A DNA stretch of 64,000 nt from Endozoicomonas numazuensis (lineage in GTDB: Bacteria; Pseudomonadota; Gammaproteobacteria; Pseudomonadales; Endozoicomonadaceae). The notes below the pieces were generated by a model. That model was not told where the DNA came from. It saw only the letters and a list, made by a program, of their open reading frames with translations, and did no database searches. A program made the position numbers and the translations under genes. The stretch spans positions 1 to 64,000 of the forward strand of contig NZ_JOKH01000002.1 in assembly GCF_000722635.1 (NCBI RefSeq). The letters are read 5' to 3'. Positions 1 through 64,000 of the stretch are shown piece after piece. Numbering within the stretch: position 1 is the first letter of the stretch; each line of letters opens with the position of its first letter.

Positions 1-250
1 TACAATTAAACGTCACATTTATTTAACTCTCTGTGAGAGAGCTGAATTAACGAGTATGTTCACTTGCTTGATCAGCATTTTAAATCATTCAAAAGCGCTC
101 TCTATTGAGAACAACTTTTGTTGACTGATGCCATTCGCACAAGCGCCCACACGAATTGTCTGATAATTTGTTAAAGAACTGGATTAGAACCGGAAGGTTT
201 TAATCGGCTGAATCAGCACTCGCTCAATGTGAGTCGCCGTTCAGTGAGGC
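1..250 (-). promoter_or_regulatory. rRNA operon leader with boxA antitermination site
   Basis: Read on the minus strand, 168-180 is a boxA-like site (AGTTCTTTAACAA), followed by ATTATCAGACAATTCGTGTG. This closely resembles the leader that precedes 16S rRNA in enterobacteria. The window begins inside this leader, so the 16S gene itself should lie just beyond the left edge, transcribed leftward. boxA recruits the NusB/NusE antitermination complex in rRNA operons. No rRNA sequence is visible inside the window, and a 16S-23S spacer is excluded by the three strong promoters just upstream. Confidence 0.8.
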
Positions 251-254
251 GCTC

Positions 255-282
255 ATCTTACCGTGGCGCCGGTCGTTGTCAA
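255..282 (-). promoter_or_regulatory. rRNA operon promoter (proximal)
   Basis: Minus-strand -35 TTGACA (277-282), 16-nt spacer, -10 TAAGAT (255-260), followed by a GC-rich stretch typical of stringent rRNA promoters. Confidence 0.75.
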
Positions 283-381
283 GTGCTTGTTTTTCCGGAG
301 AAAGTTAAGCGACCGTTCAACTCGCTGCGACCGCATCCGTTCATTCAATGAAGCGTTACGTTTCTGTCTCAGCGGCGGTGC

Positions 382-409
382 ATTCTACCTTGTCAGCTGA
401 TGTTGTCAA
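382..409 (-). promoter_or_regulatory. rRNA operon promoter (middle)
   Basis: Minus-strand -35 TTGACA (404-409), 16-nt spacer, -10 TAGAAT (382-387). It has the same 16-nt spacing as the proximal promoter. Confidence 0.75.
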
Positions 410-473
410 CCTGACATTTTGTCAGGCGATTCAGTTCGGCTGCTGTGGCGAGTTGCTCCGTTAGCGGAGGCGA

Positions 474-501
474 ACTATACAGGTTTTCAGGCTGTATTCA
501 A
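474..501 (-). promoter_or_regulatory. rRNA operon promoter (distal)
   Basis: Minus-strand -35 TTGAAT (496-501), 16-nt spacer, -10 TATAGT (474-479). It is weaker at -35 than the two downstream promoters. Confidence 0.6.
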
Positions 502-660
502 CACCCATAAAAACACTTTCGTACTACCACTTAATACTTAACAAGTTTAATTCATACTCTATATATAGTGAGTAGGCAGAACCAAAACGACTGTTTGCTC
601 TTAATGCAGGAGACTGGATAGAATCTAAGCCCGTGAGCCGAACCATCAGTAACGACACCA

Positions 661-758
661 CTCTTCACTCTTCACTCTTCACTCTTCACTCTTCACTCTT
701 CACTCTTCACTCTTCACTCTTCACTCTTCACTCTTTAGTCTTTAGTCTTTAGTCTTTA
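661..758. repeat. 14-unit heptanucleotide tandem repeat
   Basis: Ten perfect CTCTTCA units (661-730) are followed by one CTCTTTA and three GTCTTTA units. The last unit contains the TAA stop codon (756-758) of the minus-strand SRPBCC gene. The array therefore sits exactly at the 3' end of that gene, between it and the rRNA promoters. The unit is 7 bp, so copy number changes would not preserve a reading frame. Confidence 0.95.
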
Positions 759-1319
759 GAGTGTTGCTCTGATTTCCTCACTGACTGGCTGCCCTGTTTC
801 ATAGAAATAGCGGAGACTAAGAACCGTTTGATCCACAGTTTCCTCAATAGGACTTGCCAGGACATTTCGGAACAACCAGTCTCCCAGTAACCCCATAGGC
901 GGCTCAAAACTCATAGTTCCAGTAAACTCTGTCTGCTGTTCACCCGCTTCAGCGATCTGGTAGCGGAACCGCCCTTCATTAAAGGGCAGAAAAAAGGTCT
1001 CATTGTGCAATTTAATGACAAAACCAGACCCTTCATTCCATTCCACCACGGTTTCGTCCACATACTGATCCTCACTTTTAAAAACCCTGCGACTTACCCT
1101 CAGCCCCTGCGTTTTTTCAGTCAAGATTTGGGTATCTACAACGTCCGGGACATAATAGTGAGATACGGCAAGGTCACTCATTTTTTCCCAGCTTTGCTCA
1201 ACAGGCAGATCAATCACCACTGTCGAGCTGATAGCCATTCGTGAATTTTCTGCGGGCCAGAAGCTTAGCCCGCCTAATACAAAAAGAGTGACACCGACTG
1301 CAATAGATTTTTTCATCAT
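756..1319 (-). CDS. SRPBCC-family protein with N-terminal membrane/signal segment
   Basis: A 187-residue protein. Residues 4-22 form a hydrophobic signal or anchor segment after MMKK. The remainder has the alternating pattern of an SRPBCC (polyketide cyclase/START-like) helix-grip fold: a strand near residues 31-38, then the VEQSWEKMSDL helix, and a C-terminal helix (PIEETVDQTVLSLRYFYE). These folds bind hydrophobic ligands; the ligand here is unknown. It lies 26 bp downstream of the symporter-type gene on the same strand, so the two are likely co-transcribed, possibly linking lipid or steroid-like ligand handling to the carrier. The start could be either of the two leading ATGs; the ribosome-binding site is weak. 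Confidence 0.65.
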   Translation of the reverse strand: MMKKSIAVGVTLFVLGGLSFWPAENSRMAISSTVVIDLPVEQSWEKMSDLAVSHYYVPDVVDTQILTEKTQGLRVSRRVFKSEDQYVDETVVEWNEGSGFVIKLHNETFFLPFNEGRFRYQIAEAGEQQTEFTGTMSFEPPMGLLGDWLFRNVLASPIEETVDQTVLSLRYFYETGQPVSEEIRATL

Positions 1320-1345
1320 TTTTATTCGTCTTTAGTACTTCAACT

Positions 1346-2296
1346 CTAACCCGCTTCACGAACACCTTCTGCTTCGAGCGAGTGATACGATTGAGCTCTT
1401 TCTTCAGGCCCTGTGGGTCGCCGGGCCCAGAACCACGTTAGAGCCATCCCGCTTATCAAGTGCCAGACTCCCCAGAGCCCAACAACTTGAATCATGGCCG
1501 TCATTTCAGGGTAGAAAGTAAACAGGATGGAAAAGCCAAGCGCTGAGTTCTGGATACCCACTTCCATCGTCACCGCCCTTCGATCTGCCTCAGGCAAGCC
1601 TGTTAACTTTCCTGCACCATAACCCAGCAATAACGCCAATGCATTCAACCCGATTACGGTGACAGCAATGATACCTATGTATTTCAACATGGATTCTATA
1701 TTGTTTGCACAGGCAACAATCACAAAACCCAACATAATAACCATTGAGGTGACCCTGATGGGCTTCTCACACTTCTTTGCCAACCTGGGGTATTTGGCAC
1801 CAATAAACATGCCTAACGCCAAAGGGACGCCCAATACCAGAAAAAACAATCCCAGCAAGTTAACAGGGTCGATCACTATATCTTGCAGAATGGCACGGGT
1901 AGAGGGGTTTAAAGCGGCATAAAAAGCAAAGTTGAAGGGCGTCATGACTATGGCCCCGACACTGGATACCGCAGTCATGCTGACAGAGACAGCCACATTC
2001 CCTCTGGACAGATAGGTCAGAATGTTGGAAATACTGCCACCCGGGCAAGATGACAACAGAATCATACCCAAACCCAGATCAGGCGGGATCGAGAATATCC
2101 AGATAATAAGCGTCGTACTGGCAGGGAACAAAAAGAACTGGGCAACCAGCCCTGTAATAGGCGCCCTTGGCTGTCTGATCACTCGCTTGAAATCATCCAC
2201 TTTCAAGGTGAGTGCGACGCCCAATATGACACAGGCCATCATGGCATTCATGACATAAAGTGCAGAGCTGTCAAAATTAATATCAAGAGGCTCCAT
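1346..2296 (-). CDS. Bile acid:sodium symporter (BASS) family transporter
   Basis: A 316-residue integral membrane protein with about nine or ten hydrophobic segments. Two family hallmarks are visible: CPGGSISN (residues about 84-91) in the crossover region and EVGIQNSALG (about 245-254), which in structurally known bacterial members shape the sodium and substrate sites. BASS proteins couple uptake of organic anions (bile salts, pantoate, pyruvate, sulfonates) to sodium; the substrate cannot be told from sequence. A strong ribosome-binding site, AGGAGGT (2302-2308), precedes the ATG. The SRPBCC gene follows after 26 bp on the same strand. Confidence 0.85.
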   Translation of the reverse strand: MEPLDINFDSSALYVMNAMMACVILGVALTLKVDDFKRVIRQPRAPITGLVAQFFLFPASTTLIIWIFSIPPDLGLGMILLSSCPGGSISNILTYLSRGNVAVSVSMTAVSSVGAIVMTPFNFAFYAALNPSTRAILQDIVIDPVNLLGLFFLVLGVPLALGMFIGAKYPRLAKKCEKPIRVTSMVIMLGFVIVACANNIESMLKYIGIIAVTVIGLNALALLLGYGAGKLTGLPEADRRAVTMEVGIQNSALGFSILFTFYPEMTAMIQVVGLWGVWHLISGMALTWFWARRPTGPEERAQSYHSLEAEGVREAG

Positions 2297-2534
2297 GGTT
2301 TACCTCCTGATTAATGAACAGTACAAATAGGACTGGCAGAGAGTGCGGTATCAGGCCCCTCAGGTTTTCCCCATGTCCTTCACCGAAAACAGCATACGGC
2401 ATAGGGTTTCTCCTGTTTATTGTTATTTTTCTGGTTATGCTAACACTACCATGGGGATAAACCATTCGCCTTAAAAATTACAACAAGCTGAAACTTTTCA
2501 CCACGGTTACCTTTTTATCAATGTTCCTCCTGAT

Positions 2535-2565
2535 ATAAAAAAGCCCAGCACAATGGCCGGGCTTC
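2535..2565 (-). terminator. Rho-independent terminator of the SulP gene
   Basis: On the minus strand a 9-bp stem (2541-2549 with 2556-2564, one mismatch, around GCCCGGC/GCTGGGC) is followed by a T run at 2535-2542. It lies 23 bp beyond the SulP stop codon. Confidence 0.85.
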
Positions 2566-2587
2566 TTGACACTATCAACCGTAAAGG

Positions 2588-4150
2588 TCAGGCATTAGTT
2601 GCTACGAAGTATTTAGGGTCTTCGATCACATTCACTTCTACCATGTTATCTGCTTTTTTTAGCAGCTTACGACAATCGTTGCTTAGGTGTAACAGGTGTA
2701 AAGTCTTGCCTGTATTTGTGTATCGCTCCGCCAGCGTATCAATGGCTTCCAACCCAGAATGGTCGCACACTCGGGAATCAGCAAAATCAATGACTACATC
2801 ATTGTTATCCGTCTTGGGTGAGAACTGCTCCAGAAAGTGAGTAGTAGAACCGAAGAACAAAGGCCCATGAATCTTGTAAACACTGGAACCTTCCCGATCT
2901 TCTTTCTTCTCAACCCGAATATGTTTGGCATGCTCCCAGGCAAATATCAGGGCAGACACAATCACGCCAATGATAACGGCTACAGCCAAGTCGGTCAGAA
3001 CTGTCACTACCGATACCAGTACCAGTACAAAAGCATCGCCTTTGGGTACCTTGTTCATGATGCGGAAGCTACTCCATTCGAAAGTACCTATCACAACAAT
3101 AAACATGACACCTATCAAAGCAGCAACCGGGATTCTTTCTATAAGAGAGGAAGCCACAAGAATAAATGCCAGCAAGAACAGTGCAGCCGAAATACCCGAC
3201 AGACGACCACGACCTCCAGAGTTAACGTTGATCATGCTCTGACCGATCATGGCGCAACCCCCCATACCACCAAAGAAACCCGTCACTATGTTGGCCGCAC
3301 CCTGTCCCATGCATTCACGGTTTGAGCTGCCATGAGTTTCTGTAATCTCGTCGACCATTCGCAAAGTCAGCAGAGACTCAATCAAGCCAATAGCGGCCAG
3401 AATCAGAGAGTAGGGCAGAATGATAAGAAATGTTTCCATATTCAATGGAACCATAGGAATACTGAATTCAGGCAATCCTCCGGCAATACCGGCTACATCA
3501 CCCACTGTTTTGGTATCCAGATTCAGTCCAATCACCAGCAGGGAAACTACCAGAATAGCGGCCAGAGAAGAGGGGATAGCCGTCGTCAATTTGGGCAGGA
3601 AATGAATAATGGCCATAGTCAAAGCCACCAGCCCCAACATCATGCCAAGTTCGCCACCCGACATCCATGCCACATCAACCACACTGCCTTCCATGAAAGT
3701 ACCAGACAACCAGCCTGTTCCACCTTCAACACCAAACTGGCCCAGCTGAGCCAGGAAGATCACTATGGCCAGACCATTCACAAAGCCCAGCATAACGGGG
3801 TGAGGTACCATCCGGATGAACTTGCCCAGTTTAAGCACGCCCGCTAAAACCTGAATAATCCCCATCAAAACGACTGTGGCAAAGAGATACTGCACACCAT
3901 GATCAGCGACCAGGCTAACCATGACGACAGCCAGTGCTCCCGTAGCACCGGAAATCATACCCGGGCGGCCACCGATTACAGCCGTGATGAGACCAACCAT
4001 AAATGCAGCGTATAAGCCTACCAGTGGCTCAACACCTGCAACAAATGCAAAGGCTACCGCTTCTGGTACCAATGCAAGCGCTACCGTCAGACCTGATAAC
4101 AGATCATTTTTCATGGTAGCTACCTTGTTTGCTCTTAGTTCGAACAACAT
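2588..4150 (-). CDS. SulP-family inorganic anion transporter with STAS domain
   Basis: A 520-residue protein. Residues about 15-400 are the multi-spanning SulP carrier, recognisable by [17 protein letters not shown] and [13 protein letters not shown] at the N-terminus and [13 protein letters not shown] mid-protein. Residues about 415-515 are a cytoplasmic STAS domain ([12 protein letters not shown], then [15 protein letters not shown]). SulP carriers move sulfate, bicarbonate or other anions, often with sodium. Close relatives annotated as bicarbonate or sulfate transporters cannot be separated here. A GGAGG site sits only 2 nt from the first ATG; the ATG at codon 13 (4112-4114) with AAGG upstream is an equally plausible start. 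It is transcribed alone, with its own terminator. Confidence 0.9.
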
Positions 4151-4556
4151 TGCCTCCGATTCAGACAGGCAGTCTTTCGACCAGGAGAACCTGTCACTCT
4201 TAATCTGTGTAAATCTGACGCTCTATCCAGAATACCCTTAAAAGAGTGTAGAGGACTGATAGGCAATACCTCGTGATAGCGGGCTACTGCTTTGGCCCTT
4301 TCATCACGTAGCGAATGCCAAGTGGCATGCTCAACTCATGACAATCCGGAAGGTGAGAGGCGACAGAGTGATTTTAGTTATAGGAGCCGGCCCGGGTTAT
4401 CTGTTATGAAAAACCACCTGAATAGCTCTATGCCCAATAAAAAGACAGCATGCCTGTCTGCATAAACAGGAGGAAAGTATCTTTAAGGATGAAACATGGG
4501 CGCGGATTCTAAAGAAGAGACTGTCAGAAGACAACGACCATATAGTCGAGGATACC

Positions 4557-4607
4557 ACTGTTCCTGACTCTGCTCACTCCCAGAGAAATACCACTACCAG
4601 GAACAGT
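4557..4607. repeat. Hairpin-forming inverted repeat in an otherwise featureless gap
   Basis: The gap 4151-4647 contains no gene I can support. Near its right end ACTGTTCCTG (4557-4566) is perfectly complementary to 4598-4607, with a 31-nt loop. It lies just downstream of the minus-strand gene at 4648 and could end its transcript, but no T run follows. Confidence 0.4.
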
Positions 4608-4647
4608 CGTTCAACATATTGACAGGCAATGCATGAACATTAAAAGA

Positions 4648-5373
4648 TCAGGTAGCTGTCAATTCACTGACATCCAGAAGACGACCCACAATAACATCGT
4701 TCATTCTTTTAACCAGTTCTGGAACATTAATTTCGTAGTACTGTATGAGAGCGTTTTCGATATAAGCCCAGGCTCGGACTGCTTCCTTAGCCTTCTTTCT
4801 TGCTTCAGGATTTTTATCCGCCAAAGTTTTCTGCAACGCCCTCAGCTGATCGCCAAATTTTTTTGCATCAACATCCAGCTCATCGTAAGGAAAACCAATC
4901 AGACTGACCGATCCCTCAGCGTACAACATGGCCAACCGCTGCATATCAGCAGCCAGCTTCAAGGCTTTGATATCAGAAGGCAGCGGCTCAGCATAACTTT
5001 CACTGCTAATGACTTTAATCAGATCATCTCTGGAGCTGTTCAGATCAACTGTTGCGTAGTGAGATGTATAACCATCATCTTTCATTTCATTCTTTTGGGA
5101 AAAATCTTTCATGACTTCCCATGTCGCCTTAATACCTTTCAGTTGCTCAACATTAGGCGTTTTAATAGCGTTAAGCTCGCTGTCCATATTCAACAGCTCT
5201 TTTTCCAACTCCTGATAAGCATCACTACTACCTTCATCAAAAGAAATATAATAGAACGAGCTGGCTACACGATAGGCCTGACGCTCCAGGTTAAACTGCT
5301 CCTTCAAAGTGATAGCCGATGACTGGGACAGGTAAAAAAGACTGACGACGATACAACACAGTCTGGCAAACAT
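4648..5373 (-). CDS. Secreted helical protein of unknown function
   Basis: I do not recognise the family. Starting at ATG 5371-5373, which has AGGGAG about 8 nt upstream, the protein is 241 residues. It opens with a signal peptide (MFARLCCIVVSLFYLSQSSA), so it is probably periplasmic or secreted. The mature part is highly charged and predicted mostly helical, with no cysteines. A segment LAADMQRLAMLYAEGS faintly resembles helices in sensor domains of the PilJ type, which is not enough for a call. A longer frame begins at a TTG six codons upstream, but the Shine-Dalgarno position favours the ATG. Neighbours give no clue. Confidence 0.6.
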   Translation of the reverse strand: MFARLCCIVVSLFYLSQSSAITLKEQFNLERQAYRVASSFYYISFDEGSSDAYQELEKELLNMDSELNAIKTPNVEQLKGIKATWEVMKDFSQKNEMKDDGYTSHYATVDLNSSRDDLIKVISSESYAEPLPSDIKALKLAADMQRLAMLYAEGSVSLIGFPYDELDVDAKKFGDQLRALQKTLADKNPEARKKAKEAVRAWAYIENALIQYYEINVPELVKRMNDVIVGRLLDVSELTAT

Positions 5374-5492
5374 TAAGGACTCCCTATTCAATTAACTTGG
5401 TACTTCCTGACTGGACAGGTCAAACTCCTGCCAAGCTATGCAAGTCAACCGATAGGAACATCATCTATTCGAACTATCTTGAATGGAGTGGC

Positions 5493-5951
5493 CTACTTTC
5501 TTAGCCTTACTACGACAGTTCCCGCAATTTTGTCGTGCCAGCCTTGCTTTTTCTTATCCATGGCAATCCAGAAAAAACCCAGGAACAAAGGCACAATAGA
5601 AATGAAGTAAGACAGATAACGTATTACAGATTGTGACAGTGCCGGCGCCAGGCCCGTCTTTTCATCTACAACTTTCATAGTGATGATCATTTTTCCCGGC
5701 GTTGCACTTTTGTAATGCCAAAACAACACCACTGCCAGAGCAGGAAAAAGCCAGTTAATAATGATATCCCAGGGCCCCAGAAGCTGTCTCGAACCGGCAA
5801 TAGTTATCTGATTGCCATAAATAATCATGGTAAGAGGTAAAGTAATAACCATCAGGATCAGAGTATCGATCATCGTTGCCCAAAATCGATCCAGAAATCC
5901 TGCATACTCAGGCACTTCTGACTTTTCAGGACTTGCATCTATTTCTGACAT
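5493..5951 (-). CDS. RDD-family membrane protein
   Basis: A 152-residue protein with about three membrane segments. The RDD hallmarks are present: FLDRFWATMIDTLIL at residues 19-33 (the Arg-Asp pattern naming the family), a central ATPGK motif after FWHYKS, and the C-terminal GWHDKIAGTVVV. RDD proteins are small inner-membrane proteins of mostly unknown function; some act in sodium/proton exchange. It is a single gene between the secreted helical protein and the glutathione peroxidase, all on the minus strand but separated by about 100-bp gaps. Confidence 0.85.
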   Translation of the reverse strand: MSEIDASPEKSEVPEYAGFLDRFWATMIDTLILMVITLPLTMIIYGNQITIAGSRQLLGPWDIIINWLFPALAVVLFWHYKSATPGKMIITMKVVDEKTGLAPALSQSVIRYLSYFISIVPLFLGFFWIAMDKKKQGWHDKIAGTVVVRLRK

Positions 5952-6055
5952 TGAGTGCCCTCGTCTATTGTCATTAATCCTTTACGGCAGAGTCGGCAAA
6001 CCTCGTCAAATCGTTAGTCTACCGGAAGTACTGCTGAATCTTCCGCAGTGGTTTT

Positions 6056-6541
6056 TCAGCTCTGGGCCAGTAAATCTTTAATGGATGCTTCCAGTTCCTC
6101 AGGTTTGGTTGTAGGCGCATACCGCCCTACCACTTCACCTTGCCGATTCAGCAAAAACTTAGTGAAGTTCCATTTAATCTTTTTAGTGCCCATCAAACCC
6201 GGAGCAGCCTTTGTCAAATCCTTGTAGAGGGGGGCGGCGCCTTCGCCATTCACTTCTACCTTTTCAAAGACAGGAAAAGTAACGCCATAGTTTTTTTCAC
6301 AAAATGCACCGATTTCTTCACTACCGCCGGGCTCCTGCTTGCCAAATTGATTACAGGGAAAGCCAAGAACCACCAGCCCCTGGTCTTCATACTTTTTATA
6401 AAGTTCTTCCAGTCCCTGGAATTGTGGAGTAAAACCACACTGGCTAGCGGTATTCACAATCAGTACAACTTTCCCTTTGAAAGCTTCCAGAGACTGAACA
6501 CTGCCGGTTAACAGTGGCATTTCATATTTCAGAACATCCAT
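6056..6541 (-). CDS. Glutathione peroxidase family (thiol peroxidase)
   Basis: A 161-residue thioredoxin-fold peroxidase. The catalytic tetrad is visible: Cys35 in [11 protein letters not shown], Gln69 in FGKQEPG, and Trp124-Asn125 in KWNFTKF. It has cysteine rather than selenocysteine, so it most likely reduces hydroperoxides with thioredoxin, like bacterial BtuE/GpxA proteins. Cys63 and Cys81 could be resolving residues. There is no signal peptide, so it is cytoplasmic. It is one of several oxidative-stress genes in the window, with oxyR at 17140. Confidence 0.92.
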
Positions 6542-7063
6542 TAAATCTATCCTCCAGTGGTTTGTAGAAGGTTATACCTCATTTTTCCTAAATTGGATGA
6601 AAAAAACTGCATATCAAAAATCACATTGAATACTCCCACCTATAGTAAAAACAGGAACACCCTCCAAACGAGACAGGAAAGTATGGAACCAGCAGTAACC
6701 AAACCAAAAGGCACAGATACTTATTCATCTCAAGCAAGGCCTCTCACCTCGTCAAGACTGGCATTAAAGGACTGGAATATCTGAGGTCATGCCATGATCC
6801 CCCAGCTGCAAAAAGAAGGCATTGGCTTTCTGTGCTACAACAAGCTTCCAGACAAATTCATCAAGGCATCATTGGATCACTGATTTTCAGAGACCTCGCC
6901 CAAAAGACAAGGCATGTTGATCACTGCAAGTTATCCACCTTATGAAATTCAATCAGTCGACAAGCCAACACAGGCAATTTACTGAAGATCAGTTAGCGAT
7001 CATTCAACCTCTATCTGCCAGACTAGCGAGCCGGGATACTGATCAATACAATGAGAAAAGAAT
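6542..7063. other. Intergenic region without a supportable gene
   Basis: Short open frames exist (for example 6557-6784 and 6794-6883 on the plus strand), but none has a ribosome-binding site or recognisable sequence. I see no terminator for the genes on either side apart from the RNA-associated one at 7064-7089. Confidence 0.5.
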
Positions 7064-7089
7064 AAAAAAAAGCGGCTGGGACAAGCCGC
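7064..7089 (-). terminator. Strong rho-independent terminator of the Fur-regulated RNA
   Basis: On the minus strand a perfect 6-bp stem, GCGGCT/AGCCGC (7084-7089 with 7072-7077), with loop TGTCCC, is followed by eight T residues (7071-7064). Confidence 0.9.
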
Positions 7090-7193
7090 CAAAACGATGA
7101 GGATATGCGAGTTGCTGGTAGCTGTTTACCAGCCAATCAGGTCAAAAAGTCTAGTCTCGATAGGCATCTCCTTTTTGTTATTAATGAGAATGA
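7064..7193 (-). ncRNA. Candidate Fur-regulated small RNA
   Basis: A transcript of about 130 nt is predicted on the minus strand between a promoter at 7199-7226 and a strong terminator at 7064-7089. Within it are a 7-bp hairpin (GCTGGTA/TACCAGC, about 7114-7133) and a possible 13-codon ORF (7126-7167, MPIETRLFDLIGW). The ORF's only Shine-Dalgarno (AAGGAG) directly abuts the ATG, so translation is doubtful. Size, Fur control and terminator match the architecture of iron-starvation sRNAs such as RyhB and PrrF. I see no sequence similarity to either, so the class is inferred. A translated Fur-regulated micropeptide is the main alternative. Confidence 0.6.
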
Positions 7194-7204
7194 TTATCAT
7201 TCTA
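7186..7204 (-). promoter_or_regulatory. Fur box
   Basis: AGAATGAtTATCATTCT (7187-7203) is a near-perfect palindrome matching the Fur consensus GATAATGATAATCATTATC. It overlaps the -10 element of the minus-strand promoter, the expected position for iron-dependent repression. Confidence 0.9.
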
Positions 7205-7226
7205 TACCCAATAAAACGGTTTGCAA
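7199..7226 (-). promoter_or_regulatory. Promoter of the Fur-regulated RNA
   Basis: Minus-strand -35 TTGCAA (7221-7226), 16-nt spacer, -10 TAGAAT (7199-7204). The -10 is embedded in the Fur box; transcription would start near 7192. Confidence 0.75.
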
Positions 7227-7328
7227 GATAATTTTGGCTTTTTTTTCGACAAGATGTGATTTGCCGTTTACCTAGCATCCTTCTACTTTTTGGAAGTCTA
7301 TTTACTATTCTGAGAAGTCGACTTCCCT

Positions 7329-8741
7329 ATGCTTAGACTCAGCGTTCTCCTTACTGGAATCACTTTACTTCTGTCGTTTAATATTCTAGCTTCGCCCACC
7401 CAGCCTCAAATACCCGTCTCTCCTGGTCCGGTGACCCAACTTCCGGGGTATGCAAACTCTATTCAGGGACAGGAATCGGGACACCTTAAAGTCAACACTG
7501 CCACTGATGGCGGTGAGGCTTATCTCTTTTACTGGTTTGCTGAAGCAGAGAGTGGTGATACCACAAGCCCGATTGTGATCTGGCTGAATGGAGGGCCCGG
7601 TTCTTCCAGTCTCGACGGTTTCTTTATGGAGAACGGACCGTTTTATATTGATCCGTTAGCTATGGAAAAAGGAAAAGATTATATAAAACCCCGCCAGTAC
7701 TCCTGGCATAAGTTTGCAGCTTACATGGCCATTGATCAGCCCGCAGGCACAGGCTTATCTTTCAGTACCAGTAATGCCGCTGCAGCCCAAAATGAAGACC
7801 AGGCGACTGAACAGCTCTACCGTGGTATTCAACTATTTCTGGATAACCATAAAGAAAAGAATTATCGGGCTCGCCCACTGATTATCGCGGGCGAGTCATT
7901 TGGTGGGCATTACGTTCCCAGTATTGCTACCAAGATTCTGGAGATGAACAAAGACGCGTCAAACTCAAACATTAATCTGATCAAGATCTCTCTGGGAAAT
8001 CCCTGGGTGGATCCGGCTATCCAAAATCCGCTGATGCCCGTGTTTGCTGCTGAGCACTCCACATTAACCCATAAACAGTTTAATGAAACCAGAACTCTGT
8101 CGTTGAACTGCACCACCCAGATTCTCAAATTCAAAGATAAGACAGTGCCTAAATGGGTCAACGATTACTGTATGAATGCGGTCAATATTGTCGTGAAGGA
8201 TGCACAGAGGAATCTCTATGATTTCAGAAGAAGAGGTCCGGATTATGCCTTTAAAGCGCTGGGTCAATACATGAATCGCGATGACGTCAGAACAGCGATT
8301 AATGCCGTATCCGTTGCCACCAAAAAATGGGATGACACCAATAGCTGGGTAGCAGACCAGTTCGCAGCAGGTGAGCAGAATTCAAAAAGCAAACTGTTTC
8401 CACCGTTGTTTGAAAGCATGCCGGTTTTGATTTACTCAGGTGATCAGGATATGTGTTGCAACTACTTCGCAACCGTTTCATGGCTCCAGAACATTGACTG
8501 GTCTGGCAAGGAAGCTTTTCTGGCAACCACACAGAAGGACTTTTACGATGTCTATGATCAGGCCTATCAGACCGTACGCTCTTCAGACAACCTGACTATG
8601 TTTACTTTTCCTACTGCAGGACATCTGGTTCCTATGGACCAACCCAAACTGGCTTTTGATATGATGAAAAACTATGTGCAGAAGAACAGCATGAGCCAGT
8701 GGTTCAAGGCATTACCTGCCAGAGTTCAGGATAAGGATTAG
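7329..8741 (+). CDS. Secreted S10-family serine carboxypeptidase
   Basis: A 470-residue protein with an N-terminal signal peptide (residues 1-21, ending ILASP). It shows the full S10 signature: WLNGGPGSSS (85-94) for the oxyanion hole, GESFGGHYVP (188-197) with nucleophile Ser190, the acid in YSGDQDMCCN (Asp372 or Asp374) and His432 in TAGHLVPMDQP. S10 enzymes remove C-terminal residues from peptides at acidic pH and are typical of fungal vacuoles and plants. Bacterial members exist but are scattered. It stands alone and ends in a strong hairpin. Export plus eukaryote-type fold suggest degradation of environmental or host peptides (inference). Confidence 0.92.
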   Translation: MLRLSVLLTGITLLLSFNILASPTQPQIPVSPGPVTQLPGYANSIQGQESGHLKVNTATDGGEAYLFYWFAEAESGDTTSPIVIWLNGGPGSSSLDGFFMENGPFYIDPLAMEKGKDYIKPRQYSWHKFAAYMAIDQPAGTGLSFSTSNAAAAQNEDQATEQLYRGIQLFLDNHKEKNYRARPLIIAGESFGGHYVPSIATKILEMNKDASNSNINLIKISLGNPWVDPAIQNPLMPVFAAEHSTLTHKQFNETRTLSLNCTTQILKFKDKTVPKWVNDYCMNAVNIVVKDAQRNLYDFRRRGPDYAFKALGQYMNRDDVRTAINAVSVATKKWDDTNSWVADQFAAGEQNSKSKLFPPLFESMPVLIYSGDQDMCCNYFATVSWLQNIDWSGKEAFLATTQKDFYDVYDQAYQTVRSSDNLTMFTFPTAGHLVPMDQPKLAFDMMKNYVQKNSMSQWFKALPARVQDKD

Positions 8742-8756
8742 TGACACGAGTCAGAT

Positions 8757-8790
8757 AATGGGAGCCTGAACTACTGTTCAGGCTCCCATT
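8757..8790. terminator. Bidirectional hairpin between convergent genes
   Basis: A perfect 14-bp stem, AATGGGAGCCTGAA (8757-8770) with 8777-8790, and a 6-nt loop lie in the 53-bp gap between the carboxypeptidase and fruA. The T run is poor, but the position between convergent ends supports a shared terminator. Confidence 0.75.
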
Positions 8791-8794
8791 GCAT

Positions 8795-10501
8795 TCAGGA
8801 AGGCATTTTTCTCAAAGCACTATAAGCGACACCTGTCACTATACTACCCAGAGCAATAGCCATGGCATAACCACCCACATTACTGATGGCTTCCGGAATC
8901 ATCATCACAAAAACACCACCATGAGGTGCTTTTAGCCCAATGCCCATCCACATGGAAAGCGCTCCGGTCAAGGCTGCTCCGACCATACTGCAGGGAATGA
9001 CTCGCAGAGGATCTCTGGCCGCGAATGGAATAGCCCCTTCTGTTATAAAGCAAAGTCCCAGAATACCGGCCGCTTTCCCCCCCTCGAGTTCCTCTTTGCT
9101 GAACTTTCTCTTGGCCAACAGAGTGGCCAAAGCAAGACCCAAAGGTGGCACCATGCCTGCAGCCATAACAGCCGCCATCGGTCCATAAGTCTGACTGGTA
9201 ATCAAGCCGACACCAAAAGTATAAGCAGCCTTATTAACCGGGCCTCCCATATCAAATGCCATCATCGCTCCCAGCAGCATCCCCAGTAGCAGAGCATTGG
9301 TACCGTTCATGCTCTGCAGGAAAGCCGTCATGGTGTCCATGATGCTTTTCACTGGAGCACCCACCACATACACCATTAACAAGCCGGTAATCAGTGAACT
9401 TAACAGTGGAATAACCAGCACCGGCATCAGACTTTCCATGGTTGCCGGAAGTCGTACAACTTTTTTCACACCATTGGCAGAGTAACCTGCAATAAAGCCC
9501 GCAATGATGCCACCCAGGAAACCTGCTCCCAGAGTGGAGGCCAGCATACCGCCAATCATGCCCGGCGCCAGACCCGGGCGTTCAGCAATAGAGAAAGCGA
9601 TGTAGCCAGCCAAAACCGGCACCATCAGTGCAAAGGCACTCCCGCCACCAATGCTCATTAAAGCGGCAGCCAGCGTTCCTTCCTGCTCAAAGGCATTGAT
9701 ACCAAAAGCAAAAGACAACGCAATGATCAATCCACCCGCTACCACCAGAGGCAACATGTAAGAAACACCGGTCAACAGATGCTGGTATGCACCTGAAGCC
9801 TTTTTCTTCTTTGTCTGCGATGGGGAGGAGATTGTCTGAGCTTTGAGTTCCTGTCCCTCTGTCAAAGCTCTATTGAGCACAGATTCAGCTTTCTTCAGAG
9901 CTTCGCCAGTAGAGGTTCTGTACACCTTTTTGCCAACAAACCGGCCAGTGTCCACTTCAATATCAGTGGCCAGAATGACCACGTCGGCTTCAGAAATTTG
10001 CTCTGCTGTTAAAGGATCTTTGGCTCCGGCAGAACCCTGCTTTTCAACCAGAATTTCGTAACCCAGGGCTTTACCGGCCTCAGTCAATGCCTCCGCAGAC
10101 ATGAAGGTATGGGCTACTCCAGTAGGGCATGCCGTCACAGCCACTACTTTTTTGACTTGAGATGCACTCACTTCCAGCGGTTTTGATGCAATTTCGGCTT
10201 GCTCAATAACCGCTGCAGGGTTTTCCAGAATCGCCTGGGCAGTGGTCTTATAAACAGACCGGCCTTTGAGTCTTTCAACAAGATCACTGCTGACTGTTTC
10301 GCTGGCAATCAGGACGCAATCTGCACCCGCTAGCACAGCGTCATCGAGCGGTTCATTAGACAGAGGACTGTCGATTTCAACACTCAGTTGTAACTCTCTG
10401 GCAGAGACTTCACTGGCCAACTTGTCTGCTGCAAGAAAACAGCTGGCCACACCGGAAGGGCAGGCACTGATTAATACATAATGCTTCATTGTTTTCCCCA
10501 T
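8795..10501 (-). CDS. fruA: Fructose PTS transporter EIIB'BC
   Basis: A 568-residue protein. Two tandem EIIB domains (about 6-100 and 118-215) carry ISACPSGVA with Cys14 and VTACPTGVAHT with Cys125; the second is the usual phosphorylation site. A lysine-rich linker leads to the membrane EIIC domain (about 235-565) with GAPHGG-like KAPHGGVFVMM near the end. The protein imports fructose and phosphorylates it to fructose 1-phosphate. It is the last gene of fruB-fruK-fruA: its first ATG directly abuts the fruK TAA. The ATG at codon 5 (10487-10489), with GGGGA upstream, may be the real start. Confidence 0.95.
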   Translation of the reverse strand: MGKTMKHYVLISACPSGVASCFLAADKLASEVSARELQLSVEIDSPLSNEPLDDAVLAGADCVLIASETVSSDLVERLKGRSVYKTTAQAILENPAAVIEQAEIASKPLEVSASQVKKVVAVTACPTGVAHTFMSAEALTEAGKALGYEILVEKQGSAGAKDPLTAEQISEADVVILATDIEVDTGRFVGKKVYRTSTGEALKKAESVLNRALTEGQELKAQTISSPSQTKKKKASGAYQHLLTGVSYMLPLVVAGGLIIALSFAFGINAFEQEGTLAAALMSIGGGSAFALMVPVLAGYIAFSIAERPGLAPGMIGGMLASTLGAGFLGGIIAGFIAGYSANGVKKVVRLPATMESLMPVLVIPLLSSLITGLLMVYVVGAPVKSIMDTMTAFLQSMNGTNALLLGMLLGAMMAFDMGGPVNKAAYTFGVGLITSQTYGPMAAVMAAGMVPPLGLALATLLAKRKFSKEELEGGKAAGILGLCFITEGAIPFAARDPLRVIPCSMVGAALTGALSMWMGIGLKAPHGGVFVMMIPEAISNVGGYAMAIALGSIVTGVAYSALRKMPS

Positions 10502-11458
10502 TTACCGGGCAGCTCCGGAAAACTTCACCTTGTTTCCAACTTCCCTGACTTCAACAGAAGCCAGATACTCCGTCAGTGCCTCTTCTGAGCACTCACCCAC
10601 TCCCGATTGGGAAACTGCTTTCATACCACAGGCGGTGGCCAATTTAGCCCAATCCTTTCTCGGTAATGCCCGGGTAATGCCGTACAGGCAGGCTGCCATC
10701 ATAGAATCTCCTGCCCCCACGGTGCTGATCACTTTTACCTTTCCTGGCAAAACTTTCAGAGCCTGACGGTGATGAATAAACCAGGCCCCCTCTGCACCAC
10801 AGGACAAAACAACATCATTAATGCCTGTTTCTGATAACTCAGAGGCCAGTTCAGCCGCTTGCTCCTGACTCATGACCCTCTCTGCCCAGTCTGACAGTTC
10901 AGACAGGTTCGGTTTAATCAGGTCAGGCTTCACTCGAATGGCTGCACCCAGAGCTTTCCCACTCGTATCAACGGCCAGGCTGACCCCTAATGCTTGAATC
11001 GCCAGCAAGAACTGTTCGTATGCCTGCATCGAAATACCGGGAGGCAAGCTTCCACAAACAGCCACAAACGACACATCAGACTGTGCACGTATAATATTCA
11101 GGACTGAATCAAGATTTTCATCACAGGCCTGGAAGCCCGGAAAGTTAATATCCGTGACTTCCTCTGTTGAACGATCAACCAGCTTGATATTGGAGCGGAC
11201 AGAACCTTCGAGAGTGACAAACCGGTTGCGAATTTGATGCTGTCCCAGATAGTCCTGAAACAGTGATTGATCCTTCTCGCCCATCAATCCAGTTGCCAGC
11301 ACCTCGGCTCCCAGATCAGCCAGAACCCGAGCAACATTGATTCCTTTGCCACCCATGGTTTCAACCACATGACTGACTCCATTCACAGCATTAACGTTCA
11401 ACGTTTCAAGCTGTACCGTCTGATCCTTGGCAGGATTCAGAGTGACTGTAACAATCAT
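10502..11458 (-). CDS. fruK: 1-phosphofructokinase
   Basis: A 318-residue PfkB/ribokinase-fold sugar kinase that converts fructose 1-phosphate to fructose 1,6-bisphosphate. Visible are the N-terminal VTLNPAKDQTV, the GGKGINVARVL substrate-binding motif (36-46), and the C-terminal PfkB signature STVGAGDSMMA with catalytic Asp251. Length matches the family. It overlaps the upstream fruB by 4 bp (ATGA) and abuts fruA, indicating translational coupling in one operon. Confidence 0.96.
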   Translation of the reverse strand: MIVTVTLNPAKDQTVQLETLNVNAVNGVSHVVETMGGKGINVARVLADLGAEVLATGLMGEKDQSLFQDYLGQHQIRNRFVTLEGSVRSNIKLVDRSTEEVTDINFPGFQACDENLDSVLNIIRAQSDVSFVAVCGSLPPGISMQAYEQFLLAIQALGVSLAVDTSGKALGAAIRVKPDLIKPNLSELSDWAERVMSQEQAAELASELSETGINDVVLSCGAEGAWFIHHRQALKVLPGKVKVISTVGAGDSMMAACLYGITRALPRKDWAKLATACGMKAVSQSGVGECSEEALTEYLASVEVREVGNKVKFSGAAR

Positions 11459-12579
11459 TCACCCAACCCTTCATTAATCGCCTGCTCAAGAGCCCCTATA
11501 GCCTCCTGAGCATCCGGGCCGCATGCTTTCACTTCAATGGTTGTGCCTTTGGTGATACCAAGGCTCAACAGTTTCATCAAACTTTTGCCATTAATAAAAG
11601 CATTGCTTTTATTCGGGTTTCTGACCTCTATCCGAGACTCAAAAGGTTTAAGGGTCGAGACAAAAACTTTACCAGGACGAGCATGCATACCATTTGAATT
11701 AAAAATCGTGAACTCACGGCTCAGTACTTCATCTGCAGGTACTGGCCAGCCATTCCCTTTCGCGGCATTCAGTAAATCAGTTGCTGAGATGTTCTCCAGC
11801 TTAGAGATCAGGTCCGCATCATCAGCCCAGGAACCCATTTGTTTGAGAACAGCCAAGTGATTGACGTTGCAGGCGGATACGGCCACCAGCAAGTTGACAG
11901 GCTTACCTGAAAACGAAACCGGCTTTGCAGGTGTGATCAACGCAATACCTGTACAGGAGGCCTTGGCAGTACTAATAAAAGCGATTGAGCCCGATACAAT
12001 AGCGTGCGTTTTAGCCAGAGCTTCTTCGGCCCCAGCTTCAAGATATCCGCCGGCATCCAGCAGTGATGCAGCAACCGCTTTTAAGGCAAAAGGAGTATTT
12101 ATATCAACACGAGTACGCACCAGATCTTCAGAAATCAACGGCCGCTGCCTGGACTGAGGATTAATGGCTTCAATGACATCTTGTGGATTGCCTGTCTTTG
12201 CCAAATGGCCGCAAAGATCGTCGTTATCAAGTACCCGCGTCAGGCCACTCAAAATCTGCAGATGTTCATTGGAGCGAGCTGCAATACCAACGGCCATAAA
12301 GACCTTGTCACCCTCACCCCAGTCAACGCCTTGTGGGAACTGGAGAATCACCACACCGGTTTTTTGAACAGCATCACGACTGTCCGGTGTACCATGAGGG
12401 ATAGCAATACCATTTCCCAGAAACGTGGAAGAAATAGCTTCACGCGCTTTTAAGCCTACCGTGTAAGCTTCAGTGGTATATCCAACTTCAACCATTTTCT
12501 GGCCGATTAGCTCGATTACCTGTAACTTATCTTCAGCAGACTGATTTAGGAAAATACTGGATAAATTCAGTGTTAACAT
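11455..12579 (-). CDS. fruB: Fructose PTS EIIA-HPr fusion protein
   Basis: A 374-residue cytoplasmic phosphotransfer protein, close to the length of E. coli FruB. Residues 1-145 are EIIA-Fru, with phosphorylation site His62 in GIAIPHGTPD. Residues about 150-270 are a degenerate middle domain. Residues about 285-374 are an HPr (FPr) domain, with His299 in NSNGMHARPG. It passes phosphate from enzyme I to FruA. It is the first gene of the operon, with two FruR-type operators directly upstream (12584-12599, 12616-12631), so repression relieved by fructose 1-phosphate is expected. Confidence 0.95.
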   Translation of the reverse strand: MLTLNLSSIFLNQSAEDKLQVIELIGQKMVEVGYTTEAYTVGLKAREAISSTFLGNGIAIPHGTPDSRDAVQKTGVVILQFPQGVDWGEGDKVFMAVGIAARSNEHLQILSGLTRVLDNDDLCGHLAKTGNPQDVIEAINPQSRQRPLISEDLVRTRVDINTPFALKAVAASLLDAGGYLEAGAEEALAKTHAIVSGSIAFISTAKASCTGIALITPAKPVSFSGKPVNLLVAVSACNVNHLAVLKQMGSWADDADLISKLENISATDLLNAAKGNGWPVPADEVLSREFTIFNSNGMHARPGKVFVSTLKPFESRIEVRNPNKSNAFINGKSLMKLLSLGITKGTTIEVKACGPDAQEAIGALEQAINEGLGE

Positions 12580-12583
12580 ATGG

Positions 12584-12599
12584 GCTAAACCGTTTCAGC
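12584..12599. promoter_or_regulatory. FruR/Cra operator, fruB-proximal
   Basis: GCTAAACCGTTTCAGC is an imperfect palindrome matching the FruR/Cra operator pattern (GCTGAAACGTTTCAGC-like). It lies 5 bp upstream of the fruB start. Confidence 0.8.
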
Positions 12600-12615
12600 A
12601 ATGCCCAGCATATTA

Positions 12616-12631
12616 GCTGAACCGATTTAGC
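12616..12631. promoter_or_regulatory. FruR/Cra operator, distal
   Basis: GCTGAACCGATTTAGC, flanked by A and T to give an 18-bp near-palindrome, lies exactly 32 bp from the first operator. This equals about three helical turns, so two repressor dimers would bind the same DNA face. Confidence 0.8.
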
Positions 12632-12691
12632 TTATGAATAAATTGTTGTCTTCTGTGACAATTTTTTTGATATGGATCATTTCTTTCGCCC

Positions 12692-13684
12692 ATGAAGTTA
12701 GAAGATTTGGCGAGACTGGCAGGCGTTTCCAAGTCCACAGCCAGCATTATTCTGAACGGACATGCAGAGCGCTACCGCATCAGCGAGAAGACCTGTGAAA
12801 GAGTTTTGGAGCTGGCCAAAAAGCACCACTATGTTGCCAACGCTCAGGCAGCAGGACTCCGTAGCAGTAACAGCAAACTGCTGGCCCTTATCCTGCCGGA
12901 TTTACTCCATCATGGCTTTGCTGAACTCAGTAAACACTTGGAACGCTTGGCCAGAAAAGCGGGCTATCAGCTGATCATCAGTTGCTCAGACGATGAAACA
13001 GAGATGGAGGAAAAACTAGTCAGGACTCTCACTGGACGCAAGGTTGAAGCCATCATCTCGGTCAGTACCGTGACTGACTACAGCGTTTATTATCAAGCAG
13101 AAAAGCGCGGGATTCCGGTCATTTTGCTGGATCGTTTTCAGTCAGGTACAAAGCTGGATACTATCATCAGCGATGATCATCAGGCCGCCAAAGAGCTGAC
13201 CCAAACCATGCTCACGGGGCGACCCGGAGCTATTGCCTATTTTGGTGGTAACCAGGCACTGGATAACTGTCGTCTGAGGTTTCAAGGTTTCAGTGAAGCT
13301 CTGGAAGAATCCGGTGAAGCTGAAAATATCGCTACAGTGCACCACCTGGATTACTCTGTTGAAGCGGGGTACAGCATGATGAAGGATTATTTCAGACAGC
13401 ATCAGTCTCTGCCTGAAAAGCTGTTTACTGGCTCCTTTACCTTGATGGAAGGCGTTCTGCAGTTTACCCGAAAACATCTGGATAAAATGCCAGAGCAGAT
13501 AGACTGGGCCACATTTGGTGACAGCTATATCCTTGATCTGTTGCCTTTCACCATTCATTCTGCCCGACAACAGTACGAAGAGATGGCCAAACAGGCAATG
13601 GAAAGTCTCGATGCAAAATTCGACAAGCGTGAGTATCAACGCCAGATTGTCTTGAGTAGAGAAATTATCTGTCGCCGAATATAG
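12692..13684 (+). CDS. cra: LacI-family fructose repressor
   Basis: A 330-residue repressor of the FruR/Cra type. Residues 1-60 form the LacI helix-turn-helix and hinge (MKLEDLARLAGVSKSTASII, then YRISEKTCERV). Residues 65-330 are the periplasmic-binding-protein-like sensor that in FruR binds fructose 1-phosphate. It is divergent from fruBKA, with 112 bp and two operators between them, so it most likely represses the fru operon and perhaps itself. Whether it is also a global regulator, as enterobacterial Cra is, cannot be judged. The ribosome-binding site before the ATG is weak. Confidence 0.88.
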   Translation: MKLEDLARLAGVSKSTASIILNGHAERYRISEKTCERVLELAKKHHYVANAQAAGLRSSNSKLLALILPDLLHHGFAELSKHLERLARKAGYQLIISCSDDETEMEEKLVRTLTGRKVEAIISVSTVTDYSVYYQAEKRGIPVILLDRFQSGTKLDTIISDDHQAAKELTQTMLTGRPGAIAYFGGNQALDNCRLRFQGFSEALEESGEAENIATVHHLDYSVEAGYSMMKDYFRQHQSLPEKLFTGSFTLMEGVLQFTRKHLDKMPEQIDWATFGDSYILDLLPFTIHSARQQYEEMAKQAMESLDAKFDKREYQRQIVLSREIICRRI

Positions 13685-13754
13685 AGAACTTATGGCAGCC
13701 CAATCACCTTCAGAATAGGATTGAGCTGTCAGACTGAGCCCGTATTACTCAATA

Positions 13755-14645
13755 TTACCAGCGGATCTTTCCCGGGATATACTGGGCTACCAGTTCCCTG
13801 TAGTGTTTCTCAAGCGGCTTTTTACCTTTATAAGTCTCGGACGACTTACTGTATAAATCGTACTGATTAAAGATTTCTACCCACTTCATATTCTGACGAT
13901 CCTGGTCGTTCATCAACTGGAGATATCTTGGTTCTCTCGCAGTATGAAGTGGATAAAGTGAGTGATAACGAATAACAAAAAGAGCCTCTTCTGGCAGACG
14001 GGATTGATTTTTCAACACCTGATACAAGTATTCATCGTGCCCCCAGGTCATGGTCACGTTATCCAGACCCACACCAGGCTGGTACAGACCGTACTCGGTA
14101 TTCATTGCTGGAATTTTAAGGTCTGGATTAGTCTTTAAATAATCAAAACAAACAATCTGTTCTGAATGTCTCAACCCTGTTGGAAAGGTATCTCCCACGA
14201 CTGCCCACTGAGGTTCGCCCCAGAAAACCAGAGCTTTCCCCATATCATGAATAAATCCAACGACCTGGAGCCACTCGGGTAAGCCATCACGTCTTATCGC
14301 TTCAGCAGCCTGATAGGAGTGTTGCAACTGTGACAAATCAATATCGGGATCACTGTTGTCCACGACTTTATCCAGCTGTTCCAGCATTCCCCAGGCGGTT
14401 TCTTCCCCCTGCTGCAAAGGCTGATACAACGCCAACTGATCTCTTGCGAAAGCATAAGTTTGCTTTTCATGATGTTCTTTGTAGAACTTGCGAACATGCT
14501 CTGGAGCTTCTTTGTAATTGCGGAAAGAGCGTCCATCTTTATTGGACTGTTTATCATCGTCCGAGAGAGCGAAGGTGTAAGGAAACTGCGAAACAAATGT
14601 AGAGGATGTCAGCGCAGCAAGAAAACCACGTCGAGAAAGCTTCAT
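13755..14645 (-). CDS. Inositol oxygenase (MIOX) with twin-arginine signal
   Basis: The protein aligns along its whole length with animal myo-inositol oxygenase (SFRNYKEA, HDMGK, GEPQWAVVGDTFP, TWGHDEYLYQV, CPGI-like YIPGKIRW at the end). All six di-iron ligands are present, counted from a GTG three codons upstream: His112, His136, Asp137, His206, His231, Asp266. MIOX cleaves myo-inositol to D-glucuronate with oxygen. Uniquely, the N-terminus is a Tat-type signal (SRRGFLAALTSSTF), implying export of the folded iron enzyme. I start at ATG 14643-14645; ribosome-binding sites are weak. No inositol pathway genes are nearby. Eukaryotic-type origin is likely, perhaps by transfer. Confidence 0.9.
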   Translation of the reverse strand: MKLSRRGFLAALTSSTFVSQFPYTFALSDDDKQSNKDGRSFRNYKEAPEHVRKFYKEHHEKQTYAFARDQLALYQPLQQGEETAWGMLEQLDKVVDNSDPDIDLSQLQHSYQAAEAIRRDGLPEWLQVVGFIHDMGKALVFWGEPQWAVVGDTFPTGLRHSEQIVCFDYLKTNPDLKIPAMNTEYGLYQPGVGLDNVTMTWGHDEYLYQVLKNQSRLPEEALFVIRYHSLYPLHTAREPRYLQLMNDQDRQNMKWVEIFNQYDLYSKSSETYKGKKPLEKHYRELVAQYIPGKIRW

Positions 14646-14723
14646 AATATTCACTTCACAAATAAGGGAACACTGATTTCTATAGCACAGGAAGTCTCTA
14701 CTGACAGTCAGGCAAGGTTTAAC

Positions 14724-16808
14724 TCATACATTAGCGTATTTTTCAGCATGACCCAGCCACCTCAAAATTAAAGGTTCTGCACTTTCCGGAGCCTCTTTCA
14801 ACACCACTTGGCCAGCATCCCGGACTTGATCCAGCAAAATGGCGTCCCGTTCAAGATCCGCTACTTTGAACTGGGCCAGCCCCGTCTGCCGGGTACCCAA
14901 CACTTCTCCCGGCCCCCGTAATTCCAGATCTTTTTCTGCAATTACAAAACCATCACTGGAATCCCGCATGACCTGTAATCGTTCTCTGCTTTGCTGCGAA
15001 AGAGGGGCGTGATACATCAAAAGACAATGACTGGCTATACTGCCCCGACCCACACGCCCTCTTAACTGGTGTAATTGAGCCAGACCCAGACGTTCGGGAT
15101 TCTCAATAATCATCAGACTGGCATTGGGCACATCCACGCCCACTTCTATCACTGTAGTCGCCACCAGCAGGTGCATATGTCCAGACTTGAAAGCATCCAT
15201 CACTTCCAGTTTTTCGGCCGCTTTCATACGACCATGGACCAAGCCTATGGAAAGCTCGGGCAATGCCTCACGTAACTGTTCAGCCGTTACTTCAGCAGCC
15301 TGACATTGGAGGACTTCTGACTCTTCGATTAAGGTGCACACCCAATACGCCTGCCGACCTTCCAGACAGGCTGATCGCAGTCGCTTCATTACCTGCTCAC
15401 GGCGATCATCGCCAATGACAACCGTGTTAACAGGGGTTCTACCGGGGGGTAATTCATCAATAACAGAACAATCCAAATCCGCGTAAGCACTCATAGCCAA
15501 CGTTCGGGGAATAGGTGTTGCGGTCATAATCAGTTGATGAGGTTGCCCCCCATTCAATTCGCCTTTCTTTCTCAAGGCCATTCTTTGATGAACACCAAAA
15601 CGATGTTGTTCATCGATAATAGCCAGACCTAACTTCTTGAACTGTACCTCTTCTTGAAAAAGGGCATGGGTTCCCACTACTACCGCAGCATCGCCCTGAA
15701 CAATTTCTTCCAGAACCTGTTGTCGCTTTTTCCCTTTGGTTTTTCCTGAAAGATAACCCACAGAAATCCCCAAAGGTTTCAGCCAGCTCTTAAAGTTTTT
15801 CTCGTGCTGTTCGGCCAGTATTTCCGTAGGCGCCATAACAGCAGCCTGATAGCCATTCTCTACTGCCTGAAGCGCAGCCAGCGCGGCGACCACCGTTTTA
15901 CCCGATCCGACATCCCCCTGAACCAGTCTTAACATGGGATCGGGCTGCATTATGTCCTGACTGATTTCAGCCAGTACTTTTTCCTGAGCCCCCGTCAGGG
16001 AGAAGGGTAACTGACTGCGAAAATCACGGGTCAGCGTCTGCTTAGGTGGCATTTCATAGCTTTTTACCGTACGGATCAGACTGCGCAGTTTTTGCATGCT
16101 CAGGTTGTGAGCCAGAAGTTCTTCAAAGGCCAATCGTATTTGTGCCGGATGGCGACCTTCCGAAAGCAGTTCAACAGACACGTCAGGTGGAGGGGAGTGC
16201 AGGAACTCCACAGCCTCCACCAGAGATCCTAACTGATATTTCCATCGGACACTTTCAGGCAGCCACTCTTGCAGGGCGTCAGGATGATTCAGCTGCTCCA
16301 GAGCCAGCTCACAAAGACTGCGGATTCTCTGCTGGGTCAGTCCTTCAGTAGCCGGATAGACAGGCGTCAGTGTTTCTTCAACATCCAGATCATCATCTGG
16401 TTTAATCACTCGATACTCAGGGTGATAAATTTCGAGACCACTGGCTCCCCGTCGGGGCTCACCAAAACACCGGACCTCAGTTCCCGGCTTGAGGCTATTT
16501 TTCTGGGCACTGGAAAAATGATAGAACCTGAGCCCAATAGAGCCTGTACCGTCGCTGATACGACAAAGCAGACTCCGTCGTTTACCCATCAAGACATCAG
16601 ACGCCACAACGGAACCCTGAATGACATAATCCCCTTCCGAATGGATAGAAGCTATCGGCGTGATACGGGTACGATCCTGATACCTTAGTGGCAGATGAAA
16701 CAGCAGGTCTTGCAGGTTATGAATATGAATTTTTGCTAACTTTTCGGCAAGTGCAGCCCCGACACCTTTCAGTGCCGTCACAGGAATTTCATGCAAGGGC
16801 TTCACCAT
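14724..16808 (-). CDS. recG: ATP-dependent DNA helicase RecG
   Basis: A 694-residue helicase of typical length. The N-terminal wedge/OB domain (about 1-240) contains VTALKGVGAALAEKL and the fold that clamps branched DNA. Helicase motif I is GDVGSGKTVVA, motif II DEQHRFG, and the C-terminal lobe includes VATTVIEVGVDVPNA and QLRGRVGRG. RecG remodels stalled forks and Holliday junctions. A GAGGTGAT site precedes the ATG. In Pseudomonas, oxyR-recG is an operon; here the order is kept, but a MITE-like hairpin lies between them. Confidence 0.97.
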   Translation of the reverse strand: MVKPLHEIPVTALKGVGAALAEKLAKIHIHNLQDLLFHLPLRYQDRTRITPIASIHSEGDYVIQGSVVASDVLMGKRRSLLCRISDGTGSIGLRFYHFSSAQKNSLKPGTEVRCFGEPRRGASGLEIYHPEYRVIKPDDDLDVEETLTPVYPATEGLTQQRIRSLCELALEQLNHPDALQEWLPESVRWKYQLGSLVEAVEFLHSPPPDVSVELLSEGRHPAQIRLAFEELLAHNLSMQKLRSLIRTVKSYEMPPKQTLTRDFRSQLPFSLTGAQEKVLAEISQDIMQPDPMLRLVQGDVGSGKTVVAALAALQAVENGYQAAVMAPTEILAEQHEKNFKSWLKPLGISVGYLSGKTKGKKRQQVLEEIVQGDAAVVVGTHALFQEEVQFKKLGLAIIDEQHRFGVHQRMALRKKGELNGGQPHQLIMTATPIPRTLAMSAYADLDCSVIDELPPGRTPVNTVVIGDDRREQVMKRLRSACLEGRQAYWVCTLIEESEVLQCQAAEVTAEQLREALPELSIGLVHGRMKAAEKLEVMDAFKSGHMHLLVATTVIEVGVDVPNASLMIIENPERLGLAQLHQLRGRVGRGSIASHCLLMYHAPLSQQSRERLQVMRDSSDGFVIAEKDLELRGPGEVLGTRQTGLAQFKVADLERDAILLDQVRDAGQVVLKEAPESAEPLILRWLGHAEKYANV

Positions 16809-16891
16809 ATCACCTCAATATACGGCCATTGGCTTTTTATTCGTTTTGTCCACCCAGGAGCCTGTCGGACTTATGCTCATACCTGCTCCGT

Positions 16892-16915
16892 TCATCCTGA
16901 GCTTGTCGAAGGATG
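16892..16915. repeat. REP-like palindrome
   Basis: An imperfect palindrome with the core CATCCTGAGCTTGTCGAAGG. Sequences of this kind (TTCGACAAGCTCAGGA core) are dispersed in many proteobacterial genomes. It lies between recG and the MITE. No other copy is visible in the window. Confidence 0.6.
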
Positions 16916-16975
16916 CTGTAAATGATCTTCGACTGGCTCTGTGCGAATGGTATAGGGGCATAACACTTGGCTGCA

Positions 16976-17143
16976 CTAGGAGGCTGACCGAGAATAGACA
17001 GCCCGGCCTAAAATCCAGAAAGAACGGCCATCTTTTCCACTGAATTTGCTTAAATAGGTCAACTATTCGCACAAATTCAGTGAAAAAGCTGACTCGTTCT
17101 ACTGAATTTTATGCTCGGACGCTATTCTCGGTCAGCCTCCTAG
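16976..17143. mobile_element. MITE-like palindromic element, copy 1 (oxyR-recG)
   Basis: A 168-bp element whose ends are perfect inverted repeats containing GGAGGCTGACCGAGAATAG and bounded on both sides by CTAG, which may be the duplicated target. The interior is an imperfect palindrome with a nested stem (about 17 bp, one mismatch) around CACTGAATTTG/CAAATTCAGTG. It has no coding capacity. Its right CTAG contains the TAG stop codon of oxyR. An almost identical copy lies in opposite orientation at 38752-38919, and a diverged one at 52722-52902. Confidence 0.9.
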
Positions 17144-18057
17144 GAAGCTTCAGCTACAGAGCATAGCCTGAGAGCACTGGACAATGCATCTATTGCCTTG
17201 GGTCTTGGGAAACTGGCACGCCAGGCCAGGGCAACCGTTCGACTCGGTGCTGGCGACCGAAAAGGCTTGGATGACAAAACATTAGGCGCATAGTGACTGT
17301 CGACCAGGGCGGACTCAGGCAGAACGCTGATCCCCATTCCTGAAGCTACCATATGCCGGATGGTTTCCAGAGAAGAGGCTTCTATCCCTCCACCATCGTC
17401 ACCACCCGCATCATCTTTCTGAGCCAGAAGAGGGCAGGCTTCCAGCACCTGATCCCTGAAACAGTGGCCTTCACCCAGAAGCAATAACTCTTCGTTCACC
17501 AGTTCAGCAGGATCTATATCCTTTTTTGACTCCCAGTTATGCCCACCCGGCAATAAAACTCTGAAAGGCTCATCGTATAAAGGCAGAGTTAACACATCAG
17601 GTTCGGTAAACGGCAGTGCGATAATAATGGCGTCCAGCTCGCCCATTCTCAGCTTTTTACGCAACACCGCTGTAAAGTTTTCTTCTATGTACAATGGCAT
17701 GTTGGGTGCTACTTGCGCCAGCTGGGGCACAAGGTGTGGAAACAAATAAGGGCCAATTGTATAAATGGCTCCGACTCTCAGAGGCGTGGTCAACTGATCG
17801 CGCCCTGCCTTGGCAATCTGTTTGATGCCCGACACTTCTTCAAGAACTTTTTGAGCCTGGCTGATCACCTTTTCACCCATCGGTGTTACCCGCACCGAAT
17901 TCCGCGATCGCTCAAACAAGGCCACCCCAAGCTCATCTTCCAGCTTTTTCACCCCCACACTGAGCGTGGGCTGACTGACAAAGCATTTGGCAGCAGCACG
18001 CCCAAAGTGCTGCTCCTGAGCAAGAGTCACGATATAGCGTAATTCTGTGAGAGTCAT
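17140..18057 (-). CDS. oxyR: Peroxide-sensing LysR-type regulator OxyR
   Basis: Starting at ATG 18055-18057 (MTLTELRYIV) the protein is 305 residues, the same as E. coli OxyR. Residues 1-60 are the LysR helix-turn-helix (FGRAAAKCFVSQPTLS). The redox cysteines fall at exactly the E. coli positions, Cys199 (EGHCFRDQ) and Cys208 (LEACPLL). An Asp/Gly-rich loop (DDAGGDDGGG) near 215-224 is unusual. It senses hydrogen peroxide and activates defence genes. It is upstream of recG on the same strand; its stop codon is formed at the border of a MITE-like element. Confidence 0.94.
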   Translation of the reverse strand: MTLTELRYIVTLAQEQHFGRAAAKCFVSQPTLSVGVKKLEDELGVALFERSRNSVRVTPMGEKVISQAQKVLEEVSGIKQIAKAGRDQLTTPLRVGAIYTIGPYLFPHLVPQLAQVAPNMPLYIEENFTAVLRKKLRMGELDAIIIALPFTEPDVLTLPLYDEPFRVLLPGGHNWESKKDIDPAELVNEELLLLGEGHCFRDQVLEACPLLAQKDDAGGDDGGGIEASSLETIRHMVASGMGISVLPESALVDSHYAPNVLSSKPFRSPAPSRTVALAWRASFPRPKAIDALSSALRLCSVAEAS

Positions 18058-18246
18058 AATGGTAAGAGCCTGCCTGGAAACAACCAGATACTGTAAATTT
18101 AAACAGTTATTATTAATCAATTTCTGCTAAATGTCAGCTCAACACTGTTTTCTCATTGTATTACCCAAAATATAAGGAACTCATCATCTACCTTAATTGT
18201 CCAAGGAGGCATCATACGGATACACAACGCAAAAGGAATTCTGACA

Positions 18247-21200
18247 ATGAATATGGAAAAACCTCATGATTATACAGCAACAACTCAGAGGCATTCACCA
18301 AACTCAATGCCTGCAGCATCAGCTTCGGAAAATAGCGGAAAGCTGAATCTCAAACGCGTAAACAGTACTGAAACTATTCCTCGTATCAGATTACAAAACT
18401 CTGAAAGCAGCGACCTTCTCACACCCACAGTAGACTCATCATTTAAATACCCTTCATCCGATTTTGAAGAAGATGTTTCTGATCAAGGAAAACATTCACC
18501 CCCTCCCAAACAGGACTATGGTTTTCCTGATCAAATGATTCTTGAGTGCCTATGTGAAGGAACAACAAAGCAGGCACTTGATGCCAGGGTTCATCTTTCT
18601 AAATCAATTGAAATCGTCGAAGATTCAGTAAAAAGCTCATTAACTGCGTCACCAATGCAGAGCGATACACTAAAACGCAGAGCAAAAAGCTGGAGCAACT
18701 TGCTGTCTGAAAACGCCGAGAGCTCACAATCAACATCTGGAACAACATCTGGAACAACATCTGGAACAACATCCGGAACAACATCCGGAACAACATCCGG
18801 AGCGAAGCTAGCCTCCCAAATGTTATCCAAGCACGAACCAAACATTATTCTGGAACTGCTTCGTCAATGGATTAAAAACCACTCTTCCTCTCCTTCCAGT
18901 TCTCCATGCCTGGCTGTTCGGCCAAACCCAGAGGCTAATGCTGGAGAATACTGTTACCCAGTTACTTTTGTATTTAAAAGAGACGGAGAGGAGATTCAAC
19001 TCACCGATCAGCAAAGAGACGACCTGATTGGTATTGAATCCATTACTAGCAGCTTGTCAACACAGCTTAATACTGATAGGGAAGAGGCGGCTAATAACCT
19101 GCGAAAAATGGTTGGAGACCTTGAGCGTACAGATATGGTTATTTGTATTGATCTAGGTAAAGATTGCCAAATAGAACTTTACTCTACCGCTGTTCATAGA
19201 AGTTACCTCGATAAAGAAATATCTGAAGAGACAAACCTCACCAAACAAGGTGAAATGAATGAAAACAGAAAACAAGATATAGCTACAGCTGTAGATTACT
19301 GGGTACAAAAACTGGCTCCAGGCTTTCAAAATGCGTTACCAAAACTGGTTTGCCAGGATGCCCTGAATGAGCCGTTTATGGCAATGCCTACCCATTTTAA
19401 AGTATTCCCCACCAAAAAAGGTAAAGGAGACGAAGGGCATAAACTGGTTCTGAATATACTGGACGAAGACACTGTCGAAGTCACCGCAAGCGCCTTTTAC
19501 GATCAGTATCAAAAGCAAGGTGCCACAACCAATAAAACTCACAAAGCTCATATCTTATTGAAGTTTTCTGTCCGAATGGAAAGAGATGGAGACCTTTGGA
19601 GTCCTGTAGGATGTCACTGTGACTTTGACTTAACAACAGATAAGAGAAAGCTGGAAAGCCGACGCAAGAGCGCTGCAGCTTCGCCAAAGGATGATAATAC
19701 CCAAGCCCATAGAGAGTTTGCCAAAACCTCCGACGCTCTTAAACAACCTATGAAGAGGCTTTATTTCAGTAGCCATGACATCAGCAATCCAAGTTTTCAG
19801 CACGATTTGCAATCAAATTCGCCAGGCGCCTCCACACCTGCCCCCAAAGTACTCCGTAGTGTATCAAGTACTACTCCTTATCAACTGTCTCCTCCACCAG
19901 AATCGTTTCACGCCAGGCAACATTCTGATGGCGATCAACACTTGGGGTCGCTTGTTCCATTTTCTCTTCGCAGCAGTACTACTGCTTCAAGCAGTAGTGT
20001 TTGCAGCACATCAACCGGATCTCACTCACCAGAGAGCTCTTTGATAGCGCATTCAAAACAAGCATCCCAGTTATCAGAAGATTTAGACTCGGAGATCATG
20101 CAGGCCACAAGCTCTCCATACTCAGCTCCTGAAATGCACTGCGTCACTGTTGGTAAACAGCTGTATGTGACCAACATGGACCACGAAAAAGTGAGTACTC
20201 AGCTGCGAGATAATCTTGTACTGGATAGCTTTAAAAAGGAACTGGATAAAGGAGAAGAAATTTGGAGTAAAGGTCCACTACCCAGGCCAGGAAGAAATTC
20301 AAGCTCTGAGTCTGCTAAGTTAACCAACAAACTGTCCATGCTGGCCAATTGCTCACCATCTGTGAGTCATTTTTCCAGGTTAAAGGCCCAAGCACTTACA
20401 AAAGTTTCTGAGATGATCAATAATCCGGTTCAAATGGACCAGATCAGTCCTGAAACACAAGCGCAAATGGCTGAATACCAAACCCAATATGTCGCAAAAT
20501 GGCGAGCAAAGCTGGATAAGACTTTAGAAGAAGTAAAAACGTATCAAGTCAGTGTAGAAGTTGACAGACTCCCCAGCATCTCCTTACGCCCAAGTAAAAT
20601 AAAGGAATTTTTTGAACTGGAAACGGAGATAAAAGCATTACGTGAAGGCTACTTTCAGTGCATACAAAACTTGGAAGAGCACCTAAAAGCAACAACACCT
20701 GAAACTGAACAGGATCGAATGCTCACACTGAAGAAAATAACTGACCTGCAGCATAAATCGATTCAGATCACCAAAAAATACAGGGGTAGCCAATATATAC
20801 CTGAACCTGCATTAGACTCCATGACCAAGGATATAGAATTAACCAGCCCTACCCGGACTCCTAATGGCCGTCATGTCCAAACTTATATGGAAATAATAAA
20901 GTCAGAGCTCTCTATGTTGAAAATGTTGATCAGCGATATGCTGGGCTGCCAACTCTATCGCATGAGACCAACAGACCAAAATCTACAGGCAAAGTATGAC
21001 CTGAAAGATCATCTGGTCAGGGACATGTTCAACACTGGCCTGACACCAAAGAATTTTGACCTGATGATGAAGCTCGTTGATACCGGTGTGATTGAGGCCG
21101 GTGATGACAATCTTCTTATTGACGACAAAGGTGAGTTTGTTGGAATTCATAGCTTTTATCAGGCGAAGCTTAGCCGTATATTTGACGGGCGTTATATGAC

Positions 21201-21420
21201 GTTTGACGACTTACAGATTTTGGAAAACGACACAGGTATCTCCTTTGCAGAACAACTTTCTGCATGTGAATCTTATGATTCACCAGTAAACATGAGCCTT
21301 GTAGAAAGACACTGTAAAGACTTTCTCAATCCAGACAGCGATCTTGCCAGCGAAGAAGATGCTGCCAAATTATTCCACTCTCTGGGTCAATTGTTAAAAA
21401 AGCATCCTCTTGACGCATGA
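18247..21420 (+). CDS. Large Ser/Thr-rich protein, effector candidate
   Basis: I do not recognise this 1057-residue protein. The first 200 residues are polar, Ser/Thr/Pro-rich and probably disordered, without a signal peptide, and include a TTSG tetrapeptide repeat (about residues 162-185). Residues 215-480 contain two alternating beta/alpha segments, and 490-640 are again disordered. Residues 640-900 are helical with coiled-coil potential. The C-terminus (about 900-1057) is a compact-looking domain (DLMMKLVDTGVIEAGDDNLLI). AAGGA precedes the ATG and a strong terminator follows, so it is a single-gene unit. Size, cytosolic N-terminus and composition resemble translocated effectors of host-associated bacteria, but this is inference. 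Confidence 0.7.
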   Translation: MNMEKPHDYTATTQRHSPNSMPAASASENSGKLNLKRVNSTETIPRIRLQNSESSDLLTPTVDSSFKYPSSDFEEDVSDQGKHSPPPKQDYGFPDQMILECLCEGTTKQALDARVHLSKSIEIVEDSVKSSLTASPMQSDTLKRRAKSWSNLLSENAESSQSTSGTTSGTTSGTTSGTTSGTTSGAKLASQMLSKHEPNIILELLRQWIKNHSSSPSSSPCLAVRPNPEANAGEYCYPVTFVFKRDGEEIQLTDQQRDDLIGIESITSSLSTQLNTDREEAANNLRKMVGDLERTDMVICIDLGKDCQIELYSTAVHRSYLDKEISEETNLTKQGEMNENRKQDIATAVDYWVQKLAPGFQNALPKLVCQDALNEPFMAMPTHFKVFPTKKGKGDEGHKLVLNILDEDTVEVTASAFYDQYQKQGATTNKTHKAHILLKFSVRMERDGDLWSPVGCHCDFDLTTDKRKLESRRKSAAASPKDDNTQAHREFAKTSDALKQPMKRLYFSSHDISNPSFQHDLQSNSPGASTPAPKVLRSVSSTTPYQLSPPPESFHARQHSDGDQHLGSLVPFSLRSSTTASSSSVCSTSTGSHSPESSLIAHSKQASQLSEDLDSEIMQATSSPYSAPEMHCVTVGKQLYVTNMDHEKVSTQLRDNLVLDSFKKELDKGEEIWSKGPLPRPGRNSSSESAKLTNKLSMLANCSPSVSHFSRLKAQALTKVSEMINNPVQMDQISPETQAQMAEYQTQYVAKWRAKLDKTLEEVKTYQVSVEVDRLPSISLRPSKIKEFFELETEIKALREGYFQCIQNLEEHLKATTPETEQDRMLTLKKITDLQHKSIQITKKYRGSQYIPEPALDSMTKDIELTSPTRTPNGRHVQTYMEIIKSELSMLKMLISDMLGCQLYRMRPTDQNLQAKYDLKDHLVRDMFNTGLTPKNFDLMMKLVDTGVIEAGDDNLLIDDKGEFVGIHSFYQAKLSRIFDGRYMTFDDLQILENDTGISFAEQLSACESYDSPVNMSLVERHCKDFLNPDSDLASEEDAAKLFHSLGQLLKKHPLDA
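18730..18801 (+). repeat. In-frame 12-bp tandem repeat encoding TTSG
   Basis: Six consecutive 12-bp units of the type ACAACATCTGGA or ACAACATCCGGA (the first begins TCA) encode TTSG repeats inside the 1057-residue protein. The last three units share the C variant, a sign of recent copying. As a multiple of three, copy changes keep the frame. Confidence 0.95.
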
Positions 21421-21460
21421 GGCTAGCCAATATTCTTGACGCTTGCATTTTCTGAAGAAT

Positions 21461-21488
21461 AAAGGACACTCTCGGGTGTCCTTTTTTT
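21461..21488 (+). terminator. Rho-independent terminator
   Basis: A 9-bp stem AAAGGACAC/GTGTCCTTT (21461-21469 with 21476-21484), loop TCTCGG, is followed by a T run. It ends the transcript of the 1057-residue gene. Confidence 0.92.
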
Positions 21489-21513
21489 ATCCCTGAAAAA
21501 TGGCAGGTCCGCT

Positions 21514-22374
21514 ATGAACAAGAAGAATGTATTGATCGCCGGCTGTGGTGATGTCGGCTGTGAGCTGGCACAACAGCTACTGGACACAGACAAATACTCG
21601 GTCTGGGGATTACGCAGAAATATCGAGCATTTACCAAAAGGCGTTCATCCCGTTCAGGGAGACCTGTCTAATCCAGAGCAACTTGGCCACTGGCCCAGTC
21701 AAATTGACTATGTCGTTTATGCTGCCGCCTCCGACGGACCCGGTGAAGACAATTACCATAAAGCTTACTTAAGAGGACTTTCCAATATTCTTTCCCGCCT
21801 GCAAGCCGAAGGGCGTAGACCAGAACGAGTACTCTTCACTTCCAGTACCAGCTGCTATCACCAAAATGATGGAGAGTGGGTCGATGAAACTTCGCCCACC
21901 CACCCAAGCCGTTACTCTGGGAAGATCATGCTGGAATCAGAAGCCGTTTTGATCAACAGTCCTTTCCCTGCGACTGTCGTGCGTTTTGGAGGGATTTACG
22001 GCCCCGGAAGAAACCGGATGATTACCCGAGTCAAAGCTGGTGAAGGTTGTGGTACAGAACCTGTCATCTATGGCAACCGCATACACCGGGATGACTGCTC
22101 CGGAATACTGGCTCATCTGATTCAACGTGATGAACAAAAGCTTCCCGTTGATTCCCTCTATCTGGGTGTTGACCACGAACCCGCTCCTATGTACGAAGTA
22201 CTGCACTGGCTGGCAGACCAACTCAATGTAGAGCTGAATGACAGCCACCCCGCGCCTCAAAGAGGCAGTAAACGTTGCAGTAATCAACGAATCATTGATA
22301 CAGGTTACACTTTCAGGTTCCCGAACTATAAAGCTGGCTACGCAGAACTGATAAGCTCAACCTCTTCTGAATAG
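21514..22374 (+). CDS. NAD(P)-dependent epimerase/short-chain oxidoreductase (YeeZ-like)
   Basis: A 286-residue extended-SDR protein with an N-terminal Rossmann fold: GCGDVGCELAQQL (residues 10-22), then VYAAA and TSSTSCY. It has a probable catalytic YSGK (Tyr and Lys about 132-135) and RFGGIYGPGR. The closest familiar family is E. coli YeeZ, a putative nucleoside-diphosphate-sugar epimerase; the substrate is unknown. It is followed after 16 bp by a Gfo/Idh/MocA oxidoreductase, so the two probably form one transcript and may act on related sugar-like substrates. Confidence 0.82.
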   Translation: MNKKNVLIAGCGDVGCELAQQLLDTDKYSVWGLRRNIEHLPKGVHPVQGDLSNPEQLGHWPSQIDYVVYAAASDGPGEDNYHKAYLRGLSNILSRLQAEGRRPERVLFTSSTSCYHQNDGEWVDETSPTHPSRYSGKIMLESEAVLINSPFPATVVRFGGIYGPGRNRMITRVKAGEGCGTEPVIYGNRIHRDDCSGILAHLIQRDEQKLPVDSLYLGVDHEPAPMYEVLHWLADQLNVELNDSHPAPQRGSKRCSNQRIIDTGYTFRFPNYKAGYAELISSTSSE

Positions 22375-22390
22375 TCATTGTTAAACGAAC

Positions 22391-23308
22391 ATGAAAATAG
22401 CGGTTATCGGTCTGGGCAGCATTGCCCAGAAAGCCTATCTGCCGGTTTTAACTCAGAGAGCAGACCTGGAACTGGTTTTCTGCACAAGAAATGCCGAAAT
22501 CCTCAATCATCTGGCAAAGCAATACCGAATCTCTGAAACCTGCTCAAATTATCGATCACTCCCCAAGATGGGCATTGATGCGGTAATGATTCATAGCTCT
22601 ACCCATTCTCACTTCGAGATTACCCGATTCTTTTTGAACACAGGCTTACCCGTGTTTGTCGATAAACCCCTATCGGATTGTTACAGCCAATGTGAAGCGC
22701 TTTATGAGCTCTCAGCCAAAAAGAGTCAACCTCTGTTTTTAGGGTTCAATCGTCGGTATCTCCCTTTGCTGAAGCAACACCTTGACCAAGATAAGCCACT
22801 GATGGCCTTGCGTTGGGAAAAACATCGACACAACCTGTCAGGAGAACCTAAAACGTTTATTTTTGATGATTTCATCCATGCTCTGGATAGTATCAACCTG
22901 CAGGGCAATACTTCTCCAGAAGACCTGTCTATCCATTTTCAGAGAACTGGCGATCATCTGTCACGACTGGATATTCAATGGCAGTCTGATGAAGTCCTCT
23001 ACCAGGCTTCTATGAATCGTTCAGCCGGAAAGACTCGCGAAATGATTCATGCTGACTATCTGAACACCTCTTTTCGTTTCGACTCTTTTCTGTCAGGCAT
23101 CCAATGGCAAAACAATGAAGAAAAGGCCTTACACCTGCCTGACTGGACCCCTATGCTCAAATCCAAGGGCTTTCATGACATGATTGATCATTGGATTAAT
23201 GTCGTACAAAAAGGACAACAGTCTTTAGAACTAACAAAACGTAACCTGAATACTCACTTGCTCTGTGACACAATTTACGAACACGTACTCGATAAAACTC
23301 CTGATTGA
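22391..23308 (+). CDS. Gfo/Idh/MocA-family oxidoreductase
   Basis: A 305-residue protein. The N-terminal Rossmann fold has GLGSIAQKAYLPVL (7-20) for NAD(P) binding. The family's VFVDKPLS (EKP-like, here DKP, about 88-95) carries the conserved lysine. The C-terminal alpha/beta domain would hold the substrate. Members oxidise or reduce sugars and inositols; specificity is not readable here. Tightly downstream of the SDR gene. Co-occurrence in the window with a MIOX gene 8 kb away is suggestive but not evidence of a pathway. Confidence 0.85.
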   Translation: MKIAVIGLGSIAQKAYLPVLTQRADLELVFCTRNAEILNHLAKQYRISETCSNYRSLPKMGIDAVMIHSSTHSHFEITRFFLNTGLPVFVDKPLSDCYSQCEALYELSAKKSQPLFLGFNRRYLPLLKQHLDQDKPLMALRWEKHRHNLSGEPKTFIFDDFIHALDSINLQGNTSPEDLSIHFQRTGDHLSRLDIQWQSDEVLYQASMNRSAGKTREMIHADYLNTSFRFDSFLSGIQWQNNEEKALHLPDWTPMLKSKGFHDMIDHWINVVQKGQQSLELTKRNLNTHLLCDTIYEHVLDKTPD

Positions 23309-23360
23309 GCAGAGAAAATTCATCTGATAGAGTCTGGGTATTAATATTTTTGATACCACT

Positions 23361-23449
23361 GGAGGGGACTTCATGATTGTAGTAAACGCCTTCCGGGCAG
23401 TCAGCGCCTGAGCCGCTGAATTCTATCCTTCTGCCCGGTTTTTAACCGG
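23361..23449 (+). promoter_or_regulatory. Attenuator-like leader with short ORF upstream of the RsgA paralogue
   Basis: A Shine-Dalgarno GGAGGGG (23361-23367) precedes a 12-residue ORF (23373-23411, MIVVNAFRAVSA). The end of that ORF forms the 5' arm of a hairpin: CCGGGCAG (23393-23400) with CTGCCCGG (23431-23438), an inner TCAGCG/CGCTGA stem, then TTTTT. The same CCCGG can instead pair in CCCGGTT/AACCGGG (23434-23440 with 23444-23450). Coupled short ORF, terminator-like hairpin and a mutually exclusive alternative are the architecture of transcription attenuation. The signal sensed is unknown. Confidence 0.55.
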
Positions 23450-23558
23450 GGCCAATTGTCCGCAAGTTGCAGAGCCATAAGCTCGATACTTCATGCAACA
23501 ACCGGGCACGCCCCATGAAGAAACATCTTCATGACGTCATTAGACGTCAGGGGTTCTT

Positions 23559-24602
23559 GTGTCTATTATTTTTTCCCTGTCTGAATTGGGATGGCGCCCA
23601 TTCTTTCGACAACAGCTGACGTTTGAAGAATGGGAATCCAGTCAACCTGCACGGATAATAGCTGTTCACCGCAGCAATCTGGATGTTGCTATTGATGGTC
23701 AGACCATAGTTATTCCAGTCATTCCCAGTATGCCTTCCTTGGCAGTGGGCGACTGGATACTCATAGAAAATAACGGTTTCCAACGTCTTTTGGAAAGACA
23801 GTCGCTGTTTTCAAGAAAAGCCGCAGGCAGCAAAGTCTCTGAACAGTTGATTGCCGCAAATCTGGATACGGCGTTTATTGTCTGTTCCATGAATCAGGAC
23901 TTTAACCTGAATCGAATAGAGCGTTACCTGGCTCTGGTAGCCGAGGCTGAAGTAGAGCCTGTCATCGTACTCACCAAGCAGGACCTTTGCCCTGACGCTG
24001 AACACTTCATTGATCAGGTCAGGAGTATCGACAGTACTTTACAGATTTTGGGCGTCAATTCGCTGGATTCAGAAAGCCTTTCAATCCTGCATCCATGGTG
24101 CAGCCCTGGACGAACAGTTGCTCTGATCGGGTCATCGGGTGTGGGTAAATCAACCCTGGTGAACGGTCTATTAGGTCAATCACAACAAGTCACTGGCAAT
24201 ATTCGGGAAGATGACAGCAAGGGACGACATACGACAACCGGCCGATCTCTGCATTTAACCAGCGCGGGTGCTCTGTTACTGGACACACCTGGAATGAGAG
24301 AAGTTCAGCTGGCACATTGCGAGTCAGGAGTGGAAGCCACTTTTGCAGAAATCACTGAGTTATCAGAGCAGTGTCAGTTTCATGATTGTCAGCATCAGTC
24401 AGAACCCGGTTGCGCGGTAAAGGCGGCCATTCTGACCGGAAAAATCGACCAGAGAAGGCTTGATAGTTATCGAAAGCTTCTGAGAGAGCAGGCTATGAAC
24501 AGTGCCTCACTGGCAGAAAAACGATCTCAGAACAAGGCATATACACGGCATATCAAGTCCGTAGCCAAAAGCTCTAAACGCCTGAAACAGAATTGGGAAT
24601 AA
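23559..24602 (+). CDS. RsgA-family circularly permuted GTPase (second-type paralogue)
   Basis: A 347-residue protein with GTP motifs in permuted order: G4 TKQD (139-142), G1 GSSGVGKST (191-199), G3 DTPG (about 245-248). The C-terminal zinc motif is C-x4-C-x-H-x5-C (QCQFHDCQHQSEPGC). RsgA checks late 30S subunit maturation. The N-terminus (LGWRPFFRQQLTFEEWE) is that of the paralogue often found beside canonical RsgA rather than the E. coli protein, so I give no symbol. It starts at GTG 23559 with AGGGG upstream, after a structured leader (23361-23449), which suggests its expression is conditionally attenuated. Confidence 0.88.
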   Translation: MSIIFSLSELGWRPFFRQQLTFEEWESSQPARIIAVHRSNLDVAIDGQTIVIPVIPSMPSLAVGDWILIENNGFQRLLERQSLFSRKAAGSKVSEQLIAANLDTAFIVCSMNQDFNLNRIERYLALVAEAEVEPVIVLTKQDLCPDAEHFIDQVRSIDSTLQILGVNSLDSESLSILHPWCSPGRTVALIGSSGVGKSTLVNGLLGQSQQVTGNIREDDSKGRHTTTGRSLHLTSAGALLLDTPGMREVQLAHCESGVEATFAEITELSEQCQFHDCQHQSEPGCAVKAAILTGKIDQRRLDSYRKLLREQAMNSASLAEKRSQNKAYTRHIKSVAKSSKRLKQNWE

Positions 24603-24610
24603 GTCTCTCC

Positions 24611-25180
24611 ATGAAAAAGAAATTACTAAACAACTGCGCCCTGCCATTGCAGGAACACTATGTCGTCAGCTTGCTGTTATCCTCAGATATTGACGACATT
24701 ATCTGTATGCTTGAGGACGAACAGGTGACTCGATATCTGCCATTTGCGCCAGCACCTGAAAGCGTCTACCGGGACTACTTTGCTCCTATTGCCAAACAGA
24801 ATGAGGCGGCGCTCGCAAAAGGAACAGAACCCAGTATGACTCTGGTGATCAGGGACGCGGATTCAGGTTCATTTGCGGGAATGCTGGGCCTGGCTCCCGC
24901 ATTCATGACAACCGGTGTCTATGAAGTGGGCTTCCAGTTGCCTCGCAACGTGTGGGGAAAGGGACTGGCTACTCAAGGGTGCCAACGACTCATCCAATAT
25001 GCTTTTGAAGAACTGGGCGCTCATAAAGTCACTGCCGACTGCTACGCCAACAACAAGGGTTCGGAGCAAGTCATGATTAAATCAGGCATGGTCAAAGAAG
25101 GGCATCAGGACAGTTATTATTCACCAGAAGAAGACCGTGTACTCTACGGTCTGACTCTAAAACAATATCAGAATCGCTAA
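24611..25180 (+). CDS. GNAT N-acetyltransferase (RimJ/RimL-like)
   Basis: About 189 residues from ATG 24611, 8 bp after the GTPase stop; a TTG six codons upstream would overlap that gene. It has the Acetyltransf_3 layout: VTRYLPFAPAP near the N-terminus, YEVGFQLPRNVWGKGLATQG (motif A, acetyl-CoA binding), then CYANNKGSEQVMIKSGMVKEG. Relatives acetylate protein N-termini or small molecules; the target is unknown. It is likely co-transcribed with the RsgA-type gene, and the unit ends at a strong terminator. A role in ribosome-protein modification would fit the neighbour but is speculative. Confidence 0.85.
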   Translation: MKKKLLNNCALPLQEHYVVSLLLSSDIDDIICMLEDEQVTRYLPFAPAPESVYRDYFAPIAKQNEAALAKGTEPSMTLVIRDADSGSFAGMLGLAPAFMTTGVYEVGFQLPRNVWGKGLATQGCQRLIQYAFEELGAHKVTADCYANNKGSEQVMIKSGMVKEGHQDSYYSPEEDRVLYGLTLKQYQNR

Positions 25181-25188
25181 TCTGTGAA

Positions 25189-25218
25189 GCCGGAAGCCAT
25201 CGCTTCCGGCGCTTTTCC
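25189..25218 (+). terminator. Rho-independent terminator
   Basis: A perfect 9-bp stem GCCGGAAGC/GCTTCCGGC (25189-25197 with 25202-25210), loop CATC, is followed by GCTTTTCCTT. It lies just after the GNAT stop. Confidence 0.85.
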
Positions 25219-25265
25219 TTCCAAAGCGTCTATCCTGTTTCGAAGCGGATTTAAAGAGACAGGTT

Positions 25266-26522
25266 ATGTCCTCTAGAAAAAAAATTGCCGTGATTGGTGC
25301 CGGGCCCGCAGGCCTGATAACAGCCCAGGTTCTAGTAGAATCGGGGGTTGATGTTATTATTTTCGAGCGCAGGGAGTGTCTGGGAGGCTCATGGGCACTG
25401 CAAAGTCTCACTGAAATTCCGGATGTGAGAGATGGCCTGTCGCACGTCTACAGTGCTGCATTCCCCTCCCTGAAAACCAACTTCCCTAAATCTGTCATGG
25501 AGATCTGGGGGTTCCCATACCCTGTAGATACCCCTGTTTACCCCAGTCGAGAGCAAGTCTGCAATTATCTGGAAAGCTTTGCCAAAAAATCGAACCTGAT
25601 TGAAAGGATCCGCTTTCAACATCGGTTAACCGGCCTTAAACAAGATAAACCCTCTCAGAATCAACGACACTGGAAGGTTCTCACTGAGCCTGAAAACCAT
25701 GAAGTCTTTTCGGGAGTGGTATTCTGCAATGGCCGCTATAGCACACCCTCTATTCCCGGCAGTCTGAACCTTGCTGATTTTTCAGGAAAACTGGAGCACA
25801 GTGTTTCTTACCGGAAGCCAGAATACTACCGGAACAAAAGAGTCGCGGTGATGGGTACGGGTCCATCAGGAGAAGATATCAGCCGTGAAATAAGCGCCGT
25901 GGCCAGCAGAGTCTATCTATGTGCCCATCAAGGCAGCCGGGAGCATCTCGTCGCAGAAGAGGGCTTTTATGGAGCAGGAAACAACATTACCCGACACCGC
26001 GATATTGTGAAATGCCAGAAAAATACCCTAATACTGGAAGACGGGGAAAAGCTCGATAACATTGAGGTATTAATACTCTGCACAGGTTACCGGGTAGAAG
26101 ACAGTATTCTTACATCGTTACGGGACACGTTTCTGTCGGGTAACCAGCTTTCTGTTGCACCTCTTTATATGAATCTTTTCCATCCGGCATTCCCTGAGCT
26201 TTCGGTCACAGGTATGGAAATCTTTGGCATTCCCTTCATTCTTTACCAGTATCAGGCCAGAGTTATTGCTCGACAGCTGAAGGAAGAGCTGGCACTACCG
26301 TCCGTGAGACAGCGATGGTATGCCGCCAGAAAAATGGAAACCATGCAAACAGGCAGACTTTCATTGGAAGCAAGAAGAGAAATATCAGCCATTCAGCTAA
26401 GAAGGCTGGCGCGCATGGCTCAAATCAGCCCACCAGCGGCTGAGATATTTTTAACTGCGACCAAAAGCAGCCAGCACAGAAAAAAATACCCCAACACTTA
26501 TCGAGATATTCCCTGGGAGTAA
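25266..26522 (+). CDS. Flavin-containing monooxygenase-like protein
   Basis: A 418-residue class B flavoprotein. FAD motif GAGPAG (11-16), the FMO fingerprint FSGKLEHSVSY (172-182, F-x-G-x3-H-x3-Y) and the NADPH motif GTGPSG (197-202) occur in the canonical order. FMOs insert oxygen into nitrogen or sulfur nucleophiles; the bacterial trimethylamine monooxygenase is a relative, but length and end differ. It resembles eukaryotic FMOs in general layout. It is transcribed alone between a terminator and the convergent ridA. Substrate unknown. Confidence 0.88.
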   Translation: MSSRKKIAVIGAGPAGLITAQVLVESGVDVIIFERRECLGGSWALQSLTEIPDVRDGLSHVYSAAFPSLKTNFPKSVMEIWGFPYPVDTPVYPSREQVCNYLESFAKKSNLIERIRFQHRLTGLKQDKPSQNQRHWKVLTEPENHEVFSGVVFCNGRYSTPSIPGSLNLADFSGKLEHSVSYRKPEYYRNKRVAVMGTGPSGEDISREISAVASRVYLCAHQGSREHLVAEEGFYGAGNNITRHRDIVKCQKNTLILEDGEKLDNIEVLILCTGYRVEDSILTSLRDTFLSGNQLSVAPLYMNLFHPAFPELSVTGMEIFGIPFILYQYQARVIARQLKEELALPSVRQRWYAARKMETMQTGRLSLEARREISAIQLRRLARMAQISPPAAEIFLTATKSSQHRKKYPNTYRDIPWE

Positions 26523-26544
26523 GCTCAGGAAATCCATTGAGACA

Positions 26545-26931
26545 TTATTTCAGTTCCAGAATGGCATCAACCTCAACTGGCACCCCCTTTGGCAGTTCTT
26601 TCACGCCAATGGCAGCACGGGCTGGGTAGGGCTGGGTAAAATATTCGGCCATCACCTCATTAACCGCATTAAAGTTGCTGAGGTCGGTCAGAAAAATACC
26701 CACTTTCGCGGCATCCTGAAGTTCTCCGCCTGCTGCTTCAGCAATCGCTTTCAGGTTTTCAAAGCAGCGTCGGGTTTGCGCTTTGAAGTCTCCTTGCTCC
26801 AGCTCCATGGTTTCTGGAATCAGGGGAATCTGGCCAGAAACATAAACCGTCGTTCCCGCCTTAACCGCCTGAGAATAGGTCCCAATGGCCTGAGGCGCAT
26901 TCTCAGTGTTTATGGCCTGTCTGTTACTCAT
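26545..26931 (-). CDS. ridA: Reactive intermediate deaminase RidA
   Basis: From ATG 26929-26931 the protein is 128 residues, the family norm; a longer frame upstream adds an unrelated 38 residues. Conserved features are [24 protein letters not shown], the catalytic arginine in YPARAAIGV and the final EVDAILELK. It hydrolyses reactive enamine/imine intermediates from PLP enzymes. In Pseudomonas ridA follows spoT; here the order is preserved, but a plus-strand gene (27048) lies between them. Confidence 0.94.
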
Positions 26932-27047
26932 TATGCGCTCACTTCTCAACAGAAAAGAGCCAAATAGTAAAGGACAACACGTATTTTTCAAGTCTCCTTG
27001 AAATTTTCGTTCATACTGAACCAACGAATCACAAGAAGCATTCAAAA

Positions 27048-27722
27048 ATGGTTTGGCGCTCGATCCAACACTTCGGGGTCTTGCTCACTGTATTCTGTCT
27101 GCAATACAGCCATGCATTATCAACCCCCCTTGGTGAAATAAACAACGCCTCTACCGTTCGCCTACCTGTTGGTGCAAGAGCGGCCGAGGTGACATTTACT
27201 CTCAGTAACACTCACCAGCAAGCTGTGCAGATTAATGTTCAGCCCATTCAAGGTCAGCTACAAACAGCTCATATCCCCTTTCATCTGCTGAATCAGATTC
27301 AGAATGCCCACCTGCACGGGGTCGGCATGATCCTACCTCATATTCCTGCAGCCCTTTCCACCCTGGCTCTCGTTCATAGTCAGAACATCCCCCAGTTCAA
27401 CCAGCACCTTTCTATTCATCAGGTTTTTGCTCATCAAGGCTCTGTTTACCTGACTCTGCAAGGTCTGAACCAGAATGGCCTATGGGTCAGTATTCAGATC
27501 ACCCTGTCACTGAATGCACCAGGAGAAATACTGGTATCGCTTCCAATCGGTTTTCTACTTCCCACTAACTTCGTTATTGATATGCAGCCACAACAGCCAA
27601 ACATAGCAGTACAGCCACCAAACCTGATGGCAGTACTAAGTATGCTGGGCGCTATACAGATGCCAGTGTTTCAGGGTATCAATCCTGAGACCGGCCAGAT
27701 GGAACCATTCGCGAGCTTTTAG
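27048..27722 (+). CDS. Secreted protein of unknown function
   Basis: I do not recognise this 224-residue protein. A signal peptide (about residues 1-23, [13 protein letters not shown]) is followed by a beta-rich, Gln/His/Asn-rich region with few charged residues. The C-terminal third is Pro/Gln-rich ([14 protein letters not shown]). It is inserted on the opposite strand between ridA and spoT, which are adjacent in related genomes, and its last 4 bp overlap the spoT stop codon. Low charge and export suggest a surface or extracellular protein. Confidence 0.65.
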
Positions 27723-29848
27723 GCTTCTCTGCGACGGTTAATGGAGTGAACGCCCTTGATCACACGAAGGCGTTTGATAATACGAGCCAGATGGAGACGA
27801 TCTTTAACTTTGATTACCAGCTGAACCATACAGAAACTGGCATCACGCTCTTCCATACTGATTTTTTCGATATTGCCTTCTACAGCCGTGACACTGGTCG
27901 CCAGCGAAGCAATCATGCCACGATGATGCTCCAGTTCTACTAGCAGTTCGACCGTGAATTCGCCGGAAACATCTTTATCCCAATCTACTTCCAGCACTTT
28001 TTCCGGACTGTGACGAATATCAGCAATGTTCTTGCAACTTTCCGTATGAATCACAATGCCACGACCTGAACTGACATGACCCACCACCGGATCACCCGGA
28101 ATGGGGTAGCAGCATTTGGCAAAACTGATCACCATGCCTTCTGTACCACGAATCGACAAAGGCTTCTCAGAATCAGAGGTATCAATCTGGGTTTTCTCTG
28201 CTTCGGCACTGCCTGGCTCCATCAGCATACGTGCCACGACGTAAGCCATTCGGTTACCCAGACCAATATCTTCCAGCAGATCATCCAGTATATCGAATTT
28301 CAGCGCTTCAACCTGATCTTTCAGGACCTGGTCGTCCATATCATCAAGATGAGTCTCAAAGCTCACCAGAGCCTTGTTCAGCAGACGACGACCCAGCGCT
28401 ATAGACTCATTGCGACGCTGATTTTTGAGGAAGTGACGTATATTAGAGCGGGCTTTACCGGTCACAACAAAATTCAGCCAGGCAACATTGGGCCTGGCAC
28501 CCGGCGCGGTGACGACTTCTACCGTTTGCCCACTTTGCAGTGGCTGACTCAGGGAAGCCAGACGGCGATCAATACGACAGGCTACGCAAGTATTGCCCAC
28601 ATCCGTATGAACTGTGTAGGCAAAATCAACAGGAGTAGCTCCTTTTGGCAACTCGAGAATATGCCCTTTGGGTGTAAAGACATAGACTTCATCCGGGAAC
28701 AGGTCGATTTTGACGTTCTCTATGAACTCCAGTGAATCGCCAGCATTTTTCTGCAGCTCCAGCACACCTTTCAGCCACTGTCGTGTACGAGCATGACTAC
28801 CGGACAGCGCCTCATCGCCGGACTTATAGAGCCAGTGCGCGGCAATGCCGTTATTGGCCATATCTTCCATTTCCTGGGTACGGATCTGGATCTCAATGGG
28901 CACACCGTGCATACCAAAAAGACTGGTATGAAGCGACTGATAGCCGTTGGCCTTGGGGATAGCGATATAGTCTTTGAAGCGCCCGGGAATAGGCTTGTAG
29001 AGATTGTGAACCATGCCCAGGGCACGGTAGCAGGAGTCAGCGCTATCGACGATGATACGAAAAGCGAACATGTCCATGATTTCGGCAAAGGACTTGCTCT
29101 GGTTACGCATCTTTCGATAGATACTGTAGAGGTGCTTTTCTCGTCCAACGACCCGACCTATCAGGCCTACTTCTTCGAGACGGGCAGCAATGGCTCTCTG
29201 AACCTGACCCACCAGATCCTTGCGATTACCCCGTGCTTCTTTAACCGCCTGACGTATCATTCGGGATCGCATCGGATACATGGCCTGAAAGCCAAGATCC
29301 TCCAGCTCAATCCGTAGATTGTGCATACCCAGACGATTGGCAATCGGCACATAAATATCCAGGGTTTCTCTGGCGATCCGACGACGCTTGTCGGGTCTCA
29401 GCACACCCAGGGTACGCATGTTATGGAGTCGGTCAGACAGCTTGACCAGAATGACTCGAATATCCCGAGCCATGGCCAGGGCCATTTTCTGGAAGTTTTC
29501 TGCCTGGGCCAGAGTCTTGTTCTCAAACTGCATATGCGTCAGTTTGCTGACCCCGTCTACCAGGTCGGCTACCACTTCACCGAATTGCTCGTGAATGGCA
29601 GATTTTTCAATACCGGTATCTTCAATAACATCATGCAGCATGGCTGCCATCAGGCTGTGATGGTCCATGTGCATGTCTGCAAGAATCGCAGCCACCTCAA
29701 GCGGGTGGGTAATATAAGGCTCACCACTACGCCTGGTCTGACCATCGTGTGCCTGTTCAGCGTAATAGTAAGCCCTACGAACAAGATTCACTTGTTCGGG
29801 ATTCAGGTAGGACTTCAAGCGGCCGGCAAACTCTTCAATAGTTAGCAA
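27719..29848 (-). CDS. spoT: Bifunctional (p)ppGpp synthetase/hydrolase SpoT
   Basis: A 709-residue RelA/SpoT protein. The HD hydrolase domain (about 20-180) carries HDVIEDT, with His72-Asp73. The synthetase domain (about 230-360) has FRIIVDSADSCYRALG and GYQSLHT. A TGS domain (about 385-450), a helical region and a C-terminal ACT domain follow. It makes and degrades the stringent-response alarmone. The likely start is TTG 29846-29848, with AGGAG six bases upstream. It follows rpoZ by 63 bp, the usual rpoZ-spoT pair. Confidence 0.97.
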   Translation of the reverse strand: MLTIEEFAGRLKSYLNPEQVNLVRRAYYYAEQAHDGQTRRSGEPYITHPLEVAAILADMHMDHHSLMAAMLHDVIEDTGIEKSAIHEQFGEVVADLVDGVSKLTHMQFENKTLAQAENFQKMALAMARDIRVILVKLSDRLHNMRTLGVLRPDKRRRIARETLDIYVPIANRLGMHNLRIELEDLGFQAMYPMRSRMIRQAVKEARGNRKDLVGQVQRAIAARLEEVGLIGRVVGREKHLYSIYRKMRNQSKSFAEIMDMFAFRIIVDSADSCYRALGMVHNLYKPIPGRFKDYIAIPKANGYQSLHTSLFGMHGVPIEIQIRTQEMEDMANNGIAAHWLYKSGDEALSGSHARTRQWLKGVLELQKNAGDSLEFIENVKIDLFPDEVYVFTPKGHILELPKGATPVDFAYTVHTDVGNTCVACRIDRRLASLSQPLQSGQTVEVVTAPGARPNVAWLNFVVTGKARSNIRHFLKNQRRNESIALGRRLLNKALVSFETHLDDMDDQVLKDQVEALKFDILDDLLEDIGLGNRMAYVVARMLMEPGSAEAEKTQIDTSDSEKPLSIRGTEGMVISFAKCCYPIPGDPVVGHVSSGRGIVIHTESCKNIADIRHSPEKVLEVDWDKDVSGEFTVELLVELEHHRGMIASLATSVTAVEGNIEKISMEERDASFCMVQLVIKVKDRLHLARIIKRLRVIKGVHSINRRREA

Positions 29849-29911
29849 AGCCCGCTCCTTCTGTGCAGCAATCCGGCCATCCAGAACTTCTCCGGGAAAC
29901 GTCTGGAGGTA

Positions 29912-30163
29912 TTAACCCTCAACTCCAGCCAGGAACATGGCTGCTTCGTCTTCGTCTACTACTTTCTCTTCTACTGTCAGAGAGGTCACCAGACCTTCTG
30001 CAATCTCACGCAGAGCCAGAACGGTGGGTTTGTCATTTTCCCACTCCAGCTTGGAATCCTTACCGCCAATAGCCAGCTGGCGAGCGCGCTTGGAAGCCAC
30101 CATCACCAGTTCAAAACGGTTATCAACATTGTCCAGACAGTCTTCTACGGTTACTCGAGCCAC
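29912..30163 (-). CDS. rpoZ: RNA polymerase omega subunit
   Basis: An 83-residue protein beginning MARVTVEDC, with [17 protein letters not shown] and REIAEGLV, all standard for omega, which helps assemble RNA polymerase and mediates ppGpp sensing. It starts at GTG with AGAGGTGA upstream. It is the first of the rpoZ-spoT operon. gmk, normally directly upstream, lies about 9.3 kb away at 39468, so the ancestral gmk-rpoZ link is broken. Confidence 0.97.
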
Positions 30164-30514
30164 TGTTCACCTCTCAAATTTGTTCACTGTGGAAATGCTC
30201 TTTCCAATTAATAAAATAATGGAAAGAGCACTTCGATTCCCATGGCTAAAACAGCCAGTTTGCCGACACTACAGTGTACTTTACGACCAGAGTCCAAACA
30301 AGCCCGGTACAACCGCATCAAAGACCGCAGTGTAAAGCGTTTTACCCAAGCCGGACCATGGTCCAAAAAGACATTTTTTCATCATCGAAAAGATATGATA
30401 CATCCTCACACCCTTATTGATTATTTTATCGACAATTCATTTGATTGCGTCAGATCAATAGGCTTGCTCAATACTCACTCTATAATGCACGGTCGCTCTT
30501 ATTTCTGGACAGCC

Positions 30515-31267
30515 ATGACCTCATCACACCCGATTTTTATCGTTGATGACGATGACGCCATACGCGATTTGCTGGCGAATTATCTGAAGAAAAATGGTTT
30601 TTGCGTTGAAACAGCCCCTGACGGAGAGCGTTTCCTGGAACTGTTTCGCTCAATGCCTGCTGACGTGACCCGTCACGCTATGGTCATTCTGGACATTATG
30701 ATGCCAGGTATGGACGGCTTTGCTGTGTGCAGGGAATTGAGAACCTTTTCCAGAGTCCCCGTCATTATGCTGACCGCTGTCTCTGATGAAATGGATCGTA
30801 TCGTCGGACTGGAGCTGGGCGCCGATGACTATCTGGCCAAGCCTTTTAACCCAAGAGAACTTCTGGCACGCATCAAAGCCATTTACCGTCGCAGCGAACC
30901 GCTGGCAGAACCCCTGGATTCAGGACGCTATTTCTATTTCAATCATTTCTGTCTGGATACGACCACCCGGGAACTGACGTCTCCGGAGGGTCATGCTCAG
31001 TCTCTGTCTGGAGCCGACTATAACCTTCTTATGTTATTTCTCAGTCATCCGGGACAGGTTCTGAGTCGAGATGCCATTGCTGAAAGCACCCGAAAGCGGG
31101 ACTCAGCCCCTCTGGATCGATTTATTGATGTCCACATCAGCCGGCTGAGACATTGTCTGGGGGAAAATGCCCGCAACCCCGAGATCATCAAAACAGTCAG
31201 AGGCAGCGGCTACTTGATGGCCACCGAAGTCTCTCACTCCAACCAAACCCAAACTGTTCACCCGTGA
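30515..31267 (+). CDS. OmpR-family response regulator (OmpR-like)
   Basis: About 250 residues from ATG 30515. The receiver domain has the acidic pocket VDDDDA (about 8-13), phospho-acceptor Asp60 in VILDIMMPGMDG, and the conserved Lys in AKPF. The C-terminal winged helix (about 150-240) includes LSRDAIAESTRKRDSAPLDR and DVHISRLRHCLGE, closely following E. coli OmpR. A longer open frame upstream (from 30242) has no homology. Its stop overlaps the GTG start of the kinase by 3 bp, so it is a translationally coupled pair. It probably responds to osmotic or envelope signals, like OmpR/EnvZ. Confidence 0.9.
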   Translation: MTSSHPIFIVDDDDAIRDLLANYLKKNGFCVETAPDGERFLELFRSMPADVTRHAMVILDIMMPGMDGFAVCRELRTFSRVPVIMLTAVSDEMDRIVGLELGADDYLAKPFNPRELLARIKAIYRRSEPLAEPLDSGRYFYFNHFCLDTTTRELTSPEGHAQSLSGADYNLLMLFLSHPGQVLSRDAIAESTRKRDSAPLDRFIDVHISRLRHCLGENARNPEIIKTVRGSGYLMATEVSHSNQTQTVHP

Positions 31268-32736
31268 GCGTTAACTCTTTCAGCAGATTTTTGCATCGTT
31301 TCACGCCCAGATCTCTGCCAGGTCGCTTTTTCCTGGTCATGGTAGCGCTCATTCTTGCAACCCAGGTGATCGTCAACAACTTATGGGAAACCCAGTCTCG
31401 AAACGATCAGGATCAGGCCATCAGGGATGTTGCCATGAATATGGCACTCAGAGTCTCTGCCACAGTGGAATATTTCAGCTCACTGCCCACCCGTTATCGT
31501 CACGTGATCTTGAACCAGCTCAGAGACATGGGAGGCACCCGCTACTTTGTAACGCTCAATCGTGAATTCATCCACATTGAACCTTTTCAGAATACAGCGT
31601 CGCATCAGATTGTACTTGATGTGTTTCGACAAACCCTGGAAGACAACGTCACAACTCATGGCAAAATTCAGATAGCGTTTTCCAGCCCTGAAACACTCAG
31701 AGTGTTCAATAACGATACGCTTCTGAAAGACTTGCCAGACAGTTGGGGACAGGAAAGCCTTATGGTCAAGCCATTAGCTTTACCTGTGCTGGTAATTCAG
31801 ATAGCGGTAGGGGAGGGTGAATGGCTCTACCTTGCTACCTTAATGCCAGACTCTTCATTAATGAATAATGAACAACTCTCAGAACCACTAAAGGCCTCTT
31901 ACATGGCCTGGATGCTGATTCTGATGTTTATTGCCAGCCTGCTCATTCAGAAGATGACCCGACCTTTTAAAAAACTATCCATGGCCGCCCAGACATTTGG
32001 TCGCAACCTGGAGCCCGTTCCGGTATCAGAAGCCGGATGTCGTGAATATGAAACAACGGCTCGGGCATTCAATCATATGCAGAAAAATATTCAGCATTAT
32101 ATGAACGACAGAAAACAGCTTTTTTCCGGAATATCCCATGATTTAAAAACCCCTATCACTCGCCTGAGACTTCGTACAGAACTGCTGGATAATGACGAAG
32201 AAAGGGACGCTTTCAACCAGGATCTGAACCATTTGGAGATGATGGTTAAAAGCGCTTTACAGATTCTCAGTGATACCGATATCCATGAAAACCCGGAAAA
32301 AATCAGCCTGAAAAACCTGCTTGATGATATCGCACAATCGGCTTGCTCAGTGGGTCAGCAAGTTCAGGTCTTTACCGACAACAGTCCGGCTGTCATTAAC
32401 GGCAAGCCTCTGGCCATGCGTCGCTGTCTGGAAAACCTGATTGGCAATGCTGTGCAATATGGGCAGCAGGCTCATGTCTATCTCATCTCAGTAAAAGGCT
32501 GTATTGATATCCGCATTCGGGATAAAGGTCCCGGATTGCCAGAAGGCATGGAAGAAGAAGTCTTCAAACCTTACTTCAGGCTCGAGCATGGCAAGTCCTG
32601 CAACCCAGACGGAAATGGTCTTGGGCTGATCACTGCCCGCCATCTGGTTAATATTCATGGTGGTTATCTGAAGTTGAGAAACTATCCAGAAGGGGGGCTG
32701 GAAGTGGCTCTGGAACTCCCTGAAGACAAGCACTGA
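31264..32736 (+). CDS. EnvZ-like sensor histidine kinase
   Basis: About 490 residues from GTG 31264. A first membrane helix (about 18-38) and a second (about 212-232) flank a periplasmic sensor of about 170 residues. A HAMP linker follows with FNHM, then the HisKA dimerisation domain with phospho-acceptor His292 (GISHDLKTP). The HATPase domain has N (LIGNAVQYG), G1 (RDKGPGLP) and G2 (GNGLGL) boxes. Layout and the RAFNHM...GISHDLKTPITRLR stretch match EnvZ. It is longer than E. coli EnvZ (450). Coupled to the OmpR-like gene. Confidence 0.9.
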   Translation: MSVNSFSRFLHRFTPRSLPGRFFLVMVALILATQVIVNNLWETQSRNDQDQAIRDVAMNMALRVSATVEYFSSLPTRYRHVILNQLRDMGGTRYFVTLNREFIHIEPFQNTASHQIVLDVFRQTLEDNVTTHGKIQIAFSSPETLRVFNNDTLLKDLPDSWGQESLMVKPLALPVLVIQIAVGEGEWLYLATLMPDSSLMNNEQLSEPLKASYMAWMLILMFIASLLIQKMTRPFKKLSMAAQTFGRNLEPVPVSEAGCREYETTARAFNHMQKNIQHYMNDRKQLFSGISHDLKTPITRLRLRTELLDNDEERDAFNQDLNHLEMMVKSALQILSDTDIHENPEKISLKNLLDDIAQSACSVGQQVQVFTDNSPAVINGKPLAMRRCLENLIGNAVQYGQQAHVYLISVKGCIDIRIRDKGPGLPEGMEEEVFKPYFRLEHGKSCNPDGNGLGLITARHLVNIHGGYLKLRNYPEGGLEVALELPEDKH

Positions 32737-32758
32737 ACTCACTACACATACGGTGCTT

Positions 32759-33763
32759 TCAATACAGACATGTTCCCATCACAAAACTCTGATGATGGAT
32801 CAGAGCAGGAAGCCCTATAGAACCCCTCTCAGTAGTATTTATCATGCTATCCGTATTTTGAATAAGTGGACTTTTTTCGCTCAAGACAGGTTCGAGTGAC
32901 TTTGCTCCGGAGCCAGAAGCTCTCCACCAGCAACCGCACAGCAAAGATCTCAAGAGCGACTGGCTGGCTTCAGGCGGTTTGTCCCGATCTTCATCATCAT
33001 CCTTTCGAAACCATTTTTTATCTTTTGCAGACTCATACAGAATCGTAAGTTCAGGGCGAACAACCAACTTGAAACGCTGTGACGTCTTGGATCCATTTTT
33101 CCAGTATTCAATATTAATGAGCAGGTCATAGGTGATCGGGCTATGTTTGTCTGCCCTGAAATTACTAACCAGTTGAATTTCAACGGTAGGCCAGCCTATC
33201 CCTTCAGGTGAAGCCGGGGCATTAATGCCAAACCAGTTGGGATTAAACTGATTAAGCTGGGCAACACTGAGAAATCCGGAAAGACCGTCTTCCGAAACTT
33301 GCCCCTCATCCGGTAAGTCAGGGTCAAGAATGGTCAAAAGAGCCATAACAACCACCATCAAAGCCTGGGCACTTTCGGTGAAGTGGAATGCCGGATCACT
33401 GCCTTGAAGCCTTTCAATCGATGTCGTATCGACACTGCCATTGCCTTGCAGACGCTCCTCAAGACTCCATTGAAAAGGCACAATATTGGGAGCTGTAGCC
33501 AGAGGATTATGAAATATCAGGTTGTAGTGGGCAAAAGACAGGCTCTCTGATCTTCTGATAACCGTTCTTTCCCGGTTTATCCTTGAATCCCACTCCTGCG
33601 ATCTTTCTGTCTCATACTGATAATCCACCATGAAACGAAACGACAGTGTTCTATCCAATGGAAAGTCAGGGGGAAGAATGAAAGCCTGAGAATGAGAGCA
33701 ATGCAACCAAAAAGCCAGAAGCAAGAAAGCCCAGCCAGTGCGAAAAGAAGCATGAGCCCTCAT
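32759..33763 (-). CDS. Exported protein of unknown function
   Basis: No family recognised. The preferred start is ATG 33761-33763, with GGAG five bases upstream, giving 334 residues beginning with a signal peptide (GWAFLLLAFWLHCSHSQA). A beta-rich middle (FRFMVDYQYETERSQEW, then VEIQLVSNFRADKHSP) is followed by a charged DDDEDRD segment and a Cys/Trp-rich CGCWWRASG near residue 285. The last 50 residues look disordered. It is convergent with the EnvZ-like gene and could be a secreted or surface protein; no functional clue. Confidence 0.6.
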   Translation of the reverse strand: MRAHASFRTGWAFLLLAFWLHCSHSQAFILPPDFPLDRTLSFRFMVDYQYETERSQEWDSRINRERTVIRRSESLSFAHYNLIFHNPLATAPNIVPFQWSLEERLQGNGSVDTTSIERLQGSDPAFHFTESAQALMVVVMALLTILDPDLPDEGQVSEDGLSGFLSVAQLNQFNPNWFGINAPASPEGIGWPTVEIQLVSNFRADKHSPITYDLLINIEYWKNGSKTSQRFKLVVRPELTILYESAKDKKWFRKDDDEDRDKPPEASQSLLRSLLCGCWWRASGSGAKSLEPVLSEKSPLIQNTDSMINTTERGSIGLPALIHHQSFVMGTCLY

Positions 33764-33829
33764 GCCCACTCCATATTGATCTGGTATGTGGGGCTCAATA
33801 TTAGCAACGATTAAAAACATTGCTGGAAA

Positions 33830-33858
33830 TAAAAAAGCCCCCAGAAAAAAGGGGGCTC
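33830..33858 (-). terminator. Rho-independent terminator of ptsG
   Basis: On the minus strand AGCCCCC/GGGGGCT (33851-33857 with 33836-33842), with an A/T loop, is followed by seven T residues (33836-33830). It lies about 30 bp past the ptsG stop. Confidence 0.88.
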
Positions 33859-33885
33859 GAGATCAACCAGAGACGTCAGACTAAC

Positions 33886-35349
33886 TTATGCAGTAGCTGC
33901 AACGCTCTCAACAGCCTGGCCTGAATTCACCAGCTCCTGCATCTCAGACTTTATATTTTCAGATTGAGGCCCGAAAATCGCCTGCATGTTCTGCCCAACC
34001 ACCAGCACGGCTGTGGCTCCCAATGCCTTGATGACATCCTGATCAACACTCTCAGGCTTTTTAACAGCCACCCTCAGACGGGTAATACAGGCATCGATAC
34101 TCTTGATGTTGCTGTTTCCTCCGAAAGCAACAATCAACTTACCTGCCAGTTCAGGGCCTATTTCCACTTTTACACCCATATCGGCATCGTCTTCACGGCC
34201 AGGTGTTTTCAGATTAAAGCGAGTGATCGCAAAGCGGAAAACACTGTAGTAAACCACGGAATAAATCAGTCCCAATGGAATAATCCAGAATGGTTTGGTG
34301 CCAATACCGAAGAACAGGGTGTAATCAATAAGGCCATGAGAGAAGGAAGCCCCCATTTTGATCCCCAAAAAGTTGGTGATCATGAATGCGAAACCAGCCA
34401 GTACCGCATGAATGAAGTACAAAACCGGAGCTACAAAAAGGAATGAAAATTCAATAGGCTCAGTAATACCCGTCAGCATGGACGTCAAAGCAGCGGAGAT
34501 CATGATACCGCCAACACGCTTTTGCATCTTGGTTTTAGCACAGTGCCACATGGCAATTGCTGCGGCAGGCAGACCAAACATCTTGAACAGGAAGCCACCC
34601 GCCAGGAAACCAGCTGTTGGGTCACCTGCAAAGAAACGAGGGATATCACCTGTGACCACTTCACCAGTCTGCGTAACAAACGAGCCCATTTCCATCTGGA
34701 AAGGTACGTTCCATACATGGTGGATACCAAATGGAATTAGCAGACGCTCAACGAAGCCATAAACAAAGCCCATCAGAGTAGGATTGCCTTCAACGGCATA
34801 GTTACCAAAAGTATCAATGGCATTACCAATAGGCGGCCAGATAAAGCTGAGGATAATACCCAAAGCAATAGCAGCAAAGGCAGTGACTATGGGCACAAAA
34901 CGCTTACCAGCAAAAAAGCCCAGATACTCTGGTAACTGAATTTTGTAGTAACGGTTAAACATCACTGAAGCCAGAATACCGGCCAGAATACCGCCAAAAA
35001 CACCAGTATCGATGGAGTTAATACCCATTATTGTGGTCGTTTCAACGTCCAGGGCACCCGCCATAACCCCCATAGTACCCAGCAGTACTACATAACCGAC
35101 AATGGCTGCCAGAGTTGATACACCATCGTTGTCTGTCAGACCCAAAACGGTTCCCACAGCAAACAACAATGGCAGGTTACCAAAAACGGCCCCCCCCGCT
35201 TGCGCCATGATCTGATTTAATAACGCAGGAAGAAATTCAAAATTGGCACTACCAATACCCAGAAGAATACCGGCCACAGGAAGAATGGCCACAGGCAGCA
35301 TCAATGACCGCCCTATTTTCTGAAGCACCCCGAAAGCATTTTGCAGCAT
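33886..35349 (-). CDS. ptsG: Glucose-specific PTS EIICB
   Basis: From ATG 35347-35349 (AGAGG nine bases upstream) the protein is 487 residues and aligns from its first residue with E. coli PtsG ([21 protein letters not shown]). Residues 1-385 are the membrane EIIC domain with the GITEPIEF motif. After a charged linker (REDDADMG) residues about 400-480 are EIIB, whose phosphorylated cysteine falls at Cys421, the same number as in E. coli. It imports and phosphorylates glucose, receiving phosphate from EIIA-Glc, which is not in the window. N-acetylglucosamine or related hexose specificity is the alternative. Confidence 0.92.
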
Positions 35350-35489
35350 GGATGTGAACCTCTGTTTCATTCGGAGTTTAACTGGCACTAAAAGCCAACA
35401 AACTCTTCACTTATAAATTAATTCGAACAGAGGGTATCAAAGTGGAACGAACGCTTGGGTAAGACAGCTAAACGTAGTGTAACAAAGTC

Positions 35490-36746
35490 TTATTTCAACG
35501 TTTGGATAGCCAACGACAGCTGTTTAACAGCTTTAGTCGGATCAGCATGGGGATCATTTATGAACTGACTGACCACTTCACTAACAACATGCTGAACACG
35601 TTCTCCTGCTGCCATTCCATGGGTAGTACTGGGTACCAGCGTGCCTTGCTCCATGCTGCGATTAAAATCCCTGCGGCTTTTTTGGGCGCAACTATCTATC
35701 TCTTGGTCTGCCCTTAAATCCAGGGCCGGTATGCCACCTTTCTTCTGATTAAAAGCCCTTTGAAAGTCAGCATTCATTAATAGACTGGCGAGAGATTGCT
35801 GGGCTCTTTTCTGTTGTTCGTCAGGCATATTGAACATAACAAAGCTATCGATGTTATAAACAAATGTATCCTTTGTACCAGGAGCTGGAATACATAAAAA
35901 ATCTATACCGGGCTGCTTTCCCTGCAACAGAAATTCACCTTTGGCCCAGTCTCCCATTAATTGCATCGCTGCTTTGCCGTCAATTACCAACTGCGTAGCT
36001 TGATCCCAGCTTCTTCTACTGCTGTTTTGATCAAATAGCCCACGCATTCGCGCCATAGCTTTAAAGGTCTTAATCATCGTTTTGCTGGTGAGGGCTGCAG
36101 GATCGTTGTCTACCATCGCCTGGCGATAAAATTCTGCACCTCCTTTAGCCAGCAAGACCGACTCAAAAATAGCGGACGCTTGCCAAGGCTCACCACCGTA
36201 AGCCAGAGGAATATATCCGGCCTCTTTCAGCTTGGGTGCAACCCGGAACATATCTTCCCAGGTTTCAGGTATTTTCTGGCCTGCCTTTCTGAAGGCTTCA
36301 GGATTAACCCAAAGCCAGTTATTTCGATGAATATTGACCGGAGCGGCTACGTAATGTCCCTGAAATTTCAGAGTGTCGCTGACCATCTCGGGTAACTTTG
36401 CGTCCCATTGCTCTTTTCTGGCTACATCATCTATCTCCCTCAGCAAGCCCAGACTGGCCCACTCCTGAATGCCTTTTCCCCTGATCTGTGCGGCAGCGGG
36501 AGGGTTTCCGGAGATTACTCTGGATTTCAACACCGTCATAGCATTGCTCCCTCCTCCTCCTTCTACACCAAAGTCTTTCCATTTAAGGCCTTTGTCGCTT
36601 AACTGACGCTCCAGAACATTAACCGCAGCATTTTCACCAGGAGAAGTCCACCAGTGTAATACTTCCACTTCATTGGCCAGGCTGACAGCAGGAAAGATAA
36701 TAAACAGAATGGCTAGTAAGGTTCGATTCACTAGAGAGAATCTCAT
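35490..36746 (-). CDS. Orphan ABC sugar-binding protein
   Basis: About 418 residues from ATG 36744-36746; start uncertain, as no clear ribosome-binding site is visible. A signal peptide ends FPAVSLA before NEVEVLHWWTS. The family 1 extracellular solute-binding fold (glucose/mannose binding, as in Pseudomonas GltB) is recognisable from GGGGSNAMTVLKSRV, the PVNIHRNNWLWVNP strand and MQLMGDWAKGEF. It would bind a hexose in the periplasm. No permease or ATPase gene is adjacent, so it must work with distant partners or as a sensor. It lies 140 bp upstream of ptsG on the same strand. Confidence 0.85.
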   Translation of the reverse strand: MRFSLVNRTLLAILFIIFPAVSLANEVEVLHWWTSPGENAAVNVLERQLSDKGLKWKDFGVEGGGGSNAMTVLKSRVISGNPPAAAQIRGKGIQEWASLGLLREIDDVARKEQWDAKLPEMVSDTLKFQGHYVAAPVNIHRNNWLWVNPEAFRKAGQKIPETWEDMFRVAPKLKEAGYIPLAYGGEPWQASAIFESVLLAKGGAEFYRQAMVDNDPAALTSKTMIKTFKAMARMRGLFDQNSSRRSWDQATQLVIDGKAAMQLMGDWAKGEFLLQGKQPGIDFLCIPAPGTKDTFVYNIDSFVMFNMPDEQQKRAQQSLASLLMNADFQRAFNQKKGGIPALDLRADQEIDSCAQKSRRDFNRSMEQGTLVPSTTHGMAAGERVQHVVSEVVSQFINDPHADPTKAVKQLSLAIQTLK

Positions 36747-36913
36747 GAGGGTTGAGCAGAGGACAAAGAGTATCAGAATATTTCCTTGAGACTGAAACAA
36801 AGCCTGTGGATTACTCGTTTTTTCTCTCCCCTTCGGATTTCCCTTAAAGGCAGTTATAGTAACTCAACCACCTGATATTGTTACTTCGCTATAGGCATCT
36901 CAGAATAGAACTT

Positions 36914-38710
36914 ATGACAACCACGATCAATGAGCTGAAGGCTCCAGAGAAGCTGGCAGCATTACAGTCAGCTATGAAAAGTCAGAATATTCACGCCTGG
37001 ATTATTCCGAGTTCCGATCCACATGAAAGTGAATACGCGGCCGATCACTGGAATGGCCGTGCCTGGCTATCCGGGTTTGATGGATCAGCTGGCACCGTAG
37101 TTATACTTCAGGAACAGGCCGCCTTGTGGACTGATGGCCGCTACTTTCTTCAGGCTGAGGAACAGCTGGCGGGAACCGGGATTGAACTGATGAAGCAAGG
37201 CCAACCCAATGTGCCAGCCATCAACAAGTGGGTTACAGATAACCTTGATGACGGACAAGTCGTTGGCTTTGACGGCAAGGTTATGAGCCTTAACTTCGTC
37301 AGAAACCTCCAGAAATCGTTTGATAGCAAAAATCTGTCCCTGAAAACCGATCTTGACCTGCTGAATGACGTCTGGAAAGACCGTCCAGCCATGCCCACTG
37401 AGCCCGTCTTTCTCCACAGTGACAAGATGGCAGGAAAAACCCGTGAAGAAAAACTGGCTGAAGTACGCGCAGAAATGGCAGAAGCTGGTGCAGATCATGC
37501 TCTGGTGACAGCTTTGGACGACATTGCCTGGCTGTTCAATCTGCGAGGTTCTGACGTTGAATGCAATCCGGTTTTTCTTGCATATGCTCATATTACCCAC
37601 GACTCAGCACAACTCTTCGTTGACGACAGTCGTATAGAAAAAGAGTCTCTGGCAGCTCTAGAAGCTTCTTCTGTAGAGTTGAGAGCTTATTCAGAGATTG
37701 CAAATAGCCTGTCATCGCTGAATAAAGAAGCCCTCTTAATTGATCCGGCAACAACCTGTCAGTGGCTGTTCGATGCTATTCCAGACAGTGTCAAAGTGAT
37801 TGAAGCCACCAGCCCGGCCAGAAACCTCAAAGCGGTCAAAAATCCGGTTGAAATCAAACGCATGAATGACTGCCATCGTCGTGATGGTGTCGCTATTGTG
37901 CGCTTTATGCGTTGGCTTGAGGGTCAGATCCCTACCGGAACATTGACCGAAGTTGCTCTGGACGAAAGCCTTCAGGCATTCCGCGCACAAGCACCTGAAT
38001 TCAAAGGTCCAAGTTTTCCGACCATTGCCGGATATGCGTCCAATGGTGCTGTGATTCATTACCGTGCCGAGGAAGAAACGTGCCTGACAATTCAGCCCAA
38101 AGGTTTGTTGCTGGTTGACTCAGGTGGTCAATACCCAGACGGCACCACAGACATTACCCGTACCTTTGCCTGCGGCGAAATGACTGAAGAAGAAAAGAAA
38201 GACTACACTCTGGTGCTCAAGTGTCATATCAACCTGGCCCGTGCCCGCTTCCTGCGAGGGACCCGGGGCGTCCAGCTGGATATGCTGGCAAGGCAACCCG
38301 CCTGGGCTGAAGGTCAAAACTATAATCACGGTACCGGTCACGGCGTGGGTTATTTCCTGAATGTGCACGAAGGCCCACACAGCGTCAGTCAGAATTTCCT
38401 TAATGTGCCTCTGAAGCCCGGCATGCTGATTACCAACGAACCCGGTATGTATCGTAATGGCAAGCACGGCATCCGGATCGAAAACATCATGCTGGTTGAG
38501 GAAGATATCAAGACAGAGTTCGGGGAGTTCTACAAGCTGCGAGATCTGACTCTGGCGCCTATTGATAAACGTCCATTATTACTCAACATGCTGAATAATG
38601 AAGAGATTGAATGGCTGAATACATACCACTCGAAGGTAAGAAGTGAATTGTCACCTCTACTGGACGGCGAAGATCTGGAGTGGCTGATCAAAGCTACAGA
38701 AGTGATCTGA
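36914..38710 (+). CDS. Xaa-Pro aminopeptidase P (M24B, three-domain type)
   Basis: About 598 residues from ATG 36914, with two creatinase-like N-terminal domains (about 10-310), the M24 pita-bread catalytic domain (about 315-535) and a C-terminal extension. Metal ligands are Asp402 and Asp413 in DSGGQYPDGTTDITRTF, His476 in HGTGHGVG, and the glutamates of NEPGMY and GIRIEN. It removes N-terminal residues preceding proline using two metal ions. The length and extra domain match the cytosolic aminopeptidase P1 type found in eukaryotes and many bacteria, rather than the shorter E. coli PepP. Confidence 0.92.
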   Translation: MTTTINELKAPEKLAALQSAMKSQNIHAWIIPSSDPHESEYAADHWNGRAWLSGFDGSAGTVVILQEQAALWTDGRYFLQAEEQLAGTGIELMKQGQPNVPAINKWVTDNLDDGQVVGFDGKVMSLNFVRNLQKSFDSKNLSLKTDLDLLNDVWKDRPAMPTEPVFLHSDKMAGKTREEKLAEVRAEMAEAGADHALVTALDDIAWLFNLRGSDVECNPVFLAYAHITHDSAQLFVDDSRIEKESLAALEASSVELRAYSEIANSLSSLNKEALLIDPATTCQWLFDAIPDSVKVIEATSPARNLKAVKNPVEIKRMNDCHRRDGVAIVRFMRWLEGQIPTGTLTEVALDESLQAFRAQAPEFKGPSFPTIAGYASNGAVIHYRAEEETCLTIQPKGLLLVDSGGQYPDGTTDITRTFACGEMTEEEKKDYTLVLKCHINLARARFLRGTRGVQLDMLARQPAWAEGQNYNHGTGHGVGYFLNVHEGPHSVSQNFLNVPLKPGMLITNEPGMYRNGKHGIRIENIMLVEEDIKTEFGEFYKLRDLTLAPIDKRPLLLNMLNNEEIEWLNTYHSKVRSELSPLLDGEDLEWLIKATEVI

Positions 38711-38726
38711 TCAGAAGGCAGACAAT

Positions 38727-38753
38727 AGAACGGTTGCCAATGGCGACCGTTCT
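38727..38753 (+). terminator. Terminator-like hairpin truncated by a MITE
   Basis: AGAACGGT (38727-38734) pairs with ACCGTTCT (38746-38753), with an inner GCC/GGC. It follows the aminopeptidase stop codon. The MITE begins within its last bases (38752), so no T run follows. Confidence 0.5.
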
Positions 38754-38919
38754 AGGAGGCTGACCGAGAATAGCGTCCGAGCATAAAATTCAGTAGAACG
38801 AGTCAGCTTTTTCACTGGATTTGTGCGAATAGTTGACCTATTTAAGCAAATCCAGTGGAAAAGATGGCCGTTCTTTCTGGATTTTAGGCCGGACTGTCTA
38901 TTCTCGGTCAGCCTCCTAG
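38752..38919. mobile_element. MITE-like palindromic element, copy 2
   Basis: Also 168 bp, bounded by CTAG, and the reverse complement of copy 1 with only about three differences. Two of these are a paired change: the inner stem reads CACTGGATTTG/CAAATCCAGTG here, against CACTGAATTTG/CAAATTCAGTG in copy 1, so an A-T pair became G-C with pairing kept. It lies directly after the aminopeptidase P gene. Confidence 0.9.
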
Positions 38920-39071
38920 CCTGAACTTGTATGCCTTGAGAACTTTCATTGGAATGATGTTAACTCAGTAAAAAAAAAGACACCCGCGTTATATCATAAC
39001 TGTTGTGGCATCAGCCCTAACGGGCTGACGAAATACACCTTTCGCCTGGTTCAGCAGGAGTACTCTTTCGA

Positions 39072-39299
39072 TCATGGGTAACAACTGAAATTTTTATAAG
39101 CCACTGAAAGGCTAGAAATACTATTGTCATAACGCGGCTGACCACAGGTACAAAACAGTTTTTCATCCATTTCCAGCGTTTCAAGGTCCAGACTCGTATA
39201 GTGTTTGGAGATGCGGCTTTTGTGAATTCGTATCACATTGCCTTTCCCTATTTTGAGATATTTCCAAAGTTTCTTCTTACAGCTGACACACTTAAAAAT
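39072..39299 (-). CDS. Small zinc-ribbon protein without a canonical start codon
   Basis: On the minus strand an open frame ending in TGA (39072-39074) encodes FKCVSCKKKLWKYLKIGKGN, then a basic segment ending RISKHY, and FCTCGQPRY. It resembles small bacterial zinc-ribbon proteins of the type (F)KC-x2-C-KK-L-(F/W)-K-Y-x-KIGKG with a second C-x-C pair. Function unknown. The family's first residue aligns with an ATT at 39297-39299. No ATG, GTG or TTG exists in frame back to a stop upstream, so it uses an AUU start or has lost its start and is a pseudogene. A C-rich tract lies directly upstream. Confidence 0.55.
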   Translation of the reverse strand: MFKCVSCKKKLWKYLKIGKGNVIRIHKSRISKHYTSLDLETLEMDEKLFCTCGQPRYDNSISSLSVAYKNFSCYP

Positions 39300-39337
39300 A
39301 AGTACAGAGATCTTTTCCTGACACGATATTGGAAGGT

Positions 39338-39360
39338 GGGAAGGGGAGGGGAGGGGAGGG
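39338..39360 (+). repeat. G-quadruplex-forming tract
   Basis: Five consecutive G runs of 3-4 bases separated by one or two A residues (39338-40, 43-46, 48-51, 53-56, 58-60) meet the usual G4 pattern on the plus strand. It lies about 40 bp upstream of the zinc-ribbon gene, on its template strand. Confidence 0.8.
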
Positions 39361-39416
39361 AGGTTAACGCTTTTCTTTCATTGCACCTATCGAAAGTGTT
39401 TATAGTTCATATAAGA

Positions 39417-39443
39417 ACGGCAAGAACATTGGGCTCTTGCCGT
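39417..39443 (-). terminator. Probable terminator of the yicC-gmk unit
   Basis: A perfect 9-bp stem ACGGCAAGA/TCTTGCCGT (39417-39425 with 39435-39443) lies 25 bp past the gmk stop. On the minus strand it is followed by TCTTATATG, a weak T-rich tail. Confidence 0.7.
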
Positions 39444-39467
39444 CTGAATAGCTTTCAGATCTGATGA

Positions 39468-40987
<1,520 letters not shown>

Positions 40988-41149
40988 AAGTTTCCCTATT
41001 GAAACAATCTTGCTAAGAAGAACCGACAGTCATCAGCAGGCCATAGCAATGCATACCATGAATCCCCTGCCAAGACTGTATTTCATCAGGAGTCTATCAA
41101 AAACAGATGGCCAGCCCATGGCAAAATCTTTAAAAAATACAAAACTATC

Positions 41150-41374
41150 GTGCAGTTTATAGGTGTTTTAAAAACAGAATTAGGGCTGAACTCATGTGCT
41201 ATCCGGAAACAGCTGTCCGAAAACAAGACAATAACTGAAGATGTCAGAAACCTGATTAACCAGACCAGAGAGTGGAACGAGTGTCACTCTGACTACTGTA
41301 AAACGGAAGCTTATGATCGGGTGCTGCAAGCATACATTAACAGCAATCAGTATCAAGTTTCGTTTAGACACTGA
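41150..41374 (+). CDS. Possible small protein
   Basis: A 74-codon frame starting with GTG in the gap between divergent yicC and rph. It encodes a polar, mostly helical peptide with three cysteines (NECHSDYCKTEAYDRVLQAY). No ribosome-binding site is visible and I recognise no family. It may be spurious. The rest of 40988-41503 shows no gene. Confidence 0.25.
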   Translation: MQFIGVLKTELGLNSCAIRKQLSENKTITEDVRNLINQTREWNECHSDYCKTEAYDRVLQAYINSNQYQVSFRH

Positions 41375-41503
41375 CTGGACAGGCCGCCTTCCTGAACACC
41401 TTTGGCAACTGCTGCATCAGTATTTTCATGGTAAACATAGAGCCCGAAGCCTGCCTTGGTTATAATTCCGCTTTTAATATCCCCGGCGGTAGAAGGTAAG
41501 ACC

Positions 41504-42223
41504 ATGCGGCGTCCTAGCGGAAGAACTGCGGATCAGTTACGCGACATTAAAATCACTCGTGAGTACACCATGCACGCCGAAGGATCAGTGCTGGTTGAAT
41601 TTGGCAACACCAAGGTGATCTGCACGGCATCTGTCGACAAGTCAGTCCCCCGTTTTCTGAAAGGCTCTGGCCAGGGCTGGGTCACAGCTGAATACGGTAT
41701 GCTGCCTCGCTCAACGACAGGCCGTATGGGTCGGGAAGCCTCCAGAGGCAAGCAAGGTGGCCGTACTTTGGAGATCCAACGACTTATTGGCCGCTCACTG
41801 CGTGCTGCTGTTGACCTGAAGAAACTGGGTGAGAACACCATCACCATTGACTGCGATGTTATTCAAGCAGATGGCGGTACCCGTACAGCCTCTATCACTG
41901 GCGCTTGTGTAGCACTGGTAGATGCAATCCGTCATATGCAAAGAAAAAAGATCATCAAAACCGATCCACTCTTGCAAATGATTGCTTCCGTTTCTGTGGG
42001 CATTTTCCAGGGAAGCCCGGTTCTGGACCTGGATTACCCGGAAGACTCCAACGCTGATACTGACATGAACGTTGTTATGACAGAGGAAGGCGGCTTCATT
42101 GAAATTCAGGGAACAGCGGAAGCGGCTCCGTTCAGCCAGAATGAAATGACCGCCATGCTGGCACTGGCTAAATCAGGTATCGATGATCTGGTTAAGCTGC
42201 AGAAGCAGGCTCTGGCAGAGTAA
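41504..42223 (+). CDS. rph: Ribonuclease PH
   Basis: From ATG 41504, with AAGGTAAG upstream, 239 residues ([15 protein letters not shown]). Conserved RNase PH features: [34 protein letters not shown] and [18 protein letters not shown]. It trims the 3' end of tRNA precursors phosphorolytically. It is divergent from yicC. In relatives rph is close to crc and pyrE; here a 1.9-kb accessory gene (42524) intervenes. Confidence 0.97.
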
Positions 42224-42230
42224 GTCATTG

Positions 42231-42263
42231 CTTCAGGCCATCGCAAAGCTCGTTGGCCTGAAG
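42231..42263 (+). terminator. Hairpin downstream of rph
   Basis: CTTCAGGCC (42231-42239) pairs perfectly with GGCCTGAAG (42255-42263) across a 15-nt loop, 8 bp past the rph stop. No T run follows. The remaining gap to 42523 shows nothing else. Confidence 0.5.
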
Positions 42264-42523
42264 CCTGCTAACGGTAAGAACTGTTCAAAGCCTCAAGCAG
42301 TGGAACCAGATAGCCCACATTTTTCCTTACTTCTTACAAGCGCTCAGCGTTGCCCTTGATCAAGCTCGCTCCCTTCGTGTCGCTTTCCTCAGGTGCCTGG
42401 CACATCATTTATGACATGGCTCTAATGCGACTTGCAGCCAGGCATATCACGATCATTAGCCAACAACTCTGATTCAACAAAATCATATTCTGCCGAAATC
42501 ATTGAAAAAGGAGGGGAAAACAC

Positions 42524-44401
42524 ATGGATGGTATTGATAAAAACCAGCCGCCCTCAGGCGGAGAGAGTCATAAGAGCTCAGAGGTAAACAGCCCAAAAAA
42601 GGTGAAAACCTCCATTGGTGTATTATCTCCAGTCTCTACAGAAAAAATGCTTCCTATGCCGGTCAGGCAACAAGATCAAAAAAGTCTGGACGATTACAAT
42701 GTCCACCTCCAATCTTCCCAGTCAGTCATTACTGAAAACAGTGACTCGGGTATTGGAACACTTACCAGTAACAGCTCTTCAGCACTTGATAATCCGTTTC
42801 CTCTGACGCCGGATGAGCAACTGGAAAAGCTGCTGGCTGTCTGTAGAAATCATTTGGGCGACGCATTTGATAGCCGTCTGTTCCTCAGTGGCAGGGGGGA
42901 GGCGCAATTTGATCAAGTGGAACATCTGGCCGAGTGGCTACTGGACAATATTGCCACACTGCCTTCTGATGCAGAATCTGGAGCACTGGGCAAACTGTTA
43001 ACGACTTTAAAGATGAGTGAAGCCAATCCATCCCGGCAAAAAGAGCTCGCTCCATACAGCTTTGCCATGCGCTCAGCCATTCTGTTGGCCAGTGAAAAGT
43101 CGGGAGCTGGCATCGAATCCTGGGAAACCTATACCAAACAGCCTCCTAATGGAAAAAGCCTGAAACTCTCTGACCCTGAGTTCTGGCCCTGGGTCGAAAA
43201 ACACACCAGCTGGGTGCCCGAAGCTCAGGCCGCTTTTTTGAAATACGTTGAAACTGCATATGTGACTGCCAGAAAGCTTTCGTCGACTCATCAAGACGAT
43301 CAAGTCATCGCCTATAAAGGTGGTTTTGGTGCAGGAAAAACCTCACATGGCAAAGCCGCCTTTGGCAAAGATGAAGATGACCATCCTTTATTCGCTGGCA
43401 GTATCGCCCCAGACAGTGCAAAAAATGTCATGCGAAAAACCATGCCGCTTTCCCACGGCACAGTGCATTTGCAAGGCTCCAATATGGCGTTCAATCTCTT
43501 TGATGGATTAATTCAAAAATCCGGGATGGGTACCATCATCTATGACACGTCTCTATCCCGAGCCAAAGACATCGACACTATGATTGGTAAATCCGTCAAG
43601 GCAGGTAAACCTTTTAAAGTGGTCGATATTGCCCGGGACGACAAAGCCAGAATGCTGGCCGTTCTTGGTCGAAGAGTGGATGGAGATGACCCCCGTATTC
43701 CAGCAGGATTTTTATTAGCGGGAGCCAGCAGAGATCGATCCGGTCGGGCAGAATGCCTGAACACGGTTCTGAAAAGCGCAAAAACTCTCTTTACTGACAA
43801 GAAAACGAAACAGTCCAAAGAACTGGTTCACAGCTATGAACTCCACTGTGCCGATAAAACCGGTTCGGATCGGCAATGGCTTGTCACTTTAAAATCATCA
43901 GAGTCGCCCGAATGGAACCCCAACCTGTCGAAGGAAGAGATTACCAACCGTCTGGCCAGCCAGGGGATTTGTTTCAATCCTGCATCCGGGCTCTTTGAGT
44001 CTCTGAACTCTGCTGAAAACTGGAGTGAAGTAATGAGAAAGGAGCTGCATAAACCCGCTCGAACTCTGATCAAAAACCTTTCTAAAGCAGAAGCAGACAA
44101 GCGTCTTCAGCAATTTTCGGGAAGGACCATTCAATTCGACCGTCCCATGGCCGGAAAAACGACAGAGGATGCTTACTACTCTATGCCTCTGCATTTAACC
44201 CAATGCATTCCCAAGAGTGCATTTCTGGATGCATTCTCAGCAATGGAGCCGGACTCAGCTCAACAACTGATTAATGATATGTACGAAACTTCGATAGCCG
44301 ATCATTCAATCAGCTATATGGACATGCCTGTGATTTTTACATTGGAGTTCAATCGATACCTAACGAGTACTCCAAGCATCTGGCCAGATGAAGAGGGCTG
44401 A
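42524..44401 (+). CDS. Zeta-toxin-like P-loop protein, effector candidate
   Basis: A 625-residue protein. The first about 100 residues are Ser/Pro-rich and disordered with no signal peptide (ENSDSGIGTLTSNSSS). Residues about 100-255 are helical. A P-loop, GGFGAGKTS (266-274, Lys272), begins a zeta-toxin-like kinase region: GTIIYDTSLSRAKDID (about 335-350) and KPFKVVDIARDDKARM. The 200-residue C-terminus is unassigned. Zeta kinases phosphorylate UDP-sugars or other small substrates. There is no antitoxin gene beside it, so it is more like a translocated effector than a plasmid-type toxin (inference). Strong ribosome-binding site AGGAGG. Confidence 0.7.
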   Translation: MDGIDKNQPPSGGESHKSSEVNSPKKVKTSIGVLSPVSTEKMLPMPVRQQDQKSLDDYNVHLQSSQSVITENSDSGIGTLTSNSSSALDNPFPLTPDEQLEKLLAVCRNHLGDAFDSRLFLSGRGEAQFDQVEHLAEWLLDNIATLPSDAESGALGKLLTTLKMSEANPSRQKELAPYSFAMRSAILLASEKSGAGIESWETYTKQPPNGKSLKLSDPEFWPWVEKHTSWVPEAQAAFLKYVETAYVTARKLSSTHQDDQVIAYKGGFGAGKTSHGKAAFGKDEDDHPLFAGSIAPDSAKNVMRKTMPLSHGTVHLQGSNMAFNLFDGLIQKSGMGTIIYDTSLSRAKDIDTMIGKSVKAGKPFKVVDIARDDKARMLAVLGRRVDGDDPRIPAGFLLAGASRDRSGRAECLNTVLKSAKTLFTDKKTKQSKELVHSYELHCADKTGSDRQWLVTLKSSESPEWNPNLSKEEITNRLASQGICFNPASGLFESLNSAENWSEVMRKELHKPARTLIKNLSKAEADKRLQQFSGRTIQFDRPMAGKTTEDAYYSMPLHLTQCIPKSAFLDAFSAMEPDSAQQLINDMYETSIADHSISYMDMPVIFTLEFNRYLTSTPSIWPDEEG

Positions 44402-44456
44402 CATGGATAACCGATAGCTGATTTGACAGCTACCGGTCAGAAGGAAGGAGTGCAGA

Positions 44457-45233
44457 TCAGCTCTCCAGCTCCCAATCAAAATCAATAATAACCGGGCCGT
44501 GGTTGGAAAAAGCCTGATTTTTGTAGATACCGCCGTTCAGAACGCGATGACGCATTCCTGCCGTGATGATCTGATAATCAATGCGCATACCCAGATTATC
44601 GTGACGCAGGAATTCGTCCTGCCACCAGCTGTATTTGCCAGACTCACGATCAACTTCACGATAGGCATCAAAGAAGCCCATGTCACCCAGCAAGCCTTCC
44701 ATCCAGCCACGCTCTGCAGGCTGAAAGCCTGAAATTTCTTCAGAATCGCGCCAGTTTGCTACATCAATCTTACGATGAGCAATGTTCCAGGTACCCGCCA
44801 TAATGAATTCACGGCGCTTTCGGCGCTGCTTGTTTAGATGATGAGAGTAATTATCCAGAAAACGGTATTTAAAATTCTGGCTGGTCGCATCATGACCTTC
44901 TGGAACATACATGCTGGCAATACTGATCTTGTCAAAGTCTGCCTGGATATAACGTCCCGTTTCATCGGCCTCAGGAAAACCAAGACCACTGATAATGGCT
45001 TTTGGCGCCTGACGTGTATAAATCGCTACTCCGCCATGATCTTTTCTGTCGTAGCCTCCATAGGCATAACAGAAATATCCATCAAGCTGGTACCGGTCTT
45101 CTTCCATTGCAAACTCATCCTCACGAATGTCCTGCAAACAGATGACATCGGCATCCTGGTCCATTAACCAGTCAAACAGGCCTTTTTCACGCGCGTTTTT
45201 TATGCCTTCGCAATTAAAGCTGATAACTCTCAT
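44457..45233 (-). CDS. crc: Catabolite repression control protein Crc (ExoIII-like fold)
   Basis: A 258-residue endonuclease/exonuclease/phosphatase-fold protein closely following Pseudomonas Crc: ADVICLQDIR, QLDGYF, KAIISGLGF, DKISIASMYVP, KQRRKRREFI and the final IDFDWELES. ExoIII catalytic positions are altered: LQE is LQD, GDFN is GTWN, SDH is SNH. This is the loss expected for Crc, which helps Hfq silence catabolic mRNAs rather than cut DNA. Position between rph and pyrE also matches Pseudomonas. An ExoIII-type nuclease is the less likely alternative. Confidence 0.85.
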   Translation of the reverse strand: MRVISFNCEGIKNAREKGLFDWLMDQDADVICLQDIREDEFAMEEDRYQLDGYFCYAYGGYDRKDHGGVAIYTRQAPKAIISGLGFPEADETGRYIQADFDKISIASMYVPEGHDATSQNFKYRFLDNYSHHLNKQRRKRREFIMAGTWNIAHRKIDVANWRDSEEISGFQPAERGWMEGLLGDMGFFDAYREVDRESGKYSWWQDEFLRHDNLGMRIDYQIITAGMRHRVLNGGIYKNQAFSNHGPVIIDFDWELES

Positions 45234-46051
45234 TATTGACTACACCTTGCCTGGACCAGATCTGGCCCGGCATAAAGCAAAATACCTGATTGGACTGTCG
45301 ACCAGAGTCAACAGCCAGCAAAACAGGCTTAATCCTGCATCTGCCTCACACCAATGACTTGGGAGACAACTTATAACCTGAATAGCCATAAGTTTCTCTC
45401 CATAACCAAAGCAACGCTTCCCGGGGTCCGGGTTCGCTTTACACTGCCCTGATTAAACTATGGAAATGACTTAATAGTTAATAGAACTGCATTTCCACGG
45501 TAAAAGTTCAATTACACAGAGTACAGGAAAAGAGGGAATTTTAACTGACGAATGATACAGGGTTGTCGCCGATATGTTTATCCGCATAAATGCGACCCCA
45601 ACTTCTCAAAACATCACAGCAGGACACGGCCATCGGTGATCAAAACATTATTTTTGGTTTTTCTCATTTAAACAAATCATCACCGAGAATAGCTGCACCG
45701 ATGGAGACTTGGCAAAAGTATTTTCCAAATTGATTATTCCTATACCGTTTATTGACTCTCGCATCAGAAGTTCGCCCTCGAACATAAAAGACAGACGTCG
45801 TCATCATACGAAAGGAGTTAACCCAAACTCTAAACAATTTAATGAAATTTTCGTACCAGATACCAATTCGCCTCAAACGGAGGGAGCTTATCTTTGTCAG
45901 TACTCCTTTATGATTAAACCCGCTTTCCACCCAAACCCAGTTCACCCAAATTCTGGCTTTGGGAATCATAAAAATAGCGTGAGAGCCTGAAAGAGCTGAA
46001 TTTTCACGGTACAATAGAACTACATTTTCACGAACAGGCACTTGATACATC
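45234..46051. other. Long crc-pyrE intergenic region with a repeated motif
   Basis: No convincing gene. A motif ATAGAACTGCATTTCCACGG (45481-45500) recurs just before pyrE as ATAGAACTACATTTTCACGA (46014-46033), with a related TTTTCACGGTA at 46001-46011. TGGAAATG (about 45461) and CATTTCCA (about 45490) form an inverted repeat. CCATCGGTG and CACCGATGG (about 45630 and 45697) form another. ACCGAGAATAGC near 45681 matches 12 bp of the MITE end. These may be regulatory remnants; none is proven. Confidence 0.4.
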
Positions 46052-46696
46052 ATGCTCGATTATCAGAGAGAGTTTCTGGACTTCGCCTTAAAAGAACAGG
46101 TGATTCGCTTCGGTGAGTTTACCCTCAAATCTGGCAGAAAATCGCCTTACTTCTTTAATGCAGGTCTTTTTAATACGGGCGAAGCCATCAGTAAAATGGG
46201 GCAGTTTTACGCTCATGCGCTGATCAATGCCGGGGTCGAGTACGATATTCTTTTTGGGCCAGCTTACAAGGGCATTCCTCTGGCAACCGCTACATCAATA
46301 GCCTTATCCGAGCATCACAATCTGAACACCCCCTGGTGCTTCAACCGCAAGGAAGCTAAAGATCACGGAGAGGGGGGTAATATTGTCGGAGCTCCGCTTG
46401 AGGGCCGCGCGATTATTGTAGATGACGTCATTACAGCTGGAACTGCCGTTCGTGAAGTCATGGAAATTATTGATCAAAGTCCTGCTACTCCAGCCGGAGT
46501 TATGATTGCTCTCGACCGTCAGGAAAAAGGCAAGGGAGATTTATCCGCAATTCAGGAAGTAGAGAAAGATTTTCGTATTCCTGTGATCAGCATTGTGACA
46601 CTTAATGAACTTTTGTCGTATGCTGAGGAAAACAAAGACATAAAAATGTATGCCCCTGCTATCAGGGAGTATAGGGAACGCTACGGAGTCACATGA
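46052..46696 (+). CDS. pyrE: Orotate phosphoribosyltransferase
   Basis: A 214-residue PRTase. Features: [16 protein letters not shown], the flexible loop [13 protein letters not shown] and the PRPP-binding motif [12 protein letters not shown]. It converts orotate and PRPP to OMP in pyrimidine synthesis. No attenuator of the E. coli rph-pyrE kind is visible, because rph lies 4 kb upstream. The next gene overlaps it by 4 bp. Confidence 0.97.
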
Positions 46697-47736
46697 AACT
46701 CCTCATTACTTTTTTCCATGAACATGCAGCTGCTTCAGGTTTGCCAGAGACGTCCATCTCTCGGACAACAGGGCTCTTTGATAAGCTGTACCTTCGGTTC
46801 ATAGCTGCTTGTTTAGCGGCTATGACTTTTTCTGCGCCCGTCATGGCGCAGAACCTTTACCGCTACCTCAATGACCAGGGTAACCTGGTCATTGCCACGC
46901 GGCTGCCCTCTGACCAGATTGACAAGGGCTATGAAATGATTGACAAGCATGGCCGTGTCATAAAGATCATTTCGCCCAAGCTGGATGCGGAACAGCAAGC
47001 AGCCCTCGTGCAGGAAGAAGCGCGTCTGGAATCTCTCCAGAGCCGAAGAGAACGAGATATAGAATTGATGCGGCTTTATTCATCACCTGAAGAAGCCCGC
47101 TCAGCTTTGCAGCGAAAAGTGTCAGAAATGCAGATTCAGATTGAACTGCTCGAGGGCACCAGCCTGAGACTGAAGAATACTCTTAACAACAAGAGACAGG
47201 TTGAGGAAGGCCTGAAAAATAATGGAAAGGCCATTCCTGTTACCCTCTCTGAAGAGATTACTGTCAAAACCGACCGGCTTAACCTGAATGAACAGCGAAT
47301 CAGCCATCTTAAAGAAGATCTGGAGAAAGTCAGAACTGAGTTCCACGCTAATATACAGAGGCTCGAAGACCTACTGAGACAAAAACATCTTCAGGAGGGT
47401 GTCGTACAACAGCCTCATATCAATGAAAACCTGTTATCGGGAGACTGGCAGACTCGTAATAGCTTCTGGCTAGACTGGTCCCTGAGCCCGGACGGAACGT
47501 TTAAATCCAGACAACGAGTCGCATCAACAGGCAAGTTTGTTGAAAAAACAGGGACCTGGACACTCGACAGCACGCAATTAATATTCCTGGTTAAACAAAA
47601 GTTCACAACCGACAGTCTTGGAAAAATTAAAAAGCGCCGAGTATCTGAAGAAATCCAGAGCAGGATTCTGGAAGCAGACACCCGCTCGATAGTGGTAATG
47701 CTTGAAGGCTCCTCAGTCACACTGACTCGCCCTTAA
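46693..47736 (+). CDS. DUF4124-like exported coiled-coil protein
   Basis: A 347-residue protein whose start overlaps the pyrE stop (ATGA), implying translational coupling. A hydrophobic segment (about 33-52, [17 protein letters not shown]) is a signal or anchor preceded by an unusually long N-terminus. Next comes a short DUF4124-type strand unit ([20 protein letters not shown]). Residues about 100-245 are charged and coiled-coil, and the C-terminal about 90 residues ([20 protein letters not shown]) form a beta-rich, lipocalin-like end. Likely periplasmic; function unknown. Confidence 0.7.
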
Positions 47737-47746
47737 ACTTTGCTGT

Positions 47747-48337
47747 TTATCGAAAAACGACGGTCTCAAGCACTTCCCATTGGGCTGGCCACTGCTCGGT
47801 TGGCTTTCGCTTGAACTCACTGCGCACGTACTGACAGATACGCCCCTCAGCAACAGAAAGTAGCATGTTAGCTGTCGTATTCAGAGTGGCTTGAGGCCTC
47901 AAGCCCTCATTCAACTCAGCATCTCTCAACACTTGTTTGATCTGAGTTTCCAGTCGATCAAACAGCTTGGCTACTCTCTGTCTCAGACGATCTGGCTCTC
48001 CAGCCAAAGCATCGCCTGTAAGAATACGGGTTAAGCCAGGATTTTTCTCACAAAACCCCAGCAGCAAAAGCAAAATATTGCCACAGCGCTGCAAGGCTTT
48101 TTGCTCTTCTACCAGTATCAGGTTCACTCTTGAGAACAGAGTGTCTTCTATAAACTCTATGAGCCCTTCAAACATTTTGGCCTTACTGGGAAAGTGCCGG
48201 TATAGCGCTGCTTCAGACACGCCGACTTCCTTGGCCAGAGCTGACGTTGTAATCCGCTCTCCAGGCGCGTTTTCCAGCATATGAGCCAGTGCCTGCAGAA
48301 TTTGATCCTTTCGGGAAACTTTCCTGGTTTTATCCAT
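47747..48337 (-). CDS. slmA: Nucleoid occlusion factor SlmA (TetR family)
   Basis: From ATG 48335-48337 it is 196 residues, close to E. coli SlmA (198). The TetR helix-turn-helix is ITTSALAKEVGVSEAALYRH, with FPSKAKMFEGLIEFIEDTLF directly after, and NPGLTRILTGDAL and VRSEFKRKPTEQW later, all shared with SlmA. It binds chromosomal sites and blocks FtsZ assembly over the nucleoid. It converges on the pyrE unit with 10 bp between stops. A longer frame starts 10 codons earlier; ribosome-binding sites are weak for both. Confidence 0.93.
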   Translation of the reverse strand: MDKTRKVSRKDQILQALAHMLENAPGERITTSALAKEVGVSEAALYRHFPSKAKMFEGLIEFIEDTLFSRVNLILVEEQKALQRCGNILLLLLGFCEKNPGLTRILTGDALAGEPDRLRQRVAKLFDRLETQIKQVLRDAELNEGLRPQATLNTTANMLLSVAEGRICQYVRSEFKRKPTEQWPAQWEVLETVVFR

Positions 48338-48402
48338 TACTTCTCGACACCGTCTTACTATTTCCATGAAAAATATTTCATTCTCCCATCAGCCCTGAGC
48401 CA

Positions 48403-48461
48403 AAAATACCGCTAACCTCTGCCCATGAAGATCACTACTGTGCTCGAAATAGCGGTATTTT
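48403..48461. repeat. 12-bp inverted repeat upstream of slmA
   Basis: AAAATACCGCTA (48403-48414) is perfectly complementary to TAGCGGTATTTT (48450-48461), with a 35-nt spacer. It lies about 65 bp upstream of slmA and could be an operator pair or a hairpin. Confidence 0.6.
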
Positions 48462-48549
48462 CTTAATAAAAGAGACGAAAAATGTTTCAGTCGTTTATGG
48501 CTGTTCAATGGCAATACCACTCGCTCAAGCTCTCTGCCATTATCGATTT

Positions 48550-48599
48550 TTACCGTGACAACCTTCCATTACTGTTGTGATGGAAGGTTGTCACGGTAA
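48550..48599. repeat. 20-bp perfect inverted repeat downstream of argB
   Basis: Arms 48550-48569 and 48580-48599 (TTACCGTGACAACCTTCCAT) are perfectly complementary around a 10-nt loop. It is 18 bp past the argB stop and probably ends its transcript or protects the 3' end, although neither strand has a T run after it. Confidence 0.8.
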
Positions 48600-48617
48600 G
48601 AAGCCCAAATTTAAGGC

Positions 48618-49523
<906 letters not shown>

Positions 49524-49754
49524 TTATCCTCCTCACTTCGGTCAAAACACAATCAGCCGACTTTGTTGATGGTTATGATGGCTCATTGTGTTGTGAGACG
49601 GTGCAGATTAGCAGATCAACATCGCCTAGTGAATGTTCCAGAGCAAGCATTTATAGATGATCAACTTTAGCGCCTGGACTGCAGTCACCATCACGACCGT
49701 CATAACGTTCACGGTTTCCGTTGTTATCTACCCGGACAATGGCAATGGCTGAAT

Positions 49755-50048
49755 ATGACCTCAGCGCTACCTGATGATGTAGAGAGGATGCCTGACAGCA
49801 GAGTCCTTTGTCTGACTTTTGAATCTGACCATCATTTTTGGATTCCCGGTATCGTCAATGAGCCTGAGACAACAGGAGAAGCAAGAAAGTATTGTGAGCC
49901 CAATCAGGATTACACAGATTTTCTAACCGCTTTTTATTTTGAACAATCGATTAGCCCGGTTTTATTTATACTCTCAGCAGAAGCTGCTGCAATACTGCTG
50001 ACTATCTCAAAGATGTTTTATTTCTATAAAACCAGCAAGCGGGATTAG
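49755..50048 (+). CDS. Possible small membrane protein
   Basis: A 97-codon frame between argB and dut. The first 60 residues are polar; residues about 66-88 (ISPVLFILSAEAAAILLTISKM) could span the membrane, ending in KTSKRD. No ribosome-binding site or known family. It ends at a GGCAGCGGC/GCCGCTGCC hairpin (50048-50067). The rest of 49524-50075 shows no gene. Confidence 0.3.
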   Translation: MTSALPDDVERMPDSRVLCLTFESDHHFWIPGIVNEPETTGEARKYCEPNQDYTDFLTAFYFEQSISPVLFILSAEAAAILLTISKMFYFYKTSKRD

Positions 50049-50075
50049 GCAGCGGCTTGCCGCTGCCTGCAGGAC

Positions 50076-50531
50076 TTATCGTGTACCTGAATGACCAAAG
50101 CCACCCGCACCACGATCGGTTTCATCAAAGCTGTCAACAATATCCAGCTTGGCCTGAACCACTGGCACCAGTACCAACTGGGCAATACGCTCACCCGGAT
50201 CAACTGTGAAAGAGGTATGTCCACGATTCCAACAGGAAACCATTAGCTGCCCTTGATAATCAGAGTCAATAAGCCCTACCAGATTACCCAGAACAATTCC
50301 GTGTTTATGTCCCAGGCCGGAACGCGGCAGTATCATGGCAGCCAGAGAAGAGTCTTCAATATGAATCGCCATACCCGTAGGCAGCAACTCAGTTTGGCCT
50401 GGCTCCAGTGTCAGGGGAGCTTCCAGCATGGCCCTGAGGTCAATACCCGCAGAACCATCTGTTGCATAGGCGGGCAAAGGAAATTCAGAGCCCAGGCGTG
50501 AATCCAGAATTTGGGTTTTCAGTGCTTTCAT
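50076..50531 (-). CDS. dut: dUTP diphosphatase
   Basis: A 151-residue trimeric dUTPase. Motifs in order: [48 protein letters not shown] and [12 protein letters not shown] (the C-terminal arm). It hydrolyses dUTP to dUMP. Its start overlaps the coaBC stop by 4 bp (50528-50531), the same dut-coaBC coupling as in Pseudomonas and E. coli. Confidence 0.97.
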
Positions 50532-51772
50532 GCTTTACCTTCAGTATTGTTCTGCTCTCTTTTCCATTTACGGAAACGACGCGCAACAATTTTCAGAATC
50601 TTTCTCGACAAAACCTTCTTGGAAGCTCTTGGCATGGGCTCTTCAAAGTCTTCACCCAGCACCGTCACCTCATTATTGTCGCTGCTGAAACCAATATCGC
50701 CATCCGATACGTCGTTGGCAACAATGAGGTTCAGTTTCTTGCGACGCAGCTTGTCTGCTGCATAACCCAGTACATTCTGGGTTTCCGCTGCAAAACCAAT
50801 AACATAAGGTCTACTTTCCAGATCCGCTACTGCTGAAACAATATCTGGATTTTTGACCAGTTTGATTTCCAGGGTTTCAGAAGGGTCATCTGGATTCTTT
50901 TTGATTTTGTCTTTCTGGATTTCAATAGGACGATAATCACAGACGGCAGCACAACCAATAAAGATATCGACCCCTTCAATGTTTTCCAGGACAGCCTGAT
51001 GCATATCTCTGGCACTGATAACATCTATGCGCTCAACCCGGTCTGGTGTTTCCAAAGCAACGGGACCACTGACCAGCTTCACGGACGCACCCGCTTCCAT
51101 GGCAGCTGTCGCCAGTGAATAAGCCATTTTTCCAGAACTGTGGTTCGAAATAAATCTCACCGGATCCAGGGCTTCCTGGGTTGGACCTGCTGTAATCAGA
51201 ACATTCAGACCACTCAGGAGGTCGTGAACAAACATTTCAGCAGTATGCTGGGCAATCAGTTCCGGATCCAACATTCGACCCGGCCCAACATCACCACAGG
51301 CCTGACTGCCATCAGCAGGTCCGAAAATACGAACGCTACGCTCTTTCAACAGTTCAACATTCTGTTGTGTCGTCTGGTCACGCCACATCCCCTGATTCAT
51401 GGCCGGAGCCAGGCAAATCGGAGCACTGGTTGCCAGACAGAGAGTCGTTAACAAGTCATCCGCCTGACCGCTGGTCAGTCGGGCTATGAAATCAGCAGTA
51501 GCTGGAGCCACCAGCACCACATCAGCCCAGCGTGCCAGCTCGATATGCCCCATACCAGCCTCAGCCTTGGCATCCAGCAGATCCAGATGAACCGGGTTAT
51601 GAGAGAGAGCCTGAAGTGTCAGAGGCGTGATGAATTCACAGGCAGCCTTGGTCATGACTACCCGGACATCCGCATCCAATCTGCACAATATGCGGATCAA
51701 CTCGGCACTCTTGTAGGCAGCAATGCCACCTGTCACTCCGAGCAAAATCCGTTTATTTCTTAAACGTTGCAT
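50528..51772 (-). CDS. coaBC: Bifunctional phosphopantothenoylcysteine decarboxylase/synthetase
   Basis: A 414-residue fusion. The N-terminal flavoprotein (1-185, [16 protein letters not shown], and PAMNQGMW for the decarboxylase) is followed by the CoaB synthetase (about 188-400, [20 protein letters not shown]). It performs two steps of coenzyme A synthesis. The C-terminal tail ([17 protein letters not shown]) is basic and somewhat extended. It is divergent from radC with 91 bp between. Confidence 0.97.
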
Positions 51773-51863
51773 GGATTGCCTTGAAGATAATAAATTAGGG
51801 AATTTTCTGGGTTTTATTGTGTCTGAAATGACGCCAACTTAACAGTCAGATCCTTCAAACCCT

Positions 51864-52559
51864 ATGAATAAGCATCCCCGGGACATAACCATCAAAGAAC
51901 TTCCTGAAGAGGAGCGTCCCAGAGAAAAGCTAATATCCCTGGGGGCTTCAGCACTCAGTGATACAGAGCTGCTCGCCATTCTCCTTCGAACCGGCTACAA
52001 GGGTACCCACGTACTGACTCTGGCAGCCCAACTGATTCAGCGCTTTAAATCTTTAGATGGTTTGCTCTCTGCAACTCCAACGCAATTAAAAGCGCTCAGA
52101 GGGCTTGGGAATGCCAAGGCAACAGAGCTCAGCGCCATTCTCGAAATCTGTCAGAGGGTACTCTCAGAAAAGCTGTCTGAGCAAAGCGCTATCAACAGTC
52201 CTGATGCTACCTGCCGATACCTTCAGCTGCATTTTCGAGGACGTCACAGAGAAGAATTTGCCTGCCTGTTTCTGGATACCCGAAACCGGGTTCTGGCTCT
52301 GGAAACGCTGTTTCAGGGCACGCTGGATGCTGCGCCGGTTTACCCAAGGGAAGTAGTCAAAAGAGCTTTGGAGCTTAATGCAGCGGCAGTAATAGTCAGC
52401 CACAATCATCCATCGGGTGACCCACAGCCTAGCCAGGCCGACATAAGAATCACCGAGACTCTCAAAAAGGCTTTGGCATTACTGGATATCAGACTGCTGG
52501 ATCACATTATCATTGGTAAAGGCGAAACACTCTCTTTGGTAGAGCAGGGCCTAATGTAA
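51864..52559 (+). CDS. radC: RadC/JAMM-domain protein
   Basis: A 231-residue protein. An N-terminal helix-hairpin-helix region (about 25-95, ALRGLGNAKATEL) precedes the JAB1/MPN domain, with EFACLFLDTRNRVL and the metal motif SHNHPSGDPQPSQAD. Once thought a repair protein, its biochemical role is unsettled. The location between coaBC and rpmB is conserved in gammaproteobacteria, confirming identity. Confidence 0.95.
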   Translation: MNKHPRDITIKELPEEERPREKLISLGASALSDTELLAILLRTGYKGTHVLTLAAQLIQRFKSLDGLLSATPTQLKALRGLGNAKATELSAILEICQRVLSEKLSEQSAINSPDATCRYLQLHFRGRHREEFACLFLDTRNRVLALETLFQGTLDAAPVYPREVVKRALELNAAAVIVSHNHPSGDPQPSQADIRITETLKKALALLDIRLLDHIIIGKGETLSLVEQGLM

Positions 52560-52721
52560 ATCTACCGTGCAACCAACCATCAAAAGCTTTGTACAACACG
52601 GATACGTGATAAACGGATACCCTGCCCCCAGAAATATCGATTTTTACCACTACAGATTCTGTTCAAATCAGTAGATAATTCAGCACGCGACTCTTGCAGG
52701 GCTTTCCCTTTCAGTTTTGCT

Positions 52722-52902
52722 GGAGCCTGACCGAAAATAGCGCCGAGCATAAAATTCAGTTGAACGAGGCATCAGCCTTGAACGTTCTGGACAATTTCGA
52801 TGGGTTTGTGTGAATAGTTAATCTATTTAAGTAAATTCAACGAGAAAATAGACCGTTCTTTCTGGATTTCTGGTCGAGCTGTCTATTCTTAGTCAGGCGC
52901 CA
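52722..52902. mobile_element. MITE-like element, diverged copy 3
   Basis: About 181 bp, same orientation as copy 2, with recognisable blocks: GGAGCCTGACCGAAAATAG at the left, GCATAAAATTCAGT, a central ATAGTTAATCTATTTAAG and CCGTTCTTTCTGGATTT. It ends CTATTCTTAGTCAGGCGCC at the right. The terminal repeats have decayed, no CTAG borders remain, and a short insertion is present. It lies between radC and the rpmB promoter. Confidence 0.8.
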
Positions 52903-52961
52903 AGAGCCAGTCAGGACAAGGCTTTCGAGCCACCAGACGGAAAACGCCTATAGCGCCCAAC

Positions 52962-52990
52962 TTGCACCAAGGCCTTGACTTTGATATAAA
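52962..52990 (+). promoter_or_regulatory. Probable rpmB promoter
   Basis: -35 TTGCAC (52962-52967), 17-nt spacer, -10 TATAAA (52985-52990), followed by a GCGCG discriminator typical of ribosomal-protein promoters. It lies 60 bp right of MITE copy 3. Confidence 0.6.
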
Positions 52991-53040
52991 GCGCGGTCTT
53001 TGTATATGGGTAGCTGCTGAGAGTTCTGACTCTAAACCTT

Positions 53041-53112
53041 GGGCAGACCTGCCCGAAAACGAACAACGGAATCCTCCGGCCTCATGGCTGGGTTTTTTTG
53101 GTTTGAGAGGCC
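53041..53112 (+). promoter_or_regulatory. Structured rpmB leader (possible L28 attenuator)
   Basis: A small hairpin GGGCA/TGCCC (53041-53054) is followed by CCGGCC TCAT GGCTGG (53076-53091) and a run of seven T (53093-53099), a terminator-like structure 20 nt before the rpmB ATG. Alternatively GGCCTC (53078-53083) can pair with GAGGCC (53107-53112), sequestering the Shine-Dalgarno. The two structures are mutually exclusive, as in autoregulated ribosomal-protein leaders. Confidence 0.5.
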
Positions 53113-53118
53113 ACCATT

Positions 53119-53355
53119 ATGTCCAAAGTTTGTCAGGTTACCGGCAAGCGCCCGGTTTCCGGGAACAACGTTTCCCACGCGCACAACAAGACCAAGCGTC
53201 GTTTCGTGCCTAATCTGCACCACAAGCGTTTCTGGGTAGAGAGCGAGAAGCGTTTCGTTCGCCTGCGTGTATCCGCTAAAGGCATGCGCATCATCGACAA
53301 GAAAGGTATCGACACCGTTCTGACCGAACTGCGTGCTAACGGTCAAAAAATCTAA
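53119..53355 (+). CDS. rpmB: 50S ribosomal protein L28
   Basis: A 78-residue protein starting [20 protein letters not shown], with [15 protein letters not shown] and ending LRANGQKI, fully standard for L28. GAGAGG lies upstream of the ATG. It is the first gene of rpmB-rpmG, 20 bp before rpmG, with a structured leader that may regulate it. Confidence 0.98.
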
Positions 53356-53375
53356 GATAGCGGGAGCAACAAGCC

Positions 53376-53543
53376 ATGGCTAAAGGTATTCGTGAAAAGA
53401 TCAAGCTGGTTTCATCTGCTGGCACTGGTCACTACTACACCACGACCAAAAACAAGCGTAACACCCCAGACAAGCTGGTGTTCAAAAAGTACGACCCAGT
53501 TGTACGCAAGCATGTTGAGTACAAAGAGTACAAGATCAAGTAA
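53376..53543 (+). CDS. rpmG: 50S ribosomal protein L33
   Basis: A 55-residue protein, [20 protein letters not shown] and onward, ending EYKEYKIK. It contains no cysteines, so it is the zinc-independent (C-minus) L33 type. GGGAGC precedes the ATG by about 11 bases. It is second in the rpmB-rpmG operon. A GGCCCGA/TCGGGCC hairpin (53561-53581) follows and may terminate transcription. Confidence 0.97.
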
Positions 53544-53908
53544 GATCTTGGGCTTTTTCTGGCCCGATGTTCTGTCGGGCCCGCTCTTCCCTCACTAGTT
53601 TTTTTCTTCCTAAAAACATTTTCTGAACGACTATATAAAAACCTATCTGATGGGATCAAAAGCTTGAATTCAGCCCCTACGAATGACAGCCCCCCCTGAA
53701 AAATATTGAGTGAACTCAGTAGAATATCTACGCTCTGATTTTATATACTCTGCAACAGCACTTACTGAGATTGTCTATTTTTGGTCAAGTTGATCGACCC
53801 CAAACCCACTGTTCACACCAAACGTTCCAATACTTACTATCGGGAGAAGCGCTGAACAACAAAGATAAGACAACTTTCTTCCTCGCAGATTAAGTAAACG
53901 GTAACCCT

Positions 53909-55180
53909 ATGATAAAAGAAATCCGAGCAGTAGACTGGAAAAGCTTCGAAGACTCGACCCTTTATATAGACCCTCTCACAGTTCTAATCGGCACTAATGC
54001 TAGCGGTAAGTCTAATGTGCTGGACGCCTTACTATTTCTGAACCTCAGCGCATCAGGCATGCTTTTGAATGTTATTCTGCAGGGTGACAGTAATTTCCCT
54101 GGATTACGTGGTAGCACAGATTGGGTATGTCGTTCAGGAACAAAACTATTTGCTCTAGAAGTAAAGGTCACAGGCAGCAATGAACTTATTGATTATATTT
54201 ATAGGCTTGAAGTCAATGTTGAGGGCTTACCACAAATTGCATCAGAAAGTTTGAGACGAGTGAAGTACAGACCACGAGCTCAAACCGTCTCTTCAGATAT
54301 ATCGTTATTCAGAACCGATCATTGTTCACTTGACTCACCAGCTATTACAGCCCGTCTCTACAATCGAAAACAAGGTAAACCAAGACCCTCCGCACGACAA
54401 TCTACAATTTTGAGCCAGCTACACCCGGAGGCTTTCTCACAAAATCTGAGTAAAGATATTACCGAAGGTGTTGAAACCGTTATCACAGCATTAAAGGGCA
54501 TTTTTATTCTTGACCCAATCCCATCACACATGAGGGATTATGTCCCCTTGTCAAAAGATCTAGATAGCGATGCGGCCAACATGGCTGGGATTATTGCTGC
54601 TCTTGATATGCAACAAAGACTGCAAATTGAAGAGACGCTCACGCAACATGTCAGTTTATTACCAGAGAAGGATATTGGTCGGATATACTCGGAGACTGTT
54701 GGTCGATTCAACTCCGATGCCATGCTATATTGCGATGAGGTGTGGGGTGACAAGAAAATTTCTGTTGATGCCAGAGGTATGTCAGATGGTACATTAAGGT
54801 TTTTGGCCATACTTGTTGCCTTACTCACCCGCCCAGAGTACAGCCTCCTGGTAGTAGAAGAAATTGATAATGGTCTTCATCCTTCAAGGTCCAATGTCCT
54901 TTTGAGTGTTTTGAGGTCTATTGGAGAACAACGTCATATCGATATCTTGGTAACCACACACAACCCAGCATTATTAGATAGCCTAGGTCCGGAGATGACA
55001 CCTTTTATTACGATAAGTCATCGTGATAACAAAACAGGACACAGTCGTCTAACTCTTCTGGAAGATTTATCAAAACTCCCTAAGCTACTTGCTACAGGCC
55101 CTGTTGGCACTCTTTCAAGCCAAGGAAAACTTGAACAAGCACTTCATCAGGAACAACAGTCTGCAGGGATAGGTCAGTAA
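53909..55180 (+). CDS. AAA/ABC-type ATPase of a two-gene module
   Basis: A 423-residue RecF/OLD-like ATPase (AAA_21 type). Walker A GTNASGKS (28-35) follows an N-terminal KSFEDSTLYIDPLTVLIG strand. The ABC signature-like SDGTLRFLAI is at about 290, Walker B LLVVEEIDNGLHP at about 313-325, and the switch His351 in VTTHNPALLDS. There is no TOPRIM nuclease domain after the ATPase, unlike OLD proteins. The stop codon overlaps the ATG of the PIN-like gene (TAATG), so the products are coupled. Base composition looks more AT-rich than the flanking core genes. Such ATPases act as sensors in several phage-defence systems; that role is inferred here. Confidence 0.8.
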   Translation: MIKEIRAVDWKSFEDSTLYIDPLTVLIGTNASGKSNVLDALLFLNLSASGMLLNVILQGDSNFPGLRGSTDWVCRSGTKLFALEVKVTGSNELIDYIYRLEVNVEGLPQIASESLRRVKYRPRAQTVSSDISLFRTDHCSLDSPAITARLYNRKQGKPRPSARQSTILSQLHPEAFSQNLSKDITEGVETVITALKGIFILDPIPSHMRDYVPLSKDLDSDAANMAGIIAALDMQQRLQIEETLTQHVSLLPEKDIGRIYSETVGRFNSDAMLYCDEVWGDKKISVDARGMSDGTLRFLAILVALLTRPEYSLLVVEEIDNGLHPSRSNVLLSVLRSIGEQRHIDILVTTHNPALLDSLGPEMTPFITISHRDNKTGHSRLTLLEDLSKLPKLLATGPVGTLSSQGKLEQALHQEQQSAGIGQ

Positions 55181-55692
55181 TGAGTAGTAAAGTCATTATC
55201 TTTGATACTTCTGTACTATGTTGTTGGTTGCAAGTGCCAGGAAAAGATACCTGTGGCCCAGAAAATGATCGTTGGAACTTTGTACGCATAGAACAGAAAG
55301 TTTCAGAAGAGTTAAAAGCAGGTAGTACATTTGTATTACCTTTAGCCACTATTATAGAAACTGGCAATCATATTGCTTTTACATCCGGTGATAGATATTC
55401 ATTAGCAAAAAGTTTGTCAGAATATATCCACAAAACTGCTACTGACACAGACCCTTGGGCAGCATTTGGCCATCAAGCGGAGCTATGGGGAGCAGACAAG
55501 CTAATACAGCTGGCCGAATGTTGGCCAGATTTCGCAGTTCAAGGGTTAGGTATTGGTGATACAACGATAAAAGATGTCGCCGATTATTATGCCAGCACTA
55601 GCGCCATAGAAGTGGAAATCTTAACTGGAGACAAAGGGCTAAAAAGCCACCAACCTAGCAGCCCAGCTCTAAAACCAAGAAGAAGACGCTGA
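55180..55692 (+). CDS. PIN-like nuclease, partner of the upstream ATPase
   Basis: A 170-residue protein with the acidic layout of a PIN domain: Asp9 in VIIFDTSVL, Glu60 in ATIIETGNHI, Asp127 and Asp132 in GIGDTTIKDVADYY, and Asp151 in ILTGDKGL. PIN domains cleave RNA with bound metal ions. The C-terminus is basic (KPRRRR). It starts within the ATPase stop codon. There is no small VapB-type antitoxin, so this is not a standard vapBC pair; the ATPase may control the nuclease. Close families were not identifiable by eye. Confidence 0.72.
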   Translation: MSSKVIIFDTSVLCCWLQVPGKDTCGPENDRWNFVRIEQKVSEELKAGSTFVLPLATIIETGNHIAFTSGDRYSLAKSLSEYIHKTATDTDPWAAFGHQAELWGADKLIQLAECWPDFAVQGLGIGDTTIKDVADYYASTSAIEVEILTGDKGLKSHQPSSPALKPRRRR

Positions 55693-55729
55693 TAAAAGCA
55701 AGGTCGAGGAAAATTACTTTTTCGACCAC

Positions 55730-55755
55730 ATCGATTGCACTTATCGATTGCACTT
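55730..55755 (+). repeat. 13-bp direct repeat after the ATPase/PIN module
   Basis: ATCGATTGCACTT occurs twice in tandem (55730-55742, 55743-55755). It lies 38 bp after the PIN stop, also after a GGTCGA/TCGACC pair (about 55703-55726). It might mark an integration border, but I found no matching copy upstream of the module. Confidence 0.6.
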
Positions 55756-55908
55756 ATTGTATTAATCCAGCCCAACCTGTCGGAGATACTGTTAACTGCA
55801 ACCTCCCAACTCCTCATTTCCCAGACATTCACAAACTGCTTATTTTCTATCGTTTTCACCCTGATATAATGCGCGCCCTTGCATTGATAACAGGGCATTT
55901 GCAGTCAT

Positions 55909-57231
55909 ATGAAACCGGAACTCCTTTCCCCTGCCGGCACCATAAAGAACATGCGCTACGCGTTCGCGTATGGCGCCGATGCAGTGTACGCAGGGCAACC
56001 CCGATACAGCCTCAGAGTCCGCAACAACGACTTCAAAAATGAAAACCTGCAAAAGGGCATTGATGAAGCACACGCTCTGGGCAAAAAGTTTTATCTGGCC
56101 AGCAATATCGCGCCTCATAACACCAAGGTAAAAACCTACCTGCGGGATATGGAGCCAGTCATTGCCATGAAGCCTGATGCCCTGATTATGTCTGATCCCG
56201 GCCTGATCATGATGGTACGGGAAGCCTTTCCTGAAATGCCTGTGCATTTATCCGTGCAGGCTAACGTGGTGAACTTTGCTACGGCTAAGTTCTGGGCAAA
56301 GCAGGGTGTAGAGAGAATTATTCTTTCTCGTGAGCTGTCTTTGGAAGAGATTCAGGAAATTCGTGAAGAGTGCCCCGAAATGGAGCTGGAAGTTTTTGTT
56401 CACGGTTCTCTCTGCATCGCTTATTCCGGACGCTGTCTGCTATCCGGATACATCAATAAGCGAGACCCTAACCAGGGTACCTGCACCAATGCCTGCCGCT
56501 GGAACTATCAGGCTCACGAAGCCAAGGAAACCGACAGCGGTGATGTAATACCAGCCAGTTCAGATCCACAAGTGGTTCAGCCAACGCTGGGAGATGGTCA
56601 GCCATCAGACCAAATTGTTCTGCTGCAGGAAGAAGGTCGACCCGATCAGTACATGCCGGCTTTTGAAGACGAGCATGGCACTTATATCATGAACTCAAAA
56701 GATCTCAGAGCTGTTCAACATGTTCACCGTCTCACGGGCATGGGTATCCATTCTCTGAAAATTGAGGGGCGCACCAAGTCCTTTTATTACGTTGCCAGAA
56801 CGGCACAGGTTTACCGTAAGACGATTGATGATGCAGCAGCAGGTATTCCTTTTGACATGAGTGCCATGGACACCTTAGAGAACCTGGCGAACCGTGGTTA
56901 TACAGAAGGCTTCTATCGACGTCATGTTCATGATGAATACCAGAACTACGAATACGGAAACTCCAAAGGTTCCAAGCAACAATTTGTTGGTGAGATTCTC
57001 AATAGCAACGGCCACCAGATCACGATTGAAGTGAAAAACCGTTTTGAAACGGGAGACACCATGGAGCTGATGACTCCCAAGGGCAATGTCGCCTTCACCC
57101 TCGATAACATCGAGAACAAAAAAGGCGAATCGGTTGCTGTAGCTCCAGGCTCGGGACACGTCGTTAAAATTCCTATTCCGGAAGGCGTTGAGCCTGACGA
57201 AATGTCGTTGCTGGTTCGTAACCTGCCCTGA
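55909..57231 (+). CDS. trhP: tRNA hydroxylation protein TrhP (peptidase U32 family)
   Basis: A 440-residue U32 protein of the YegQ type. The N-terminal TIM-barrel begins ELLSPAGTIKNMRYAFAYGA. The U32 signature ELEVFVHGSLCIAYSGRC contains Cys169 and Cys176, which with Cys192 and Cys196 (TCTNAC) can bind an iron-sulfur cluster. The C-terminal beta domain (about 350-440) follows. TrhP contributes to 5-hydroxyuridine formation at tRNA wobble position 34. No clear Shine-Dalgarno is seen. A palindromic terminator follows. QueH, another wobble-modifying enzyme, lies 1.5 kb downstream. Confidence 0.92.
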   Translation: MKPELLSPAGTIKNMRYAFAYGADAVYAGQPRYSLRVRNNDFKNENLQKGIDEAHALGKKFYLASNIAPHNTKVKTYLRDMEPVIAMKPDALIMSDPGLIMMVREAFPEMPVHLSVQANVVNFATAKFWAKQGVERIILSRELSLEEIQEIREECPEMELEVFVHGSLCIAYSGRCLLSGYINKRDPNQGTCTNACRWNYQAHEAKETDSGDVIPASSDPQVVQPTLGDGQPSDQIVLLQEEGRPDQYMPAFEDEHGTYIMNSKDLRAVQHVHRLTGMGIHSLKIEGRTKSFYYVARTAQVYRKTIDDAAAGIPFDMSAMDTLENLANRGYTEGFYRRHVHDEYQNYEYGNSKGSKQQFVGEILNSNGHQITIEVKNRFETGDTMELMTPKGNVAFTLDNIENKKGESVAVAPGSGHVVKIPIPEGVEPDEMSLLVRNLP

Positions 57232-57238
57232 TTTCAAT

Positions 57239-57265
57239 AAGCACTACCCATGGGTAGTGCTTTAG
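57239..57265 (+). terminator. Terminator of trhP
   Basis: A perfect 24-bp palindrome (arms AAGCACTACCCA, 57239-57262) followed by TTTA, directly after the trhP stop. Confidence 0.8.
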
Positions 57266-57529
57266 CCATTGGATCGGGGCTTGAAGTTCACCACCTTCTC
57301 TCAAAAGCTGCCGGCACAGAGTCTTTCATTTGCAGGGTATTGGGAGAGGAGGGCAATGACAGTATTTGAGCGATCGGATCATTCGATGATGATTGCACGA
57401 TTCATTCCCTGAAAAGCATTTCAGTTAAATTTAATTCAAAGTATAAGGCTCTCCAAAAACAGGGCTTGTCTACCTCTCATTTCAACTCAACGCACTATGG
57501 CAATTGCCTGTCTGGCCGATAATAGCCTT

Positions 57530-58192
57530 ATGGATCTCGAAACCTTTGCCAGCCTGTTTTCAGGCTCACCGTTCAAGCCTTTGCTACGACACCGTAATGC
57601 CGTACTGGACGCGCTTTTGCATCTCAACCGGCAAATTCAAAGCCTTAGCTCTGAAAAAATGCAGGTTCCGTCTAGTACGCCCTGGATAAAGGAACTCCCC
57701 CACCAGCTGGAACTGCTGGAGCAGGAGGTTCTTTCCCGACTGCAAAGACCTTCTCTCACGGCTCAGCCCAGAGAAGTTGTCATAGATATACTGCAGACTC
57801 AAAGCCAGCTGGCTCATCAGATATTTAGACTTTCGGAACGATTAAGTTATCGCCCACTAAGATTGCCGGTAGAGATGATTGTTCCGCTGAACAACCTGAC
57901 CCGGCAGTTTGGCAAGACCGTTTATGAATTAAGGCAAGGTGTCATAGAGCTCAATGAACTCAGTCAGGGCGGATTTAGGAAACAGCACAGCAAAACCCAA
58001 GGAGGCTTTCGAAAAAGCCTAGCATGCTATGTCGATGAGCTCAGAAAGATCAGTCACGAAATCAGAGAGCAAACCTGCCAGATGGAAAGCGAAATAGATC
58101 CGGTGGATGTCGCCCTTCTTTTTTTGATTCTGGACGACATCAGTGACCTGTCTCTATGGATGCGCTCCCTGGTGACTCACCTACAAGCCTGA
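57530..58192 (+). CDS. DUF47/PhoU-related protein (TIGR00153-like)
   Basis: About 220 residues from ATG 57530, where MDLETFASLFSGSPFKPLLRH lines up with the usual start of DUF47 proteins. All-helical, with ELNELSQGGFRK and EIDPVDVALLFLILDDISDL matching conserved C-terminal blocks. Family members sit beside Pit phosphate transporters and probably regulate them; here no pit is adjacent, but a Na/Pi cotransporter lies 2 kb downstream. QGGFRK occurs twice within 15 residues (about 155-169), a small local duplication. An ATG 11 codons earlier is possible; ribosome-binding sites are weak. Confidence 0.7.
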   Translation: MDLETFASLFSGSPFKPLLRHRNAVLDALLHLNRQIQSLSSEKMQVPSSTPWIKELPHQLELLEQEVLSRLQRPSLTAQPREVVIDILQTQSQLAHQIFRLSERLSYRPLRLPVEMIVPLNNLTRQFGKTVYELRQGVIELNELSQGGFRKQHSKTQGGFRKSLACYVDELRKISHEIREQTCQMESEIDPVDVALLFLILDDISDLSLWMRSLVTHLQA

Positions 58193-58214
58193 CAAGACTC
58201 ACCGGACTGCACAG

Positions 58215-58646
58215 TCACTCGTCATCAACAATACAATCAATTCGCTTCTTATTGGTACGATCAAGATAGTCCTGAAAATCTTTGGGTAAACGCCCTGTTG
58301 TTGAACCATACCAACGCACTGTATCTCCGGAAGCAGTCTGATATTCAAAGTTATGTTTGGAGACATTCCTCTTACGCTTCCCTTCCTTGCCCATCTCCTG
58401 AAAAAGATTCAGATCAGACATTGAAAGGCCTTTGGCTTCCATGACTTTTTTGATCTCTTCTACACTCTGAAGCTTTTCTTTTCTTTTCAGATCTTCAGCT
58501 TCTTTTTCCTGATTTTTTTCTTCCAGAACCTCACTCAACCGGTTAATGATGCGTTCCATCTCATCCATACCAATATCTTTGAAGAGAGAACGGATTCTGG
58601 TTTTACTACCGAGACGATGCAGAAGTTCATCAAATATATTCATCAT
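58215..58646 (-). CDS. H-NS-family nucleoid protein
   Basis: A 143-residue protein. Residues 28-75 are a charged coiled-coil dimerisation region. The C-terminal DNA-binding part (about 98-130) reads FEYQTASGDTVRWYGSTTGRLPKDF, related to the H-NS core TWTGQGRTP with an insertion. H-NS proteins bind AT-rich DNA and silence horizontally acquired genes. The sequence is divergent, so it may be a specialised paralogue. It is convergent with the DUF47-like gene and co-directional with queH (31 bp downstream of it). Confidence 0.75.
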   Translation of the reverse strand: MMNIFDELLHRLGSKTRIRSLFKDIGMDEMERIINRLSEVLEEKNQEKEAEDLKRKEKLQSVEEIKKVMEAKGLSMSDLNLFQEMGKEGKRKRNVSKHNFEYQTASGDTVRWYGSTTGRLPKDFQDYLDRTNKKRIDCIVDDE

Positions 58647-58677
58647 CAGACCTCAATGTATCACACACGAAAGCTAT

Positions 58678-59346
58678 TCAGCTTTCACCATAAAATTTGA
58701 TCAGTCGTTTAATTCTTGAACGCCCCTGACTCATCCGCCAGCGATTGGTATCTCTCAGGCTATACACACAACCACAATATTCCTGTTGATAAAAAGCTTC
58801 CTCTTTGGAAACCTCAATCATTCTTGATGCACCACCCTGCTTACGCCAATTAAAAGTCCAGTAAGTGATATCAGGATAGCGATTGGCGGCTTCAACCCCA
58901 CAGTAGTTGATTTGTTCAAGATTTTTCCATCGGGAAATACCCAATGTACTGGAAATAAGATTGAACCCATGTTCAAAAGCATAGAGCGCAGTCCTCTCAA
59001 AACGCATCGAAAAGCAAATCGAACACCTTTCTCCTCGCTCTGGCTCATTCTCAAATCCCTTAATCCGCTCAAACCAGTTTTCTGTATCATAGTCTGCATC
59101 AATAAATTTGATGTTATTTTTTTCACAGTACCGCTTGTTCTCTTTTTTCCTTAACTCATATTCTTCCAGTGGGTGGATATTAGGATTATAAAAAAATACG
59201 GTTTGTTCAATACCTGACGCTTGAATGGCATTCATGATTTCACAGGCACAGGGAGCGCAGCAAGAGTGCAACAAAATGCGCTTTGAGCCATTAGGAGTCT
59301 CCAGAGCAGGTCGCTGATAATTATCAGCTGAATAAGGGGAATTCAT
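58678..59346 (-). CDS. queH: Epoxyqueuosine reductase QueH
   Basis: A 222-residue protein. Cys29, Cys30, Cys33 and Cys35 in [11 protein letters not shown], Cys108 and Cys111 in [10 protein letters not shown], and Cys191 and Cys193 in YCGCVYSL match the QueH (DUF208) metal/cluster cysteine sets. It performs the last step of queuosine synthesis in tRNA, replacing QueG by an unrelated enzyme. The length fits. Followed closely by the H-NS-like gene. Confidence 0.94.
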
Positions 59347-59409
59347 AAATACAGATACCTGAGCCCAACCACGTTGACTCAGTTAAATAGCAAATGGGAC
59401 AATTGAGAA

Positions 59410-59544
59410 ATGATATTTTCTTATATCGAAGAATTAATTAAGAAATATTTGATTTGTTTTTTCAATTTCAGAGACCGCTTAATCGTAGGAAAACCAGCGC
59501 ATCATCTGGAGCCAATCGATCGATTAAAAGACTTAATTAAATGA
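59410..59544 (+). CDS. Possible 44-residue small protein
   Basis: An ATG-started frame (MIFSYIEELIKKYLICFFNF and onward, ending DRLKDLIK) in the gap 59347-59634. The first half is hydrophobic/amphipathic, the second basic. It is AT-rich and lacks a good ribosome-binding site. A hairpin with a T run (59602-59632) follows in the same direction. It may be a real small gene or chance. Confidence 0.25.
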   Translation: MIFSYIEELIKKYLICFFNFRDRLIVGKPAHHLEPIDRLKDLIK

Positions 59545-59601
59545 CAGGTGTAGCCAGAAAATGAGAAGTCTGATTGAATTGCGGCCTTTGCTCATTAACA
59601 A

Positions 59602-59632
59602 AAGACCTGACAAAAGCAGGTCTTAATTTTTT
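59602..59632. terminator. Terminator between small genes
   Basis: AAGACCTG/CAGGTCTT (59602-59609 with 59617-59624), loop ACAAAAG, is followed on the plus strand by AATTTTTT. It could also end the minus-strand gene at 59635 (TTTG tail). Confidence 0.75.
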
Positions 59633-59634
59633 AC

Positions 59635-59847
59635 TTACTTCAGTCCATCTTGCCATTGTTGTATACGCCTTCTTTCGGAAAGTTCAGCTACCGAGCTGGA
59701 AGCCAGAGTCCCCACCAGATCCTTAGCAAAATATTCTCTAACCTCACCGCTGTCCATCAGGACTTTGACCCGACCATTTCTCATGCATTGATACAACCGC
59801 CCCTGCTCGCAGGTGATTCTATCTCTAACTATCAGATTTCCAGCCAT
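59635..59847 (-). CDS. Small protein of unknown function with repeat-borne ribosome-binding site
   Basis: A 70-residue protein (MAGNLIVRDRITCEQGRLYQ and onward, ending RRIQQWQDGLK). It looks like a short beta domain (VKVLMDSGEVREYF) followed by a charged helix; no family recognised. The ATG is directly preceded by six copies of the 9-mer GTTTAGAAG, so AGAAGG sits 8 nt before the ATG and again every 9 nt upstream. Expression could depend on repeat number. A terminator follows. Confidence 0.55.
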   Translation of the reverse strand: MAGNLIVRDRITCEQGRLYQCMRNGRVKVLMDSGEVREYFAKDLVGTLASSSVAELSERRRIQQWQDGLK

Positions 59848-59901
59848 CTTCTAAACCTTCTAAACCTTCTAAACCTTCTAAACCTTCTAAACCTTCTAAA
59901 C
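59848..59901 (-). repeat. Six 9-bp tandem repeats abutting a start codon
   Basis: Six perfect copies of CTTCTAAAC on the plus strand (GTTTAGAAG on the minus) end at the base before the ATG of the 70-residue gene. Each minus-strand unit junction creates AGAAGG, a Shine-Dalgarno-like sequence, and contains TAG in frame with the gene. The remaining gap to 60087 shows no gene. Confidence 0.95.
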
Positions 59902-60087
59902 AATGCCTGTAGCGAAAGAAAACACCTGATCGAAGCTCTCTGTCATAAAACTTGCCATCACGGTTTCTTGAGTGCTTCGCGCCCTTGCTCATAAATTAAG
60001 CCTTCAATCAACGAGGCTATCCTGTCCTCTGACTAAGCAGTCGGACTTCAGGAACCCATATTATCGGGCCTTATTCCTGACTCTTTA

Positions 60088-60105
60088 GTGACAGTTTTGC
60101 GACAG
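60088..60105 (-). promoter_or_regulatory. Pho-box-like site
   Basis: On the minus strand CTGTCGCAAAACTGTCAC matches the E. coli Pho-box pattern of two CTGTCA half-sites spaced 11 bp. It lies 65 bp before the Na/Pi cotransporter start, but is oriented opposite to that gene, which weakens the call. Confidence 0.4.
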
Positions 60106-60169
60106 ATAAATTAATTGAAAAGTCCGGGCCGACAAGCCGATAACGACGATATTAAAGTTTCATTCTGGA

Positions 60170-62011
60170 ATGCTTATGAGCTTTCAATCAGGCATGTTAG
60201 GCCGGCTTTTTTTACCTTCTATCATTGTGATGCTGATTTACGGATTCTGGGTCAGCCCCGAGTTTCGTGTAATAGCTGCCGGTGTTGCTATCTTTCTTTT
60301 TGGTATGGTTTACCTTGAACAGGGCTTCAAGGTTTACACCGGAGGTCTGCTTGAAGCCCTGTTAAAGAAAACAACCGACAAGGTCTGGAAAAGTTTATCT
60401 TTTGGTGTGATCTCTACAGCCTTTCTGCAATCCAGCTCTCTGGTTTCGGTCATTGTTATCTCTTTTCTGAGTGCCGGGCTGATAGGTCTCACTGCGGGTG
60501 TGGGCATCATTTTTGGCGCTAACCTTGGCAGCACTGCAGGTGCCTGGCTGGTTGCAGTCTTTGGCCTGAAAGTAAAATTATCTGCTTATGCCATGCCGCT
60601 GCTCGTAATAGGGCTGATTTTCAAATCTAACCGACATAAAAATATTAACGGGCTAGGCTACATCCTCCTTGGGATAGGCTTTCTATTCCTTGGCATCCAT
60701 TACATGAAGGTCGGGTTTGATGCCTTCAAGAGTTCCATTGATCTCGTTGAATTTGCTATGCAGGGCTTTCTGGGCGTTCTGGTGTACACCGGAGTGGGCA
60801 TGTTGGCCACGATCATTATGCAGTCAACCAACGCAACCATGGTTTTAACCTTCTCAGCCCTTGCTGCTGGTCAGCTCAGTTATGAAAACGCTCTGGCTCT
60901 GGCTATTGGCTCAAATATTGGTACCACTATTACAGCAATCCTTGGCGCAATCAGTGCCAATGCAGAAGGTAAAAGGTTGGCGGTTGCCCATCTCACCTTC
61001 AACATTATCACGGCAATCATTGCTATCGCTGCACTCAAACCTCTGATGGGAGCTGTCGACTATCTGGCCTCCGCTTATGGGATCGCAGCAGATAACTACA
61101 CCCTGAAACTGGCTATCTTTCACAGCCTGTTCAACATCATTGGCATTCTGACGCTATTACCTTTTCTCAATAAAATGGTGCATTGGCTTCAGACACTTTT
61201 TATTGATAACTCACCACAGGTTCCCCTGAATCTTGCTGAAGATGAGTCTCTCAATGTAGAAAGAGCTATTTACCTGAACCCGGTGACTTTAAGCTATCCG
61301 GATACAGCCCTGAGAGCCATTACCAAGGAATGTGGCCACCTCTATCGGAATACTCTGGAGCTGATCTGTTATGGCATTTATCTCAGCGGTGAAAAGCTTC
61401 GAGAGTCGGACAACCTGGATGAGCTGGTTCAAAGCTGGCGAAGAGAAGAACAACCCTGGACCATCAAAGAGTTGTATATTCGCCACATAAAAGGCATCTA
61501 TGCGGATATTATCCAGTATTCAGGCGCTCTGGAGGGACAACTACCAAAACAACAGGCTCAAGAGCTGTTTGCCCTGAAAGTCGCCTGTCGGGATTTTGTA
61601 CAGGCCATCAAACACGTTAAACACATATATAAAAATATGGGCAAGTACACCAACTCCGAGAATGAGCAAATTCGAGAACAATACAATCAACTGAGGCTTT
61701 GTCTGGCTTCAGTTCTAAAGCTGGTTGACATACTGGGTGTTCGACGTAACTACAGTCATATTCGCGAACATACAGACCAACTTAAGAAAGAGCTCAGGGA
61801 AAGGGATGAGCACACAAACCAGACTTTGAATGAACTGATTCGCTCTGGCCAGGTCGATCCATTTGTTGCCAGTTCGCTATTGAACGACAGCGCACATGTT
61901 CACGATGCCTGCACCAGTTTGATTGATGGAGCCGTCATCATGCTCACAAGAGACAGAGAAGAATACCAGGAGTTTGATATGTCATCCGAGCAGCCAAAAA
62001 CCGCAGCCTAA
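60170..62011 (+). CDS. Na/Pi cotransporter with PhoU-like C-terminus (NptA/YjbB type)
   Basis: A 613-residue protein. Residues about 15-345 are the membrane domain, with the duplicated family motifs: AFLQSSSLVSVIVISF (about 84-99) and IIMQSTNATMVLTFSA (about 217-232). Each is followed by a glycine-rich GANLGSTAG or GSNIGTTITA. Residues about 385-600 are helical, PhoU-like. It moves phosphate with sodium; in E. coli YjbB the direction is export. It faces ppx, and a DUF47-like gene is nearby, suggesting a phosphate-homeostasis neighbourhood. The start has a poor ribosome-binding site; a second ATG is at codon 3. Confidence 0.9.
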   Translation: MLMSFQSGMLGRLFLPSIIVMLIYGFWVSPEFRVIAAGVAIFLFGMVYLEQGFKVYTGGLLEALLKKTTDKVWKSLSFGVISTAFLQSSSLVSVIVISFLSAGLIGLTAGVGIIFGANLGSTAGAWLVAVFGLKVKLSAYAMPLLVIGLIFKSNRHKNINGLGYILLGIGFLFLGIHYMKVGFDAFKSSIDLVEFAMQGFLGVLVYTGVGMLATIIMQSTNATMVLTFSALAAGQLSYENALALAIGSNIGTTITAILGAISANAEGKRLAVAHLTFNIITAIIAIAALKPLMGAVDYLASAYGIAADNYTLKLAIFHSLFNIIGILTLLPFLNKMVHWLQTLFIDNSPQVPLNLAEDESLNVERAIYLNPVTLSYPDTALRAITKECGHLYRNTLELICYGIYLSGEKLRESDNLDELVQSWRREEQPWTIKELYIRHIKGIYADIIQYSGALEGQLPKQQAQELFALKVACRDFVQAIKHVKHIYKNMGKYTNSENEQIREQYNQLRLCLASVLKLVDILGVRRNYSHIREHTDQLKKELRERDEHTNQTLNELIRSGQVDPFVASSLLNDSAHVHDACTSLIDGAVIMLTRDREEYQEFDMSSEQPKTAA

Positions 62012-62030
62012 GGCTACGGCTGAGCATCAC

Positions 62031-63527
62031 TCAATTAACATTCAATTTAAAGCCGACTTTATGAAGATACATTCTCTCTCGTTCGAAGTCGGCAGCTGTC
62101 AGTGGATGCTCTTTTAACCAACCTCGCTCGAAGCCAACATTCAAAGTACGACTGCCTGCTTTTAACGCATAATTTGATAATGCCACACCTCGTATGTGAT
62201 TAAGAACAATCCCCATACGAAGGAGAACGGTCAGTTTCAGCAGGTGGTTACTATCGGAGTGTTCAAGCAATCCTTTTGGGATCCCCCTGCGGTGCCCTTG
62301 CACCAGCAGAGCCAATTTCCTTTGTCGCTCCTTACTGAACCCCATCAAATCCGAATGCTGTATCAGATAGGCTCCATGACGGTTGTATTGAGAGTGGGAA
62401 ATATCCAGACCGACCTCACACACCAAAGAAGCCCAGTTCAACAACTCACGATCAGAAGCCTCAAGATCCCAGCTCTGACTTACCTGATCAAAACAGGCCA
62501 GAGCGTGCCTGTTAATCCCTTCTGCATTGGCCCGGTCCACATGATAACGTTCCATCAATGCAGATATGGTTCTCCCCCTGACATCTTCATGGCGGTCCCT
62601 GCCCAACATGTCATAAAGAACGCCTTCCCTGAGAGCGCCCTCTGAATATTGCATTTTCTCAAGCTCGAACGCATCGAAACAAGCCATCAATATTGCCAGT
62701 CCGGCGGGGAAAATCGCCTGACGGTCAGGCTTCAAACCAGGAAAACGAACCCTGCCAGTATGAGAAAATTCCAGCACCCGGCTTTTCAGCATGTCCATTT
62801 TATCCCGGGTAATAACTTCACCATGCCCCATAGCCGAGAGGATAGTGCTCACCGCCCGGATAGAACCTGAAGAACCCACAGCATCAACCCAACCCAAACT
62901 TTTGTAGGCCTGTTCAATGTTCAGAAGCTCCAGACGTGCCGCATAATAGGCTGACTGGAAACGCTCAGTTGAAAGCTCTCCACCAGGAAAAAAACGGTCG
63001 GTATATGCAACACAACCCATATGAAGGCTTTCCAGCAATTTAGGCTCAAAGCGCTCACCCACAATCAACTCGGTGCTACCCCCACCAATATCTACCACCA
63101 CTCGGCGATCATTGTCGTCTGACTGAGTCTGTGCAACGCCAAGGTAAATCAGGCGAGCTTCTTCCCGACCAGCGATAATTTCAATGGGGTGATTAAGAAT
63201 TTTTTCTGCTTTTTCAACAAAATGAGCGCTATTCTTCGCTTTTCGAAGAGCATTGGTTCCTACAACTCTGAGCGCTTGAAAGCATCTTCCTGACATATAT
63301 TGGGCAAACTGCGCCAGACAATTTAGTCCTCTGGTCATGGCCTGTTCAGAAAGACAGTCGTCCTTACTCAACCCGGCAGCCAGCTGCACTTTTTCTCCCA
63401 GGCGCTCAATCGGCCTGATTTCACCCTGTTCCACTCTCGCAACAATCATGTGAAAACTGTTGGAACCCAGATCAATAGCCGCCACTAGTGGCTGGCTGTC
63501 GGACTCAATACGACCCTGGTCTGTCAT
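62031..63527 (-). CDS. ppx: Exopolyphosphatase
   Basis: From ATG 63525-63527 (GAAGAAG upstream) it is 498 residues, near E. coli Ppx (513). Actin-like ATPase-fold motifs are present: AAIDLGSNSFHMIV, VDIGGGSTELIVG and GSSGSIRAV. The C-terminal helical/HD-like domain (about 310-480) includes GLDISHSQYNRHGAYLIQH. It releases phosphate from polyphosphate ends; GppA (pppGpp hydrolysis) is a close paralogue. Position and length favour Ppx. It is convergent with the Na/Pi cotransporter, 19 bp apart. Confidence 0.93.
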   Translation of the reverse strand: MTDQGRIESDSQPLVAAIDLGSNSFHMIVARVEQGEIRPIERLGEKVQLAAGLSKDDCLSEQAMTRGLNCLAQFAQYMSGRCFQALRVVGTNALRKAKNSAHFVEKAEKILNHPIEIIAGREEARLIYLGVAQTQSDDNDRRVVVDIGGGSTELIVGERFEPKLLESLHMGCVAYTDRFFPGGELSTERFQSAYYAARLELLNIEQAYKSLGWVDAVGSSGSIRAVSTILSAMGHGEVITRDKMDMLKSRVLEFSHTGRVRFPGLKPDRQAIFPAGLAILMACFDAFELEKMQYSEGALREGVLYDMLGRDRHEDVRGRTISALMERYHVDRANAEGINRHALACFDQVSQSWDLEASDRELLNWASLVCEVGLDISHSQYNRHGAYLIQHSDLMGFSKERQRKLALLVQGHRRGIPKGLLEHSDSNHLLKLTVLLRMGIVLNHIRGVALSNYALKAGSRTLNVGFERGWLKEHPLTAADFERERMYLHKVGFKLNVN

Positions 63528-63562
63528 AATGTTCTTCTTCGACACTCCCGCAGCCCGATCAA

Positions 63563-63588
63563 TCCGGGTGTTAGATCTAACACCCGGA
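63563..63588. promoter_or_regulatory. 26-bp perfect palindrome upstream of ppx
   Basis: A perfect palindrome with half-site TCCGGGTGTTAGA centred on AGATCT, 36 bp upstream of the ppx start. It could be an operator for a dimeric regulator or a leader hairpin; no T run follows on either strand. Confidence 0.6.
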
Positions 63589-64000
63589 GCTGATGGGTCA
63601 ACGGTTGGTTGAATGATCAGGCCACGACCATACAATCAATTTTGTCATGCATATCATGGCATTGGAGCTTGCATAAACCAGCAATATACCAGAAGGCAGT
63701 GGTTACGGCATATTTACTGTAACCCTGATTCGTCTTTCTTCAAGCCTTCGTGCACGCGTCATTAGCCGCGAATTTGTGACATTAAACAAGGCGGGGGACC
63801 AGCTTTCTGGAACTAAAAAGTCATCCAGTGTATAAATCTCATCAGTCATGAATTTACGAATGACTGAATCTGATTCAGACTATCAGCCATATACAAATAA
63901 CCATAACTCTGTAAACTACCACTTATTATTAATCAGAGTGCCGAATTTGTTTCCAGGGTAGCCCCTTTGCTATGATTCGAGCTCTGACATTAAGCAAGAT
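63589..64000. other. Right-edge intergenic region
   Basis: No gene is supported. Near the end TTGTTT (about 63950) and TATGAT (about 63970), 18 bp apart, could be a promoter for a plus-strand gene beyond the window. In Pseudomonas ppx is divergent from trxA, which would fit, but this cannot be seen. Confidence 0.35.

Follow-up and report, generated by a model that had tools for sequence, protein, structure and literature searches.

A putative Fur-repressed small RNA of Endozoicomonas predicted to pair with the sodB and fadH messages

Results and Discussion

Organization of the locus

The window analysed here is a stretch of 64,000 nucleotides of Endozoicomonas numazuensis DNA. On its minus strand, a consensus scan revealed a sigma-70-like promoter at 7199..7226, composed of TTGCAA (7226-7221), a 16-nt spacer and TAGAAT (7204-7199). 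The Fur box TAGAATGATAATCATTCTC at 7186..7204 overlaps both the -10 element and the start site. An intrinsic terminator (7090-7071) with its T run, found by a terminator scan, occupies 7064..7090 on the same strand. The predicted transcript, the start of which was placed from the -10 element, thus spans 7064..7193, about 130 nt. No ORF of at least 80 amino acids lies between the promoter and the terminator, in agreement with the initial annotation, which had found no normal gene there. The divergent neighbour on the plus strand (7329-8741) encodes a serine carboxypeptidase of the S10 family (PF00450, 305 bits), and within 1.5 kb of the RNA loci of other genomes such a gene was found only in G006.

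The Fur box differs at 3 of 19 positions from the palindrome GATAATGATAATCATTATC, which we take to be the Fur consensus. At three mismatches or fewer it is the sole match in the 64-kb window, where 0.03 are expected, and only 2 of 100 shuffled windows contain any such match; the near-perfect Fur box over the -10 that had been described earlier is therefore well founded. The good promoter and the strong terminator about 130 nt downstream, also part of that description, are both present, but between positions 6000 and 8500 three promoter-like sites were found against 4.1 expected and four terminator-like sites against 2.5, so that neither count is above chance. The locus nevertheless rises above chance because promoter, Fur box and RNA core co-occur at all 17 homologous loci described below. 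At each of these loci, TTG.. and TA[GTA]AAT are similarly placed (as judged by eye), a Fur box with 3-5 mismatches in 19 positions is present, and a T run follows the RNA core.

Distribution and gene neighbourhood

A DNA search found the RNA in six further genomes of the genus of the window (g1), and inspection of short Fur-box matches added five genomes of a second genus (g7). A covariance model, R1, was built from these 12 sequences. Searched with R1, 17 of 193 related genomes gave a match, one each, with E values from 1.4e-16 to 6.4e-21; stricter filters were applied, as the search set exceeded 40 genomes. The core of the RNA in the window (7091-7173) scored 92.1 bits with an E value of 3.8e-20, this sequence itself being part of the model. 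The carriers are 7 of the 11 g1 genomes and 10 of the 12 g7 genomes, and belong to no other genus, so that among the genomes searched the family is confined to two GTDB genera. The two g7 genomes lacking an R1 match, G034 and G037, are 91% and 90% complete, respectively. A pattern scan of a collection of genome contigs yielded 14 contigs, 11 of them labelled as Endozoicomonas, with E. elysicola (DSM 22380), E. ascidiicola, E. acroporae and E. arenosclerae among them. Others are labelled "Oceanospirillales bacterium strain Hp36" and "Salinisphaera sp. G21_0", the latter carrying a g7-type element with a Fur box. A match in a Bacteroidetes metagenome-assembled genome lacks a Fur box within the 170 nt that precede it and was read as chance. 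The viral collection gave no match to the RNA pattern.

Downstream of the RNA, on the same strand, lies a glutathione peroxidase gene (6056..6541, minus strand), assigned by a match to the domain PF00255. This neighbourhood is syntenic: the peroxidase gene follows the RNA, on its strand and at no more than 1.5 kb, in 14 of the 17 genomes, in both genera, and at about 1.6 kb in G006. Such an arrangement would be expected if the RNA were a Fur-controlled cis-acting leader or attenuator of the peroxidase gene. However, the terminator intervenes, the gene lies some 500 nt away in the window and farther off in G006, and the RNA stays intact both in G004, where only a remnant of the peroxidase is left (50% match over 68 amino acids), and in G002, where none was found in the 15 kb taken. 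A leader would also leave the complementarity to sodB and fadH described below unexplained. We therefore regard this reading as very improbable, and treat the RNA as a trans-acting candidate.

In four g1 genomes (G005, G007, G008 and G010) recG, the peroxidase gene and an RDD gene are adjacent and the RNA is absent. No homologue was detected elsewhere in these four genomes, the best match having an E value of 0.67 and no Fur box. In a sodB and sdh tree with a hand-chosen outgroup the four form one clade inside g1, a position that would fit a single loss of the RNA, although this is suggestive only. In the RNA-less genome G005 (locus L025, about 1500-1560), a Fur box directly precedes an ORF that starts with MARWQDITLQGNEHYRLRDW and has the ribosome site GATGAGGAGG. 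Just upstream of the RNA locus at recG of G002 (locus L005, 228-482), a match to the Yersinia sRNA Ysr141 was obtained with 46.7 bits, far below the Rfam cut-off of 196; it probably reflects a resemblance to coding sequence.

Predicted structure of the RNA

The RNA is predicted to be built from a stem, P1, which encloses a first target-binding box (box B), a hairpin (P2) and the first part of a second box (box C). All coordinates given here are on the minus strand. The 5' strand of P1 (AGGA and UGC, 7164..7172) resembles a ribosome site and pairs with the target-binding box, forming AGGA/UCCU and UGC/GCA. P1 can be paired in 11 of the 11 distinct sequences, yet most of its pairs are invariant and are therefore uninformative, since they never vary. 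Box B, UUUGACCUGAUU (7135..7146), contains the motif GACCUGA, which is invariant in the 12 aligned sequences. Hairpin P2 (GCUGGUA..UACCAGC, 7114..7133) separates boxes B and C and has six pairs, which are paired in every sequence. Two of these pairs covary, U-A being replaced by C-G in five sequences and A-U by G-C in two. Box C, CUCGCAUAUCCUCAUC (7096..7111), includes CUCGC, predicted to pair with the sodB leader, and AUCCUCAUC, predicted to pair with the fadH ribosome site; the stretch UCGCA[UA]AUCCUCAUC is present at all 17 R1 loci.

In the alignment A3, made of 12 sequences, 11 of them distinct, every one of the 15 pairs is preserved in 100% of the cells, compared with 31-41% when the structure was slid along the alignment. 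Of five structure measures, three were reached by 1 of 500 shuffles; many shuffles attained the remaining two (190 and 493 of 500). The single-sequence fold is moderately stable only, with a z score of -1.97 and 8 of 200 shuffles folding as well. The loop and the length of P2 vary freely among the sequences, as would be expected of a spacer hairpin. In G001 and G009 (loci L077 and L081) P2 shows an expansion of about 35 nt, and its base CUGGUG/CACCAG is kept. In three of four RNAs folded at full length, the centre of box B was mostly free and UCCUC mostly sequestered in P1; the complete G003 transcript does not form P1 in its lowest-energy fold. The RNA is longer in g7 (L070-L076 and L078-L080), where the Fur box lies 158-167 nt before box C, than in g1, where this distance is 91-95 or 127-128 nt. 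An extra 5' hairpin, GGCUCAAC..GUUGAGCC, makes up part of the extra length at several g7 loci.

The 13-codon reading frame

A 13-codon ORF, MPIETRLFDLIGW (7126..7167, minus strand, read from 7167 to 7126), does directly abut AAGGAG as previously noted, and had been offered there as a Fur-controlled micropeptide. Several features would suit such a product. In g1 a start-like codon (ATG, TTG or CTG) follows GGAG, the g1 sequences differ in length from most of those of g7 by multiples of three, and the ending ...DLI.W followed by a stop is kept in all seven g1 genomes. However, the start codon is ATG at only three of the 17 loci, TTG at two and CTG at 12; in g7 the frame meets no stop before the terminator and reads through it in nine of ten genomes, and is broken by an early stop in the tenth, G036. 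Conservation falls on the bases of stem P1, box B and hairpin P2, and the DLI.W codons coincide with box B and P2. Moreover, AGGAG abuts the start codon in g1 with no spacer. In the structural model, AAGGAG is one strand of the conserved stem P1 and pairs with the RNA's own UCCU. The comparison between relatives that had been proposed to separate RNA from peptide thus favours the RNA, the core of which is kept at 17 of 17 loci while the frame is not. The ORF was judged not to be a conserved gene, and a micropeptide as the product appears extremely improbable. The RNA itself is accordingly the product considered below.

Predicted pairing with sodB

Among possible targets, sodB and sdhC were examined first, since both are targets of RyhB and PrrF. 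The SodB protein is of the iron type, matching NCBIfam NF007832 with 355.9 bits (cut-off 348). Pairing was scored by a contiguous-helix scan of the leaders and by duplexes of short segments. In the genome of the window (G000) the sodB leader reads GCGAG-ACG-AAUCAGGUCAAA, where AAUCAGGUCAAA is perfectly complementary over 12 bp to box B UUUGACCUGAUU (-17.2 kcal/mol) and GCGAG over 5 bp to CUCGC in box C. The two helices come in antiparallel order, one on each side of P2. The box B helix has 12 bp in G000, G004 and G006, and is found in all 17 RNA-bearing genomes at -10.0 to -17.2 kcal/mol; the second helix ranges from -8.8 to -9.7 kcal/mol, likewise in 17 of 17. Among the iron-enzyme messages, where the initial annotation had recommended that targets be looked for, sodB thus shows complementarity in every genome that carries the RNA.

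The second helix is also matched by lineage. RNAs with CUCGC occur together with GCGAG in the target in seven of seven genomes, and RNAs with UUCGCAAA together with UUUGCGAA in ten of ten; the g7 leader UUUGCGAA..UCAGGUCU matches UUCGCAAA and AGACCUGA of the g7 RNA. The match is imperfect, as the sodB leader of G000 is a better partner for the RNAs of G001 and G009 than their own leaders are, and the RNA of G000 still reaches -21.2 with g7 sodB. For six representatives, the sums of the two helices are -18.8 to -26.0 with their own leaders and -7.2 to -15.6 with those of the four RNA-less genomes. In all four of the latter the box B site is altered (CCAGAUC, CUAGAUC, CUAGAUC and UCAGAUU). The second-helix site is largely kept in three of them (-7.0 with the G000 RNA, -8.1 with the G036 RNA), so it is the box B site that distinguishes the RNA-less genomes.

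The number of shuffled leaders, out of 200, that equalled or beat the sodB helix was 0-8 for G000, G002, G003, G004 and G006, 62 for G009, 110 for G001 and 19-40 for g7. Since the helix of a single genome is often not exceptional, the case for sodB rests on conservation. The box B site lies 32-43 nt upstream of the sodB start codon in G000 and 39-64 nt in g7, away from the ribosome site. It follows a promoter-like sequence (TAGATT/TGGATT-17-TAATAT/TACTAT, read by eye) and should therefore be at the 5' end of the sodB mRNA. G000 has 55 non-self copies of ATCAGGTCAA; on our reading, that of sodB alone stands in the leader of a gene start with a ribosome site close behind. The genome-wide excess of this word (56 in G000 against 6 of the reversed word) was dropped as evidence, as it is probably due to codon usage: of the 54 remaining non-self copies, 50 fall within open frames of 100 codons or more. 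Taken together, the sequence comparisons make sodB a strong predicted target.

Predicted pairing with fadH and other candidates

Sites for the second part of box C were sought with the word GATGAGGAT. All 49 non-self sites were fetched in G000 (47 stretches, three overlapping matches being counted as one) and all 23 in G009; in G003, 40 of 113 non-self matches were fetched and repeats were dropped. A locus passed when the site stood at a gene start with a ribosome site and an ORF of at least 80 amino acids. Five loci passed in G000 and one, fadH, in G009; under a similar filter at least 12 passed in G003, several of them by eye inside frames. Because G009 has fadH alone, only fadH can be common to all three genomes. 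Indeed, GATGAGGAT is the ribosome site of fadH in G000, G009 and, among the matches listed, G003, so that the target check extends to a second iron enzyme in three of three genomes. The pairing of box C with fadH amounts to -20.6 kcal/mol in G000, -18.5 in G003 and -14.6 in G009; in G000 it extends on both sides and is the best of the five loci. The protein matches the solved 2,4-dienoyl-CoA reductase 1ps9 with 939 bits, and among the best 25 NCBIfam models listed none reached its cut-off. All three FadH proteins contain C-x2-C-x3-C-x11-C, which presumably binds a 4Fe-4S cluster. Nevertheless, the case for fadH is weaker than that for sodB, because a ribosome site may be preserved for reasons unrelated to the RNA, and we consider fadH a fair candidate target.

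The other candidates gave less. For sdhC, a match of 10 bp between AUGAGGAUUU and box C was found in G021 and G027 only, and the other 15 RNA-bearing genomes have UGAGGGG-type stretches only (partly read by eye); sdhC was set aside as weak. Ferritin and Dps genes of 13 genomes showed no consistent match, a Dps-like gene with a possible site being seen in two of the four g7 genomes examined. Contig 1 of G003 carries GATGAGGAT sites every 4-10 kb or so at about 2.68-2.74, 2.94-2.96 and 4.19-4.34 Mb, a spacing that points to a series of large repeated genes or elements.

Proposed mode of action

Based on these comparisons, the RNA is most likely a Fur-repressed, trans-acting, iron-sparing sRNA of the RyhB/PrrF-like class, from a family absent from Rfam 15. 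What is typical of the class was found here: a Fur box overlapping the promoter (17 of 17 loci), a non-coding RNA with an intrinsic terminator, and conserved complementarity to the messages of iron proteins (sodB in 17 of 17 genomes, fadH in the three examined). The original suggestion of a RyhB/PrrF-type RNA is thus supported by conservation, by structure, by the Fur boxes and by the two complementarities.

We propose the following course of events, in which expression, Fur binding and dependence on Hfq are what we infer. When iron is ample, Fe-Fur would occupy the -10 element and block transcription. When iron is short, an RNA of about 130 nt, or by our estimate about 195 nt in g7, would be made. 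The motif GACCUGA of box B, the centre of which is predicted to be unpaired, would initiate contact with the sodB 5' leader, and the second helix would be closed by UCGC of box C, with P2 bulged out between the two helices. The AUCCUCAUC part of box C, at rest largely held by the ribosome-site mimic AGGAG, would cover the fadH ribosome site. The probable outcome is that iron-containing enzymes would be repressed and scarce iron kept for essential uses.

The sign of the effect on sodB deserves consideration. The RNA may be real and Fur-controlled and its pairing may activate or protect the sodB mRNA, as the site lies ahead of the ribosome site and close to where the mRNA is predicted to begin, and such leader positions are known for stabilising as well as for destabilising sRNAs. 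Repression suits fadH better, because there the site is the ribosome site itself. Moreover, in passages of two reports, iron-type superoxide dismutase is lowered under iron shortage by RyhB-, PrrF- and BrrF-type RNAs (PMC6321483, PMC7377471). Activation of sodB is hence rather improbable, and repression is the outcome that we favour.

Relation to PrrF and other iron-responsive RNAs

Rfam models searched at their gathering thresholds gave no match in the whole 64-kb window, as the initial annotation had anticipated in stating that the sequence matches neither RyhB nor PrrF. For RyhB this held in the window at the gathering threshold and also in the RNA stretch at E values up to 10, and BrrF and NrrF gave no match in the Rfam searches of either. 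For PrrF the statement needs a qualification, namely a resemblance below threshold and without significance around UCCUCAUC. The PrrF model (RF00444) scored the window RNA with 19.6 bits, below its gathering score of 90, with an E value of 0.25 in 201 bases and of 1.9 genome-wide.

A genuine but highly diverged PrrF, from whose core the AGGCUAAUCACGG half has been lost, would account for some of the observations. In the genome of the window the PrrF model ranks this RNA first of four matches, the parts come in the same order (Fur box, hairpin, UCCUCAUC, terminator), and a clear PrrF (E 1.4e-8 or better, 90 relatives searched) is present in 6 of 38 family members, never together with the RNA, and in none of the 17 RNA-bearing genomes was PrrF found with an E value better than 0.2. 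However, the lax search that ranked the RNA first also gave matches in 9 of 14 control genomes. Among 11 homologous loci searched at E values up to 10, only L007 gave a match, of 24.3 bits. Of the PrrF core ...AUCUCCUCAUCAGGCUAAUCACGG, as seen in relatives, only the 8 nt of UCCUCAUC are shared. Most PrrF loci end with ATCTCCTCATCAGGCTAATCACGG or close variants, whereas here GCA[TA]ATCCTCATC is followed by the terminator. Conversely, R1 applied to 16 PrrF-search loci (of 30 fetched) found the PrrF site in none, and its one chance-level match (E 0.64) lies elsewhere in L045. No peroxidase gene lies within 1.5 kb of the PrrF loci L031-L060, nor in the 14 and 19 kb taken around two PrrF loci of the family. 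With a score so far under 90 and a negative reciprocal search, membership in PrrF was rejected, and we consider a diverged PrrF unlikely.

The preferred reading, a separate family of the same class, shares with PrrF of Pseudomonas and relatives the Fur box at the promoter, a size near 150 nt, the order of hairpin, UCCUCAUC and terminator, and sodB as a target, here predicted. In contrast to PrrF, it lacks AGGCUAAUCACGG, would meet sodB mainly by another box, GACCUGA, and shows no common neighbourhood. With RyhB of enterobacteria it would share the class of Fur-repressed sRNAs acting on iron enzymes including sodB, again as a prediction, and no more than that, given the absence of a RyhB match noted above.

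Iron-sparing sRNAs have arisen repeatedly with unrelated sequences. A tentative scenario for the present case is that in an Endozoicomonas-type ancestor an unrelated RNA replaced PrrF, which is retained elsewhere in the family, and came to grip sodB in a novel manner, clamping the 5' end of its mRNA in two parts around the hairpin of the sRNA and, at rest, concealing the seed for other targets behind a mimic of the ribosome site; one clade would later have lost both the RNA and the main sodB match. The RNA would add a family of iron-sparing sRNAs from marine animal symbionts, bacteria that depend on their host for iron. This family comes with named predicted targets and with changes of RNA and target in step, and the clade lacking the RNA, in which the main sodB site is changed, offers a natural control. 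The replacement of one iron-sparing RNA by another therefore becomes testable.

Titles and opening abstract lines of the open-access literature on Endozoicomonas contain no description of such an RNA, and in excerpts of PMC8085936 E. elysicola appears only as the outgroup of a tree. BrrF of Burkholderia and NrrF of Neisseria are named as analogues of RyhB and PrrF in portions of PMC7377471, where BrrF is described as having no sequence similarity to known Fur-regulated sRNAs and as lowering sodB. According to the same portions, and unlike the RNA described here, BrrF lacks its own Fur box and probably arises along with the hemP transcript. The tandem arrangement of PrrF has been called exclusive to P. 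aeruginosa in part of PMC6321483. Contrary to this statement, two tandem PrrF-like copies were observed in each of three genomes, G038 (L032/L056), G070 (L036/L057) and G074 (L044/L058).
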